The position numbers and the translations under genes were made by a program. Under the pieces are notes generated by a model, which saw only the letters and a list, made by a program, of their open reading frames with translations, was not told where the DNA came from and searched no databases. Shown piece after piece: positions 1 to 64,000 of a DNA stretch of 64,000 nucleotides. The stretch lies in the NCBI RefSeq assembly GCF_003633775.1, contig NZ_RBIN01000004.1, forward strand, positions 248,001 through 312,000. Direction: 5' to 3'. Positions within the stretch are counted from its first letter, which is position 1. The number at the start of each line of letters is the position of its first letter. This DNA is from Kushneria sinocarnis. GTDB taxonomy: Bacteria > Pseudomonadota > Gammaproteobacteria > Pseudomonadales > Halomonadaceae.

Positions 1-3000
1 CCTGGCCCCAGGCAGACCGGGTCTGGGCGACATAATCCTGCAGTATCTCGCGCAGATAGCGACGATAGGCTTCCATGTGTTCGGTACTGACGCGGTGGAT
101 CTCGACCAGCTCATGGTTGTAGCGGTCGACGAAGTCCCGTTCCAGATCAAGCACGAAGGCGAACCCGCCGGTCATGCCGGCCCCGAAATTGAGACCGGTT
201 CTGCCCAGCACCGTGACCACCCCGCCGGTCATGTACTCGCAGCAGTGATCCCCGGCGCCCTCGATGACCGCATGGCAGCCGGAATTGCGCACCGCGAAGC
301 GCTCCCCGGCCTGTCCGGCGGCGTAGAGCTGACCACCGGTGGCGCCATACAGGCAGGTGTTGCCGATGATCGCGGTATGGTGGCTCTCGAAGCGGCTCGC
401 CTTCGGCGGTGTAATCACCAGCCGGCCACCGTTCATGCCCTTGCCGACATAGTCGTTGGCATCGCCTTCGAGATACATGTTGAGTCCGTGGGCATTCCAC
501 ACGCCGAAGCTCTGTCCGGCGACCCCCGTCAGCCGCAGGGTGATCGGGGCCTCTTCCAGCCCGGCCTCGCCGTAGCGCCTGGCGATTGCCCCCGAGAGGG
601 TCGCTCCGATCGAGCGGTCGCAGTTGGTGACGTCAAACGCATACTCGCCGCCACTGCGCTGTTCCAGCGCCTCACTGACCGCGGCCAGGATCTGCTGGTT
701 CTTCGCCCCCGGGTCATGCGGCTCGTTGCGGTGCACCTGACAGAACTGCGGTGCATCCGCCGGCACCCAGTCGTTGTGCAGCAGCGAGCGGAACTCCAGC
801 TGACGCTGGGCGCGCGTTTCACCCTCGATCTGCTCGAGCAGGTCCACCCGTCCGATCAGATCGGTCAGTCGGCGCACGCCCAGCATGGCCATGATTTCCC
901 GCACTTCCTCGGTGATGAAGCGGAAGTAGTTCTTGACCATGTCGACGGTGCCGCGGAAGTGCTCATCCCGCAGCGACTGGTGCTGGGTCGCCACGCCGGT
1001 GGCACAGTTGTTGAGATGACAGATGCGCAGGTACTTGCAGCCCAGCGCCACCATCGGTGCGGTGCCGAAGCCGAAGCTCTCGGCACCGAAGATCGCCGCC
1101 TTGACGACATCCAGCCCGGTCTTCAAGCCGCCATCGGTCTGCAGCCGGATCTTGTCGCGCATGCCGTTGATCCGCAGCGCCTGATGCACCTCGGGCAGCC
1201 CCAGCTCCCACGGTGAGCCGGCGTGCTTGATCGAGGTCAGCGGACTCGCCGCGGTACCACCGTCATAGCCGGAGACGGTGATCAGATCGGCGTAGGCCTT
1301 GGCCACGCCGGTGGCGATGGTGCCGATGCCGGGCTCGGAAACCAGCTTGACCGATACCTGGGCCTCGGGGTTGACCTGCTTGAGATCGAAGATCAGCTGC
1401 GCCAGATCCTCGATCGAATAGATGTCATGGTGCGGCGGCGGCGAGATCAGGGTCACTCCGGGCACGGCATAGCGCAGCCGGGCGATCAGCTCGTTGACCT
1501 TGCCGCCCGGCAGCTGGCCGCCCTCACCGGGCTTGGCCCCCTGGGCGACCTTGATCTGCAGTACCTCGGCACTGGCCAGATAGGCGGGCGTCACCCCGAA
1601 GCGGCCGGAGGCAATCTGCTTGATCTTCGAGTTCTTGATCGTGCCGTAGCGCGCCGGGTCCTCGCCCCCTTCACCGGAGTTCGAGCGGCCGCCGGTCTCG
1701 TTCATCGCCTGGGCCAGCGACTCGTGTGCCTCGGGCGAGAGCGCGCCCAGACTCATGCCGGCACTGTCAAAGCGCGGCAGCAGCGACTCGACCGGTTCCA
1801 CCTCACTGATATCCACCGGCTCCTCGCCTTCACGGAGCTTCAACAGATCGCGCAGGGTCGCCACCGGACGCTCGTTGACCAGCCGGGCAAACTTCTGCCA
1901 CTTGCCGTAATCGCGCTCCTGCACCGACTCCTGCAGCAGCTTGATCACGTCCGGGTTGTAGGCGTGGTACTCGTGGTCGTGCACGTAGCGGTAGAGCCCG
2001 CCCTGACGAATCGGCTTGCGCCGCTTCCAGGCTTCCCGCGCCAGCAGCTCCTGCGCCATCTGCAGCTCGGCAAAGCCGGCGCCCTCGATGCGGGACGCCA
2101 TGTCGGGAAAGCACATGTCCCGCACCTCGGAGGCCAGCCCCACGGCCTCGAACAGCTGCGAGCCGCGATAGGAGGCAATGTGCGAAATGCCCATCTTGGA
2201 GAGGATCTTGTAGAGCCCCTTCTGCAGCCCCCGTCGATAGTTCTCGCGCCCTTCGGCGGGATCGCCGCTCAGCTCGCCGGTGCGGTACATGTCCGCCATC
2301 ACCTGATAGGCCAGCCAAGGGTAGATCGCCGTGGCTCCCACGCCGAACAGCACCGCCATCTGGTGGGCATCACGTGCCCAGGCGGTTTCGACCACCAGGT
2401 TGACCCGCGGCCGCAGGGTCAGGCGACCGAGGTGATGATGCACGGCACCGACCGCCAGTACCGGATGAATCGGCAGCTGCCCGCGTTCGAGTCCGGCATC
2501 GCTGAGCACCAGAATCACGCTGCCCCGCCGGGCGGCCTGTTCGGCACGCTGGCAGAGCTCATGCAGCGCCTGGCGCAGCGAGAGGTTCTCGCCATCGTAG
2601 TTCAGCGACAGCGTCTCGCTGACGAAGGCCGGGTCGTCCTGGCTGGTCAGCGCGGTAAACTTGCGTGGCGACAGGATCGGCGTGGTCAGGATCAGCCGAT
2701 GAGCATGTTCGGGAGTCGCCCGGAAGACGTTGAGCTCGGCCCCCATGCAGGTCTCCAGCGACATCACGATCGCCTCGCGCAGCGGATCGATCGGCGGATT
2801 GGTGACCTGGGCAAACTTCTGCCGGAAGAAGTCGGTCAGCGCCCGCGGCTGACGTGACAGCACCGCCATGGGGGTATCGTCCCCCATCGAACCAACGGCC
2901 TCCTGGCCGCTTTCGGCCAGCGGGCGCAGGATCTGATCACGCTCCTCGTTGGTGACGAGGAACATCTTCTCCTGCACCGCCAGCGTCTCGGCATCCATCG

Positions 3001-4348
3001 GCTGGAAGCGGGCCAGCTCGGTCAGCGCCGACTCCAGATACTGGGCGTTGTCCTTCAGCCAGCGCTTGTAGGGATAGGCCGACTTGAGCTGATCATCGAC
3101 ATCGCTGGTATGCAGCACCTCGCCGGTATGGGTATCCACCGAGAGAATCTGGCCGGGGCCGACCCGCCCCTTGGCCACCACCGATTCCGGGGCGTAATCC
3201 CACACCCCGATTTCCGAGGAGAGCGTGATGTAGCCGTTGTCGGTGATGACCCAGCGCGCCGGGCGCAGGCCGTTGCGATCGAGCATGCACACGGCATGGC
3301 GGCCATCGGTCAGCACGATGCCGGCCGGCCCGTCCCAGGCCTCCATGTGCATCGAGTTGTACTCGTAGAAGGCGCGCAGGTCGGCATCCATGGTTTCGAC
3401 GTTCTGCCACGCCGGCGGCACCATCATGCGCACGGCGCGATAGAGTTCCATGCCACCGGTCAGCAGCACTTCGAGCATGTTGTCCATGCTCGAGGAGTCG
3501 GAGCCGGTGGTATTGACGATCTCGTCGAGCTCTTCGATGTCACTCAGATGTTCGCTGGCGAAGTTCGCGCGCCGGGCATTGGCCCAGCTGCGATTGGCCT
3601 CGATGGTGTTGATCTCGCCGTTGTGCGCCAGAAAGCGAAACGGCTGCGCCAGCGGCCAGCGCGGCGCGGTGTTGGTGGAGAAGCGCTGGTGAAAGACACA
3701 GATCGAGGTTTCGAGCCGCTCGTCGCCGAGATCATCATAGAAGGTCGGCAGATCGGCGGGCATCATCAGCCCCTTGTAGGAAACCACCTTTGAGGAGAGC
3801 GAGCAGACATAGAACGCCTCGTCATCCCGCAGCTGCTGTTCGGCCAGCCGGCGTCCCATGAACAGATCGACGTTGAACGCCATGTCCTCGTGGCGGCCCT
3901 CGGCCGGCTCGACGAAGATCTGGCGAATGCGGGGCATGCACTCCCTGGCGATCGGCCCGCAGACTTCCGGATGCACCGGTACATCACGCCAGCCGCGCAC
4001 GTTCAGGCCGCGCCCGGCGAGCTGCTCTTCCAGTACTGCCCGGCCATGCTGTTCACGGGCATCATCATCGGCAAAGAAGACCACGCCCACGGCGAAGTTG
4101 TCGCCCAGCTCGGCATCCAGGGCCTCGCGGGCCCTGATGCGCATGAATCCGTCAGGCATGGCAAACAGCAGACCGCAGCCATCACCGGTCTTGCCATCGG
4201 CATTGATGCCACCGCGGTGGGTCATGCAGGTCAGGGACTCGATCGCGGTCGACAGCAGGTCATGACTCGCCTGCCCTTCCATGTGGGCGATCAGGCCAAA
4301 GCCACAGTTGTCACGGTACTCTCCGGGATGGTGGAGACCTCTGGTCAT
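1..4348 (-). CDS. gltB: Glutamate synthase (NADPH) large subunit, 3' end cut by window
   Basis: The large subunit of glutamate synthase hydrolyses glutamine and transfers the ammonia through a tunnel to 2-oxoglutarate, giving glutamate. About 1449 codons are visible and the last readable residues (SAWGQ) lie close to the usual C-terminus, so only a few dozen residues are missing. The protein starts [19 protein letters not shown]; Cys15 fits the nucleophile of the class II amidotransferase domain, exposed in this family by removing a short propeptide. Near 980-1050 the translation reads [19 protein letters not shown], the three-cysteine 3Fe-4S site. AGAGG lies 7 nt before the ATG. The small subunit gltD would be expected beyond the left edge. 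I followed the frame at several points and saw no break. Confidence 0.95.
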
Positions 4349-4761
4349 GGACGTGCCTCTAACAGGAATGTGTCTGCACCGACGCCACTCGGTCAAACCG
4401 AAGGGGGTTGTCGTCGTCTTGAAAGCCGGTTATATTTTTCGGTTATTCTTGTTATGGCCGCGCCATATGGGTCCTGCTGGCGGGTTCGGGAGAGGCATCG
4501 AGCATATCGACAAGGCCAGCCCGGCGCAAATTTCACTCCTCCACTTTCGCGACAAAATCATCGCAAAATCGCGTAATTACCCACCACGGCAAACAAAATT
4601 GCACAGCTTCTCAACGAGATAAAGAAAAAACGCACGCTCCTGCGGCAGAAGCGCAGTGAATCACACTATGACTTATCTCCATGCCGATCATGCATGGGCC
4701 ATGCTGTTTTGTCAGCGTGCCAGCGCTGCCGGCTGGCTCCGGCGCACGGCATTCGGACATG
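4349..4761. other. Intergenic region upstream of gltB
   Basis: No convincing gene lies in these 413 bases. The part from about 4400 to 4680 is visibly richer in A and T than its surroundings, as expected for a promoter and leader of gltB, which reads leftward. A TATAAC-like element is present on the minus strand near 4425-4435, but I find no good -35 partner and no clear sigma-54 site. The transporter terminator follows at its right edge. Confidence 0.5.
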
Positions 4762-4784
4762 AAAAACCCGGGACGAACCCGGGT
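4762..4784 (-). terminator. Rho-independent terminator of the CitMHS transporter gene
   Basis: A perfect 7-bp stem (ACCCGGG with CCCGGGT, 5-nt loop) is followed on the minus strand by a run of T. It lies about 35 nt after the stop of the gene ending at 4820, so the transporter gene has its own end and gltB is transcribed separately. Confidence 0.85.
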
Positions 4785-4819
4785 AGCCAGCACATCGCGT
4801 TTCGCAGGACAGCGTCAAT

Positions 4820-6175
4820 TCAATAGAGCCCGAACAGATAACCGACCAGCATCATGATCAGGCTGAACCCCCACAGGTAGAAAAAGGCATAACGGATGTA
4901 GCGCCCCATTTCAATACCGGCCAGCCCCAGCGCCAGCCAGACCGCGGGCGAAAAGGGGCTGATGTAGGTGCCCACGATGCTGCCGATGGCCATGGCATGG
5001 GCCACCTCGAGCGGTCCCACCGCGGCACCGCCGGTGATCTGCTGAATGACCGGCAGCAGCGCGAAGTAATAGGCATCGGTACTGGTCAGCAGCTCAAGCG
5101 GTACGCCCAGCACCCCGACGAGGACATGCAGCATGCCGATCGCCTGATGCGGCAGCAGCTGGGTCACATCCAGCGCAATCGACTCCAGCATGCCGCTGCC
5201 CTCCAGCACCCCGAGGAAGGCCCCGGCAGCGGCAATGATCGCCCCCATGTTGAAGGCCTGGGGCGCATGATGGGCGATGAAGCGGGACTGTTTCGGAATG
5301 CCGGGATAGTTGAGCAGCAGGCCGACGCCCAGCGCCAGCATGAACACATAGGCAGGCGCCAGCACTCCGCTGGCCAGGGCCGCAATGGTGATCAGCGTCA
5401 GGACGGCATTGATCCAGTAGAAGCGTGGCAGACCGGCAGTACGCTCCTCCTCGCTCTCTTCCTCGCGGAGCTGCTCTGCATTGCTGCCGGCCGACGCGCG
5501 ATCGGCGTTGCTGCCCGGCGGGTAATGGGCAGCAACAGCCGCCTCAACGCCCCCCAGCCGGCGGATGCGGCGGCGCTCCCGACTGCCCAGCAGCATGGCG
5601 CCGATAACGGAAAACACTACCCCGATCAGCTGAACCGGGATCAGGGCATGCCACATCTCGACGGGAGAGACATCGGTGACCGCCGCTGCCCGGCCGATGG
5701 GCCCGCCCCAGGGCACCATGTTGAGCAGGCCCATGCTGGTCGCCAGGATGGTCAGCATCAGGTAGGGGCTCATGCCCAGCCGGCGATAGAGCGGAATCAG
5801 CGCCGGAATCAGGATCAGGAAGGTCGCGGCTCCCGTACCGTCCAGGTGGACAAGGGCCGCTACCAGAGCGGTCATCGCGGCCACTGCCACCACATTGCCG
5901 CGGGTCACCCTGACCAGCCCGTTGATCAGCGGTTCGAACAGGCCGCGCTCCCGCATCAGGCTGAAGAAGAGGATCGCAAACATGAACATGAAGGCGACCC
6001 CGGCAACCTGAGTGACACCCTCCTCGAAAAAGCCGGAAATTTCCCCGACGCTGAAGCCGGCGAGCAGCGCGCCGATGAAGGGGATGGCGCTGAGCGCGAT
6101 GATCGGGATCATCTTCTCGAACAGCAGCAGCACCACAATGGTCACGATGATGGCGAGGCCGATGAGGGTCAGCAT
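4820..6175 (-). CDS. CitMHS-family citrate (metal-citrate:proton) symporter
   Basis: This inner-membrane protein of 451 residues has many hydrophobic segments and fits the CitMHS family, which takes up citrate complexed with a divalent metal together with protons. The family-like block NMVPWGGPIGRAAA is at about residues 151-164, and an HLDGTG segment at about 110-115 matches the conserved polar stretch between helices. A central hydrophilic loop rich in charged residues is near residues 200-250. The frame stays open upstream to 6331, but the extra 52 residues are not membrane-like. GGAG lies 7 nt before the ATG at 6175; an ATG at 6181 is the alternative. The gene stands alone, with a terminator behind it and no two-component regulator beside it. 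The exact substrate is inferred from the family. Confidence 0.82.
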   Translation of the reverse strand: MLTLIGLAIIVTIVVLLLFEKMIPIIALSAIPFIGALLAGFSVGEISGFFEEGVTQVAGVAFMFMFAILFFSLMRERGLFEPLINGLVRVTRGNVVAVAAMTALVAALVHLDGTGAATFLILIPALIPLYRRLGMSPYLMLTILATSMGLLNMVPWGGPIGRAAAVTDVSPVEMWHALIPVQLIGVVFSVIGAMLLGSRERRRIRRLGGVEAAVAAHYPPGSNADRASAGSNAEQLREEESEEERTAGLPRFYWINAVLTLITIAALASGVLAPAYVFMLALGVGLLLNYPGIPKQSRFIAHHAPQAFNMGAIIAAAGAFLGVLEGSGMLESIALDVTQLLPHQAIGMLHVLVGVLGVPLELLTSTDAYYFALLPVIQQITGGAAVGPLEVAHAMAIGSIVGTYISPFSPAVWLALGLAGIEMGRYIRYAFFYLWGFSLIMMLVGYLFGLY

Positions 6176-6514
6176 GGTCATGCTCCGAATCAGGTCCGCA
6201 AGGGTCCTCGGCCGTCCCCGAAAGGGGCGATGAGCCGAACGAACCGTTGAGACTAGAGCGGGCACGGGCGTGCCATCAAAACTTACAGGACTGAAAGTCC
6301 GGGATTTTTTAACGAAGGAACCACGCTGCAATTAGACTCTGGTCGCAGCACCGGGGGCGTGAAAAAGAGTCATTCTCATCCGAACGCCGGAAACGACGAC
6401 TTTCCTTGCAGATCGGAAAGATTCCGGGTCACGCTACAAGCTACCAAAGTCGTAGACACAAATTGCCCGTCAGCCTGCCTCCAGTGCCGGATGAAGACAG
6501 GCTGGGCCCCTGCC
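6176..6514. other. Intergenic region between aroB and the transporter gene
   Basis: I see no gene in these 339 bases. They must hold the end of the pil-aro transcript and the promoter of the transporter. Small inverted repeats are visible (GGACT/AGTCC near 6287-6299, CCCC/GGGG with a GAAA loop near 6217-6228), but none has a convincing T-run for the minus strand. No DamX-like gene is present, although this is its usual place in Pseudomonas. Confidence 0.5.
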
Positions 6515-7597
6515 CTACTGCCGGGGCCAGCCGACCAGCAGCTCACGCACCTGGGTGTCGGCGACCTCATCGGTCACACAGGCACGCCCCAGCGCCTGCA
6601 GCAGCACCAGGCGCAGCCGATCATCCAGCACCTTCTTGTCCAGCCGCATCAGCTCCAGCAGACGTTCGGCCTCCACCCCGGCCGGCGCATGCCGCGGCAG
6701 CCCGGCGGCCGCGATGATCCGCTCGGTCCGCTGCAGGGCCGTCTCGCTGATCCAGCCCAGCCGCGCCGAGAGCGCCGCCGCCATGACCATGCCGGCGCCT
6801 ACCGCTTCGCCGTGCAGCCAGCTGCCGTAGCCCATGGCCGCTTCGATGGCGTGTCCGAAGGTATGACCGAGATTGAGATGCGCCCGCACCCCCTGCTCGG
6901 TTTCATCCGCCACCACCACTTCGGCCTTGAGCTCGCAGCTGCGACGCACGGCATGACTCAGCGCCTCGTCATCCAGCGCTCGCAGGCGGCTCATGTTCGT
7001 CTCCAGCCAGCCGAGAAAGGCCTCGTCCCGGATCAGACCGTACTTGATCACTTCGGCCAGCCCGGCCGACAGCTCCCGAGCGGGCAGGGTAGCCAGCGTC
7101 GCGGTATCATTGATGACCACCTTCGGCTGCCAGAAGGCGCCGATCATGTTCTTGCCGCGGGGATGATTGACACCGGTCTTGCCGCCCACCGAGGAGTCCA
7201 CCTGAGCCAGCAGCGTGGTCGGCACCTGAATGAAGGCAACCCCGCGCTGGTAGCAGGCGGCCGCATACCCGGTCATGTCGCCGATCACCCCCCCGCCGAG
7301 GGCAATCAGCGTACAGCGGCGGTTGAAACCGTGCGCCAGCAGGGCATCCCAGATCCGCTCCACCGAGGCCAGCGTCTTGGTGGCCTCGCCATCGGGCAGG
7401 ATGACCTCGGCCACGGTGTAATCGGCAAGACCTGCCTTCAGTCGTTCGAGATAGCGGGGCGCCACGGTCTCGTTGGTCACGATCATCACCTGCCGCCCGG
7501 CGATGTGCGGCGTCAGCAGCTCACCGCGCTCCAGCAGCCCCGGTCCGATGTGAATGGGATACTGGCGCTCGGGCAGTTCGACACTCAGCGTTTGCAT
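6515..7597 (-). CDS. aroB: 3-dehydroquinate synthase
   Basis: AroB is the NAD- and zinc-dependent cytosolic enzyme that turns DAHP into 3-dehydroquinate, the second step of the shikimate pathway. The 360-residue product has the usual length. It shows the NAD-binding GGGVIGD at about 101-107, the [17 protein letters not shown] block at about 126-142, and the metal-binding surroundings [19 protein letters not shown] and [10 protein letters not shown]. The ATG at 7597 ([12 protein letters not shown]) is chosen over one 14 codons upstream because homologues begin here and AGGACAGGA precedes it. It follows aroK by 34 nt in the same operon, an order common in gammaproteobacteria. Confidence 0.97.
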
Positions 7598-7631
7598 GCA
7601 ATCCTGTCCTGTTGAAGGCAGCGGAAATTCG

Positions 7632-8174
7632 TCAGGCATCCTGCTCGAGCGGATTCTGCAGGCGCCTGACGCGGCGCTTGATCTCGCGGACCACGGCCCG
7701 GGGGCTGCGCCGATCGGTACTGACCACCAGATCCGCGGTGGACAGATAGAGCGGCTCGCGCTCGGCCATCAGCTGACGCAGCCGCTCCCGCCGATCGGTG
7801 CCCTGCAGCAGCGGCCGATTGCGATCGCGGGCGGTACGCCTGAGCTGCTGCTCGAGCGTGGTCGACAGATAGACCACCACCCCCCGCTCGCGCAGGTACT
7901 GACGGCTGGTGCTGCTGGTGACGGCGCCGCCTCCGGTGGCCAGCACGATCTCCTCGAGCGAGGTCAGGCGATCGATCACCTCGGCCTCGCGCACGCGAAA
8001 GCCGGACTCGCCCTCGACATCGAAGATCCATGGAATACCGCAGCCGCAGCGGTGTTCGATCTCGTGATCGCTGTCGTGAAACGGACGACGCAGTTCGGCC
8101 GCCAGCAGGCGGCCGATGGTACTCTTGCCGGTCCCCATCGGACCGATCAGAAAAATGTTGGGCAGGGCCTGCAT
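7632..8174 (-). CDS. aroK: Shikimate kinase I
   Basis: AroK phosphorylates shikimate at the 3-hydroxyl with ATP in the cytosol. The 180-residue protein has the P-loop GPMGTGKST at residues 11-19, the DSDHEIE magnesium/shikimate-binding segment shortly after it, and the GGGAV loop near residue 80. Its ATG shares bases with the TGA stop of pilQ (TGATG), so translation is probably coupled. Pairing with aroB and following pilQ is the conserved gammaproteobacterial arrangement. Confidence 0.96.
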
Positions 8175-10276
8175 CAGTTCACCGCTGGTGTATCCTCGAT
8201 GATCTTCGGGGTAATGAATACCAGCAACTCTACCTTTTCATTGGAGCGTTCGGAATAGCGAAACAGTCGACCAATGCCGGGCAGATCGCCCAGAAACGGG
8301 GTTTTGGAGAGATTGTTGAGCTGCTCGGTCGACAGGATACCGCCGAGCACCACCGTTTCACCATTGCTGACCAGCACCCGGGTCTGAATCTGGTTGGTAT
8401 CGATGGCCGGCTGACCGCTGTATTGCGTACTGGAGACATCATCATTGTTCACCACCAGATCCATGATGATGCGATTATCGGGGGTGATCTGTGGTGTCAC
8501 CTCCAGTGACAGTACTGCTTCCTTGAACTCGATCGAGGAGCCGGTCAGTGTATCCCCCTGATTCTCCTGATAGGGAATCTCCTGGCCCTGCTTGATCAGT
8601 GCCGTATGCCGGTTGGCGGTAATCACCCGGGGCTGGGAGATGGTCTGGCTCTTGCCCTCGGATTCCAGCGCGTTGAGCTCGAGCCCCAGCAGCACATCAC
8701 CGGTCAGGTAACCGATGCCGACGCTGGTGCCCGGGGCCGTGTTATCACCATAGTCCACCGCGAGCCCGCCGTAGGCGCGCCCGCTGCCGCTGGAGCTGTC
8801 GGTCACGCTGACGCTGTCCGCGTCGAGCTGATTGGTGGAGGAGAGCCCCCAGCGAACCCCGATCTGATGGGCCACCCGATCCCGGGCGATCACGATCCGG
8901 GCCTCGATCTGGACCTGACGTACCGGTACATCAAGCTGATCGACCGTGTTTCTGATCTGTTCGATGTTCTCGCGCGTATCCTGCACCAGCAGCGTATTGG
9001 TCCGCGGGTCGACCGAAATCCGGCCCCGGGAGGAGAGCAGCCCGAGGCCGTTGTCACCCCGCAGCAGGGTGGCCATGTCGGCCGCATCGGCATAGCGCAT
9101 CTGCAGATACTGCGTGGTCAGGGTGGCACTGTCGCTGACACTGCGATCGGCTTCCGCCACCCGGCGGGCCATCTCGGCCAGGTCACTGCCAGGCGCCACC
9201 AGCAGCACGCTGCCGCGCCGCTGGCTGGCCAGACCCTGCGTGCGCAGGATCAGATCGAGCGCCTGATCCCAGGGGACATCGCTGAGGTTGAGGGTCACGT
9301 CGCCGCCGACACTGTCACTGACCACCAGATTGAGCCCGACCTCCTCGGCCAGGATCGACAGCACGGAGCGTACTGCAATGCTCTGGAAGTTCAGGGAGAC
9401 CCGTCTGCCATCGAACGGGAAGCGCTGATCGCGCAGACGGGCAGCCCGTGAGTCCGGAGCCGACACGGTGATTGCCACATCCTGCCCCTGCTGGCTGGCG
9501 ACTGCTGCCGCACCCGGCGTGATGCTCAGGGCCAACCGGGTACCTGCTGCGGTCTGCTCGGGGACCACACGCGTCACGGGCGTGGCGAAATCGCTGACAT
9601 CCAGGGTCTGCCGCCAGTCCGGGGGCAGTGTCACACCGGGCAGCAGAACCTCGACCCGATCACTGCGCGTTTCGAGCTGCGGCGTGATGTCACTGCGATC
9701 AAGATGGACGCGCAACTCGCCGGCACCTTCCGGCAGCTTGTGAAAATCGAATCCGGTGATGGCCGGCGCGGCGCTCTCCGGCGATGCGGTGCTGGCAACC
9801 CGGCTCACCATACCGTCATCGGCTGCCCTGTCGGAGGCCCCTGTGGTGACGCTGTCGAGCTGATCCAGAAAGGTACCGCGCCCGGAGGCCGCGGCCTGGG
9901 TACTGCTCCCGCCCAGCAGCAGCCGCAGTTGATTGCCATGACGCTCGAGCTGCCAGCCCAGTGACCGCTGCAGCGCGATCACCAGCCGCAGCCGCTGCTC
10001 ATCACTCAGCGCCGTGATACTTCGCACACCGCCGCGCGCCACGCTGAGCCGGCGTTCGGCAAGACCGCTGACGGCCTCCGGCACATCCATCACCAGCCGC
10101 GCCGGCTGATCCGTCAGCCACGCCCGGGGCTCGGCCGGGGCCGTATCGAACCCGAACTCGATGGCCAGCCTGCCATCATCCAGCAACCGGGTATCAATGC
10201 TGCCCAGCGTCGCCGCCTCGGCACGACCTGCCAGAAGGCTCAGCGCCAGCAGCAGAAGGAGAAGTCTTGCAATCAT
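8174..10276 (-). CDS. pilQ: Type IV pilus secretin PilQ
   Basis: PilQ forms the multimeric outer-membrane channel through which the type IV pilus or its DNA-uptake version passes. The 700-residue product begins MIARLLLLLLALSLL with a signal peptide ending about AEA. Beta-rich AMIN-like domains fill the N-terminal third; an STN/secretin N0 domain (VSLNFQSIAVRSVLSILAEE) begins at about residue 280; an N1 domain follows; the C-terminal 250 residues are a typical secretin domain (TLTGSSIEFKE, VLGGILS, TPFLGDLPGIGRLF). An ATG 13 codons upstream is in frame, but AGGA lies 7 nt before 10276. It is the last pil gene of pilMNOPQ. Confidence 0.95.
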   Translation of the reverse strand: MIARLLLLLLALSLLAGRAEAATLGSIDTRLLDDGRLAIEFGFDTAPAEPRAWLTDQPARLVMDVPEAVSGLAERRLSVARGGVRSITALSDEQRLRLVIALQRSLGWQLERHGNQLRLLLGGSSTQAAASGRGTFLDQLDSVTTGASDRAADDGMVSRVASTASPESAAPAITGFDFHKLPEGAGELRVHLDRSDITPQLETRSDRVEVLLPGVTLPPDWRQTLDVSDFATPVTRVVPEQTAAGTRLALSITPGAAAVASQQGQDVAITVSAPDSRAARLRDQRFPFDGRRVSLNFQSIAVRSVLSILAEEVGLNLVVSDSVGGDVTLNLSDVPWDQALDLILRTQGLASQRRGSVLLVAPGSDLAEMARRVAEADRSVSDSATLTTQYLQMRYADAADMATLLRGDNGLGLLSSRGRISVDPRTNTLLVQDTRENIEQIRNTVDQLDVPVRQVQIEARIVIARDRVAHQIGVRWGLSSTNQLDADSVSVTDSSSGSGRAYGGLAVDYGDNTAPGTSVGIGYLTGDVLLGLELNALESEGKSQTISQPRVITANRHTALIKQGQEIPYQENQGDTLTGSSIEFKEAVLSLEVTPQITPDNRIIMDLVVNNDDVSSTQYSGQPAIDTNQIQTRVLVSNGETVVLGGILSTEQLNNLSKTPFLGDLPGIGRLFRYSERSNEKVELLVFITPKIIEDTPAVN

Positions 10277-10295
10277 GGCATCATCCTGTCGTCCA

Positions 10296-10835
10296 TCATG
10301 GCGTACGCTGCGCACCGGTAGCCGAAAGGGTCAGCTGGCGCCGTTCGGTAGTGAATCCCCCCCGGCCATCGGCGATCAGCTCGACAATCACCAGCCGACC
10401 GCTGTCGATCGTCTCGACCCGGCCGTCGTGCTCGCCCAGATGCTCACCGGGACGCAGACGTACCACCTCGCCATCGGGTGTCTGGATCAGCGCCATGGTG
10501 CGGCCATGGATGGTGAAGGTGCCGGCCAGACGCAGCGTATCGAGTGCAAAGCTTTCCAGCGGATCACGGGGGCGCTGTGGATCCGGCCGGATGGTGCTGT
10601 CATCGGCTCCCGCGCGGGCCGCCGGGAGCCATGGCGTGAAGGGCGCGCGTCGCTCTCCCGGCTCATAATCGATCGAGTGGTAGAGCGGCTGTTCGGGCAG
10701 GGCCTCGACATGCCCCGTCGGCCGCTCGCGCAGCGCCTGCAGGTGGGCATCCAGAGCGTCGATATCGGGATGCTGACAGCCGCCCAGCAGCAACCCCAGC
10801 AACAGTGCTGCCACCCGCACCCGGCAACCGCTCAT
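10296..10835 (-). CDS. pilP: Type IV pilus inner-membrane lipoprotein PilP
   Basis: PilP is a lipoprotein that links the inner-membrane PilN-PilO pair to the secretin PilQ in the periplasm. The 179-residue product has a basic start, a hydrophobic stretch and the lipobox LLGGC, so Cys20 is the likely lipidated residue. The C-terminal half (DTLRLAGTFTIHGRTMALIQ, VRLRPGEHLGEHDGRV) matches the PilP beta-domain with its G-rich turns. It overlaps pilO by 4 nt and is 19 nt from pilQ. Confidence 0.93.
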   Translation of the reverse strand: MSGCRVRVAALLLGLLLGGCQHPDIDALDAHLQALRERPTGHVEALPEQPLYHSIDYEPGERRAPFTPWLPAARAGADDSTIRPDPQRPRDPLESFALDTLRLAGTFTIHGRTMALIQTPDGEVVRLRPGEHLGEHDGRVETIDSGRLVIVELIADGRGGFTTERRQLTLSATGAQRTP

Positions 10836-11497
10836 GGCGTCCCGTCCCGGTTGTCATCCCGCGCGACATAACGATAGGTGCGTGCCTGCAGCGACAGCTT
10901 GAGCGCCCCGCCACCCTCGCTGTCGGCGACCGGCTGCAGGGTGAAATCATGCAGTGTCACGATGCGTGGCAGTGCCGCCATGCCGGCCATGAAGGCACCC
11001 AGATGGTGGTAATCGCCGCGCACCCGGATCGCCAGCGGCTGCTCGATATAGAAATCGTGCGACACGGTGGGCTCGAGCTTCAGCAGCTCGATCTCCAGCT
11101 GTGCGCGGCGGGCCAGTTCACTGATGCCATCCAGCAGTGAAGGCACTTCGGTATCGGTCGGCAGCATGGCAATCAGCTGTTCCATGCGCCGGTCGAGCGT
11201 GCCCATCTGCGCCTGCAGCAGGGGCAGATTGGCAGCCTGCCAGGCCCGGGTACCGTACTCGTCCAGCAGTCGCTGCTCCTCGTCCTGCGCATCCGCCAGC
11301 GCCTGCTGACCCGGGGTGACCAGCAACCACTGGGCAGCAGCGATACCAGCGGCCATGACCAGCGCGCAGCACAAAAGCTGCAGCGGCTTCGGCCAGCTAC
11401 CGGCCTCGGCCGGATCCAGACTGCGCCACTCCACCTCGCGGAAGCGCCGCCACTCGGTGTGCCAGTCGGACCGATGCTTCAGGAATCGACGCATCAT
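10832..11497 (-). CDS. pilO: Type IV pilus assembly protein PilO
   Basis: PilO is a bitopic inner-membrane protein that pairs with PilN to form the alignment complex of the pilus machine. The 221 residues comprise a cytoplasmic N-terminus, one membrane helix at about 38-60, a coiled coil rich in Q, E and L at about 65-115, and a ferredoxin-like periplasmic domain. The YHHLGAFMAGMAALPRIVTL segment is typical of the family. It overlaps both pilN and pilP by 4 nt. The recognition rests on this context as well as on the sequence. Confidence 0.92.
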   Translation of the reverse strand: MMRRFLKHRSDWHTEWRRFREVEWRSLDPAEAGSWPKPLQLLCCALVMAAGIAAAQWLLVTPGQQALADAQDEEQRLLDEYGTRAWQAANLPLLQAQMGTLDRRMEQLIAMLPTDTEVPSLLDGISELARRAQLEIELLKLEPTVSHDFYIEQPLAIRVRGDYHHLGAFMAGMAALPRIVTLHDFTLQPVADSEGGGALKLSLQARTYRYVARDDNRDGTP

Positions 11498-12111
11498 GAC
11501 GACGCTTCCTCCCCTGCCCGGATGGCAGGCTCACCGGTATTGACGGGGAGCATGAGGTTGAAGCGTCGCATTCGTGGCGTCTTGTCATCGGCACGCACAT
11601 CCTGCAGCTGCGGCTCGCCGAAGATATCGCTGCCGGCCAGCCGCCGCAGCTGTTCGGAAACCTGACGATTGCTGCCTGCCAGGCCACTGATCTCGAGCTG
11701 TTCCCCGTGACGCGCCACGCGATCGAAATGCACCCCGTCCACCAGGGTCGCGGTCAGCGCGTTGTAGATCATCACCGTATAGGGCCGGCTGAACTCGAGG
11801 CGGCGAATCAGCGCAATGCGACCCTGCAGCTGTTCGCGACGTGCCTGTAGCGACTGCACCGAGGCGATGTCCTGCTGCAGCCGGGTCATGCTGTCGCGAA
11901 TGTGCGCCAGCCGTGCCTGCTCAAGCTGCAGCTGATGACCGACCAGTGCCGCCCTGCCCCAGCCGATGCCGCCCCCCAGCAGCGCACAGGCCACCACCAC
12001 GAGCAGAAAGATGCGGTTGTGGCGTTCCCGCTGACGCGCCCGCCAGGGCAGCAGATTGATGCTGATGCCCAGCAGCTCATGCGCCGCCCCGACGTCATCG
12101 CTACGCTTCAC
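11494..12111 (-). CDS. pilN: Type IV pilus assembly protein PilN
   Basis: PilN binds cytoplasmic PilM through its N-terminal tail and dimerises with PilO. The conserved tail motif INLLPWR is seen at about residues 18-24, followed by one membrane helix at about 34-55, a coiled coil at about 60-105 and a small periplasmic domain. Length is 205 residues, near the family norm. The 4-nt overlaps on both sides place it in the coupled pilMNOP unit. Confidence 0.94.
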   Translation of the reverse strand: MKRSDDVGAAHELLGISINLLPWRARQRERHNRIFLLVVVACALLGGGIGWGRAALVGHQLQLEQARLAHIRDSMTRLQQDIASVQSLQARREQLQGRIALIRRLEFSRPYTVMIYNALTATLVDGVHFDRVARHGEQLEISGLAGSNRQVSEQLRRLAGSDIFGEPQLQDVRADDKTPRMRRFNLMLPVNTGEPAIRAGEEASS

Positions 12112-13205
12112 AGTGCCACCCGCATGGCCAGACCACAGGCCGTCAGCATCGCCGGGGCATCGCGGGTCAGCGCAGCCCGATCGATGGCCCCGTTGAGCGG
12201 CATGCTGTCAAAGGGATTGGCGCCCACTACCGGCAGTCGGCTGTCGCGTGCCAGCTGCTCCTTCAGCCCCGGCAGCAGGCTGGTGCCGCCACCGAGCACG
12301 ATTCGATCAATCTCGCGGGCGCCGGCCGTGGTGTAATAGAGTCGCAGCAGCCGCATGATCTGTTGCACCAGGCCGTTCCGGAACGGCCCCAGCAGTTTCG
12401 CTTCATAATCGGGCAGATCGCCGCGCTTCTTGGCCAACCCTGCTTCCTCGAAGGTCAGGCGATAGTGCTGACGGGTCTCATCGGTCAGCTGCCGGCCACC
12501 GATGTTGCTGTCGCGGGAGTGCACGATGCGGCCTTCGTGGACGATATGAAAGGCCGTCATGGTGGCGCCGATATCGATTACGGCACAGCAGGCGCCACCC
12601 TCGGGGTCCGTCTGCAGCATCAGCTGACGACAGGCTCTTTCCATGGCAAAGGATTCGACATCCACGGCCATGAGTTTCAGCCCGACCCGCTCCAGGGCGT
12701 CGGTCAAAAGCTGGGCATCCGTGCGGCGACAGGCCACCAGCAGAACATTCTCCTGATCGGCATGGCGGGCACTGACCCCAAGCCGATGGAAGTCAAAGGC
12801 CACTTCATTGAACGGAAAGGGGATGTGCCTGTCAGATTCCAGAGCGATCCGGGTTTCGATATCGTCATCGCTCATGCCACGGGGGAGTGACAGCACCTTG
12901 GTAATGGCAGCACTCGAGGGAATGGCCACGGCTGCCCGGCGCGCACGCGGCCGGGCCTGTTCGAGCGCCCGACCGAGCGCCACCACCACCGACTCCATGT
13001 CGCGAATGCGCCGTTCGACCACAGCGCCCTCTGCCAGTGGCTGCACTGCCCAGGATTCGATACGAAAACGATCTCCCTGATGCACCAGTTCCAGAAGCTT
13101 GACGGTTGCCGACGTGATATCGACCCCGATCAGCCCCCCTGTCGATATCCCCCAGGCCAGCACTCGCGGCTCTCCCGTATTGCCCCGCGTCTGCGCGGGC
13201 TGCAT
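12108..13205 (-). CDS. pilM: Type IV pilus assembly ATPase-like protein PilM
   Basis: PilM is an actin/FtsA-like cytoplasmic protein that binds ATP and the PilN tail. The 365 residues show the actin-fold phosphate loops: GVDITSATVKLLEL at about 27-40, VIDIGATMTAF at about 204-214 and the adenosine motif IVLGGGTSLLPGL at about 304-316. It opens the operon pilMNOPQ-aroK-aroB and is divergent from the penicillin-binding protein gene, the usual arrangement in Pseudomonas and relatives. Confidence 0.95.
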   Translation of the reverse strand: MQPAQTRGNTGEPRVLAWGISTGGLIGVDITSATVKLLELVHQGDRFRIESWAVQPLAEGAVVERRIRDMESVVVALGRALEQARPRARRAAVAIPSSAAITKVLSLPRGMSDDDIETRIALESDRHIPFPFNEVAFDFHRLGVSARHADQENVLLVACRRTDAQLLTDALERVGLKLMAVDVESFAMERACRQLMLQTDPEGGACCAVIDIGATMTAFHIVHEGRIVHSRDSNIGGRQLTDETRQHYRLTFEEAGLAKKRGDLPDYEAKLLGPFRNGLVQQIMRLLRLYYTTAGAREIDRIVLGGGTSLLPGLKEQLARDSRLPVVGANPFDSMPLNGAIDRAALTRDAPAMLTACGLAMRVAL

Positions 13206-13306
13206 GATCCCGATCGCATCACGAACGGCATGTCGGCACTGGACGTCATACGGGATCAGGCGAAATACTTATCCCTTTTATGCTGGTCGCCCCAGTGTCG
13301 GCTACT

Positions 13307-13312
13307 TATAAT
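13307..13312 (+). promoter_or_regulatory. Likely -10 box for the PBP1A gene
   Basis: A perfect TATAAT lies about 68 nt before the start of the penicillin-binding protein gene in the divergent gap with pilM. The matching -35 region (TGGTCG with 17-nt spacing) is weak, so the assignment rests on the -10 alone. Confidence 0.5.
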
Positions 13313-13380
13313 GCCCGACTCGTGAACGACCCCATCCAGCGCGGCAACAGCGCCCGCCCATTCGACGGATCGCGTGTTAC

Positions 13381-15909
13381 ATGACGTTCATCAAGCGCCT
13401 TGTGTTCCATATCTTCTGGTTTCTGGTGTCATTAACGGCAGGCACTGTCATGGCTGTAGCCGGCGCCGCCATCTACTTCGGCCCCGGCCTGCCCGATGTC
13501 CACCAGTTACAGCACTATCAGCTCTCCATGCCGCTGCGGGTCTATACCAATGATCACAAGCTGATCGGTGAATTCGGTGCCCAGCGCCGCAAGCTGGTCA
13601 AGGGTCAGAACATCCCGCCCGAAATGACGCATGCGCTGATGGCCGCCGAGGATGCCAATTTCTACGACCATATCGGCGTCTCGCCCAAGGGACTGGCACG
13701 CGCCGCCGTCGAACTGGCCTCCAGCGGGGCCATCCAGTCCGGCGGCAGTACCATCACCATGCAGGTGGCGCGCAACTATCTGCTGACCCTGGATCAGACC
13801 TTCACGCGCAAGATCCGCGAAATCCTGCTGTCACTGCAGATGGAACAGATCCTCGGCAAGCAGCAGATCCTCGAGCTCTACGTCAACAAGATCTATCTCG
13901 GCCAGGGCGCCTATGGCATCGGTGCCGCCGCCGAGACCTATTTCGACAAGCCGCTCGACCAGCTCAGCCTGCCGCAGATGGCTACCCTGGCCGGCCTGCC
14001 CAAGGCGCCCTCGAGCCTCAATCCGATTGCCAACCCCGAACGCTCGCTGATCCGGCGCAACTGGGTACTGCTGCGCATGCAGCAGCTGGGCTATATCGAC
14101 AACCGGACCTATCAGCAGGCGGTCCAGGCACCGATCGGCGTGCAGCGTCACCACAGCGCCCCCGAGGTGCAGGCGCCATGGGTCGCGGAGATGGCGCGCC
14201 AGTTCGCGCTCGAGCGCTTCGGTGACGAGGCCTATACCGGCAACTATCGCGTTACCACCACCATCGACAGCCAGCTGCAGCAGAATGCCCGCAGCGCCCT
14301 GGTGCAGGGGCTGATCGAATATGACACCCGGCATGGCTGGCGGGGACCGGAGCAGCAGGATATTCCCCCGGGGCTGGCCGAGGCGCAGGACAGGGCCAGT
14401 CATCAGGGACTCGAGCAGGAACTCTCCGAATCGCCGGAGGTGGCCCAGACCGCCCGCCAGGCCGCGGAGCGCAGCCGGACCACGGTCAGCGGTGTCGAGG
14501 GTGATGTCAGCAACTGGGTCCAGGTGCTGGATCGCACTCCCCGGCTCGGCCCGCTGCAGCCGGCCATCGTGGTTGCCGACAACGGGCAGCAAATGAAGGT
14601 ACTGCTCAAGAACGATCAGGTCGTGACCCTCGACTGGGATGGCCTGAAATGGGCTCGGGAATGGAAGAGCCCGAAATGGCGCGGTCCGGTCCCCGATACA
14701 GCGGCCGATATCGCCCGGCGCGGCGACATGGTCCGGGTCATGCAGCAGGAGGATGGCGACTGGCGACTGGCCCAGCTACCCGATGCCGAGGCCGCCATCG
14801 TGGTACTCGACCCGCAGACCGGCGCCCTGCGCGCCCTCCAGGGCGGCTTCAGCTTTCAGCGCAGTCAGTACAACCGGGCCACCCAGGCCCAGCGACAGCC
14901 GGGCTCCAACTTCAAGCCATTCATCTATCTGGCAGCGCTGGAGAACGGCATGACCCCGGCCACCATCATCAATGATGCGCCGATCGTGCAGGAAGGAGTG
15001 GGCAGCCAGGACGACTGGCGTCCCGAGAACGCCGAGCGCAGCTTTGGCGGCCCGACCCGGCTGCGGGTGGGACTCTACCGCTCGCTCAATCTGGTCACGA
15101 TCCGCGTGCTGCGCTCGATCGGGCTCGATCAGACCCTGGATTTCCTGCAGCGCATGGGCTTTGATCGGGAACGCCTGCCGCACGGCCTCTCGCTGGCCCT
15201 GGGCAGCGCCAACCTGACCCCGCTGGAGATCGCGCGCGGCTATGCCGAAATCGCCAACGGCGGCTTCCGGGTCCAGCCCTGGTTCATCTCGTCCGTCCAC
15301 AAGGGCGACAGCGATGACAACCTGCTCAGCGCTCCCAGCTCGCCCGCGGCCTGTCGCAGCTGTGATCCGCTCGATTCGACCGTGACCATTGATGGCCGCA
15401 CCTATCCCATCGCCGAGCGCATCGCCAGTCCGGAGTCGGTCTACCTGCTCCACAGCATCATGCGCGATGTCATCGAAAAGGGAACTGGTCAGGCCGCCCG
15501 TGCCCTGAATCGCAGCGATATCGTCGGCAAGACCGGTACCACCAATGATCAGCGCGATGCCTGGTTCTCCGGTTTCAACGATTCGCTGGTCACCACCGTC
15601 TGGGTCGGCAAGGACTCCAACAAGACGATTGCCGAATACGGCTCCCAGGCAGCCCTGCCGATCTGGATGAAGTTCATGGGGCCGGCGCTCGAGGGAACAC
15701 CCGAGGCGACTCCGCCGCAACCGGAGGATATCGTGCGGGTTCGCATCGACCCGGATACCGGCAAGCGGCTGCGCGACGGAGAGCAGGGTGGCATCACCGA
15801 GCTCTTCCGCAAGGACAACCTGCCGCCCTATCAGAAGCGCTCGGTCCAACCGGAGCTGGAGGATGAAAGCGGCTCTCAGGGCACCGGCAGCTATGATGCC
15901 ATTTTCTGA
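13381..15909 (+). CDS. mrcA: Penicillin-binding protein 1A, bifunctional glycosyltransferase/transpeptidase
   Basis: This class A PBP polymerises and cross-links peptidoglycan in the periplasm, anchored by one N-terminal membrane helix (about residues 8-33). The GT51 domain carries EDANFYDHIG with catalytic Glu90. An OB-like insert lies between about 320 and 430. The transpeptidase domain has PGSNFK (nucleophile Ser509, Lys512), the SLN motif in RSLNLVTIR, and KTGT beginning at Lys717. At 842 residues it matches PBP1A of gammaproteobacteria. It is divergent from pilM, a conserved pairing, and is followed directly by a DUF481 outer-membrane protein gene. Confidence 0.96.
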   Translation: MTFIKRLVFHIFWFLVSLTAGTVMAVAGAAIYFGPGLPDVHQLQHYQLSMPLRVYTNDHKLIGEFGAQRRKLVKGQNIPPEMTHALMAAEDANFYDHIGVSPKGLARAAVELASSGAIQSGGSTITMQVARNYLLTLDQTFTRKIREILLSLQMEQILGKQQILELYVNKIYLGQGAYGIGAAAETYFDKPLDQLSLPQMATLAGLPKAPSSLNPIANPERSLIRRNWVLLRMQQLGYIDNRTYQQAVQAPIGVQRHHSAPEVQAPWVAEMARQFALERFGDEAYTGNYRVTTTIDSQLQQNARSALVQGLIEYDTRHGWRGPEQQDIPPGLAEAQDRASHQGLEQELSESPEVAQTARQAAERSRTTVSGVEGDVSNWVQVLDRTPRLGPLQPAIVVADNGQQMKVLLKNDQVVTLDWDGLKWAREWKSPKWRGPVPDTAADIARRGDMVRVMQQEDGDWRLAQLPDAEAAIVVLDPQTGALRALQGGFSFQRSQYNRATQAQRQPGSNFKPFIYLAALENGMTPATIINDAPIVQEGVGSQDDWRPENAERSFGGPTRLRVGLYRSLNLVTIRVLRSIGLDQTLDFLQRMGFDRERLPHGLSLALGSANLTPLEIARGYAEIANGGFRVQPWFISSVHKGDSDDNLLSAPSSPAACRSCDPLDSTVTIDGRTYPIAERIASPESVYLLHSIMRDVIEKGTGQAARALNRSDIVGKTGTTNDQRDAWFSGFNDSLVTTVWVGKDSNKTIAEYGSQAALPIWMKFMGPALEGTPEATPPQPEDIVRVRIDPDTGKRLRDGEQGGITELFRKDNLPPYQKRSVQPELEDESGSQGTGSYDAIF

Positions 15910-15948
15910 TGGCCACCCAGCCCACTGACGTTTACAACCCCGGCCACG

Positions 15949-15972
15949 TCCCGTCACCGTCTGGTGACGGGA
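15949..15972 (+). promoter_or_regulatory. Hairpin covering the ribosome-binding site of the DUF481 gene
   Basis: A perfect 10-bp stem (TCCCGTCACC with GGTGACGGGA, 4-nt loop GTCT) ends two bases before the ATG at 15975. The GGGA in its right arm is the only Shine-Dalgarno-like sequence for that start, so a folded mRNA would hide it. There is no T-run, so it is not a standard terminator. If the true start is the in-frame ATG at 15993, it would simply be a hairpin in the leader. Confidence 0.6.
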
Positions 15973-15974
15973 AC

Positions 15975-16799
15975 ATGACATCAGTATCCGACATGAACGC
16001 TCTCTGCACTGCATGCAAGCGGCATGCACTAACGCCCGCTGCCCTGCCGGCACTGTTGCTGACCTTCTATAGCCTCGGCCCCGGAGCATCTCACGCCCGT
16101 GCCGAATCGGAGGCCGAATCGCTGTTCTACGCCCCGCCGCCGGCCTCCGATCAGAACAGCGGTTTCAGCGGCCATGCCGAGCTCGGCTATACCGCACTCT
16201 CCGGTAACACCAATACCGAGACCCTGCTGGCCAAGGGACGCCTCTCCTGGTACAGCGAAAAGTGGACACACACCTTTCGCATGGAGACCAAGAGCGTGCG
16301 TGACAGTGGCAACACCAGTGCCGAGCAGTATCTGGTCGGTCAGCGCGAGCGCTACAACCTGGGCGACTCGAACTACCTGTTCGAGCTGGGCCGCTGGGAG
16401 AAGGAGCGCTTTTCCGGTTACGACAACCAGTTCACCACCATCGCCGGCTACGGCCGCCAGCTGCTCGACACCGACCACCAGCAGCTGTCGATCGAAGGGG
16501 GCCCGGGGTATCGGTTCGATGATTTCGAGGGCGGCGGCAGCAAGCACAACGCCGTTGGCTATGGCGCCTTCGACTACGACTTTCAGCTGACCGATACGGC
16601 CAGCTTTACCCAGCAGGCCTCGATCGAGGCCGCCTCCGACAACATTACCGCCCGCTCCTACACCGCCATCTCCGTGGCGCTGAATTCGAGCCTGTCACTG
16701 CGGGTTTCACACGAGCTCAAGAGCAACTCCAACCCGCCGGATGAAGCCGAAGCGCATACCGACCGCACCACCGCGGCCTCGGTTGTCTACAATTTCTGA
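15975..16799 (+). CDS. DUF481 outer-membrane beta-barrel protein (YdiY-like)
   Basis: The product belongs to the DUF481 family of predicted outer-membrane barrels, some called salt-induced. It has about 274 residues: an N-terminal signal segment ending about SHARA, then alternating beta-strands beginning SGHAELGYTALSGNTNTETL and ending with an aromatic terminal strand (AASVVYNF) whose final Phe is the usual signal for barrel assembly. The open frame extends back to 15909, touching the PBP1A stop, but that upstream stretch looks non-coding. The start at 15975 gives a secretory signal; 15993 is the alternative. The function of the family is not established. Confidence 0.8.
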   Translation: MTSVSDMNALCTACKRHALTPAALPALLLTFYSLGPGASHARAESEAESLFYAPPPASDQNSGFSGHAELGYTALSGNTNTETLLAKGRLSWYSEKWTHTFRMETKSVRDSGNTSAEQYLVGQRERYNLGDSNYLFELGRWEKERFSGYDNQFTTIAGYGRQLLDTDHQQLSIEGGPGYRFDDFEGGGSKHNAVGYGAFDYDFQLTDTASFTQQASIEAASDNITARSYTAISVALNSSLSLRVSHELKSNSNPPDEAEAHTDRTTAASVVYNF

Positions 16800-16865
16800 C
16801 ATCGATCGGACGCGGCCTTTGCACCGTAGCCGACCGGGATAATCGGCCACCCTGCGGAACCGGAT

Positions 16866-16891
16866 AAAAAAGGCCCCTCTTCAGAGGGGCC
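16866..16891 (-). terminator. Rho-independent terminator of maeB
   Basis: A perfect 8-bp stem (GGCCCCTC with GAGGGGCC, loop TTCA) is followed on the minus strand by six T. It lies about 20 nt after the maeB stop. On the plus strand there is no T-run, so it may not stop transcripts from the DUF481 gene. Confidence 0.9.
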
Positions 16892-16910
16892 CGCGGTGCT
16901 CAAGCCGGCC

Positions 16911-18191
16911 TCAGCCCGGCGAGTTGCCGTAGATCTCATCGACCCCCTTCAGCGGATAGTGCTCCGGGTAGCCCCGGCCCGCTACTCCCGCCTCGATGGC
17001 GGCCTGCGCCACCGCCCCGGAGACCCGCTCCAGCAGGCGCGAATCCACCGGGGTGGGAATGATGTAGCCCCGGCCGAACTCGAGACGTTCGATCTCGTAG
17101 GCCTGCAGCACTTCCTGCGTCACCGGCTCGCGGGCCAGAGCGCTGAGCGCATGCACCGCGGCCACCTTCATGCCTTCGGTAATCTCGCTGGCGCGCACAT
17201 CCAGCGCGCCGCGGAAGATGAACGGAAAGCCCAGCACATTGTTCACCTGGTTGGGGTAATCCGACCGTCCGGTCGCCATGATGACGTCGTCACGCGCGGC
17301 ATGCGCCTCATCGGGATGAATCTCGGGATCGGGATTGGAGCAGGCAAACACGATCGGGTTGTCGGCCATGCGCCTGAGCTGCTCGGCGCTCAGCAGATCC
17401 GGTCCGGAGAGGCCGATGAAGACATCGGCGTCCTCGATGGCATCATCGAGCGTGCGGTGCTCGGTCTCGGTGGCGAACTGCGCCTTGTACGGGTTGAGAT
17501 CGCTGCGCCCGGCATGAATCACGCCCTTGCTGTCGAGCATGGCGATCCGTTCGTTGCACGCCCCCATTTCAATCAGCAGCTTCATGCAGGCGATCGCGGC
17601 AGAGCCGGCCCCGAGGCAGACGATCCGCGCCGACTCGAGCGACTTGCCGGCAATGTCCAGCGCATTGAGCAGCCCGGCAGCGGTGACGATCGCCGTGCCG
17701 TGCTGATCATCGTGAAAGACGGGAATGTTGCAGCGCTGCTTGAGGGCATGCTCGATCTCGAAGCACTCCGGCGCCTTGATATCCTCCAGATTGATGCCGC
17801 CCCAGCTGCCGGCGATATTGGCCACGGTGTCGATGAAGGCCTGCGGCTCGGCGACATCCACCTCGATATCCACGGCATTGATGCCGGCAAACCGCTTGAA
17901 CAGCACGCCCTTGCCTTCCATGACCGGCTTGCTGGCCAGCGCCCCGAGGTTGCCCAGACCCAGAATGGCACTACCGTTGGAGATCACGGCCACCAGATTG
18001 CCCTTGCCGGTATAGCGATAGGCGTTTTCGGGATCGCGGGCAATCTCCCGCACCGGCTCGGCCACGCCGGGGCTGTAGGCGAGCGCCAGATGCTTCTGAC
18101 TGTGCGTGGGCTTGGTGAGCTCGACCGACAGTTTTCCCGGAATGGGCCTGGCGTGATAGTCCAGAGCTTCCTGTCTGCGTGAATCGGACAT
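16911..18191 (-). CDS. maeB: NADP-dependent malic enzyme, short form
   Basis: The enzyme decarboxylates malate to pyruvate and yields NADPH in the cytosol. Key features are LAYSPGVAEP near residue 40, the divalent-metal region FHDDQHGTAIVTAAGLLNAL at about 158-177, the dinucleotide-binding GAGSAAIACMKLL at about 193-205, and ACSNPDPEI. It has 426 residues and lacks the phosphotransacetylase-like C-terminal domain of E. coli MaeB, so it is the compact form. AGGAG lies about 12 nt before the start, rather far. The coenzyme preference is inferred from the family. Confidence 0.9.
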   Translation of the reverse strand: MSDSRRQEALDYHARPIPGKLSVELTKPTHSQKHLALAYSPGVAEPVREIARDPENAYRYTGKGNLVAVISNGSAILGLGNLGALASKPVMEGKGVLFKRFAGINAVDIEVDVAEPQAFIDTVANIAGSWGGINLEDIKAPECFEIEHALKQRCNIPVFHDDQHGTAIVTAAGLLNALDIAGKSLESARIVCLGAGSAAIACMKLLIEMGACNERIAMLDSKGVIHAGRSDLNPYKAQFATETEHRTLDDAIEDADVFIGLSGPDLLSAEQLRRMADNPIVFACSNPDPEIHPDEAHAARDDVIMATGRSDYPNQVNNVLGFPFIFRGALDVRASEITEGMKVAAVHALSALAREPVTQEVLQAYEIERLEFGRGYIIPTPVDSRLLERVSGAVAQAAIEAGVAGRGYPEHYPLKGVDEIYGNSPG

Positions 18192-18545
18192 GAGTATCAG
18201 GCACTCCTGACGAGAGATAATCCGATCAGCCTATAGAAAACGGGCATTCCCGACAACTTCCTCAAGTCACTGTCATGCAAGGATTTAGTTTAAACCTTTG
18301 TCGATATTCGGTAGATCTTATGGCTGATCTTTTCGCCATAAACCAGGGGTTATCTTCCCCGCTTTGCAACAGCCGATGTAGCGCTCATCCGAGGCTCCGG
18401 ACGCGCATGCCCCCGAGGCAACGTCAAACACGTCACCTTCGTGCTTGCCAGTCGCCGCCCCGACACCGAAGATGGGCAACCCGCGACCCGGCCCGACCGT
18501 GTCGTGCCGTTTCACCCTGCCTGAGGCAGCTGCGGGAGACTCGCC
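18192..18545. other. Divergent promoter region between maeB and priA
   Basis: These 354 bases hold no convincing gene. The stretch 18230-18350 is AT-rich and probably carries both promoters, but I find no strong -35/-10 pair. The ribosomal protein gene rpmE, which stands before priA in Pseudomonas, is not found on either strand here. Confidence 0.5.
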
Positions 18546-20798
<2,253 letters not shown>

Positions 20799-20814
20799 GT
20801 GCCCGGCGTCGATT

Positions 20815-20842
20815 TTGACACCGGGGCTGGTTGAACGATAAT
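20815..20842 (+). promoter_or_regulatory. Sigma-70 promoter of argS
   Basis: A perfect -35 TTGACA (20815-20820) is separated by 16 nt from GATAAT (20837-20842). It lies just after the priA stop and gives a leader of about 105 nt before argS. Confidence 0.75.
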
Positions 20843-20956
20843 GGCGGGCCCGAATCGGCCCGGCACAAGCAGGCGCCCCGGCCGATCACCGAATACACGC
20901 ATGACTGTCCCCGCCCCGTGTGGGCCCGACCGAGCCGCCACCGGAATGCCAGATCA

Positions 20957-22642
20957 ATGAAAGACACCATTACCGCACTGCTGGAGACCGCACTCGAGGC
21001 GCTCAAGGCCGACGGCACCCTGCCCGCCGAGAGCCATCCGGCCATTCGCATCGATGCCACCCGCGATCGTGAACACGGCGACTACGCCACCAATCTGGCC
21101 ATGACGCTGGCCAAAAGCGCCGGCATGAAACCGCGCGAGCTGGCCGAACGGCTGGTCGCTGCCCTGCCGGAGAGCCCGGTGCTGCACGACATCGAGATCG
21201 CCGGCCCCGGTTTCATCAACTTCTTCGTCGATACCGGCTCGGCTGCCGAGGTGCTGATGACGATCATCGACGCCGGTGACAGCTATGGTCACAGCGATGT
21301 CGGTGGCGGCAGCCCGGTACAGGTCGAATTCGTCTCTGCCAACCCCACCGGTCCGCTGCATGTCGGCCACGGCCGGGGCGCCGCGATCGGCGACACGCTC
21401 TGTCGCCTGCTGGAAGCGACCGGCCATCGGGTCACCCGCGAGTTCTATTACAACGACGCCGGGGCCCAGATCGACAACCTCACCCTCTCGGTGGCCGCCC
21501 GGGTGCGCGGCATCGAGCCGAGTGACCCGAGCTGGCCGGCGGATGGCTATCGCGGTGACTACATCCGCGATGTGGCCGAGAGCTACATGCGCGGCGAAAC
21601 CGTGGTCGCCGACGATCGCCGGGTTACCGCGAAGGCCGACCCCGACGATCAGCAGGCCATTCGCGAGTTTGCCGTGGCCTATCTGCGTCACGAGCAGGAT
21701 CTTGATCTGCGCGCCTTCGGTGTCGGCTTTGATGTCTACTTCCTCGAATCCTCGCTCTACCAGCAGGGCAAGGTCGAGGCCACCGTCGAACGCCTGATCG
21801 AGGGCGGTCACACCTACGAGGCTGACGGGGCGCTGTGGCTGCGCACCACCGACTTCGGGGATGACAAGGATCGGGTGATGCGCAAGCGTGAAGGCGGCTA
21901 CACCTACTTCCTGCCGGATGTCGCCTACCATCTCGACAAGTGGCAGCGCGGCTTCACCACCGTCATCAATGAACAGGGCGCCGATCACCACTCCACTGTC
22001 ACCCGGGTGCGTGCCGGGCTGCAGGCGCTGGATGCCGGCATTCCCGAGGGGTATCCCGACTACGTGCTCCACCAGATGGTACTGGTGACCCGCTCGGGGG
22101 TTGAGGTCAAGCTCTCCAAGCGGGCCGGCAGCTACGTCACCCTGCGTGATCTGATCGAGGAAGTCGGCCGCGATGCAACCCGCTACTTCCTGGTGGCACG
22201 TCCGGCCACCTCGCAGATGACCTTCGATATCGACCTGGCCCGCTCGCAGTCCAACGACAACCCGGTCTACTACGCCCAGTACGCCCACGCCCGGATGTGT
22301 AGTGTCATGGCTCGTGCCGAGCGCGATGGCCACCCCTTTGACGCCGAGCTGGCCCGGGCCAGTCTCGATCGCCTGGCCGAACCCCGCGAGCGCGACCTGA
22401 TCACCCGGCTGCAGCTCTTTCCGGAGACGGTCGCCCGGGCCGCGCTGGCGCGCGAGCCGCACCAGATTGCCGTCTACCTGCAGGAGCTGGCCGCGGAATT
22501 CCACGGCTGTTACAACGCGGTCAGGGTGATGGTCGACGATGATGCCCTGCGCAACGCTCGCCTCGCCCTGGGCCTGGCGGTACGTCAGGTCATGCACAAC
22601 GGACTCGGACTGCTGGGTGTCAGCGCTCCGGAGGAGATGTAA
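20957..22642 (+). CDS. argS: Arginyl-tRNA synthetase
   Basis: The class I synthetase charges tRNA-Arg. The 561-residue product has the N-terminal additional domain, the HIGH-type signature [12 protein letters not shown] at about 128-139, the [12 protein letters not shown] signature in place of KMSKS, and a C-terminal DALR anticodon-binding domain. The frame is open 42 codons further upstream, but [13 protein letters not shown] is the natural N-terminus. It is followed without a gap by the SPOR-domain gene, as in Pseudomonas. Confidence 0.97.
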
Positions 22643-23404
22643 ATGGCAGGCGGTCGCTCCAGCTCCCGCAACGGCTCAGCCAATCAGCGCGGCAACGGTC
22701 GCGGCGGCGCCACTTCGAAGCGCAACACGACACGCAACCGTCAGGGCGGCGACGGATTTCACGTGCCGGGCTGGCTGTGGGGGATCGTCGGGCTGATCGC
22801 CGGCTTTGCCGCCGCGCAGTATTTTCACTCCTCGGCGCCCCCGCAGGGACGTGAGCAGGTAGCCGCCGTGGTCGCCCGCCAGTCCGGCGGCAACAGCGAG
22901 TCGGCGCAGCAGCAATCCTCGCAGGAAGAGCAGCCGTCCGCCCGGCAGGAGAAGATGCCGACCTTCGAGTTCTACACCCTGCTGCCCGAATCGGAGGTGG
23001 TGGCGCCGTCAGTGGATGCCTACAAGTCCACGCCCCGCCCGGGTACCCAGGCCGCTGCCGATCAGAAGGCGCGGCAGATCATGCAGAACAACAACGCCAG
23101 CGGGCAGAACAGTGCCAGTGACACCCAGGGCAGTGACAATGCCGACAGCGGCAATACGGGCACGCCCTCGAGCTATGTGCTGCAGGCGGCCTCGTTCCGC
23201 AGCAACGATGACGCCCGGAAGATGGCCCGCAAGCTCAAGGATCTCAGCCTGAAGGCCCGGGTCAGCGAGGTCACCACCGCCGACGGCACCCACTGGTATC
23301 GCGTCCAGGTCGGCCCCTATCAGGACACCCGGGAGATTTCACGCGCCCGGGATCTGATGGAAACCCAGCAGATCGAGCCGATGCTGATCCGCCTGCAGGG
23401 CTGA
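22643..23404 (+). CDS. SPOR-domain membrane protein
   Basis: This bitopic inner-membrane protein has a basic cytoplasmic tail rich in R, G, N and S (1-38), one membrane helix at about 42-62 (PGWLWGIVGLIAGFAAAQY), a long low-complexity linker rich in Q, S and N (80-165), and a C-terminal SPOR domain (YVLQAASFRSNDDARKMA ... WYRVQVGPYQ) that binds denuded glycan strands at division septa. The start codon directly abuts the argS stop. An FtsN-like protein stands at this place in related genomes, but no FtsA- or FtsI-interacting segment can be shown here. Confidence 0.85.
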   Translation: MAGGRSSSRNGSANQRGNGRGGATSKRNTTRNRQGGDGFHVPGWLWGIVGLIAGFAAAQYFHSSAPPQGREQVAAVVARQSGGNSESAQQQSSQEEQPSARQEKMPTFEFYTLLPESEVVAPSVDAYKSTPRPGTQAAADQKARQIMQNNNASGQNSASDTQGSDNADSGNTGTPSSYVLQAASFRSNDDARKMARKLKDLSLKARVSEVTTADGTHWYRVQVGPYQDTREISRARDLMETQQIEPMLIRLQG

Positions 23405-23415
23405 CCGCCCGGGAT

Positions 23416-23442
23416 CGCAGCGGGAACAGGGCCCCCGCTGCG
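23416..23442 (+). terminator. Hairpin after the argS-SPOR unit
   Basis: A perfect 9-bp GC-rich stem (CGCAGCGGG with CCCGCTGCG, 9-nt loop) begins 12 nt after the stop codon. No T-run follows, so termination is likely only if aided by Rho or by mRNA end processing. Confidence 0.4.
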
Positions 23443-23484
23443 CCCTCCTGCCATCGCTTCAGCGCAAGCCGTTGGCCGCTGCGA

Positions 23485-23514
23485 CTTGATTTCCCTGCGC
23501 GGCGTCCGCATCTA
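23485..23514 (+). promoter_or_regulatory. hslV: Heat-shock (sigma-32) type promoter of hslVU
   Basis: CTTGAT (23485-23490), a 15-nt spacer and CCGCATCTA (23506-23514) match the sigma-32 elements CTTGAA and CCCCATTTA at 5 of 6 and 7 of 9 positions. The site is about 80 nt before the hslV start. HslVU belongs to the heat-shock regulon in E. coli, which supports the call. Confidence 0.7.
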
Positions 23515-23593
23515 ATTCTCCCATCAGACAGTGGCGCCCGGCGTCGCAATGTTCCCCGGGGAGCTTCATCCCCCGTTTACTGGAGACCCGTTC

Positions 23594-24115
23594 ATGACCA
23601 CGATCGTATCCGTGCGCCGTGGCGAGCAGGTAGCCCTGGCCGGCGATGGCCAGGTTTCGCTGGGCAATACGGTAATGAAGGGCAACGCCAGCAAGGTACG
23701 CCGCTTTCACCGCGGCCAGGTACTGGCCGGCTTCGCGGGCGGCACGGCGGATGCCTTTACCCTGTTCGAGCGCTTTGAAGCCCAGCTCGAGAAGTATCAG
23801 GGTCATCTCGCCAAGGCCGCTGTCGAACTGGCCAAGGAGTGGCGCACCGACCGCGCCTTGCGCCGGCTCGAGGCCATGCTGGCGGTGGCCGACCGGCATT
23901 CGTCGCTGATCATCACCGGCACCGGCGATGTGCTCGAGCCGGAATACGGCATCATCACCATCGGCTCCGGAGGGCAGTATGCCAATGCCGCAGCCCGGGC
24001 CCTGCTGGACAACACCGAGCTGTCCGCGCGCGAGATCACCGAAAAGAGTCTGAACATCGCCGCCGACATCTGCGTCTATACCAATCACACCGTGACACTC
24101 GAGGCACTGGATTGA
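23594..24115 (+). CDS. hslV: ATP-dependent protease proteolytic subunit HslV
   Basis: HslV forms the double-ring peptidase of the HslUV (ClpYQ) protease in the cytosol. The 173 residues start MTTIVSVRR; removal of Met exposes the catalytic threonine. [14 protein letters not shown], the [16 protein letters not shown] block and [14 protein letters not shown] are family hallmarks. The frame is open to 23531, but the family start at 23594 is clear and GGAGA lies a few bases upstream. It is followed 2 nt later by hslU. Confidence 0.97.
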
Positions 24116-24117
24116 TC

Positions 24118-25497
24118 ATGACCCAGTCTCAGACTTCGCAATCATTAACTACCGAGGCGACCTCGCAGCAGTCGCAGATGACGCCGCGCGAGATCGTTCA
24201 TGCGCTCGATCAGTACATCGTCGGTCAGGCCGACGCCAAGCGCGCCGTGGCCATCGCCCTGCGCAACCGCTGGCGGCGCATGCAGCTCGACGACGAGCTG
24301 CGCCCCGAGGTCACCCCCAAGAACATCCTCATGATCGGCCCCACCGGGGTCGGCAAGACCGAGATTGCCCGGCGCCTGGCCAAGCTGGCGGGAGCGCCCT
24401 TTGTCAAGGTCGAGGCGACCAAGTTCACCGAGGTCGGCTATGTCGGCCGCGATGTGGAGTCGATCATTCGCGATCTTGTCGAGATGGCGATGAAGATGGT
24501 GCGCGAGGACGCCAAGGCGGCGATGCAGCACAAGGCCGAAGAGGCCGCCGAGGAGCGCGTGCTCGACGCCCTGCTGCCGCCGGCCCGGGGCAGCGAGTAT
24601 GACAGTGGTCGCAATCGTGACAGCTCCACCCGGCAGACCTTCCGCAAGCAGCTGCGCGAGGGCAAGCTCGACGATCGCGAGATCGACATCGAGCTCACCC
24701 CCGCCAGTCAGGGCATGGACTTCCAGGCCCCGCCGGGCATGGAAGAGATGACCAGCCAGCTGCAGAACATGTTTTCCAGCTTCGGCAAGCAGAAGAGCGA
24801 GAGCCGTCGCATCACCGTCGCCGAAGCGATGCGGCTGGTGCGCGACGAGGAAGCCGCCAAGCTGGTCAGCGAGGAAGAGATCAAGCAGCGGGCCATCGAA
24901 GCGGTCGAGCAGAACGGAATCGTCTTCGTGGATGAGATCGACAAGGTCGCCAAGCGGGCCGAGTCGGGCAGCGGCGGCGATGTCTCCCGTGAGGGCGTGC
25001 AGCGCGACCTGCTGCCGCTGATCGAGGGCTCGACCGTCTCCACCAAGCACGGCATGGTGCGTACCGATCACATCCTGTTCATCGCCTCCGGGGCGTTTCA
25101 TCTCTCCAAGCCGTCCGACCTGATCCCCGAGCTGCAGGGCCGCCTGCCGATCCGGGTTGAACTGACGGCCCTGTCGCCGAACGAGTTCAAGCGCATCCTT
25201 ACCGAGCCCTCGGCGTCGCTCACCCGGCAGTACGAAGCCCTGCTGGCGACCGAGGACCTGGAAGTCCGCTTCACCGACGATGGCATCGAGCGCATCGCCC
25301 GGACCGCCTGGCAGGTCAACGAGGGGACCGAGAACATCGGCGCACGCCGGCTGCACACCATGATGGAGCGGCTGCTGGAGAAGGCGCTCTACGAGGGCAG
25401 CGACATGCAGTCGCCGCTGGTCATCGATGCCGCCTATGTCGATGAGCAGCTCGGTGAACTGGCGAAGGATGAGGATCTGTCGCGCTATATCCTGTAG
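24118..25497 (+). CDS. hslU: ATP-dependent unfoldase subunit HslU
   Basis: HslU is the AAA+ ring that unfolds substrates and feeds them into Hsl[18 protein letters not shown] opens the conserved part; Walker [10 protein letters not shown] is near residue 75, the pore loop is GYVGRDVE, Walker B is IVFVDEIDK near residue 270, and the intermediate I-domain lies between. The ATG at 24118 gives 459 residues, including about 20 Q/S/T-rich extra residues; the ATG at 24178 would match E. coli length better. Neither has a strong ribosome-binding site. Confidence 0.95.
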
Positions 25498-25556
25498 GAC
25501 CATTACGGGCGGGGACGCTCGGCTGGCACCCGCCTGTTTCAGCGCGTATTCTGGAG

Positions 25557-25583
25557 ACGGCGCCGTTTTCGGCGCCGTTTTTT
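25557..25583 (+). terminator. Rho-independent terminator of hslVU
   Basis: An 8-9 bp GC stem (CGGCGCCG repeated about a TTTT loop) is followed by six T. It lies 60 nt after the hslU stop. Confidence 0.92.
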
Positions 25584-25628
25584 CCTTCTACCGGCGATAC
25601 CCTGCCAGAATGGTATTGCGGAGGTTTC

Positions 25629-26024
25629 ATGAGCGCGCCGATCCCCGTAAACGTGCACTATCACAAATACGATCGCGATCTCGAGCTGAGTTATGATATC
25701 GATGGCCGGCGCCAGAGCTTTCGCCTCGCCGCCGAGCTGCTCAGGGTCTTCTCTCCTTCCGCGGAGGTCCGCGGCCACTCTCCCGAGCAGGCCGTGCTGC
25801 AGACCGGCAAGAAGGATGTCGGGCTCCTGAACATCGAGCCGGTCGGCAACTACGCCCTGAAGCTGCACTTCGACGACGGCCACAACAGCGGTCTCTACAG
25901 CTGGGAATACCTGTGGGAGATGTGTCAGCATCGCGAGCAGTGGTGGCAGGACTACCTGCACCGGCTGGAAGCGGCCGGCGCCTCGCGCGAGCCGCTGGGC
26001 ATTCCGGTACGTCAGGTCCACTAG
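25629..26024 (+). CDS. DUF971 (gamma-butyrobetaine hydroxylase-like N-terminal domain) protein
   Basis: The 131-residue protein is a stand-alone DUF971 domain, the fold seen at the N-terminus of gamma-butyrobetaine hydroxylase and in some iron-sulfur assembly partners. The conserved core is visible as [22 protein letters not shown] and [15 protein letters not shown]. It follows hslU also in Pseudomonas. No catalytic residues are obvious and the role is unknown; an association with iron-sulfur or ubiquinone metabolism is only suggested by its neighbours. Confidence 0.88.
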
Positions 26025-26145
26025 GCCGGGAACGGCTGGTGCCATGCGCCGTCCGGGACAATCTTCCGGTGCGACGCTACAATGCGGTGCCGCCGCATTA
26101 CTGTCGGCTCCCCGGCACAGCGACAATCGAATCAGGGACACGGAT

Positions 26146-26892
26146 ATGAACAGCAGAACCACGCATTTCGGTTATCAGGAAGTGCCCCTCGAGGAGAAGG
26201 CCGGCCGGGTCTCCGAGGTCTTCGACAGCGTTGCTGCCCGCTATGACCTGATGAACGATCTGATGTCACTCGGCATTCACCGCCTCTGGAAGCGGGTCAC
26301 GCTGGAGCGCTCCGGTGTCCGTCGCGGCCATCAGGTCCTTGATATTGCCGGTGGCACCGGCGATCTCACCGAACAGTTCGTGCGTCGGGTCGGTCCGAAG
26401 GGGCGCGTGGTACTGGCCGACATCAATGCCTCGATGCTGCAGGTGGGCCGCGACCGCCTGCTCGACAGGGGCGCCGGTGCCCGGGTCGAGGTCGTTCAGG
26501 CCAATGCCGAAACACTGCCCTTTCCCGACAACACCTTCGACTGCATTACCATTGCCTTCGGCCTGCGCAACGTGACCGACCAGGCACGCGCACTGGCCTC
26601 GATGACCCGCGTGCTCAAGCCGGGTGGGCGACTGCTGGTTCTGGAATTTTCCAAACCCACCCACCCCGTGTTCGAACGCGTCTATGATCAGTACTCCTTT
26701 CATGTCCTGCCGCGCCTGGGCAGGCTGGTGGCCAATGATGCCGATTCCTACCGCTATCTGGCAGAGTCGATTCGCATGCATCCCGACCAGTCCACCCTCA
26801 AGGGCATGATGGAAGCTGCCGGACTGGAGCGGGTCGAGTACACCAACATGACCGGGGGCGTTGTCGCCCTGCATCGCGGCCTCAAGTTCTGA
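26146..26892 (+). CDS. ubiE: Ubiquinone/menaquinone C-methyltransferase UbiE
   Basis: UbiE transfers a methyl group from S-adenosylmethionine to C2 of the benzoquinol ring. The 248 residues show [16 protein letters not shown], the SAM-binding [11 protein letters not shown] near residue 68, [14 protein letters not shown], and the family signature FGLRNV followed by [15 protein letters not shown]. The frame is open to 26044, but [13 protein letters not shown] is the family start. It leads ubiE-ubiJ-ubiB. Confidence 0.97.
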
Positions 26893-27055
26893 GTCGCCGC
26901 CATGCCGGGCCTTCAGCATGCCGGGCGACGCAGGCCGTACGCCGCTGCCCGCAGGCCTCCGATGTTACGAATTATCTCAGGTTGACGACTCTCATGGACA
27001 AGCAGCCTCTGATGCCGCAGACCGGCCTGAACGCCCGAACGGGGTCGTGGTGCTG

Positions 27056-27694
27056 ATGTCACTGATGACGCCTTTGCTGCTCGCCAGCGCCGAACGCACG
27101 CTCAATCATCTGCTGGCGCGCGACCCCGCTGCGCCGGCCCGTCTGGCCGGCCTGGCCGGCAAGCGACTGCTGCTGCGGATTACCGCGCCGGCGTTCGAGG
27201 TGCTGATCACCTTTCACAATGGCGGGCTGGCACTCACCCGCCTGCCGGACGCCTCGCCGGGCGATGCCGACGCCTGCGTCGAGATCGACGCCGATACCCT
27301 GGGCGCCCTCATGGGGGGTGCTTCCATCGAATCGTGCATGACCGCCAACCGGCTGATCGTGCATGGCGAGCTGGGGCTGCTGGCCGCCACCCGCGCCCTG
27401 CTGATGGATCTCGATGTCGACTGGGAAGGCGCCCTGGCAGAGTGGTTCGGCGATGTCCCGGCGCACAGCCTCGCCACCGGACTGCGTCGGGTCGGCCGCT
27501 TCGGCATCCGCTCCAGCCACTCGCTGGAAGAGGACCTGCGCGAATATATCCTCGAGGAGGGCCGCTGGCTGGCCGGCCGCAATCAGCTCGACATCGCCCG
27601 CGAACACCTGACCGAGCTGGAAATTGCCACCGACCGCCTTGAAGCGCGTCTGGAACGTCTCGGACGCCGGCTGCGGGGAGGATCCGGTTCTTGA
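27056..27694 (+). CDS. ubiJ: Ubiquinone biosynthesis accessory factor UbiJ (SCP2 domain)
   Basis: UbiJ helps assemble the cytosolic complex of ubiquinone enzymes and binds the lipid intermediates through an SCP2-like pocket. The 212-residue product shows a leucine-rich N-terminus ([17 protein letters not shown]), a beta-rich SCP2 domain with [16 protein letters not shown], and a C-terminal helical, coiled-coil-like tail ([18 protein letters not shown]). Start choice is uncertain because no good ribosome-binding site is seen; 27065 is another candidate. Its stop overlaps the TTG start of ubiB. Confidence 0.88.
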
Positions 27695-29322
27695 ATCTGC
27701 TGTGGCGCCTGATACGCATCGGCTGGGTCATTACCCGCTATCGCCTCGATACGCTGGTGCCGCTCGAACGGCTGCCGGGCTACGCCCGGCTGCTGATGAA
27801 GATGGCGCCGATCCGGCTGTTTCCGACCCGGCAACGCAGCAATGGCGAGCGGCTGCGACTGGCACTGGAGAATCTCGGTCCGATCTTCGTCAAGTTCGGC
27901 CAGATGCTCTCCACCCGACGCGATCTGATGCCACCGGACATAGCGGTCGAACTCAAGCGGCTGCAGGATCAGGTACCGCCCTTCTCCAGCGATCAGGCGC
28001 TGCGCAGTGTCGAGGAGGCCCTCGGCACCACGGTCGAGGAGTGTTTCGCCCATTTCGATACCGATCCGCTGGCCTCGGCCTCGATCGCCCAGGTGCATGC
28101 CGCGCAGCTCCACTCCGGCGAGCGGGTGGTGGTCAAGATCATCCGACCGGGCATCGATCGCGTGATGCGCAGCGACATCGCCCTGCTGTACACCTTTGCC
28201 CGACTGCTGCTGAAGGTATGGCCCGATGCCCGACGGCTGCGTCCGGTAGAGGTGGTCACGGATTACGAGGCAACCCTGTTCGACGAGCTCGACCTGCAGA
28301 AGGAAGCCGCCAACACCTCCCAGCTCAAGCGCAACTTCCAGCATTCGCCGCTGTTGTATGTGCCCGCCATTCACTGGCCGCTGACCCGACGCAGCGTCAT
28401 GGTCCAGGAGCGGATCAGCGGTATTCCGGTAGCCGATACCGATGCCCTGATCGAGCATGGCGTCGATCTGCGCCTGCTGGCGGAGCGCGGGGTCGAGATC
28501 TTCTTCACCCAGGTATTCCGCGACAACTTCTTTCACGCCGACATGCATCCCGGCAACATCTTCGTGAATGCCGACAACCCCCTCGATCCCAGCTACATTG
28601 CCATCGATTGCGGCATCGTCGGCAGCCTGACCCGCGAGGACCAGGATTACCTGGCGCGTAACATCATTGCCTTCTTCCGTCAGGATTATTATGAAGTGGC
28701 GATGTTGCACATCGAGTCCGGCTGGGTGGGCGAAGGGACCCGCGCCAACGAGTTTGCCGCGGCCATCCGCTCGGTCTGCGAACCGATTCTGGAGAAGCCG
28801 CTCAAGGATATCTCCTTCGGCCAGGTGCTGATGGGACTGTTCCAGACCGCCCGCCGCTTCAACATGGAGGTCCAGCCGCAGCTGGTGCTGCTGCAGAAGA
28901 CCCTCTTGAACATCGAGGGCCTGGGACGAACGCTCTACCCCGAGCTCGATCTCTGGCACACTGCCAAGCCCTACCTGGAGCGCTGGATGCATGAGCGTGC
29001 CGGACCGAAGGGGTTCTGGGAGGAGCTGAAGAAGCAGGCCCCCGAGCTGGTCCAGCGAGTCCCGCAACTGCCGGTCATGGCCCACCAGGCGATGTCACAG
29101 GTCGAGGTCGAACGCCGCCAGCGCCGCGAACAGACCGCCGCCCTCGGCACCCTGCGCGATACGCTCAACGGCCTGAACCGGGGCACCCACCGGTTGCGTC
29201 TGGGACTGCTGCTGGTGGCTCTGGCCCTGGCCTGGCAGCCGCTCTGGGCGTGGCTGACCCAGCAGCCCTGGCCGGTTCTGGCCGCGGCCGCCATCGGCGT
29301 GGCACTGATCGTCTGGCGCTAG
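27691..29322 (+). CDS. ubiB: Ubiquinone biosynthesis atypical kinase/ATPase UbiB
   Basis: UbiB is an atypical protein-kinase-like ATPase tied to the ubiquinone complex at the inner membrane. The KxGQ motif ([10 protein letters not shown], about 67-76), the A-rich loop [11 protein letters not shown], Lys in VVVKIIRPG, catalytic HADMHPGN and the metal-binding AIDCG are present. Two C-terminal membrane helices end the 543-residue protein. Translation seems to start at TTG (27691), 9 nt after GGAGG and overlapping the ubiJ stop by 4 nt. Confidence 0.96.
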
Positions 29323-29364
29323 CGCGGCGCTTGCAGGCAACCACGATGAAGCCTGCGAAGTGCA

Positions 29365-29394
29365 TCGACAGCCGGCCGAACGGGGTGTTATAAG
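29365..29394 (+). promoter_or_regulatory. Promoter of hisE-tatABC
   Basis: TCGACA (29365-29370), an 18-nt spacer and an extended -10 TGTTATAAG (29386-29394) lie about 40 nt before hisE. The 5-of-6 matches in both elements make this a good sigma-70 promoter. Confidence 0.65.
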
Positions 29395-29435
29395 CGATTC
29401 AACGACGCCACACCGGCGTCAGGGGAAGATACAGC

Positions 29436-29780
29436 ATGAGCAGCAGCGATACTCTCGATCAGCTGGCCGAAGTCCTCGCCAGCCGACGCCACGGTGATCC
29501 GGACAGCTCCTATGTGGCCGGACTGCATCAGCGTGGCCTCAACAGGATTCTCGAAAAGGTAGGCGAGGAATCCACCGAAACCCTGCTGGCCGCGCGCGAC
29601 GCCGAACACGGCGGCGAAGCCGAGCGCCGGGCACTGATCAGTGAAACCGCCGACCTGTGGTTTCACAGCCTGGTCATGCTGTCACATCTCGATCTCGATC
29701 ACCGGGCTGTCCTCGAGGAACTGGCTCGCCGCTCCGGCGTCTCCGGGCTCGATGAAAAGGCCGCCCGCAACACGACCTGA
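29436..29780 (+). CDS. hisE: Phosphoribosyl-ATP pyrophosphohydrolase
   Basis: HisE removes pyrophosphate from phosphoribosyl-ATP, the second step of histidine synthesis. The 114-residue all-helical protein has the MazG/HisE-type core [31 protein letters not shown] followed by [15 protein letters not shown], containing the acidic metal ligands (EE, ETAD). hisI, which stands beside hisE in Pseudomonas, is not present here. A tatA gene follows 52 nt later, a conserved neighbourhood. Confidence 0.95.
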
Positions 29781-29832
29781 TCGCGCTTCCCGGCCGGGAG
29801 CACGCTCATTCGACTGGTAATGGAGTACGCTT

Positions 29833-30129
29833 ATGTTGGGTGGTATCAGTATCTGGCAGCTTCTGATCGTACTGGGCATCATCATACTGATCTTCGGCAC
29901 CAAGAAACTGCGCAATCTGGGTGGCGATCTGGGCGGTGCCATCAAGGGCTTCAAGCAGGCCGTCAATGATGGCGAGGAAGAGGCCGACAAGCAGCAGCCC
30001 CACCAGACCCGCCAGGTCGAGGATCAGCAGGATTCGCGCAACCAGACCTACGAGAATCCGGCGGAGAAGCGCGAAAACGCGACGTCCTCCTCTGCCGGTG
30101 AGCACGACAAAGAGACCCGGAACCAGTAG
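29833..30129 (+). CDS. tatA: Sec-independent translocase subunit TatA
   Basis: TatA forms the size-variable pore of the twin-arginine pathway that exports folded proteins. The 98 residues have a short membrane helix ([18 protein letters not shown]), the [10 protein letters not shown] hinge, an amphipathic helix ([11 protein letters not shown]) and a charged, disordered tail. It starts the tatABC operon. Confidence 0.95.
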
Positions 30130-30132
30130 GCG

Positions 30133-30555
30133 ATGTTCGATGTCAGCTTTCTGGAACTGGCAGTCATCGCGGTCATTGCCCTGATCGTGCTGGGTCCCGA
30201 ACGGCTGCCCACTGCCGCTCGGGCAGCCGGGCTGTGGATCGGCCGCATCCGGCGCACCATCGGCAATGTGCAGCGCGAGATTTCCAGCCAGCTCGAAACC
30301 GAAGAGTTGCAGCGCCAGATGAAACACAAGCGCGACCGGGTTGATCAGGGGCTGTCGAAGATGCGCCAGGACGTCGAGGGACTGGGTGACACGCCCCGCA
30401 ACCGGTCTGACAGCGAGCGCCCCCCGGCCGACGACGAAACGCCGGGCGCCGGATCGGCTGGCCGCGAGCCGGCAGCGGATGACACTGCAGCACCCGCCGA
30501 CAACAGCCGCCACACGACCTCCTCCGACGCTGACAGGAACGACGCCCCCCGATGA
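30133..30555 (+). CDS. tatB: Sec-independent translocase subunit TatB
   Basis: TatB pairs with TatC to recognise twin-arginine signal peptides. The 140 residues open MFDVSFLELAVIAVIALIVLG, with the conserved GPERLP after the membrane helix, then an amphipathic helix and a long acidic, poorly structured tail. It lies 3 nt after tatA and overlaps tatC by 4 nt. Confidence 0.95.
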   Translation: MFDVSFLELAVIAVIALIVLGPERLPTAARAAGLWIGRIRRTIGNVQREISSQLETEELQRQMKHKRDRVDQGLSKMRQDVEGLGDTPRNRSDSERPPADDETPGAGSAGREPAADDTAAPADNSRHTTSSDADRNDAPR

Positions 30556-31328
30556 GCCAGTCGCAGGATCCCGATAGCCAGCAGACGCCCCTGGTCGAGC
30601 ATCTGATCGAGCTGCGCTCGCGCCTGCTCAAGGCGATCATCGCCGTGGTCATCGTCTTCGCAGCGCTGTATGCCTTTTCCAATCAGCTCTACGAGTTCAT
30701 CGCCCGGCCACTGATGGCACTGCTGCCCGAAGGCTCGCAGATGATCGCCACCGAGGTGGCCTCACCCTTTCTGGCGCCATTCAAGCTGACCCTGATCGTG
30801 GCGCTGTTCGTGGCCATTCCGTTCGTGCTCTATCAGGCCTGGGCGTTCATCGCCCCCGGCCTCTATGTGCATGAAAAACGGCTGGCGATTCCGATCCTGG
30901 CCTCCAGCGTGGCGCTGTTCTACTGTGGCGCGGCGTTCGCCTACTATGTGGTCTTCCCGCTGCTGTTCCAGTTCTTTACCAGCACGGCGCCCCAGGGCGT
31001 GCAGGTCATGACCGACATCAACGCCTATCTCTCCTTCGTGCTGAAGCTGTTCTTTGCCTTCGGCCTGGCGTTCGAGATTCCGGTGGCCACCTTTCTGCTG
31101 ATCCTGACCGGCGCGGTCACGGTGCAGTCCCTCTCCGCCAAACGGCCGTACGTGGTCATCGGCTGCTTCGTGGTCGGCATGCTGCTGACGCCGCCCGATA
31201 TCGTCTCGCAGACGCTGCTGGCCGGGCCGATGTGGCTGCTGTTCGAGATCGGCATCCTGTTCGGGCGGCTGGTACGCCACCCGCGCGGCGGCCGTGACGA
31301 AGCCGATCGGGAGAGCGACAGCTCCTGA
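30552..31328 (+). CDS. tatC: Sec-independent translocase subunit TatC
   Basis: TatC is the six-helix membrane protein that binds the twin-arginine motif. The N-terminal LVEHLIELRSRLLKAI, the FKLTLIVALFVAIPFVLYQAW segment, and LTPPDIVSQTLLAGPMWLLFEIGILF are family marks. It has 258 residues. The Tat system has a clear client in this window, PhoX at 35005-37143. Confidence 0.96.
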   Translation: MSQSQDPDSQQTPLVEHLIELRSRLLKAIIAVVIVFAALYAFSNQLYEFIARPLMALLPEGSQMIATEVASPFLAPFKLTLIVALFVAIPFVLYQAWAFIAPGLYVHEKRLAIPILASSVALFYCGAAFAYYVVFPLLFQFFTSTAPQGVQVMTDINAYLSFVLKLFFAFGLAFEIPVATFLLILTGAVTVQSLSAKRPYVVIGCFVVGMLLTPPDIVSQTLLAGPMWLLFEIGILFGRLVRHPRGGRDEADRESDSS

Positions 31329-31339
31329 CCACAGCTGCC

Positions 31340-31363
31340 GACCCGTGCCGGCCGGCATGGGTC
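31340..31363 (+). terminator. Hairpin after tatC
   Basis: A 10-bp stem with one G-T pair (GACCCGTGCC with GGCATGGGTC, 4-nt loop) starts 11 nt after the tatC stop. No T-run follows, so it is only a possible terminator. Confidence 0.35.
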
Positions 31364-31371
31364 AGTGGTAG

Positions 31372-32610
<1,239 letters not shown>

Positions 32611-32623
32611 AGAGACCGTCGCG

Positions 32624-32641
32624 GTGTCATTGAACCGTCAC
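32624..32641 (+). promoter_or_regulatory. Pho-box-like direct repeat upstream of ppk1
   Basis: GTGTCAT-TGAA-CCGTCAC has the 7-4-7 layout of a PhoB site (consensus repeats CTGTCAT and CTGTCAC). Each half matches 6 of 7. It is 83 nt before the ppk1 ATG. A -10 at the usual distance is not obvious. Confidence 0.6.
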
Positions 32642-32667
32642 GTGATTGCGGCACCCTGACGGCAAGA

Positions 32668-32694
32668 TCGTGCCCGGTACCCGATCGGGCACGA
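32668..32694 (+). other. Inverted repeat between hemB and ppk1
   Basis: TCGTGCCCG and CGGGCACGA form a perfect 9-bp stem around a 9-nt loop, between the Pho-box-like repeat and ppk1. There is no T-run. It could be a weak terminator of hemB or a leader structure of ppk1. Confidence 0.45.
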
Positions 32695-32724
32695 ACAGTG
32701 CGCTGCAACAGGGGGACCAGGAGC

Positions 32725-34917
32725 ATGGCCGCCAGATCGGAGAGTGAAACCGATTCGCAGGGTGAAGCCGTTGAGGGCTCCACGACGGCGCTGCGGGTCA
32801 ATCGCAGCAAGACCGGCGTCCGCGCCCCGATCCCCTCCGACAGCATCCCCGAGCTCGATGATCCGCGGCTTTACTTCAATCGCGAACTCTCCACCCTGCA
32901 GTTTCACATTCGCGTGCTCGAGCAGGCCCTCGACGAGAGCCACCCCCTGCTCGATCGACTGATGTTCCTGCTGATCTTCTCGTCCAATCTCGATGAGTTC
33001 TTCGAGATCCGGGTCGCCGGGCTCAAGCACCGTATAGCCTTCGGGCACGAGGACCCCAGTGCCGATGGTCACTCGCCCTCCTCGGTCTTTGCCGAGATCT
33101 CGCGGCTGGCGCACGAACAGGTCGAGCGCCAGTATCACATCCTCAACGACCATCTGATCCCGGCACTCGCCAGCCAGGGCATTCACTTCCTGCGACGCAG
33201 CCAGTGGACCCGGGATCAGCAAAAGTGGGTCCACGAATACTTCGATGAGGAGATCATGCCGGTCATCAGCCCGATCGGGCTGGATCCCTCGCACCCGTTC
33301 CCGCGCCTGGTCAACAAGAGCCTCAACTTCATCGTCGAGCTCGAAGGCCAGGATGCCTTCGGCCGCACCGGCGGCATGGCCATCATCCCGGCGCCCCGGT
33401 CACTGCCGCGCCTGATTCGGGTACCCGAATCACTCGGCCAGCCCGGGTGTCAGGAATACCTCTTCCTTTCATCGATGATTCATGCCCATGCCGGCCAGCT
33501 GTTCCCCGGCATGACCATCCGCGGCTGCTATCAGTTCCGGCTGACGCGCAACGCCGATCTCAGCGTGGATACCGAGGATGTCTCCGATCTGGCCTCGGCG
33601 CTCAAGGGCGAACTGCTGGCACGACGCTACGGCGACGGCGTACGCCTCGAGGTCGCCAACAACTGTCCCGAGCATCTCAGCGATTTTCTGCTCTCCCAGT
33701 TCCGGCTGGATCGACGCGACCTCTACCTGGTCGATGGTCCGGTCAATCTCAGCCGACTGATGGCGATGATTGGCGACAGCCACCGCAGTGACCTGCGCTA
33801 CGCGCCCTTCACCCCGGGGCTGCCGAAGGTGCTCAGGAACGACGAGAGCCTGTTCGCCATCATCGCCCGGGAGGATGTGCTGCTGCTGCATCCGTGGGAG
33901 TCGTTCAGCGTGATCGAGAACTGGCTGGCCGAGGCCGCCCGCGATGCCAATGTGCTGGCCATCAAGCAGACGCTCTATCGGACCGGCGCCGATTCCGGCG
34001 TGGTCAATGCCCTGGTCGAGGCCGCCCGCAACGGCAAGGAAGTCACCGTGGTGATCGAGCTGCGCGCCCGCTTCGACGAGGCCGACAACATTGCGCTGGC
34101 GTCGCGACTGCAGGAAGCCGGCGCCAATGTCATCTATGGCGTGATGGCCTACAAGACCCACGCCAAGATGCTGCATATCGTGCGCCGCGAGGCCGGTCGC
34201 ATCCGCCACTATGCCCACATGGGCACCGGCAACTACCACGCCGGAACGGCACGCCTGTATACCGACTACAGCCTGCTGACCGCTCGCGAAAGCCTCTGCG
34301 AGGACGTTCATCACGTCTTCCAGCAGCTCTCGGGGATGGGAGAGCCACGCCATACCGAGCATGTCCTGCACGCTCCCTTCATCCTGCACAGCCGCCTGCT
34401 GGACATGATCGACCGCGAGGCACGCAATGCCCGCAAGGGACGCAAGAGCCATCTCATCATCAAGTGCAACTCGCTGACCGAGCCGCAGCTGATCCGGGCG
34501 CTCTACCGCGCGTCACAGGCCGGCGTGAAGTGCGACCTGATCATCCGCGGCACCTGCTGTCTGCGCCCCGGGGTGGCCGGCGTGTCGGACCACATCACGG
34601 TACGCTCGATCGTGGGCCGCTTTCTCGAACATACCCGGGTCTATCATTTCCACAATGCCGGCAAGCCGGAAACCTGGTGTTCGAGTGCCGATTTCATGGA
34701 GCGCAACATGTTCAATCGGGTCGAAACCTGCTTTCCGCTGCTGGATCGCCATATCGCCAAGCGCGTCCGCAAGGATCTCGACACCTATCTGCTGGACAAC
34801 TGTCAGAGCTGGCAGCTGCACAGCGACGGCCACTACGAAAAGCGTCAGCCGGGCGACGGGGAAGCCGCCATCAGTGCGCAGGAGACGCTGCTCTACGCCT
34901 ACTCGGCCCGCGCCTGA
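32725..34917 (+). CDS. ppk: Polyphosphate kinase 1
   Basis: PPK1 polymerises the gamma-phosphate of ATP into polyphosphate through a phosphohistidine. The 730-residue protein shows YFNRELSTLQFHIRVLEQA of the N domain, the catalytic block YKTHAKMLHIVRRE with His479 as the probable phosphorylated residue, the second phospholipase-D-like half with RSIVGRFLEHTRVYHFHN, and a C-terminal helix. About 40 N-terminal residues are hydrophilic and poorly conserved. The ATG at 32725 has GGGGGACCAGGAG before it; the frame also opens at 32698. Exopolyphosphatase ppx lies 9 kb away rather than adjacent. Confidence 0.96.
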   Translation: MAARSESETDSQGEAVEGSTTALRVNRSKTGVRAPIPSDSIPELDDPRLYFNRELSTLQFHIRVLEQALDESHPLLDRLMFLLIFSSNLDEFFEIRVAGLKHRIAFGHEDPSADGHSPSSVFAEISRLAHEQVERQYHILNDHLIPALASQGIHFLRRSQWTRDQQKWVHEYFDEEIMPVISPIGLDPSHPFPRLVNKSLNFIVELEGQDAFGRTGGMAIIPAPRSLPRLIRVPESLGQPGCQEYLFLSSMIHAHAGQLFPGMTIRGCYQFRLTRNADLSVDTEDVSDLASALKGELLARRYGDGVRLEVANNCPEHLSDFLLSQFRLDRRDLYLVDGPVNLSRLMAMIGDSHRSDLRYAPFTPGLPKVLRNDESLFAIIAREDVLLLHPWESFSVIENWLAEAARDANVLAIKQTLYRTGADSGVVNALVEAARNGKEVTVVIELRARFDEADNIALASRLQEAGANVIYGVMAYKTHAKMLHIVRREAGRIRHYAHMGTGNYHAGTARLYTDYSLLTARESLCEDVHHVFQQLSGMGEPRHTEHVLHAPFILHSRLLDMIDREARNARKGRKSHLIIKCNSLTEPQLIRALYRASQAGVKCDLIIRGTCCLRPGVAGVSDHITVRSIVGRFLEHTRVYHFHNAGKPETWCSSADFMERNMFNRVETCFPLLDRHIAKRVRKDLDTYLLDNCQSWQLHSDGHYEKRQPGDGEAAISAQETLLYAYSARA

Positions 34918-34955
34918 AGGAATTCGCCAGCGCGAGTTGACATGAAGGCCGCGCG

Positions 34956-34988
34956 CCCGGCCTGCCGCAGTCATGGCCGCAGGCCGGG
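34956..34988. terminator. GC-rich hairpin between convergent ppk1 and phoX
   Basis: CCCGGCCTGC and GCAGGCCGGG form a perfect 10-bp stem around a 13-nt loop in the 87-nt gap between the two convergent stops. Neither side has a T-run, so a role as a shared bidirectional terminator is only likely. Confidence 0.4.
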
Positions 34989-35004
34989 GCCGCATCAGCC
35001 GGGG

Positions 35005-37143
35005 TCAGACACCGATCGCGCCGCCGCCCTCCTTCTGGATCACCACCGTGGCCGCCCGCGGACGAACCTGCCCTTCGCTCGCCCGGGTCGCATCATCGCC
35101 GGCCGGCCAGTTGCCCGGGTGCTGGATGTTGATGAACAGTGCCGAGCGATCCGGTGTTGCGAAAATGCCGGTGACCTCACAGGCATTCGGCCCCACGGCA
35201 AAGCGCCTGAGCTGCTGCCCGGTCCGGCGGGTGTCGCCGCGCCCCATGGCCTCCGGCACGACCGCCAGCACCTGATCGTTGGTCGCCCGGGCCACGGCAT
35301 TGTCACGCCCCTTGTCGATCCCATTGTCGGTTTCGATCCAGAGGATGCCCTCGCCGCTCTCTCCCCGCTGATCGAACCAGAGGCCATCGGGGCTGGCGAA
35401 CTCGCTGGCCTCGGTCAGCCCCGAGCGGTTGATGTCGTCATCGGCGCCGGCCGGGGCCCCGAACAGGAAGACTTCCCACGCGAAGCGATGCGGCTCGTCT
35501 TCCTCGCGCCAGCGCATGACCTGGCCGAAATCGTTGTCGGGCCGTGGGTTGGCGGCATTGACCGGCGCCGTATCGAACCCGGCGCCGAGAGCACCAATGC
35601 CCGCCGCACCGTCGGTAAAGGTCGGCTCGGTGCCTTCGGCCGTGCGATCGGAGTTGTTGGTCAGCGACATGTAGACCTCGCCGGAGCCCGGATCGACCGT
35701 GCCCCACTCCGGCCGATCCATGGGCGTGGCTCCCATCAGATCGGCGGCATCGCAGGTATTGATGATGATGCCGGCCTGGTCGCCGAACACCTCCCCCAGG
35801 GTGCGCTCGCCCGCGGGGCCGCCACCGGGGATTTCACTTTCCGGCGTCAGTGCCAGCCAATCGCCGCTGCCATCGGCGTTGAAACGCGCCGCGTAGAGCG
35901 TGCCCTCATCCAGATAGCGGGCGCCGATCGCCTGGCGGTCGTAGCGTTCACCGGGACGGTTGGCATCACGGGGATCCCAGCGCTTGTCCGAGACGAACTT
36001 GTAGATGTACTCGTTGCGGGCATCATGGCCGGTATAGAAGGTCAGCGGCTCGCCCTCGACCACCCTGCCGGGCCAGCAGCCCTCGTGGCGAAAGCGCCCC
36101 AGCGCCGTTCGCTTGAAGGCGCTGCTCTCGCTGTCATAGGGATCGATCTCCACCACATAGCCGAACGCGCGCGCCTCGTTGCGATAATCCTCCCGTGCAC
36201 TGGCCGCCCGGGGAGTATTGTCGAAACGCGCAAACTCCCCCTCGCTGCCGCCCCGGGCGGTTTCCCAGCCGTAGCGGCCCCGCCCGGCAGGCATGCCGAG
36301 GCGCTGCTGGTCGGGCGTCTGGGTACCGCGATTGATGAAGACCTCGGGCCAGTTCTCTTCACAGCTCAGGTAGGTGCCCCAGGGCGTGTAGCCGCAGGCG
36401 CAATTGTTGTTGGTGCCCCGCACCCGGGTACCGTCCGGCGACCAGGCGGTATGAACCCGATCGCTGCCACGCACCGGTCCGGCCAGCTCCATGGGCGTGG
36501 CCGAGGTGAAGCGCCGGTTGTGAGGATCCCCGGCGACGACCGTCCAGTGCCCGCTGTCATCGCGCCGGACACGCACCACGCACACGCCATGCGCGTTGAT
36601 CTCGGTACGTACCTCATCCGCCGGGCGCGCTCCCTCATCGGCATGGGCAGGGCCACCGCTCGGCGCCCAGAGCGCCTGCTGATCGATGTACTCGTGATTG
36701 AGCACCAGCAGGAAATCGCGGGAGGCCTGCGCCGGATCGAGCGGAAAGTGATACATGCCATCGTGATGCATGCCCAGCGCGCGCGCCTGCAGCTCGGGCG
36801 TCAGCGCCAGCTCGTCGGACCACCGGGGGCCATCGGCATCGAGCGGCGTTCCCCAGGGCGCCAGTACCTGGGCACGATACCCCGGCGGCACCACCACGGC
36901 ATCGGTCAGCGAACCCGGTACCGAATCGAATCCCAGCCGCAGCGAGCCCTCACCGGCAGCCGCCGTGGCGGCCCGCACCGCTCCGGGCAGGCCGAAACCG
37001 GCAAACAGGGTCGCTGCTGCCACGCCGAGCCCACCCTGCATGACCCGGCGGCGGGAGATGTGGCGCTCGAGGATGGTCGAAAACGGCGTATTCCGGCTGT
37101 GATTGTGGTTATCGTGATTTTCGATCTCGGCACTCATGCTCAC
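35005..37143 (-). CDS. phoX: PhoX-family alkaline phosphatase, Tat-exported
   Basis: PhoX (DUF839) enzymes release phosphate from phosphomonoesters outside the cytoplasm with an iron-calcium centre. The N-terminus has a twin-arginine signal (SRRRVM at 30-35, then a hydrophobic, Ala/Gly-rich stretch ending near AVRA at 55-58). The family motif NNNCACGYTPWGTYLSCEE is at about 245-263, with Cys248 the likely active-site position. NHEYIDQ and PDGLWFDQRG are further family blocks. At 712 residues it is of usual length. It is convergent with ppk1; a Pho-box-like repeat lies 59 nt before the ATG, and tatABC is 4 kb away. Confidence 0.92.
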   Translation of the reverse strand: MSMSAEIENHDNHNHSRNTPFSTILERHISRRRVMQGGLGVAAATLFAGFGLPGAVRAATAAAGEGSLRLGFDSVPGSLTDAVVVPPGYRAQVLAPWGTPLDADGPRWSDELALTPELQARALGMHHDGMYHFPLDPAQASRDFLLVLNHEYIDQQALWAPSGGPAHADEGARPADEVRTEINAHGVCVVRVRRDDSGHWTVVAGDPHNRRFTSATPMELAGPVRGSDRVHTAWSPDGTRVRGTNNNCACGYTPWGTYLSCEENWPEVFINRGTQTPDQQRLGMPAGRGRYGWETARGGSEGEFARFDNTPRAASAREDYRNEARAFGYVVEIDPYDSESSAFKRTALGRFRHEGCWPGRVVEGEPLTFYTGHDARNEYIYKFVSDKRWDPRDANRPGERYDRQAIGARYLDEGTLYAARFNADGSGDWLALTPESEIPGGGPAGERTLGEVFGDQAGIIINTCDAADLMGATPMDRPEWGTVDPGSGEVYMSLTNNSDRTAEGTEPTFTDGAAGIGALGAGFDTAPVNAANPRPDNDFGQVMRWREEDEPHRFAWEVFLFGAPAGADDDINRSGLTEASEFASPDGLWFDQRGESGEGILWIETDNGIDKGRDNAVARATNDQVLAVVPEAMGRGDTRRTGQQLRRFAVGPNACEVTGIFATPDRSALFINIQHPGNWPAGDDATRASEGQVRPRAATVVIQKEGGGAIGV

Positions 37144-37201
37144 TTCCCGTCAGCTGCGTGGATGAAAACGACCTGGTCCTCATCCACGCTAGGCGCAGGA
37201 C

Positions 37202-37219
37202 GTGACACTCTGGTGACAC
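37202..37219 (-). promoter_or_regulatory. Pho-box-like direct repeat upstream of phoX
   Basis: Read on the minus strand, GTGTCAC-CAGA-GTGTCAC is a perfect repeat with the 7-4-7 layout of a PhoB site, each half matching CTGTCAC at 6 of 7. A TAGCGT element about 10 nt downstream could act as the -10. Confidence 0.72.
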
Positions 37220-37259
37220 CCACCCGCCGGACACAAGCCCCGCCCGGCGGGATATCTGC

Positions 37260-38366
37260 TCAGAGGGAGATTTCGGCACCGGCCGACGCCATCGACGGCG
37301 CCCGGGCGAGGCGCTCGGCGGCTGCCAGCAGCAGGCTGCGGGTCTGCGCCCAGTCCAGACAGCCATCGGTGATCGATACCCCATGCTGCAGCTCGCCGCC
37401 CATGGGCTGGCGCCCGCCTTCCAGATGGCTTTCGATCATCACCCCGGTGAGGGCCTGCTGCCCTGCCAGACGCTGCTCGATGACCTGCTCGAATACCTCG
37501 GGCTGTCGAAAGGGATCCTTGCCACTGTTGGCGTGCGAGCAGTCCACCATCAGCGAGGGCGGGTGACCGGCATGTTCGAGTGCCCGGCAGGCCGCCTCGA
37601 TGCTCCCCGGGTCGCAGTTGGGGCCCTGATGGCCACCACGCAGTACCAGCTGCGTATCCGGATTGCCGGCGGTTTCGATCACCGCCGGTCCGCCCTGCTC
37701 ATCAACGCCGAAGAAGCGATGACCGTGGGCGCTGGCCGCCATGGCATCCAGCGCCACCCCGATCCCGCCATCGGTGCCGTTCTTGAACCCCACCGGGGCC
37801 GGAAAACCGCTGGCCAGCTCGCGATGAATCTGGGATTCGGTGGTACGCGCCCCGATCGCCGCCCAGCTCACCAGATCATCGATATAGGGCGCCGTCATCG
37901 GCTGGAGCAGCTCGGTCGCCACCGGCACCCCGAGCGCGACGATGTCGCGCATCAGCCGACGGGCACGCCACAGCCCGCCCGCCATGTCATCGCGACCATC
38001 GAGATCGGGATCATAGGCAAAACCCTTCCAGCCCACGGTGGTACGCGGTTTCTCGATGTAGACACGCATCACCGGCAGCAGCTGTTCACCGACCCGGGCC
38101 GCCAGCTCCTGCAGATGCCGGGCGTACTCCATGGCGGCGTGTTCATCGTGAATCGAACAGGGGCCGGTCACGACCAGCAGGCGATCATCCCTGCCATGGA
38201 TGATATCGCGGATGGCGCTGCGCTGATGGGCAATGGTACGGGTCAGCTCGTCGGCAAGCGGCAGCTCGCGCTTCAGTTCGGCACTGCTCGGCAGCGCACA
38301 GCGGGTCCGGCGCGCGGGCAGCTCGGATGCAGCGGTGGTAGCGGGCGTGGTTTCGGAAATCGACAT
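37260..38366 (-). CDS. 3-deoxy-7-phosphoheptulonate (DAHP) synthase, class I AroF/AroG/AroH type
   Basis: The enzyme joins phosphoenolpyruvate and erythrose 4-phosphate in the first step of aromatic amino acid synthesis. The 368 residues contain GPCSIHD (metal ligand Cys70), EKPRTTVGWKG, GFKNGTDGG, the RGGHQGPNCD histidine ligand and DCSHANSGK, so the catalytic set is complete. Which amino acid inhibits it cannot be read from the sequence with confidence, so I give no isozyme symbol. GGAG lies 9 nt before the ATG. The 400 bases upstream carry small ORFs, hairpins and a terminator that point to regulation by aromatic amino acids. The next gene downstream is phoX, with its own promoter. Confidence 0.95.
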   Translation of the reverse strand: MSISETTPATTAASELPARRTRCALPSSAELKRELPLADELTRTIAHQRSAIRDIIHGRDDRLLVVTGPCSIHDEHAAMEYARHLQELAARVGEQLLPVMRVYIEKPRTTVGWKGFAYDPDLDGRDDMAGGLWRARRLMRDIVALGVPVATELLQPMTAPYIDDLVSWAAIGARTTESQIHRELASGFPAPVGFKNGTDGGIGVALDAMAASAHGHRFFGVDEQGGPAVIETAGNPDTQLVLRGGHQGPNCDPGSIEAACRALEHAGHPPSLMVDCSHANSGKDPFRQPEVFEQVIEQRLAGQQALTGVMIESHLEGGRQPMGGELQHGVSITDGCLDWAQTRSLLLAAAERLARAPSMASAGAEISL

Positions 38367-38389
38367 CAGGGGCGCTCCAGGGTTCGGGC

Positions 38390-38413
38390 GCCGTCATGCG
38401 TCAGCACAACGGC
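38390..38413 (-). promoter_or_regulatory. Hairpin between the aromatic leader ORF and the DAHP synthase start
   Basis: GCCGTTGTGC and GCATGACGGC pair over 10 positions, two of them G-T, around a 4-nt loop. The stop codon of the upstream leader ORF sits in the loop, and the DAHP synthase ribosome-binding site follows about 10 nt later. A ribosome ending or stalling in the leader would decide whether this hairpin forms. Confidence 0.55.
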
Positions 38414-38511
38414 GCGGATGTTCGTGGGTGCAGATGACAGGCACGGCCCGTACGGCGGGCTGCCGACCGCCAGTGAAAGGGAAAGCCGGAAAAGTAGCTG
38501 TAATAACGCAT
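38401..38511 (-). CDS. Aromatic-rich leader peptide of DAHP synthase (36 residues)
   Basis: This short ORF starts MRYYSYFSGFPFHW, with seven Tyr, Phe or Trp codons among the first 14, then continues basic to ...TSAPLC. AGGAG lies 7 nt before the ATG, an excellent site. Such clusters are the hallmark of leader peptides that sense charged aromatic tRNAs, as for the E. coli pheA leader. It lies between an intrinsic terminator and the DAHP synthase gene, on the same strand, and its stop falls in the loop of a hairpin. No T-run follows it, so control of translation or of Rho access is as possible as classical attenuation. That the peptide is translated is inferred. Confidence 0.68.
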   Translation of the reverse strand: MRYYSYFSGFPFHWRSAARRTGRACHLHPRTSAPLC

Positions 38512-38546
38512 GCGAATGCTCCTGCCGGGCCCGATCAGGGCGTGAT

Positions 38547-38584
38547 AAAAAAAACCCCCGGTGGCGGCTGCCGACCGGGGGTTT
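38547..38584 (-). terminator. Intrinsic terminator / attenuator upstream of DAHP synthase
   Basis: On the minus strand AAACCCCCGGT and ACCGGGGGTTT form a 10-11 bp stem around an 11-nt loop, followed by a run of eight T. It stands after the 41-residue ORF and before the second leader ORF, 180 nt ahead of the gene. With no obvious promoter between it and DAHP synthase, it should act as a regulated (leaky) terminator. Confidence 0.88.
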
Positions 38585-38610
38585 CCTTGGGGCGGGCAGC
38601 CTGATCGCTC

Positions 38611-38643
38611 TCAGGCACGCCCGAATGACTCAGGCGTGCCTGA
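38611..38643 (-). promoter_or_regulatory. 11-bp hairpin overlapping the end of the first leader ORF
   Basis: TCAGGCACGCC and GGCGTGCCTGA form a perfect 11-bp stem. Its first arm covers the last codons of the 41-residue ORF and the TGA lies in the loop. The second arm can alternatively pair with TCAGGC at 38599-38604, and GGCTGCC at 38595-38601 can pair with the terminator loop at 38566-38572. These mutually exclusive pairings resemble an attenuator. Confidence 0.65.
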
Positions 38644-38755
38644 TACCAAACCAATAGCTGCCGAAATGACCGACATGATCCATGCACGGCGCCAGCCCTT
38701 CGCCACTGCAGGCGAAGCATCCGGAATGGTTGACTGACGCTACAGGCATCATCAT
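38630..38755 (-). CDS. 41-residue ORF ending in an aromatic cluster; possible leader peptide
   Basis: The ORF begins with three consecutive ATG codons, 4 to 10 nt after a perfect AAGGAG. It contains three cysteines (CFAC, then APC) and ends HFGSYWFGIRHA, with Phe31, Tyr34, Trp35 and Phe36 just before a strong hairpin and terminator. This could be a leader peptide of DAHP synthase. Alternatively it is a small protein with a CxxC motif, last gene of a unit that starts at 39010. An internal ATG at 38683 would give a 17-residue version. I do not recognise a family. Confidence 0.55.
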   Translation of the reverse strand: MMMPVASVNHSGCFACSGEGLAPCMDHVGHFGSYWFGIRHA

Positions 38756-38767
38756 GCGTCTCCTTCG

Positions 38768-38863
38768 TTACTCGTCTTCATCTTCCTCGGGCATGCCCGA
38801 GAGCACGCCTCGACTCATTCGCGGGCAGCGGCGATACCACTCTCCGGCTGCTGCGGTCTCCGG
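38768..38863 (-). other. In-frame extension beyond the amber stop of the small membrane ORF
   Basis: After the TAG at 38864-38866 the same frame stays open for 31 more codons to a TAA at 38768. The translation (PETAAAGEWYRRCPRMSRG, then ending GMPEEDEDE) looks like a natural polar tail of a membrane protein. It ends 12 nt before the next ORF, a normal operon distance. It may be the lost C-terminus of a broken gene, a readthrough product, or chance. Confidence 0.45.
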
Positions 38864-39010
38864 CTACAGCTCGCTCCAGAAGAACAGCCCCGGCAGTGCC
38901 GCCAGCAGCGCTGTCACAAGCAGGGCGGCCACCATCAGTACGGCAAGCAGCTTTTCATGACGTTCATGGCGCCTGTGCAGACGGCGGAACAGGGTGATGC
39001 GTGAACGCAT
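38864..39010 (-). CDS. Small single-pass membrane protein, possibly cut short by an amber codon
   Basis: The 48-residue product has a basic N-terminus (MRSRITLFRRLHRRHERHEK), one strong membrane helix (LLAVLMVAALLVTALLAALPG) and ends FFWSEL at TAG. GGAGGT lies 7 nt before the ATG, a very good ribosome-binding site, which is the main reason to call it. With the 31-codon extension it would be an 80-codon protein with an acidic tail. A change of CAG to TAG would explain the break. No function or family is recognised. It lies downstream of folM on the same strand. Confidence 0.6.
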   Translation of the reverse strand: MRSRITLFRRLHRRHERHEKLLAVLMVAALLVTALLAALPGLFFWSEL

Positions 39011-39079
39011 GGAGCCACCTCCGAGTGAACCCTGGTCACCGGTAACCGGCGACTGCCCGATTGTTGCATGTCATTACCT

Positions 39080-39793
39080 TTACTTCACATGACGCCCGCC
39101 GTCAACGGGTAGCGTGGCACCGGTGATGTAACCGTTGTCGAGCAGATAGCGCACACTCTGCCAGATCACCCCCGGCCCGGGCGGCGCCGGAATCATCGAG
39201 CGGGCATTGAGATGCGCCAGATATTCGGCATCATCCGTTTCGTTGAGCATGATGGCCGCCGGCGCAATGGTATTGACCTTGATCTCGGGACCGAACAGCG
39301 CTGCAAACGATCGGCTCAGGTTTTCCAGCCCGGCCTTGGTGGCCGCATAGGCCACATGCCGGCGCGACCCCCGGCTGGCCGCGAAGTCGGTCATGTGGAT
39401 GATGTCGCGCATCGGTTCGCGGCAGGCCATCAGCAGTTCCTGCACGTGCAGGTTGATCAGATAGGGCGCCTGCATGTGAATGCGAAACATCCGCTCGAAG
39501 GTATCTCCGGCCTGGTCATCGAAACGATCGGCTTCCCACAGCGAGGCGTTGTGAATCACCGCCCGCAGCCGCGGCGTACTCTCCCTGAGCGCCTCGATGA
39601 ACCGCATGATGCCGGATTCGCTGGAGAAATCCGCCTGTAGCGCCGTGATACCGCGCCGGCGCAGCGCCTCCACGGCTTCGCGTTCACGCCGATAGGTAAT
39701 GATGACCGGGTGCCCGTCATCCTGCAGCCGTTCGGCGCAGTAGCGGCCCAGCCGCTGGGCGCCGCCGGTAATCAGGATCGGCGCCTGGCTCAT
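39080..39793 (-). CDS. folM: Dihydromonapterin reductase / short-chain dehydrogenase FolM
   Basis: FolM reduces dihydromonapterin, and weakly dihydrofolate, with NADPH. The 237-residue SDR fold shows ITGGAQRLGRYCAERL at about 7-22 (cofactor-binding), the HNAS motif, catalytic Tyr-Lys in YAATKAG, and NTIAPAAIML. The arginine-containing GGAQRLGR loop is typical of FolM and pteridine reductases rather than of FabG. It overlaps the fre gene by 4 nt. Substrate is inferred from the family. Confidence 0.82.
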   Translation of the reverse strand: MSQAPILITGGAQRLGRYCAERLQDDGHPVIITYRREREAVEALRRRGITALQADFSSESGIMRFIEALRESTPRLRAVIHNASLWEADRFDDQAGDTFERMFRIHMQAPYLINLHVQELLMACREPMRDIIHMTDFAASRGSRRHVAYAATKAGLENLSRSFAALFGPEIKVNTIAPAAIMLNETDDAEYLAHLNARSMIPAPPGPGVIWQSVRYLLDNGYITGATLPVDGGRHVK

Positions 39794-40521
39794 GGCGTCC
39801 CTCCCCGGGCGGGCTGACGCGGTGCATAGCTGAAGACATCGGAGAAGACCCGTTCGGTCAGCGGCTCCAGCGCCTCGAGGGTATCCACCACGGCGTAGAC
39901 CATGCCCGGCGAGCCGGCGATGAAGATGCTGGCCTCCCGCGTGCTGCCGACCCGCTCATGCAGGGCGCGATCAATGCGCTCCACCACGCCGTCGAAGTCC
40001 TCCTCGCCGGGGAGCTCGACCACCGGTGTAAAACGCACGTTGGGGTACTCGTCGACCCAGCGGCGCACCAGCGACTCGAGATAGAGCTCCTCGCGCTCGC
40101 GACCGGCCCACCAGAGATGAATATCGTGGCCGGGGTCGTGGGCCAGCGCCGCCTCGATGATCGATTTCATCTGGGCAAAGCCGGTACCGGCGGCAATCAG
40201 CAGCAGCGGCCGCGGATCGCCGAGCTCGAAGCTGCACTCGCCGCCCGGCAGCCGAGCATCAATCATCTCGCCGACCCGCAGCCGCTCGAACAGTGTCTGC
40301 GAGTTCTCGCTGGCAGCGACATACTGCACATGCAGTTCGATCAGGCCATCGCTGCGGGGGGCGCTGGCGATCGAGAACGGCAGCCAGGCACGGCCGCTGT
40401 CGAGCTCCAGATACTGCCCCGGGGCATGGGTGACCACGGGCTGGTCGGTACGCAGGAAGACGCGATGGACATCGGCTCCCAGGGTCTCGATGGTTTCGAT
40501 TCGACACGTGATCGTGATCAC
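39790..40521 (-). CDS. fre: NAD(P)H-flavin reductase (Fre/ferredoxin-NADP reductase family)
   Basis: The 243-residue protein is a Fre-type reductase that passes electrons from NAD(P)H to flavin. It has the flavin-binding WLPFSIAS near residue 55, LLIAAGTGFAQMKSII for nucleotide binding near residue 107, WWAGREREELY, and the C-terminal SPGMVYAVVDTL. It lacks a 2Fe-2S cysteine cluster. Translation begins at GTG (40521), 6 nt after a perfect GGAGGT; the frame stays open upstream without homology. It follows ubiD by 34 nt, as in Pseudomonas. In that setting it may supply reduced FMN for the prenylated-FMN cofactor of UbiD; this is inference. Confidence 0.9.
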   Translation of the reverse strand: MITITCRIETIETLGADVHRVFLRTDQPVVTHAPGQYLELDSGRAWLPFSIASAPRSDGLIELHVQYVAASENSQTLFERLRVGEMIDARLPGGECSFELGDPRPLLLIAAGTGFAQMKSIIEAALAHDPGHDIHLWWAGREREELYLESLVRRWVDEYPNVRFTPVVELPGEEDFDGVVERIDRALHERVGSTREASIFIAGSPGMVYAVVDTLEALEPLTERVFSDVFSYAPRQPARGGTP

Positions 40522-40555
40522 CCGGTTACCTCCGTCACTGCCACTGCTGATTCGC

Positions 40556-42040
40556 TCATGAACGCCGCTCCGGCTCGTCCAGCCACAGTTCCTGCCAGCG
40601 CGAGCTGACCCGTTCACGCACCGCCTCGTCCATCACGATCGGCCGCCCCCATTCGCGCTCGGTTTCGCCCGGCCACTTGTCGGTGGCGTCCAGCCCCATC
40701 TTCGAGCCCAGACCGCTGACCGGCGAGGCAAAGTCGAGATAATCGATCGGCGAATTGTCGACCATCACGGTATCGCGCTCCGGATCCATGCGCGTGGTGA
40801 TCGCCCAGATCACATCCTGCCAGTTGCGCGCATCGATATCGGCATCGGTCACGATCACGAACTTGGTGTACATGAACTGCCGCAGGAAACTCCAGACCCC
40901 CATCATGACCCGTTTGGCATGGCCCGGATACTGCTTGTTCATGGTGACCACGGCCAGCCGATAGGAGCAGCCCTCGGGCGGCAGATAGAAGTCGACGATC
41001 TCCGGGAACTGCCGTTGCAGGATGGGCACGAACACTTCATTGAGGGCCACGCCCAGTACCGCCGGCTCATCCGGCGGCCGGCCGGTATAGGTGGAGTGGT
41101 AGATGGGATCGCGCCGATGGGTGATGCGCTCGACGGTAAAGACCGGAAAGGTGTCGACCTCGTTGTAGTAGCCGGTGTGATCGCCGAAGGGCCCCTCGGG
41201 CGCCATGTCATCGGGGTAGATGAAGCCTTCGAGAATGATCTCGCTGGAGGCGGGCACTTCCAGCTCGGCGTGTCCGCAGGCCACCAGCTCGGTCTTCGAA
41301 CCGCGCAGCAGCCCGGCAAAGGCATACTCCGAGAGGGTATCCGGCACCGGCGTCACCGCCCCCAGGATGGTCGCCGGGTCGGCGCCGAGCGCCACCGCAA
41401 TCGGAAACGGCTCGCCGGGGTGCGCGTGACACCAGTCACGAAAATCCAGCGCACCGCCGCGATGGGAGAGCCAGCGCATGATCAGCCGATTGCGGCCGAT
41501 CTTCTGCTGGCGATAGATGCCCAGGTTCTGCCGTTCCTTGTGGGGTCCCTTCGTGACCACCAGCGGCCAGGTCACCAGCGGGCCGGCATCCCCCGGCCAG
41601 CAGTGCTGGATCGGCAGCCGGTCGAGATCGACCGCCTCTCCTTCGAGTACCACCTCCTGACAGGCCGCCTTCTTCACCCGGCGCGGCCCCATGCTCATCA
41701 CCTGGCGAAAGATCGGCATCTTCTGCCAGGCATCGCGAAAGCCCTTCGGCGGCTCCGGCTCCTTGAGGAAGGCCAGCAGTTCGCCGACCTCGCGCAGCGC
41801 CTCGACGCTGTCCTGGCCCATGCCCAGCGCCACGCGCCGGGGCGTGCCGAACAGGTTGCCCAGCAGCGGCATGTCACTGCCCTTCACGTTCTCGAAAAGC
41901 AGCGCCGGGCCCTCCTCACGCAGCACCCGATCGCAGATCTCGGTGATTTCCAGGTGCGGATCGACCTCGGCGGTAATCCGCTTCAGCTCGCCCATCTCCT
42001 CGAGCCGGGCAATGAACTCCCGCAGATCGCGATACTGCAT
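40556..42040 (-). CDS. ubiD: 4-hydroxy-3-polyprenylbenzoate decarboxylase
   Basis: UbiD decarboxylates 3-polyprenyl-4-hydroxybenzoate in ubiquinone synthesis, using prenylated FMN made by UbiX. The 494 residues contain [19 protein letters not shown] (cofactor-binding Arg region), the glutamate-rich active-site block [20 protein letters not shown] followed by DHTGYY, and the C-terminal DYLDFASP. The ATG at 42040 with AGGATCA before it is chosen over an upstream TTG/ATG extension. It lies with fre, and ubiE/J/B are elsewhere in the window. Confidence 0.97.
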
Positions 42041-42135
42041 GATTGATCCTGTCCCGAAATGCAAAGGGGCAGCATAGCATGCCGCCCCGGTAGCTGTTGC
42101 CAGCGTTCCTGCCGGTGATTTCCGGACCGCGCTGC

Positions 42136-43395
42136 CTAGCGCCGCTTCATCGCCTCGAAGAACTCAAGGTTGGTCTTGGTATCCTTGAGCCGGTCGATCA
42201 TGAACTCGGTCGCGGCCACATCCTCCATCGGGTTGAGCAGCTTGCGCAGGATCCACATGCGCTGGATCTCGTCCTCGGAGCAGAGCAGATCCTCGCGCCG
42301 GGTGCCCGAGCGGCGGATATTGAGCGCCGGGAAGACCCGCTTCTCGGCCAGCTTGCGATCGAGGTGGACTTCCATGTTGCCGGTGCCCTTGAACTCCTCG
42401 AAGATCACTTCATCCATCTTCGAGCCGGTATCCACCAGCGCCGTGGCCAGGATCGTCAGGCTGCCGCCCTCCTCGATGTTACGCGCGGCGCCAAAGAACC
42501 GCTTGGGCTTCTCCAGCGCATGGGCGTCGACACCCCCGGTCAGCACCTTGCCGGAAGACGGCACCACGGTGTTGTAGGCGCGGGCCAGACGGGTGATGGA
42601 ATCGAGCAGCACCACCACATCCTTCTTGTGCTCGACCAGCCGCTTGGCCTTCTCGATCACCATCTCGGCCACCTGCACGTGGCGCGCCGGCGGCTCATCG
42701 AAGGTCGAGGCCACCACTTCGCCCCGCACCGTCCGCGACATCTCGGTCACTTCCTCGGGCCGCTCGTCGATCAGCAGCACGATCATGTAACACTCGGGAT
42801 TGTTGCGGGTGATCGAGTTGGCGATGTTCTGCAGGATCATCGTCTTGCCGGCCTTGGGCGGCGAGACGATCAGCCCGCGCTGACCCTTGCCGATCGGCGA
42901 GGTGAGATCGATGACGCGCGAGGTAATATCCTCGGTCGCGCCATTGCCGATCTCCATGGTCAGCCGATCCTGCGGGAAGAGTGGGGTCAGATTCTCGAAC
43001 AGGATCTTGTGACGGGCGTTTTCGGGACGCTCGAAGTTGATCTGGCTGACCTTGAGCAGCGCGAAGTAGCGCTCCCCCTCCTTCGGCGGCCGGATCTTGC
43101 CGGAGATGGAATCCCCCTTGCGCAGATTGAAGCGCCGGATCTGCGAGGGAGAGACGTAGATATCATCCGGCCCGGCCAGATAGGAGCTGTCGGCACTGCG
43201 CAGGAACCCGAAGCCATCCTGCAGGATTTCCAGCACGCCATCGCCGTAGATGTCTTCACCGCTTTTGGCGTGCTTCTTGAGAATGGCGAAGATGATGTCC
43301 TGCTTGCGCGAGCGGGCCAGATTGTCGATACCCATGTCCTGGGCAACTTCCAGCAGCTCGGGGACGGACTTTTGCTTGAGTTCGGTAAGATTCAT
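42136..43395 (-). CDS. rho: Transcription termination factor Rho
   Basis: Rho is the hexameric RNA helicase that ends many transcripts. The 419-residue product has the N-terminal [17 protein letters not shown] domain, the RNA-binding cold-shock-like motif DGFGFLRS, P-loop SPPKAGKT near residue 180, Walker [17 protein letters not shown], and the R-loop GKVLTGGVD. It matches E. coli Rho in length. A long 584-nt region upstream separates it from ppx; long rho leaders with autoregulation are known. Several hairpins without T-runs in this window may depend on Rho. Confidence 0.98.
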
Positions 43396-43979
43396 CGGCT
43401 TTGTTCAGAATCGCTCTTGTCGACATGACAATGGCAGTGCTGCCAGGAACAGGCGGCGGCTGGCGGATCGGCGACCCGCCGGCGAAAAGGTGCCCGCTGA
43501 ACGGAAGCACTCGACAGGCGGGCTCGGCGAGACGAGCTCATGAACTGAGCACGGCTGCTACGAGTCTCGTGTTGAGGAAGGTCACCCCGGATTGAAACCT
43601 GATGCTTCGTTTCGCCTGAACGCTTTCCGGCTCGACCGGCCCGTGTTCGGTGAAAAGCCTGATCGAACGAAAAGGAAGGTGCGGGCTGACCGGCGCAGGG
43701 GGGACCACATGAGCCATGCGGTCGGAAGCCTTCTGAAACAGGCGAACGCGATGATGGTAGATCAGCCATGCTGTATAATGCAACCCCCGGTGACTGCAAG
43801 GGCACGATGCACTTGCGGGCCGTATCCGGTCATGGGCAACCGGGCACAACCGGCCAGCTCCGGGGCGGGCATCATGCCCCGTGCCGTCATGGTGCGGCAA
43901 TTGACAAGCTTCGGGCATCTGCGCACTCTGCCAGCTGCAGAGAGCGGACTCCATCAACCCTGAGAGGTACTTCCGGCTC
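43396..43979. other. Divergent region between rho and ppx
   Basis: These 584 bases hold no convincing gene. The thioredoxin gene trxA that lies here in Pseudomonas is absent on both strands; no WCGPC-coding segment is seen. The region likely carries a long rho leader (minus) and the ppx promoter (plus). On the minus strand TTGCAG, a 16-nt spacer and TATACA near 43772-43799 is a weak rho promoter candidate, overlapping the plus-strand TATAAT. Confidence 0.5.
43774..43779 (+). promoter_or_regulatory. -10 box, probably of ppx
   Basis: A perfect TATAAT about 200 nt before ppx. No good -35 is seen at 16-18 nt. A TTGACA at 43900-43905 is closer to ppx but lacks a -10. Confidence 0.4.
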
Positions 43980-45497
43980 ATGGCGGCGTCATCCTCGCAC
44001 TCCACGCCCCGGCGACTGGCAGCAGTCGACCTGGGCTCCAACAGCTTCCACCTGCTGATTGCCGATCATGTCGATGGCCGCCTGCGCGTCCTTGACCGGC
44101 GCAGCGACAAGGTCCAGCTGGCAGCCGGGCTGGACGACGAGGGCTATCTCGGCGAGGACGCCATCGAGCGTGCGCTGGCCTGTCTTGAACGCTTCAGCAC
44201 CCTGCTCTCCGGTATCGCGGCACGGGACATGCGCATCGTGGGCACCAACGCCCTGCGCAGTGCCGTCAACAGCGAGCACTTCATCGAACGGGCGCAGCAG
44301 CAGCTCGGCCATGCCATCGAGATCATTGCCGGTCGCGAAGAGGCCCGGCTGATCTATCTCGGCGCAGCCCATGCGCTGGCGGAAGTTCACGGCCGCCGGC
44401 TGATCGTCGATATCGGCGGGGGGTCGACCGAGCTGATCATCGGCGAGGACTTCGACCCGCTGGCGCTGGAAAGCCTTGCCATGGGCTGTGTCTCCTACAC
44501 GCGGCGCTTCTTCGGCGACGGCCGGATCAGTGAAAGGAGCATGCGCCGGGCCGAGCGGGAAGCCCTCTCCGAACTCGGCAACATTCAGCAGCCCTATCGG
44601 CGACTCGGCTGGGAGGACCCGATCGGCACCTCGGGCACGATCAAGGCGATCGCCGCCGTGATCGAGGCCGATGACCCGGGCAGTCGCGGGATGATTACCC
44701 GCGCCGGCATCGACCGGCTGCGTCAGCGACTGATCGAGTGCGGCTCGCTCGACCGGATCCGCATGAAGGGCCTCAAGGATGACCGGGCACGCATCTTTCC
44801 CGCCGGCGTCGCCATCCTGGGCGCCATCTTCGAGGCGCTCGACATCGACCGCATGCGCTACGCCAGCGGCGCCCTGCGTGACGGGGTACTGCTGGATTTC
44901 ATCGGACGCGACACCCCGCACGATTCGCGACGCTTGAGCGTGGCGCAACTGGAAAGCCGCTTCAGCATTGACGGGCGTCAGGCCGACAACGTGGCCCGCA
45001 CCCTCGAGCAGCTGTTCGGCCAGGTGCGCACGGCCTGGGGGCTGAGCGATGAGCAGGCCACCTTCCTGCACTGGGGGGCCCGGCTGCACGAGCTCGGTCT
45101 GACCATCGCCCACAGTCACTTTCACAAGCATGGCGCCTACCTGGTCGAGCACAGCGACCTGGCGGGCTTCTCCACCCCCGAGCAGCGGCTGCTGGCATGG
45201 CTGGTGCGCGCCCATCGCCGACGCTTCCCGAGCCGGGAACTGGACCGCTTTCCCGGGAGCGAGCGCAGCCGGGCGGCGCGCCTGGCCCGGCTGCTGCGGC
45301 TGGCCGTGGTGCTCAACCATGGCCGGCCCGATGCCCCACCCGCGCCGGTCACCCTGACCGCCGACGGCGACCGACTGCTGCTGACGCTGGAGGCCGGCCG
45401 CCACAGCAGCCTGGTGATCGATGATCTCGGCCGTGAACAGGCCTTTCAGCAGAGCGCCGGTTTCGACCTCGAGGTAACGGTCAGCGGCACCGACTGA
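43980..45497 (+). CDS. ppx: Exopolyphosphatase (Ppx/GppA family)
   Basis: Ppx removes terminal phosphates from long polyphosphate; GppA paralogues act on pppGpp. The 505 residues start with the actin-like ATPase fold (AAVDLGSNSFHLLIAD), then ALRSAVN, the phosphate loop LIVDIGGGSTELIIGE near residue 145, GTSGTIKA, and a C-terminal HD-like helical domain (HELGLTIAHSHFHKHGAYLVEHSD). Proximity to ppk1 favours exopolyphosphatase over GppA. It is convergent with tilS, the stops lying only 6 nt apart. Confidence 0.93.
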   Translation: MAASSSHSTPRRLAAVDLGSNSFHLLIADHVDGRLRVLDRRSDKVQLAAGLDDEGYLGEDAIERALACLERFSTLLSGIAARDMRIVGTNALRSAVNSEHFIERAQQQLGHAIEIIAGREEARLIYLGAAHALAEVHGRRLIVDIGGGSTELIIGEDFDPLALESLAMGCVSYTRRFFGDGRISERSMRRAEREALSELGNIQQPYRRLGWEDPIGTSGTIKAIAAVIEADDPGSRGMITRAGIDRLRQRLIECGSLDRIRMKGLKDDRARIFPAGVAILGAIFEALDIDRMRYASGALRDGVLLDFIGRDTPHDSRRLSVAQLESRFSIDGRQADNVARTLEQLFGQVRTAWGLSDEQATFLHWGARLHELGLTIAHSHFHKHGAYLVEHSDLAGFSTPEQRLLAWLVRAHRRRFPSRELDRFPGSERSRAARLARLLRLAVVLNHGRPDAPPAPVTLTADGDRLLLTLEAGRHSSLVIDDLGREQAFQQSAGFDLEVTVSGTD

Positions 45498-45503
45498 CCG
45501 CCC

Positions 45504-46793
45504 TCACTCGCGACAATCCATCAGCCGCCAGCCATCCGCGGCCAGTGCCATGCCCTCGCCGAGCAGTGCCACCACCTCACTGCCGCGGCGGGCGATCGCC
45601 ACCCGCTCACGCCGCCACGGCGGAATCGACGCCTCCTGCAGCAGCTGCTTGACGCGCCGGTGCCGGCCGCCACGCTGCAGCCGCTCACCGCCAAGGCGCG
45701 GCCCCAGGCTGACCACCACGGCGGCACCATCCTCACGTACCAGCCGCCAGTCGAGGCGGCCTGCCGGCGTCGCGATGCCGGGCTCGCCCTGCCAGTCGCA
45801 CTGCCACCCGGTCGGCAGCGGGGCCACGGGCGGCTGCAGGAAGAGCTCCCCGCGCCATACCCGGGCTTCGGCACCCGACCAGTCGAGATGAATCCGGCTG
45901 TCGCGCCGCGCTTCGGCGCACTGTTCGAGCAGGCTCTCCAGCCGTGGCCGCGACGGCAGCGGCAGCGCCAGACGACGCAGGCAGCCACGAATCAGCAGCC
46001 GCTGCCGCGGACGTGACAGCGCGACGATTCCCGCCAGCGGCAGACGCCCGGGCGCCTGCCCCAGACGGGCCAGGTCCAGACCAGCCAGTTCATCGAGCAG
46101 CTCATCGGCCTCGCCCAGCTGATCGGCGCTCTGCGCCAGACATGCCTCCGCCATCCAGCGCTCGCTCAGCGCCGGCATCACCCGGTGGCGGATATGGTTA
46201 CGATCGAACCGGTCATCCCGGTTGCTCGGATCTTCCTGCCAGGCCAGGCCATGGCGGTCGGCATGTTCGGCGACTGCCGCCGCCTCCAGGCCCAGCAGGG
46301 GGCGCACGAGACGGCCGCCGCCCAGCGCCCGGGCCCGCGGCATGCCGCTCAGGCCGGTGACTCCGGCACCGCGCATCAGGCGCAACAGTACGGTCTCGGC
46401 CTGGTCACCCCGGTGGTGCGCCAGCCAGAGGACATCATCCCGACCCAGCCGCTCGGCAAAGGCGGCATAGCGGGCGCGGCGCGCGCCCGCCTCGATGCCG
46501 TCGGTGGTATCCACCGTGACCGGAACCACGCTCAAAGGGATCGCCCACTGCCGGCAGAGCGCGCGGCAGAAGCCGACGAAATCGGCCGCAGCGGGCTGCA
46601 GGCCGTGATCGACATGGAGGGCTGTCAGGGCGGGACGAAGGCGGGGGGCAAGCCGATTGCGGGCGAGCACTGCCAGATGCAGCAGCACCACACTATCGCG
46701 GCCACCGGAGAGGGCCACATGCAGCGTCCCTCCGCTCGGCAGCTCGCCCATGGCGCACCGGACAGCGCGCTCGGCAGCGGTTTCGGCGGCCAT
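45504..46793 (-). CDS. tilS: tRNA(Ile)-lysidine synthetase
   Basis: TilS adds lysine to C34 of tRNA-Ile(CAU), changing it to read AUA. The N-terminal PP-loop motif SGGRDS is at residues 29-34, followed by LHVDHGLQ and LAHHRGDQAETVLLRLMRGAG; the C-terminal domain contains GGERLQRGGRHRRVKQLLQE. It has 429 residues. It follows accA by 12 nt and ends the long envelope operon, the same terminal order as in Pseudomonas. Confidence 0.95.
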   Translation of the reverse strand: MAAETAAERAVRCAMGELPSGGTLHVALSGGRDSVVLLHLAVLARNRLAPRLRPALTALHVDHGLQPAAADFVGFCRALCRQWAIPLSVVPVTVDTTDGIEAGARRARYAAFAERLGRDDVLWLAHHRGDQAETVLLRLMRGAGVTGLSGMPRARALGGGRLVRPLLGLEAAAVAEHADRHGLAWQEDPSNRDDRFDRNHIRHRVMPALSERWMAEACLAQSADQLGEADELLDELAGLDLARLGQAPGRLPLAGIVALSRPRQRLLIRGCLRRLALPLPSRPRLESLLEQCAEARRDSRIHLDWSGAEARVWRGELFLQPPVAPLPTGWQCDWQGEPGIATPAGRLDWRLVREDGAAVVVSLGPRLGGERLQRGGRHRRVKQLLQEASIPPWRRERVAIARRGSEVVALLGEGMALAADGWRLMDCRE

Positions 46794-46805
46794 GGGGCAG
46801 GCCGA

Positions 46806-47759
46806 TTATTCGAAGGCGCCGTAACTCATCAGCCGGTTGTAGCGCCGCTCGATCAGGGCATCCTCGTCATGCGCATCGAGTCGCTCGAGCGACGCCAGCA
46901 GGGTCTGACGGATACGGTCGGCGGTTTCCGGAACATGGCGATGAGCGCCCCCCAGCGGTTCCTCGACCAGCGTATCGACAAAGCCGAGCTCCTTCAGCCG
47001 GGTTGCGGTAATCCCCATCGCCTGTGCCGCTTCGGAGGCCTTGTCGGAACTCTTCCACAGGATCGAGGCGCAGCCCTCCGGCGAGATCACCGAATAGGTG
47101 GAATACTGCAGCATCGCCAGCTCGTCGCAGACCCCGATGGCCAGCGCCCCGCCGGAGCCGCCCTCGCCGATCACGGTCGAGAGGATTGGTGTCTTCAGCC
47201 GCGACATGACCGCCAGATTGTGGGCAATCGCCTCGCTCTGACCACGCTCTTCGGCATCAATGCCGGGATAGGCACCGGGCGTATCGATGAAGGTCAGCAC
47301 CGGCATCCGGAAGCGCTCGGCCATCTCCATCAGCCGGCACGCCTTGCGATACCCTTCGGGGCGCGGCATGCCGAAGTTGCGCCGCACCTTGTCCTTGACG
47401 CTGCGACCCTTCTGGTGGCCGATCACCATCACCGGCCGGCCTTCCAGGCGGGCGATGCCCCCGACCAGGGCGGCATCGTCGGCAAAGTGCCGATCGCCGT
47501 GCAGCTCATCGAAATCGGTAAAGATGGCGTCGATGTAGTCCAGCGTGTAGGGCCGCTGGGGGTGACGCGAGAGCTGTGACACCTGCCAGGGGGTCAGGTC
47601 ACGGAAGATCTGCTCGGTCAGCTTGCGGCTCTTGTCCTCCAGCTTGGCGATCTCGTCATGAATGCTGATCTGGCTGTCGTTGCCGACCAGACGCAGTTCC
47701 TCGATCTTCGCCTCAAGCTCGGCGACCGGCTGTTCAAAGTCCAGATAATTCGGATTCAT
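46806..47759 (-). CDS. accA: Acetyl-CoA carboxylase carboxyltransferase subunit alpha
   Basis: AccA, with AccD, transfers the carboxyl group from biotin to acetyl-CoA, committing carbon to fatty acids. The 317-residue product opens with the coiled-coil [18 protein letters not shown] and shows [48 protein letters not shown] and [13 protein letters not shown] (oxyanion region). It has its own likely promoter, 72 nt upstream, besides readthrough from dnaE. Confidence 0.97.
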
Positions 47760-47830
47760 AGGGCAGATTCACAGGGCTCTTGTCATCTCGGACCGCCTGG
47801 GCCCGGAGCGCAGGGGCCAGTAAATGGCGC

Positions 47831-47858
47831 ATTATCGCATGGCACATGATGCGTGCAA
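47831..47858 (-). promoter_or_regulatory. Sigma-70 promoter of accA
   Basis: On the minus strand TTGCAC (47858-47853), a 16-nt spacer and GATAAT (47836-47831) lie in the 114-nt gap between dnaE and accA. It would allow accA-tilS to be transcribed apart from the upstream operon. Confidence 0.65.
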
Positions 47859-47873
47859 CCGCACCAGCATGAC

Positions 47874-51389
<3,516 letters not shown>

Positions 51390-51430
51390 GGTGCCACTCT
51401 TGATTCACCGCCCGGCCCGCAAGACAGCAC

Positions 51431-52105
51431 TCAAACGGCATCCGGAGCGGTCGGGCCAATGGTCATGTTCGTGTTCACAGCCGGAAAGCGATCCTGCAAC
51501 CGCCGCACCGGGGCAAAGGAGCGCCGGTGCTCGGGCAGCGGCCCCAGCCGCTCGAGGGCCTCGAGATGCGCTCGGGTCGGATAGCCCTTGTGGGCGGCCA
51601 GACCGTACTCCGGGTGCTGCGCATCCAGCGCCACCATCCGGGCGTCGCGAGCGACCTTGGCGACGATCGAGGCTGCCGCGATCGCCTCGACCCGGGCATC
51701 GCCGCGCACCACGGCCTCGCCCGGCACATGATGACCCGGTAGCCGATGACCGTCCACCAGCAGGTACTCGGGCTGGATGGCCAGCCCGTCGATGGCGCGG
51801 CGCATCGCCAGATGGGTGGCGTGATGGATATTGAGCGTGTCGATTTCGGTACTGGAGGCTTCCCCCAGCGATACCGCCAGGGCCTGCTCGCGAATCAGCC
51901 GATCGAGCTCTTCGCGGCGACCGGCCGTCAGCTTCTTGGAGTCCGCCAGACCGGTAATCGGCCGCTCGGGATCCAGCATGACGGCTGCCGCCACGACCGC
52001 ACCGATCAGCGGGCCGCGACCGACCTCGTCCACCCCGGCCAGCTTCCAGCCGCTATAGCTGATCGTGAAGGGCGGATCCTCGCGGCCACTCCGCGTGCTG
52101 CTCAT
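51431..52105 (-). CDS. rnhB: Ribonuclease HII
   Basis: RNase HII cuts at ribonucleotides embedded in DNA. The 224 residues show [15 protein letters not shown] with Asp26 and Glu27, [18 protein letters not shown] and [13 protein letters not shown] with the remaining acidic ligand. A C-terminal tail after HRRSFAPVR (about 25 residues) is longer than the core. It overlaps lpxB by 4 nt. Confidence 0.96.
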
Positions 52106-53274
52106 GTCATCTCTCCGTGATTGCGGTCAGCCGTCTCATCGGCAATCGGCGCCACCATCTCCAGCACTGCCTCTGCGGCGCGGGCGCTGGCATTGCGCTG
52201 CAGGGTTTCATGCATGGTCACGAAGCGCTGGCGCAGCGCTTCACCGCTGGCCGGGTCGGCCAGCCAGCCGTGCAACGCCCCGCTGACCGCCTCGGGTGTG
52301 GCCTGCTGCTGAATCAGCTCCGGCACCAGACCTTCACGGGCAATCAGATTGGGCAGCGAGATCCAAGGTGTTTTGACCATGTAGCGAGCAATGCGGTGTG
52401 TCATGGGCGCCATGCGATAGGCCACCACCATCGGGCGATGGCAGAGCATCGCCTCCAGCGCGGCGGTGCCGGAGGTCAGCAGCACGGCATCACTGGCGGT
52501 CATCGCCGCCCAGGCCTGGCCATCGAGCAGCCGGATGCCGTGTTCAACTGCCCCCAGTGCCTCGAGCTCCTCGCGTCGCGCCGGGGTGGCAGCCGGCATC
52601 ACTACCTCGAGTTCGGGCAGCGTCTGACGCAGCCGCTCGACCGCTGCCAGAAAGGTCTCGCCGAGATAACGGATCTCGCTGGCCCGCGAACCCGGCAGCA
52701 CCGCCAGCAGCGGTGCCTCAACCGGCAGGCCGAGCCGATGACGGGCCGCAGCGCGGTCATCCGCCAGCGGCAGTTCTTCGGCCAGCGGATGGCCGACAAA
52801 GGTCACCGGCACCTCGTGCTCGCGATAGAAATCGGCTTCGAAGGGCAGCAGGGTGAGCATGTGATCGACCGCTGCCCGAATCGTCTCGATCCGTCCCTGC
52901 CGCCACGCCCAGACCGAGGGGCTGACGTAGTGCACGGTTTTCATGCCCTGCCGGCGCAGCTGACGCTCCAGCCCCAGGTTGAAGTCCGGAGCATCGATGC
53001 CGATCATCACGTCCGCCTGCCAGGCGAGCGCCTCGCGGCGCAGTCGGCGGCGCACTCCGATCAGCCCCGGCAGATGGCGCAGCACCTCGACCAGCCCCAT
53101 GATCGACAGGGTTTCCAGCGGATAGAGCGTCGTCATGCCCTGCGCGATCATGCGCGGTCCGCCGATCCCCAGGAACTCGATCGCCCCGTGACGGCGGCGC
53201 AGCTCCTGCATCAGGGTGGCCCCCAGCAGATCACCGGAGAGTTCACCGGCCACCATGAACACGCGCAGGGTCAT
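52102..53274 (-). CDS. lpxB: Lipid-A-disaccharide synthase
   Basis: LpxB condenses UDP-diacylglucosamine with lipid X to form the lipid A disaccharide at the inner membrane. The GT19-family protein of 390 residues shows [13 protein letters not shown] near the start, [39 protein letters not shown] (here [10 protein letters not shown]) and [13 protein letters not shown]. It is 22 nt after lpxA and overlaps rnhB. Confidence 0.97.
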
Positions 53275-53296
53275 ATCAGGCCTCCGGACCGCCTGG

Positions 53297-54064
53297 CTAG
53301 CGTGTAAGGCCCCGTCTGGCGGCCCTCAGCGACTCGACGAACTGCTGCATGGCCGGCGACAGTGACTGCTGGTCGAACTCCTCGAGTACCTCGGCCAGGG
53401 TGCGCCGGCTGCGGAATACCGCGCGATAGCCGCGACGCAGCTCGCTGATGGTATCGCTGTCGAAACCGCGACGCTTGAGCCCTTCGGCATTGAGTCCGTG
53501 GGTGCGCGCCGGATTGCCGGTCACCATGACAAAGGCGGCGATATCCTTGGTGATGATCGAGCCACCCCCGCACATGGCATGGGCACCGACATGACAGAAC
53601 TGATGAATGGCAGCCAGCCCGCCGAGGATGACATGATCGCCGAGGGTTACATGTCCCCCGAGGGTCGCCTGATTGGCCATGATGACGTGATCGCCGATGA
53701 TGCAGTCGTGCGCCACGTGGGCATAGGCCATGAACCAGCCATGATCGCCAATGGTGGTCTCGCCCCGATCCTGGACGGTGCCGCGGTGCACGGTAACCCC
53801 TTCGCGAAAGACATTGTTGTCTCCCACGATCAGCCGGGTCGGCTCACCGCGATACTTCTTGTCCTGGCACTCTTCACCCAGCGAGGCGAACTGGAATACG
53901 CGATTGTTGCTGCCCAGCGTGGTCGGCCCCTTGATGATGACATGCGAGCCGATGACACAACCGCTCCCGATCTCGACGTCGGCCCCGATTACGGAAAACG
54001 GCCCCACCTCGACATCGTCAGCCAGTCGTGCGCCGGGATCGATGATGGCGGTTGGATGAATCAA
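53297..54064 (-). CDS. lpxA: UDP-N-acetylglucosamine acyltransferase
   Basis: LpxA transfers a 3-hydroxyacyl chain from ACP to UDP-GlcNAc, the first step of lipid A synthesis. The 255-residue product has left-handed beta-helix hexapeptides from residue 1 to about 185 ([11 protein letters not shown] onward), the catalytic His119 in [10 protein letters not shown], and a helical C-terminal domain. It overlaps fabZ by 4 nt, coupling the two competing uses of the hydroxyacyl-ACP pool. Confidence 0.97.
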
Positions 54065-54504
54065 GCGACCTTCCTCTCGGCACAGATGATATCGGCTTCA
54101 CAGACGACCTCACCCTCGACATGCGCGCGACAGGCAAACTTCCAGATGCCGCGCCGTGCCCTCAGCATGCGGGCTTCGAGGGTCAGCCGGTCACCCGGGA
54201 AGACCGGCCGCTTGAAGCGCACGTTGTCACTGCCGACATAGTAATAGATGTACCCATCCGCCGGTCGCTTGTCGACGGTCTTGAAGCCCAGGATGCCGGC
54301 CGCCTGCGCCAGTGCCTCGATGATCAGGACCCCCGGCATGATGGGATGACCGGGAAAGTGGCCGTTGAAGAAATGCTCGTTGTAGCTGACATTCTTCCAG
54401 GCCGTGATGCATTCACCCAGCTCGATCTCGACCACCCTGTCGACCAGCAGAAACGGATAACGGTGGGGGAGATATTCCTGGATCTCGTTGATGTCCATGA
54501 CCAT
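54061..54504 (-). CDS. fabZ: 3-hydroxyacyl-ACP dehydratase FabZ
   Basis: FabZ dehydrates 3-hydroxyacyl-ACP in fatty acid elongation. The 147 residues contain [17 protein letters not shown], the catalytic histidine and glutamate in [19 protein letters not shown], and a beta-rich hot-dog tail ([15 protein letters not shown]). AGAGG lies about 10 nt before the ATG at 54504; the frame is open to 54588, but that part overlaps a hairpin. The next ATG at 54498 is also possible. Confidence 0.95.
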
Positions 54505-54530
54505 TGGCACGCAACCTCTGAAATAACGAA

Positions 54531-54553
54531 ATGCCTGCCGGACCGGCAGGCAT
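54531..54553 (-). other. Perfect 11-bp hairpin between lpxD and fabZ
   Basis: ATGCCTGCCGG and CCGGCAGGCAT are separated by one base, in the 123-nt gap. On the minus strand it is followed by TTTCGTTATTTC, a broken T-rich stretch. It may act as a partial terminator or an mRNA-processing structure that adjusts fabZ and lpxA expression relative to lpxD. Confidence 0.6.
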
Positions 54554-54627
54554 GCGATGGGCGACCGCAAGGGCCGGCCATTGTACACGGGTCTCGAAGC
54601 ATCGGCAGCCGCCGCCTGTCGAGGATG

Positions 54628-55689
54628 TTAGTGTGACTCTCCCTTCTCCCGGGAACTGCCTTCGCCCCGTTCCAGGCGGGCCAGGCGACGCGCCATCCGA
54701 TCCAGCTGCTTGAAGCGCACGGCGTTGCGTCGCCAGAGATCATTGGGCATCGAGCCGGTGCCGGAAGAGTAGACACCGGGCTCGTGGATGGAGTTGGTCA
54801 CCAGGCTCATGCCGGTGATCTGCACGCCGTCGCAGAGCTCCAGATGACCGGCCAGACCGACCCCGCCGCCCAGCTGGCAGTGCCGCCCCACCCGGGTGGA
54901 CCCGGCAATGCCGACACAGCCGGCCAGCGCACAGTGCTCGCCGATATGCACGTTATGGGCAATCTGGACCTGGGAGTCGATCTTGACCCCGTCGCCGATC
55001 ACGGTATCGCCCAGGGCGCCGCGATCAATGCTTGAACAGCTGCCGATCTCGACATCGTCGCCGACCACCACACCGCCGATCTGCGCGATCTTGTGCCAGG
55101 CCATGCCGTCGTGGGCGAAGCCGAAGCCATCGCCGCCGACCACTGCCCCGCTGTGGATGATTGCCCGCTGACCGATGACCACGCCGTGGTAGAGCGTCAC
55201 GTTGGCATGCAACAGCGAGTCGGCCCCCACCGTACAGGCCTCCCCGAGCGAGCAGCCGGCACCGATCACGGTGCGATCACCGAGGGTCACGTGATCACCG
55301 ATCACGGCATTGGGGCCGATCGACACCTCGTCGCCCAGACGCGCACTGTCCGATACGCTGGCCGCGGGATGAATGCCGGGCTGATGGCCGGCCAGCGGCG
55401 GGGCGAACAGGTGCGAGAGCCGGGCGTAACCGAGATAGGGATTATCAAGCGCCAGCGCCGCTACCGGGCACTCCGCCACCAGGTCGGGTGGCAGCAGCAC
55501 GGCAGCCGCGCGGGTTTCGTCGAGAAACCGCAGGTAGGCCCGGTTGGCCAGAAAGGCGATGTCATCGGGCCCGGCATCGGTAAGCGTGGCCAGTCCGCTG
55601 ACCCGCTGCGTACCGTCGCCATGCAGGGTCGCCCCCAGCACCCGGGTCAGTTCCTCGAGGGTATAGGTCTGGCTAGTCATCATCTTCAT
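54628..55689 (-). CDS. lpxD: UDP-3-O-(3-hydroxyacyl)glucosamine N-acyltransferase
   Basis: LpxD adds the N-linked hydroxyacyl chain in lipid A synthesis. The 353 residues comprise an N-terminal uridine-binding domain (TYTLEELTRVLGATLHG), a left-handed beta-helix from about 105 to 300 with many hexapeptides, the catalytic histidine region in VQIAHNVHIGEHC, and a C-terminal helix. Four Met codons lie in the first 12 nt region (MKMM), so the exact start within 3 codons is open. It follows skp by 21 nt. Confidence 0.96.
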   Translation of the reverse strand: MKMMTSQTYTLEELTRVLGATLHGDGTQRVSGLATLTDAGPDDIAFLANRAYLRFLDETRAAAVLLPPDLVAECPVAALALDNPYLGYARLSHLFAPPLAGHQPGIHPAASVSDSARLGDEVSIGPNAVIGDHVTLGDRTVIGAGCSLGEACTVGADSLLHANVTLYHGVVIGQRAIIHSGAVVGGDGFGFAHDGMAWHKIAQIGGVVVGDDVEIGSCSSIDRGALGDTVIGDGVKIDSQVQIAHNVHIGEHCALAGCVGIAGSTRVGRHCQLGGGVGLAGHLELCDGVQITGMSLVTNSIHEPGVYSSGTGSMPNDLWRRNAVRFKQLDRMARRLARLERGEGSSREKGESH

Positions 55690-55710
55690 CGAGTGGAAGG
55701 CAGCGCCACC

Positions 55711-56214
55711 TTACTGGAGCGAATTGAAGGTGCTGGTGACTTCCTTGGTCAGATCGAGCGAGTCAGCGGAGTAGACGACGCTCTGACGGTCCACCAGTAC
55801 CTGTACATCATGACGCTCTACCACCTGCTCGATCGCCCTGTCGAGCTTGGGCTTGGCCTGCTTGAGAAACGCCTGTTCAGCCTGCTGGCGCTGCTGCTCG
55901 AGCTGCTGACGCTGCTGCTGGAACTGGCTGCCCTTCTGCTGCAGCTGCTGGGTCAGGTTCTGACGCTCGTTGTCGGACATCACGTCGCCGTTCTGCTGCA
56001 GACGCTGCTGGAGCTGCTGCACCTGCTGACCAAGCTGCTTGACCTGCTGCGGCTGATTGCCCAGCTGATTCTTGAGCTGGTTCATCGAGCGCTGGGCAGC
56101 CGAAGTGTTCATCAGGGCCTCACGCCAGTCGACCACGGCCACATCAGCTGCCTGGGCGGCGATCGAGACGCTCCCCAGCATGCCGGCCAGGCAGAGGGCT
56201 GCAATCTTGCGCAT
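55711..56214 (-). CDS. skp: Periplasmic chaperone Skp/OmpH
   Basis: Skp holds unfolded outer-membrane proteins on their way to BamA. The 167-residue protein has a signal peptide (MRKIAALCLAGMLGSVSIAAQA), the conserved start VAVVDWREALMNTSAAQ, a very glutamine-rich coiled coil at about 50-115 forming the tentacle arms, and the C-terminal strand VQVLVDRQSVVYSADSLDLT. The glutamine richness is above what I expect for enteric Skp. It sits between bamA and lpxD as usual. Confidence 0.94.
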   Translation of the reverse strand: MRKIAALCLAGMLGSVSIAAQAADVAVVDWREALMNTSAAQRSMNQLKNQLGNQPQQVKQLGQQVQQLQQRLQQNGDVMSDNERQNLTQQLQQKGSQFQQQRQQLEQQRQQAEQAFLKQAKPKLDRAIEQVVERHDVQVLVDRQSVVYSADSLDLTKEVTSTFNSLQ

Positions 56215-56271
56215 GTCATAACTCCTTGTGGTTCAATTCCTGCACCGGGCACCGACTGCCCGGCACCGCCA

Positions 56272-58614
56272 TCAGAACGTCTGGCCCAGCGAGAACTGGA
56301 AGAACTGGGTATCGTCGCCACCCTTGTCCTTGATCGGCTTGGCAACCGAGAAGGTCAGCGGCCCCACCGGCGTCAGCCAGGAGAGCCCCACGCCCGCCGA
56401 GACGCGCAGGTCATTGAGATCGACCCCGGACGAGCACGACGAGCTACGACCGCTTTCCACCGGCAGGCAGTCCGACAGGTAGGTATTACCGGTATCAACG
56501 AAGAAGGAGGTCTGCACCTGGCGCCGATCCTCGATGAACGGCGTCGGGAAGATCAGCTCCGCCGAACCCTCCAGCAGGATGTTGCCGCCGAGGGTATCAT
56601 CATCCCCGTCGGCACGCTCGGTGGTCGGCTGACCCAGGGTGTTGCTCTCGAAGCCGCGCACCGATCCCAGTCCGCCGGAGTAGAAGTTCTCGTAGAACGG
56701 ATAGGTGTCGGTCTTGCCGTAGCTGTCGGCATAGCCCAGCTCGGTACGGAACTTGAGCGCCCACTCTTCGGTCTGGATCGGGAACAGCTTCTGACCCTGA
56801 TAGCGCAGCTTGTAATACTCGGCATCGCTGCCCGGCCCGGTGGCTTCGGCGCTCGCCTTCTGATAGCTGCCCGCAGTCGGCAGGATACCGCGGTTGAGGT
56901 TGTTGCGTGTCCACGCGGTGGAGAGCTTGTAGTTGTTGAAGGAGTCACCCTCGTCATCCACATAGCGCGCGATCTCGGAGGGCGAATCGTCGTAGTCCTT
57001 GACCTCGAGATGTTCGACCCCCAGTCCGAAATTCAGCCGCGACAGCTCACTGACCGGATAACCGAAGTTGACCCCGCCCCCGATGGCATCGGTGGAGTAG
57101 GTCGAGATGTCGGCATCCTCGTAATCGGTCGAGCGATAGTAGAGGTTGAAGCCGCGCGACACGCCATCGAGCGTCCAGTAGGGATTGGTGTAACTGAAGT
57201 TCAGATTGGTGTAGTAGTCGCTCTTCTGGGCGCCGATATCGACCCGGTTGCCGGTGCCGAGGAAGTTGCGCTGGGAGAGCGAGGCCCCGTAGATCAGCCC
57301 CTCGGACTGGGCATAGCCGAGACTGGCGGAAATGCTGCCGGAGGGCTGCTCCTGGACATTGTAGGTCACGTCGAGCTGATCCGGCTCATCCGCCACCCGC
57401 TGGGTATTGACGTCCACCTGCTTGAAGAAGCCGAGCCGCTGCAGGCGCTGCTGCGAGGTCTTGATGTCATCGGTGGAGGCCGGCGCCCCCTCGAGCTGCA
57501 CCATTTCGCGACGCAGCACCTCATCAGCGGTCGTGGTGTTGCCCTTGAAGTTGATGCGCCGGACATAGGCGCGGCGACCGGGCTGCACGTTGAAGGTCAC
57601 GTCAACGGTCTCCCCATCATCGTTGACCTTCGGTACCGCATTCACCTGGGCAAAGGCAAAGCCGCGGGCGCCCAGCTCCCGGCGCAGCGCCTCGCTGGAA
57701 GCAGTCAGCTGCGACTGGGAGAAGATGTCGCCGGATTCGGCGGTCACCAGCGAACGGGCCTCGTCGCGACCCACCTTCAGGTCGCCGGCAAAACCGATGT
57801 CACCGATCCGGTAGCGCTTGCCCTCATCGACATTGATGGTGACATAAATGGTCGACTTGTCGGGGCTGATCGAGACCTGGGTGGAATCGATACTGAAATT
57901 CACGTAACCGCGATCGAGATAGTACGAGCGCAGCCGATCCAGATCGCCCTGCAGCTTTTCGCGGGAGTACTGATCGCTGGAGAACCAGCCGAAGAACCAG
58001 CCGGGCTTGTCCTCGAGCTCGAACTGATCGCGCAGGGTATCGTCATCGAACGCCTGATTGCCGACGACGTTGATCTGGCGAATCTTCGCCACTGCCCCTT
58101 CGTCGATGTTGATGTCCACCTGGACCCGGTTGCGGCTGAGCTGCTCGACCTGCGTTTCGATCCGGGCGCTGTAGCGTCCCTGCTGCTGGTAGACCCGCTC
58201 CAGCTGACGCTGCATCTCCTCGAGGGTCGAACGCTGCAGCACCTGGCCTTCCGAGAGGCCGGCTTCACGCAGTCCGCTGCGCAGATCCTCCTCGGGGATC
58301 TTGGAGTTGCCGTTGATCTCGATCTGGGCAATCGAGGGGCGCTCCTGGACATTGACCACCAGCACATTACCGTCGCGGCCGAGACTGACATCGTCGAACA
58401 GACCGGTACCGAACAGCGATTTGCCTACCCTGGTGAGCGCGTCGTCATTGACGGTATCGGAGGCGGAAATCGGCATCGCATTGAACACGGTACCCGCTGA
58501 AACGCGCTGCAGACCCTCGACGCGAATATCCGAAACCTTGAAGGGAGAAATAGCGAATGCCGCCTGTGAAGGAGCCAGCAAACACACCATCAGACCAATG
58601 GTTTTAATCTTCAT
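56272..58614 (-). CDS. bamA: Outer-membrane protein assembly factor BamA
   Basis: BamA inserts beta-barrels into the outer membrane. The 780 residues show a signal peptide ending about AFA, five POTRA domains (about 24-425, beginning FKVSDIRVEGLQRVSAGTVF), and a 16-strand barrel with the loop-6 motif GLGSVRGFESNTLG and terminal strand ending QFSLGQTF. A cysteine pair in a serine-rich extracellular loop (SDCLPVESGRSSSCSSG) could form a disulfide. It lies after rseP with a 237-nt gap. Confidence 0.97.
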   Translation of the reverse strand: MKIKTIGLMVCLLAPSQAAFAISPFKVSDIRVEGLQRVSAGTVFNAMPISASDTVNDDALTRVGKSLFGTGLFDDVSLGRDGNVLVVNVQERPSIAQIEINGNSKIPEEDLRSGLREAGLSEGQVLQRSTLEEMQRQLERVYQQQGRYSARIETQVEQLSRNRVQVDINIDEGAVAKIRQINVVGNQAFDDDTLRDQFELEDKPGWFFGWFSSDQYSREKLQGDLDRLRSYYLDRGYVNFSIDSTQVSISPDKSTIYVTINVDEGKRYRIGDIGFAGDLKVGRDEARSLVTAESGDIFSQSQLTASSEALRRELGARGFAFAQVNAVPKVNDDGETVDVTFNVQPGRRAYVRRINFKGNTTTADEVLRREMVQLEGAPASTDDIKTSQQRLQRLGFFKQVDVNTQRVADEPDQLDVTYNVQEQPSGSISASLGYAQSEGLIYGASLSQRNFLGTGNRVDIGAQKSDYYTNLNFSYTNPYWTLDGVSRGFNLYYRSTDYEDADISTYSTDAIGGGVNFGYPVSELSRLNFGLGVEHLEVKDYDDSPSEIARYVDDEGDSFNNYKLSTAWTRNNLNRGILPTAGSYQKASAEATGPGSDAEYYKLRYQGQKLFPIQTEEWALKFRTELGYADSYGKTDTYPFYENFYSGGLGSVRGFESNTLGQPTTERADGDDDTLGGNILLEGSAELIFPTPFIEDRRQVQTSFFVDTGNTYLSDCLPVESGRSSSCSSGVDLNDLRVSAGVGLSWLTPVGPLTFSVAKPIKDKGGDDTQFFQFSLGQTF

Positions 58615-58851
58615 GCCGTCATTTCGCTTTTACTGAATTCCGCCCGCTCGGGGCCCGCTTCTCGTGCCGCTAGCAACGCGCGATCCGGCTGGCGTCGTTG
58701 TATTCGGATACCCGTCATGTAACCGTTGAAACCCTGCTGCGATACGACAGGTAACACGCGCTCATCGAAGGGGTCGAGATCGTGAACACGCACCTTATAC
58801 ACATCGCCGCCATCCTGACAAGCACCGCCTCCTTTCGCTTGCCATCGGAAA

Positions 58852-60201
58852 CTAGAGTCGCATCAGATCAAAATAGAAGGCCATGATCATCAGTGTGGCG
58901 ACCAGCGCCGCCCCGATCCGGAATCCCACCGCCTGTGCCCGCTCCGAGAGCGGCCGACCGCGGATCGCTTCGACGGCGTAAAACAGCAGATGCCCGCCGT
59001 CGAGAATCGGTATCGGCAGCAGGTTCAGCACGCCCAGGCTGATGGAGACATAGGCCAGAAAACCGATGAAGGTTTCCAGCCCGGAACGGGCCGATTCCCC
59101 GGCTATCCGGGCGATGGTAATCGGCCCGGAGAGATTGGAAGGCGAAATCAGTCCGATCACCATCTTGTAGATCGACCCCACGGTCAGCGACGTCATCGAG
59201 GCCGTGCGATGGATGGCCTGCCCCGCCGCCGCCAGCGGCCCGTAGCGCAGCTCACGCTGATACTGCTGCGGCCACTGAACGGGATCGGCAGCCGCCCCGA
59301 TATAGCCGACACTGCGGCCATCGGCCAGCTGCCGGCTGCGGGGGGTCAGATCGACCGCCAGCTCGCGCCCGTCACGCCTGATCCGCAGCTGGAGGGACTG
59401 CCCGGCCGCCGCCTGTACCCGAGCCACGAACCCGGACCACGCCTCGATGGCCGCGCCGTTCACCGAAATGACGCGATCACCGGCCCGCAGTCCGGCGGCG
59501 GCAGCCGCGCCGTCATCCAGCACCTGCCCGATGACCGGCGGCGTATCCGGACGCCAGGGCTCGAAGCCCAGCGTTGCCAGCGGCTGCGGCGGATCCTGAT
59601 GGGCCAGGTAATTCGTTACCGCCAGGCTGTGCTGCTGCAGCTCCCTTCCTTCCCGACGGGTTGCGAACTGCAGTCGATCACTGCCGATGGCACCGATCAG
59701 GGCAAGATTGACTTCATCCCAGGAGCGGGTCCGCTCCCCTTCCACCCGCACGATCTCCTGGCCTGCCTCCAGGCCACCCCGGGCCGCCGGCGAATCGGGC
59801 GAGACCGAGCCGACCATCGGGGTCACCGTGGTGGTGCCCACCATGAACATCAGCCAGTACGCCATCAGGGCCAGCAGGAAATTGGCAACGGGACCGGCCG
59901 ACACCACGGCAATGCGCTTCCAGACCGACTGCCGGTTGAAGGCGAGATGCTGATCGGCGGGATCGACCGCGCCCTCGCGCTCGTCGAGCATCCTGACATA
60001 GCCACCTAGCGGAATCGCGGCCAGCACGAACTCGGTACCGTGACGATCGACCCGCTTGAGCAGTGGCCGCCCGAAACCGACCGAAAAGCGCAGTACCCGA
60101 ACCCCGCAGCGCCGGGCGACCCAGAAGTGACCGAATTCGTGAATCGTGATCAGCAGGCCCAGTACCACGATCACGGCGAGGATATTCTGCAGGACCCCCA
60201 T
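58852..60201 (-). CDS. rseP: Site-2 intramembrane protease RseP
   Basis: RseP cuts the anti-sigma factor RseA within the membrane during envelope stress. The 449-residue product has the zinc-protease motif HEFGH near residue 22, two PDZ domains (about 115-210 and 220-310), and LDGGH in a later membrane helix that gives the third metal ligand. The ATG at 60201 shares bases with the dxr stop (TGATG). The frame is open 25 codons upstream, but that part lies within dxr. Confidence 0.96.
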   Translation of the reverse strand: MGVLQNILAVIVVLGLLITIHEFGHFWVARRCGVRVLRFSVGFGRPLLKRVDRHGTEFVLAAIPLGGYVRMLDEREGAVDPADQHLAFNRQSVWKRIAVVSAGPVANFLLALMAYWLMFMVGTTTVTPMVGSVSPDSPAARGGLEAGQEIVRVEGERTRSWDEVNLALIGAIGSDRLQFATRREGRELQQHSLAVTNYLAHQDPPQPLATLGFEPWRPDTPPVIGQVLDDGAAAAAGLRAGDRVISVNGAAIEAWSGFVARVQAAAGQSLQLRIRRDGRELAVDLTPRSRQLADGRSVGYIGAAADPVQWPQQYQRELRYGPLAAAGQAIHRTASMTSLTVGSIYKMVIGLISPSNLSGPITIARIAGESARSGLETFIGFLAYVSISLGVLNLLPIPILDGGHLLFYAVEAIRGRPLSERAQAVGFRIGAALVATLMIMAFYFDLMRL

Positions 60202-61385
60202 CACCCGTTCTGCTCCCGACGTTCGAGTTCGGCAGTGGCCACCTCCCGCGCCCGGCGGTCCATGGCGAGAATGCACTCGAGACTGTCGGCCGGCCCGTGT
60301 TCGAGCCGGGCAAGTACACGCTCCACCAGCGTCGGTATGGCCATGAAGGGAATCCGCTCTGCCAGAAAGGCCGCCACGGCCACCTCATTGGCCGCATTCA
60401 GGGCCGCCGGGGCGGTGCCCCCGGTGCTCATCGCCTCGCGCGCCAGCCGCAGGCAGGGAAACCGCGCCATGTCGGGCGCTTCGAAATCGAGCCGGCCGGT
60501 GGCAAACAGATCAAGCGGCGCAACGCCGGTGTCGATCCGCTCCGGCCACGCCAGACCATGGCCGATTGGCGTGCGCATGTCGGGATTGCCCAGCTGGGCG
60601 ATGACCGAGCCATCCACGTAGGCCGCCATCGAGTGGATCACGCTCTGCGGATGCACCACGATCTCGACCTGTTCGGGCGAGGCATCGAACAGCCAGCACG
60701 CCTCGATCAGCTCGAGCCCCTTGTTCATCATGGTGGCGCTGTCCACCGAGATCTTGCGCCCCATCGACCAGTTGGGATGAGCGCAGGCCTGATCCGGCGT
60801 TACCTGCGCCAGCTGCTCGGGCGCCCACTGACGAAAGGGACCGCCGGATGCGGTCAGCAGGAGGCGGGTAACGCCGCAGCGTTCGAGCCCGCCGCGGTGG
60901 TGGTGGGGCAGGCACTGAAAGATGGCGTTGTGCTCGGAGTCGATCGGCAGCAGGACCGCGCCGCTCTCGGCCACTTCGCGCATGAACAGCGCCCCGCTCA
61001 TCACCAGCGCTTCCTTGTTGGCCAGCAGCACCCGCCGGCCGGCCCGGACCGCGGCCAGGGTCGGGGTCAGCGCCGCGGCACCGACAATTGCCGACATGAC
61101 GATCTCGGCACTGGCGGCCACTTCACACAGCGCGGCCTCGCCATGGGCGACCCGGGTCGGCACATCGGCCCGGGTCAGTGCCTCCGCCAGCCAGCGGGCA
61201 TCCTCGGCATGATCCAGCACGGCCACTTCCGGGCGATGGTGCCGGCACAGCTCGAACAGCGCCTGACGACTGCTGCGGGCGGTGACGGCATGAAGGCGAT
61301 AGCGATCGGGATGGCGGGCAATGACATCGAGGGTACTGGTGCCGATCGATCCGGTGGCGCCCAGTACGGTAACGGTCTGCGTCAT
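60201..61385 (-). CDS. dxr: 1-deoxy-D-xylulose 5-phosphate reductoisomerase
   Basis: Dxr makes methylerythritol phosphate, the committed step of the MEP isoprenoid route. The 394 residues show [15 protein letters not shown] (NADPH), [23 protein letters not shown] and SGGPFRQW, then [18 protein letters not shown] with the metal-binding acids. It lies 27 nt after cdsA. An in-frame ATG seven codons upstream exists, but MTQTVTVLG is the family start. Confidence 0.97.
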
Positions 61386-61412
61386 CTTTGGCTCCAGGGG
61401 CCGCAAGCGGCA

Positions 61413-62210
61413 TCAGCCGATCCAGGGGGCCAGCAGGGCAAACAGCGGCACCGCGGCGGTAAGACTGTCGATGCGATCAAGCAGGCCACCATGCCCCGGC
61501 AGCAGCTGGCCGGAGTCCTTGATGCCGCGATGGCGCTTGAGCATGCTTTCACACAGATCCCCCAGGATCGAGGCGGCGGTCACGATCGCGGTCACGATCA
61601 GCAGCACCACGAGGTGGATGGCGTCGAAACCCTGCCACCACGCCATCAGCAGGGCCAGCACCGCCGAACCGGCCAGGGCACCGTAGACGCCGGCCCACGA
61701 CTTGCCGGGGCTGACCCTGGGGGCCAGCCGGCGATTGCCGAAGGCGCGCCCGGCAAAGTAGGCGGCAATATCGGCGCCCCAGACCACGAACAGCACATAG
61801 AGCAGCCACAGCGGCTGCTCCCGCAGCAGCAGAAAACCGACCCAGCAGGGCAGCAGCACCCAGACGCCCATCGCCAGGCGCATGCCGACGCCTTCCCACT
61901 GCCAGGTAGCCTGCGGGTAGCGGACCACCCAGTAGAGGCAGAGCAGCCAGCCGATCAGGGCCAGCCACAGCGGCCAGCTCTGATGGGCGATGCCGCTCGA
62001 CCAGGCCAGCGCCATCGCCGCCAGCATGGAGACCGCAAACAGCGCCTTGTCGCGCGGCTGCTCGCGCCCGGCCAGATTCGACCACTCCCAGGCCGCGCCT
62101 ACCACGATCAGCCCGACAAAACCGGCGTACCAGCCGCCGCCGAGCAGAAACAGCAGCAGCAGTGACGCCGGACCGATCACCAGCGCAGTCAGAACCCGTT
62201 GTCTAAGCAC
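61413..62210 (-). CDS. cdsA: Phosphatidate cytidylyltransferase
   Basis: CdsA makes CDP-diacylglycerol, the precursor of all phospholipids. This polytopic membrane protein of 265 residues begins MLRQRVLTALVIGP and ends with the family signature SMLKRHRGIKDSGQLLPGHG followed by GLLDRID at about 220-246. It overlaps uppS by 8 nt. Confidence 0.96.
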   Translation of the reverse strand: MLRQRVLTALVIGPASLLLLFLLGGGWYAGFVGLIVVGAAWEWSNLAGREQPRDKALFAVSMLAAMALAWSSGIAHQSWPLWLALIGWLLCLYWVVRYPQATWQWEGVGMRLAMGVWVLLPCWVGFLLLREQPLWLLYVLFVVWGADIAAYFAGRAFGNRRLAPRVSPGKSWAGVYGALAGSAVLALLMAWWQGFDAIHLVVLLIVTAIVTAASILGDLCESMLKRHRGIKDSGQLLPGHGGLLDRIDSLTAAVPLFALLAPWIG

Positions 62211-62961
62211 CCTGCTGTACCTCGACCTGTTCGTCCGTCATGCCGAAGCGCCGCTTGCGCCTGGCAAAGGTATCCAGTGCCTCGTCGAAGGCCTCGGCGC
62301 CGAAGTCCGGCCAGTACAGTGACGAGAAGTAGAATTCGGCATAGGCCAGCTGCCAGAGCAGGAAGTTGCTGATGCGCTGTTCGCCACTGGTCCGAATGCA
62401 GAGATCGACATCGGGGACCCCGTTGCCCCGGATCTCGTCATCGAGCCGCTCCTCGTCGATATCGGCCGCGCTGAGCTCACCGGCTTCCACCCGCTCGGCC
62501 AGCCGCCGCGCCGCGCCGGTAATGTCCCAGCGACCGCCGTAGTTGGCGGCCACGATCAGCCGCAGACCGGTGTTGCCGCGGGTCAATCGCTCGGCGCGAT
62601 CGATCGCCCGATTGAGCGAATGAGGCAACCGGGAGCGCTCGCCGACAATGGAGATGCGAATATTGTTCTTGTGCAGGCGTGCCACCTCGCGGCGCAGCAC
62701 CAGCACGAACAGCTCCATCAGCGCACTGACCTCCTGGGCCGGACGCTTCCAGTTCTCGCTGGAGAAGGCAAACAGGGTAATGGCCTCGAGCTCGCGCTCG
62801 ACGGCGCGCTGAATGACCGTGCGCACTGATTCGACGCCGGCATGATGGCCGCGGATACCGGACAATCCATGGGCCCGTGCCCAGCGATTGTTGCCATCCA
62901 TGATGATCGCCACATGGCGGAGTCCGGAGTGTGGCGGATTGGGCAGAGACGTATCGGGCAT
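62203..62961 (-). CDS. uppS: Undecaprenyl diphosphate synthase
   Basis: UppS extends farnesyl diphosphate with isopentenyl units to the C55 carrier used for peptidoglycan and O-antigen. The 252 residues carry HVAIIMDGNNRWARAHG near residue 20 (catalytic Asp), GHHAGVESVRTVI, FAFSSENWKRP, and the C-terminal DLCIRTSGEQRISNFLLWQ. The ATG at 62961 has GAG 6 nt upstream; ATGs at 62973 and 62991 are also in frame. Confidence 0.95.
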   Translation of the reverse strand: MPDTSLPNPPHSGLRHVAIIMDGNNRWARAHGLSGIRGHHAGVESVRTVIQRAVERELEAITLFAFSSENWKRPAQEVSALMELFVLVLRREVARLHKNNIRISIVGERSRLPHSLNRAIDRAERLTRGNTGLRLIVAANYGGRWDITGAARRLAERVEAGELSAADIDEERLDDEIRGNGVPDVDLCIRTSGEQRISNFLLWQLAYAEFYFSSLYWPDFGAEAFDEALDTFARRKRRFGMTDEQVEVQQGA

Positions 62962-63021
62962 GAGTACTCGCATCGGTACGCGATCATCCACATCGCGTAC
63001 ATCGGTCGGGATCCGGCAGTG

Positions 63022-63579
63022 TCAGACCTGCATCAGGTCCTTTTCCTTCTGCTCCAGTATCTGATCGATATCCGCAATCGCCTTGTCGGTCAGTTTCTGG
63101 ATGGCATCCTCGGCCTGACGCTCCTCGTCTTCCGATATTTCCTTTTTCTTGAGCAGGGCCTTGGCATCATTGTTGGCGTCGCGACGCACGTTGCGAACCG
63201 CCACACGACCCTGTTCGGCTTCCTGCCGCGCCTGACGGATATAGCCCTTGCGGGTTTCCTCGGTCAGTGGCGGCATGGGCACCCGGATCACCGAGCCGGC
63301 AGTATTGGGATTGAGTCCCAGATCGGCCATCAGGATGGCCTTCTCGATCTTCGGCACCATCGATTTTTCCCACGGTACCACGGTCAGGGTACGGGCATCC
63401 TCGACGTTGACGTTGGCCGCCTGGCTCAGCGGCATCTCGGTGCCATAATAATCGACGCGCACGGCATCGAGCACGCTGGGGTGTGCCCGGCCGGTCCGAA
63501 TCTTGGAAAACGCCGACTGCAGCGCCTCCACACTCTTGCGCATGCGCGCTTCGGCGTCCTGCTGGATATCGTTGATCAC
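63022..63579 (-). CDS. frr: Ribosome recycling factor
   Basis: Frr splits ribosomes after termination, together with EF-G. The product starting at GTG has 185 residues, equal to E. coli Frr. Visible are [40 protein letters not shown] and [22 protein letters not shown]. The GTG at 63579 is preferred because AGAGG lies 9 nt upstream; an in-frame TTG at 63588 is too close to it. Confidence 0.97.
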
Positions 63580-63596
63580 GATGTTCAACCTCTGAC

Positions 63597-64000
63597 TTAT
63601 TGACCTTGATCCCTGGCGACATCGATCAGGGTGCCTTCACGACCGCCCACTACCAGATTCAGCAGCGCGCCAGGGCGCGTCATATCGAAGACGCGGACCG
63701 GCATGTCATGGTCACGCACCAGACAGATGGCGGTCAAATCCATCACTCCCAGCTTCTGCGAGAGTACCTGATCGTAATCCAGATGCTCGTATTTCACCGC
63801 ATCGGGGTGACTGACCGGGTCCTTGTCATACACGCCATCCACCTTGGTGGCCTTGAGCACCACATCGGCATCGATCTCGATACCGCGCAGGCAGGCCGCA
63901 CTGTCGGTGGTAAAGAAGGGATTGCCGGTACCGGCGGAAAAGATCACCACGTCACCCGAGGTCATGTACCGGATCGCGGTGCGGCGATCGTAGTGCTCGA
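63597..64000 (-). CDS. pyrH: Uridylate kinase, 5' part cut by window
   Basis: UMP kinase phosphorylates UMP to UDP. Only the C-terminal 134 residues are visible, with [51 protein letters not shown] and the C-terminal [12 protein letters not shown], all PyrH-specific. It is the first gene seen of the envelope operon, 17 nt before frr. Confidence 0.97.

Follow-up and report, generated by a model that had tools for sequence, protein, structure and literature searches.

What controls the expression of DAHP synthase (DAHPS) in the Halomonadaceae, and does a short open reading frame (ORF) crowded with aromatic codons just ahead of the gene take part in it? The enzyme catalyzes the first, committed step of aromatic amino acid synthesis and is the usual control point in aromatics engineering. 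We addressed the question in a stretch of 64,000 nucleotides from Kushneria sinocarnis, referred to below as the window, and in related genomes. A sequence-only reading of the window had proposed that translation of the short ORF senses the charging of Tyr, Phe and Trp tRNAs and acts without a terminator of its own. Comparison with relatives supports such a sensor, but as one half of a larger device. With moderate confidence, we favor a two-stage leader that would gauge charged tRNA-Tyr, tRNA-Trp and tRNA-Phe and set DAHPS expression, with a first leader ORF (L1) acting on transcription and a second (L2) acting on translation.

The leader region and the DAHPS gene are carried on the minus strand, a strand that the sequence-only reading did not state, in the 5' to 3' order L1, stop hairpin, terminator, L2, stop hairpin, GGAG and DAHPS (Table 1). 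The 36-codon ORF of that reading, our L2, is real. Its AGGAG is spaced as claimed, seven of its first 14 residues are Tyr, Phe or Trp, and the downstream gene is indeed a DAHP synthase, separated from the L2 stop by 34 nt. The aromatic crowding sets L2 apart within the window: it alone has at least seven aromatics in the first 14 residues among the 1443 ATG-initiated ORFs of at least 20 aa on both strands, and it alone has at least six among the 34 window ORFs preceded by a strong Shine-Dalgarno (SD) sequence. Fourteen-codon stretches with at least seven aromatics number 8 of 127916 in the window.

Table 1. Features of the leader region and DAHPS gene, in positions of the window
Feature	Position	Strand	Details
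L1, first leader ORF	38755-38630	minus	41 aa, MMMPVASVNHSGCFACSGEGLAPCMDHVGHFGSYWFGIRHA followed by the stop codon; C-terminal end ...GSYWFGIRHA
L1 control codons TAT TGG TTT (Y-W-F)	38648..38656	minus	5 codons ahead of the stop; read from the sequence
L1 1:2 hairpin	38643-38611	minus	14 pairs, L1 stop within; -27.7 kcal/mol
Intrinsic terminator with T8	38585-38547	minus	-27.5 kcal/mol; directly 5' of L2
Shine-Dalgarno AGGAG of L2	38523-38519	minus	7 nt 5' of the ATG
L2	38511-38401	minus	36 aa, MRYYSYFSGFPFHWRSAARRTGRACHLHPRTSAPLC; aromatic codons 3 to 14
L2 box remnant TGGCGGTCGG	38463..38472	minus	compared with TGGCGATTTAGC...CGGTCGG in relatives; by eye
CCA CGA ACA TCC in L2	38416..38427	minus	by eye similar to the in-frame TGT CGA ACA CC that Pseudomonas L2 carries close to its end
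L2 stop hairpin	38415-38388	minus	GCGCCGUUGUGC [UGAC] GCAUGACGGCGC; 12 pairs including two G-U; UGA in the loop
DAHPS Shine-Dalgarno GGAG	38378-38375	minus	foldable under GGCGCC...GGAGCGCC; -12.3 kcal/mol for the segment alone
DAHP synthase, class I family	38366-37260	minus	368 aa; Pfam DAHP_synth_1, E 9e-75

Further upstream, about 40 nt 5' of L1, the minus strand carries a perfect palindrome, TCGGGCATGCCCGA (38785-38805), which is a possible operator or hairpin. A consensus scan of positions 38300-39150, the surroundings of the palindrome included, found no sigma-70-like promoter. A small ORF of 48 aa with one hydrophobic stretch lies just 5' of L1 (38864-39010, minus strand) and matched no Pfam family over the cut-off; many relatives likewise have small hydrophobic ORFs 5' of L1. 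No Rfam family exceeded its cut-off in the window. The second DAHPS copy of the window genome (L002) is not preceded by such a leader pair, and one other ORF met the filter there.

The lack of a T-run after L2 had been read as a departure from classical termination. No T-run follows L2, but an intrinsic terminator ending in T8 stands upstream of it, after the overlooked L1, and classical termination is therefore not absent from the region. The L1 stretch with its terminator folds far more stably than chance (z -5.44, equalled by 0 of 200 shuffles), and the stability of the stretch containing L2 and its hairpin is ordinary (z -0.36, with 73 of 200 shuffles equally stable). L1-type ORFs, selected by their Y-W-F motif, are present in 143 of 143 Halomonadaceae loci, 127 of them with an ATG and an SD-like stretch, and among the 124 picked Halomonadaceae L1s with W-F, 123 encode it as TGG TTT. 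A terminator-like structure is found 3' of L1 in 141 of the 143 loci, or in 87 under a narrower rule.

L1 thereby combines a short ORF, with end-product codons near its end, and an intrinsic terminator. In the window it also has a mutually exclusive antiterminator, as the 5' arm of the terminator can alternatively pair upstream (GGCUGCC:GGCAGCC, duplex -20.7 kcal/mol). These are the elements of transcription attenuation, which is probably the function of L1. Stalling of the ribosome on Y-W-F would favor the antiterminator; without a stall the terminator would form and a short RNA would remain, which in Pseudomonas would be the sRNA P15. As a separate observation, many L1s read UUUAGC after the Trp codon, as L2 does. 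The two leaders perhaps arose by duplication.

P15 is catalogued as Rfam RF00627. In loci of the Pseudomonas-type family f21, which we infer to be the Pseudomonadaceae, it covers the last part of L1 and continues through the terminator, 5' of DAHPS. The model scored 100-126 bits in all five f21 loci tried (L168, L172, L175, L177 and L189) and exceeded its cut-off in 110 of 148 f21 genomes; one match was in family f16 (G633). Eight of nine Halomonadaceae loci tried match at 23-37 bits, under the 70-bit cut-off. The match in the window is likewise weak (38672-38555, 24.4 bits, under the 70-bit gathering cut-off), and a genome search with a stricter filter left the window genome unmatched. The window is at most a distant P15 homologue and, by the curated rule, a non-member. 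PMC2527527 already suggests that P15 may be a cis element, a riboswitch. The catalogue entry describes an sRNA gene, whereas the RNA would here be an attenuator of DAHPS; we call L1 an attenuator of a known kind, a reinterpretation of P15 drawn from sequence.

How widely L2 accompanies L1 was assessed in loci from several families. DAHPS was matched in 275 of 275 Halomonadaceae genomes searched, from which 144 upstream regions were chosen non-randomly, by match rank and genus; L137 was left out because its coordinates were wrong, giving n = 143. L2-type ORFs are present in 126 of these 143 loci. A peptide rule, parts of which had been tailored to the window, its sister genome L003 and L112, identified 123 of them, and three (L062, L070 and L122) were recognized on reading, from five read among the 20 loci that failed the rule. 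L2 was not found in 17 of the 143 loci, 15 of which belong to genus g20, where L1 sits near the gene. Both leaders lie 5' of DAHPS in 38 of 38 P15-carrying f21 loci read, comprising the 30 best P15 matches and 8 more from a further search. A third family, f43, has L2 in three of five loci and lacks it in two. Searches by tblastn placed DAHPS downstream and on the correct strand in 43 of 43 loci (38 of f21 and 5 of f43).

The sequence-only reading was to be abandoned if neither the short ORF nor its hairpin proved conserved among close relatives. L2-type ORFs are conserved upstream of DAHPS, and that objection therefore fails. Inspection by eye recognized the hairpin spanning the L2 stop in just two genomes, that of the window and L003, where it has 11 bp.

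A model of L2 (R1), built on the long form alone, matched 81 of the 99 genomes in genus g76; five further g76 loci that were read have an L2 of the short kind. Under the stricter filters of the large searches, R1 matched 20 of 390 genomes across the order, 18 of them in f1 or f21, and 2 of 369 across the class, one in f1 and one weakly (G1132). Weak matches in G443 and G448 are, by eye, not upstream of DAHPS. Named records containing the L2 core come from Pseudomonas, from Halomonadaceae genera and from one MAG labelled Paucimonas, among 80 listed of at least 119 stretches. NCBIfam contained no family for six L1 and L2 peptides, nor did Pfam for five.

The L2s have in common an RNA box, UGGCGAUUUA. 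All 120 Halomonadaceae L2s with W-R-F or W-R-Y encode its Arg as CGA, and in 119 of them the next codon is TTT; the background, taken over codons 1 to 49 of DAHPS, is 55 CGA among 915 Arg codons. Both codons are present in 29 of 29 f21 L2s. Conservation of the box therefore extends beyond the residues to the nucleotides. The box is also tied to a reading frame, as the best upstream SD-ATG is in frame with it in 254 of 255 cases. In the eight-codon stretch leading up to the box Trp, aromatics make up 349 of 960 residues, and their fraction falls to 0.005 after W-R-F. A second in-frame CGA (CGA TGT or TGT CGA ACA CC) is strongly conserved near the L2 end in Halomonas and Pseudomonas loci. The box may resemble the anticodon arm of tRNA-Tyr. 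One locus, L122, keeps the letters of the box and pseudoknot and has GGG as its Trp codon; there the RNA seems to be retained even without the Trp codon.

In L2s of the long type, the sequence 3' of the box can form an H-type pseudoknot, with helix 1 CGGUCGG:CCGACCG, helix 2 GCCACC:GGUGGC and variable loops. Scored on the same 81 sequences from which the structure was derived, 97.0% of cells are paired and 8 of 14 pairs have changed on both sides. Of the 50 double-change cells, a single outer pair supplies 28. In 500 shuffles, which ignore relatedness, none of the measures was reached, and pairing fell to 50% or less when the partners were slid. The alignment holds 81 of 118 distinct cores; those omitted are L004-L011 (8), L112 and 28 others, mostly close relatives, and the window and L003, which have no box, were never part of it. 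RNAalifold, which cannot write pseudoknots, favors UGGCG:CGCCA, a pairing incompatible with helix 2. The short L2s (g44, g92, g170 and some g76) have the box but no pseudoknot.

A near-invariant unpaired box next to a covarying pseudoknot, with its CGA fixed throughout, might instead be the signature of an RNA that binds a ligand or protein, the overlying ORF being secondary. We consider this quite improbable. The near-invariant unpaired box is read as codons; the inner loops of the pseudoknot vary, the short types have the box without the pseudoknot, and a plain aptamer would need neither the in-frame start nor the aromatics crowded before the box. The position of an H-type pseudoknot a few bases 3' of an invariant codon string is also what would be expected if programmed frameshifting fused L2 to DAHPS. 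We discarded such a fusion, to which we attach hardly any credence, on the varying frames: relative to DAHPS, L2 falls into three frame classes of 71, 35 and 17 loci, and in Pseudomonas-type loci about 40-49 nt of spacer lie beyond the L2 stop.

The short types indicate how L2 might act on the gene. In 17 of 17 short-type L2s, a sample of close relatives with 12 from one genus, the box is complementary to the interval between the DAHPS SD and AUG, with energies of -11.8 to -15.8 kcal/mol that were matched by 0-4% of shuffles. The register of this pairing in g92 differs from that in g44 and g170. When a ribosome was simulated at the Trp codon, predicted accessibility of the DAHPS ribosome-binding site (RBS) rose from 0.38 to 0.57 in g44 (12 genomes), and a ribosome at the stop gave 0.36; the Trp-codon mask had an effect in the same direction in g170 (0.40 to 0.55) and g92 (0.41 to 0.54). 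As modelled, the logic of this pairing and mask response is that of translational attenuation. The control codons UGG CGA UUU themselves could mask the DAHPS RBS, and it would be released when a ribosome stalls on the L2 aromatic codons.

For the long types, nested folding showed no effect of the mask (0.41 to 0.41 in 123 Halomonadaceae, 0.54 to 0.54 in 11 g76). A segment that shares bases with the helix 1 3' arm paired better with its cognate RBS than with permuted ones, at p 0.0095-0.014 as the best of 20 windows across 45 Halomonadaceae clusters, which is nonsignificant after correction; these RBS tests kept L022 and L023 despite a misplaced DAHPS start. We infer that the pseudoknot and SD masking are mutually exclusive in the long types. 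The pseudoknot, located just 3' of the control codons, would probably compete with the SD-masking pairing. A universal mask formed by pairing of the box with the DAHPS start codons (AUGAAYGCC) was also considered and rejected: several relatives that have no L2 also start ATGAACGC, and the duplex energies for the start codons are near to, or weaker than, those for internal codons (-6.44 vs -6.11, -4.97 vs -5.76 and -4.46 vs -7.31).

L2 is a putatively translated leader ORF that has sensing codons and no terminator of its own; a crude scan found an intrinsic terminator 3' of L2 in 0 of 123 loci. The same result would be expected if translation of L2 shielded or exposed a Rho-loading site, with a stalled ribosome or the pseudoknot deciding termination before DAHPS, and terminator-less leaders have been explained in this way (PMC1262725). 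Rho alone would leave the complementarity between box and RBS in all 17 short types unexplained, and we regard it as an improbable basis for control. Translational attenuation, through a switch that is itself predicted, is probably the function of L2, and we would call this leader a new variant of that mechanism.

The L2 of the window departs from these types. In the window and in L003, whose DAHPS is 83% identical to that of the window, L2 is divergent, and sequence comparison found neither CGATTTAGC nor a 3' arm for helix 1. The window L2 has apparently lost 15 nt in frame at the box. Both genomes retain the L2 SD and an in-frame ORF that has the aromatic codons and, close to its end, a CGA. 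The other members of the window genus (L004-L011) keep the box and, by eye, have no pseudoknot arms.

The stop hairpin offered another candidate for control in the window. It had been described as a 10-bp hairpin with the stop in its loop, through which control may work near the RBS. The stop does lie in the loop, but the stem is longer than described (Table 1). By computation, its 3' arm could alternatively pair over the DAHPS SD in the window, and there and in L003 the hairpin may take the role of the long-type pseudoknot in competing with an SD-masking pairing. Folding with simulated ribosomes did not bear out control through this hairpin: accessibility of the window SD was 0.03-0.13 whatever mask was applied, and simulated stalls did not open it.

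This unresponsiveness, together with the loss of the box and pseudoknot arms in both genomes, could mean that L2 is decaying in the window species and that L1 is the sole remaining regulator of DAHPS; the 15 g20 relatives seemingly manage without L2. We hold this to be rather unlikely, while giving it real weight, as the SD, the in-frame ORF, the aromatic codons and the hairpin spanning the stop all persist in the window and L003. The window L2 may still function in a variant form or may be a remnant, and its proposed switch is the most conjectural part of the two-stage scheme.

We tentatively extend the scheme to the Halomonadaceae, the Pseudomonadaceae and part of f43, where P15 would in truth be a transcription attenuator, followed by L2 as a previously undescribed second leader whose control codons double as the near-invariant RNA box. 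In the long form, the pseudoknot beside the box would form when a ribosome stalls and so switch DAHPS translation. We judge this wider proposal to be almost evenly balanced between right and wrong. If true, it would describe an amino acid pathway with two serial ribosome-sensing stages, transcription and then translation, at the committed aromatic enzyme, and an RNA catalogued as a Pseudomonas sRNA would turn out to be the product of an attenuator. The conserved pseudoknot lies inside a reading frame, and its switching is testable in Pseudomonas.

Comparisons with known systems draw on the available portions of the papers cited. The accessible portions of the open-access literature, a scope outside which most subscription papers fall, yielded no description of paired leaders ahead of DAHPS in these bacteria, and the portions of PMC2965389 and PMC8297930 contained nothing on the gene. 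A predicted motif before Shewanella aroF is given in PMC2659441, which in the part available cites a tyr-tRNA attenuator from work on E. coli. The uORFC-13-1 motif before aroF in Acholeplasma (PMC8632094) similarly combines a leader ORF with a terminator and was proposed to control DAHP synthase, but it belongs to unrelated bacteria and has one uORF in the portions available. The tandem attenuators of Salmonella mgtCBR (PMC3641672) resemble the present locus in that a single leader carries two short ORFs belonging to separate controls; they differ in responding to two signals, ATP and proline, in both acting on transcription, and in serving no amino acid pathway enzyme. Translational attenuation with two leader ORFs or peptides is also described for ermB (PMC8274638), where stalling is induced by an antibiotic, in contrast to amino acid supply here.

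The nearest precedent in logic, from the text available, is the LEU element ahead of leuA in Actinobacteria (PMC1262725), whose authors doubted control by a leader peptide and proposed a protein. That element is defined by Leu codons before leuA in Actinobacteria; the present leaders have aromatic codons before DAHPS in a different phylum, and the similarity is one of logic alone. The LEU element further differs in having a single leader with no transcription attenuator ahead of it. What the two share is a leader ORF with end-product codons, a conserved pseudoknot, control codons that pair with the SD of the gene, and the lack of a terminator.
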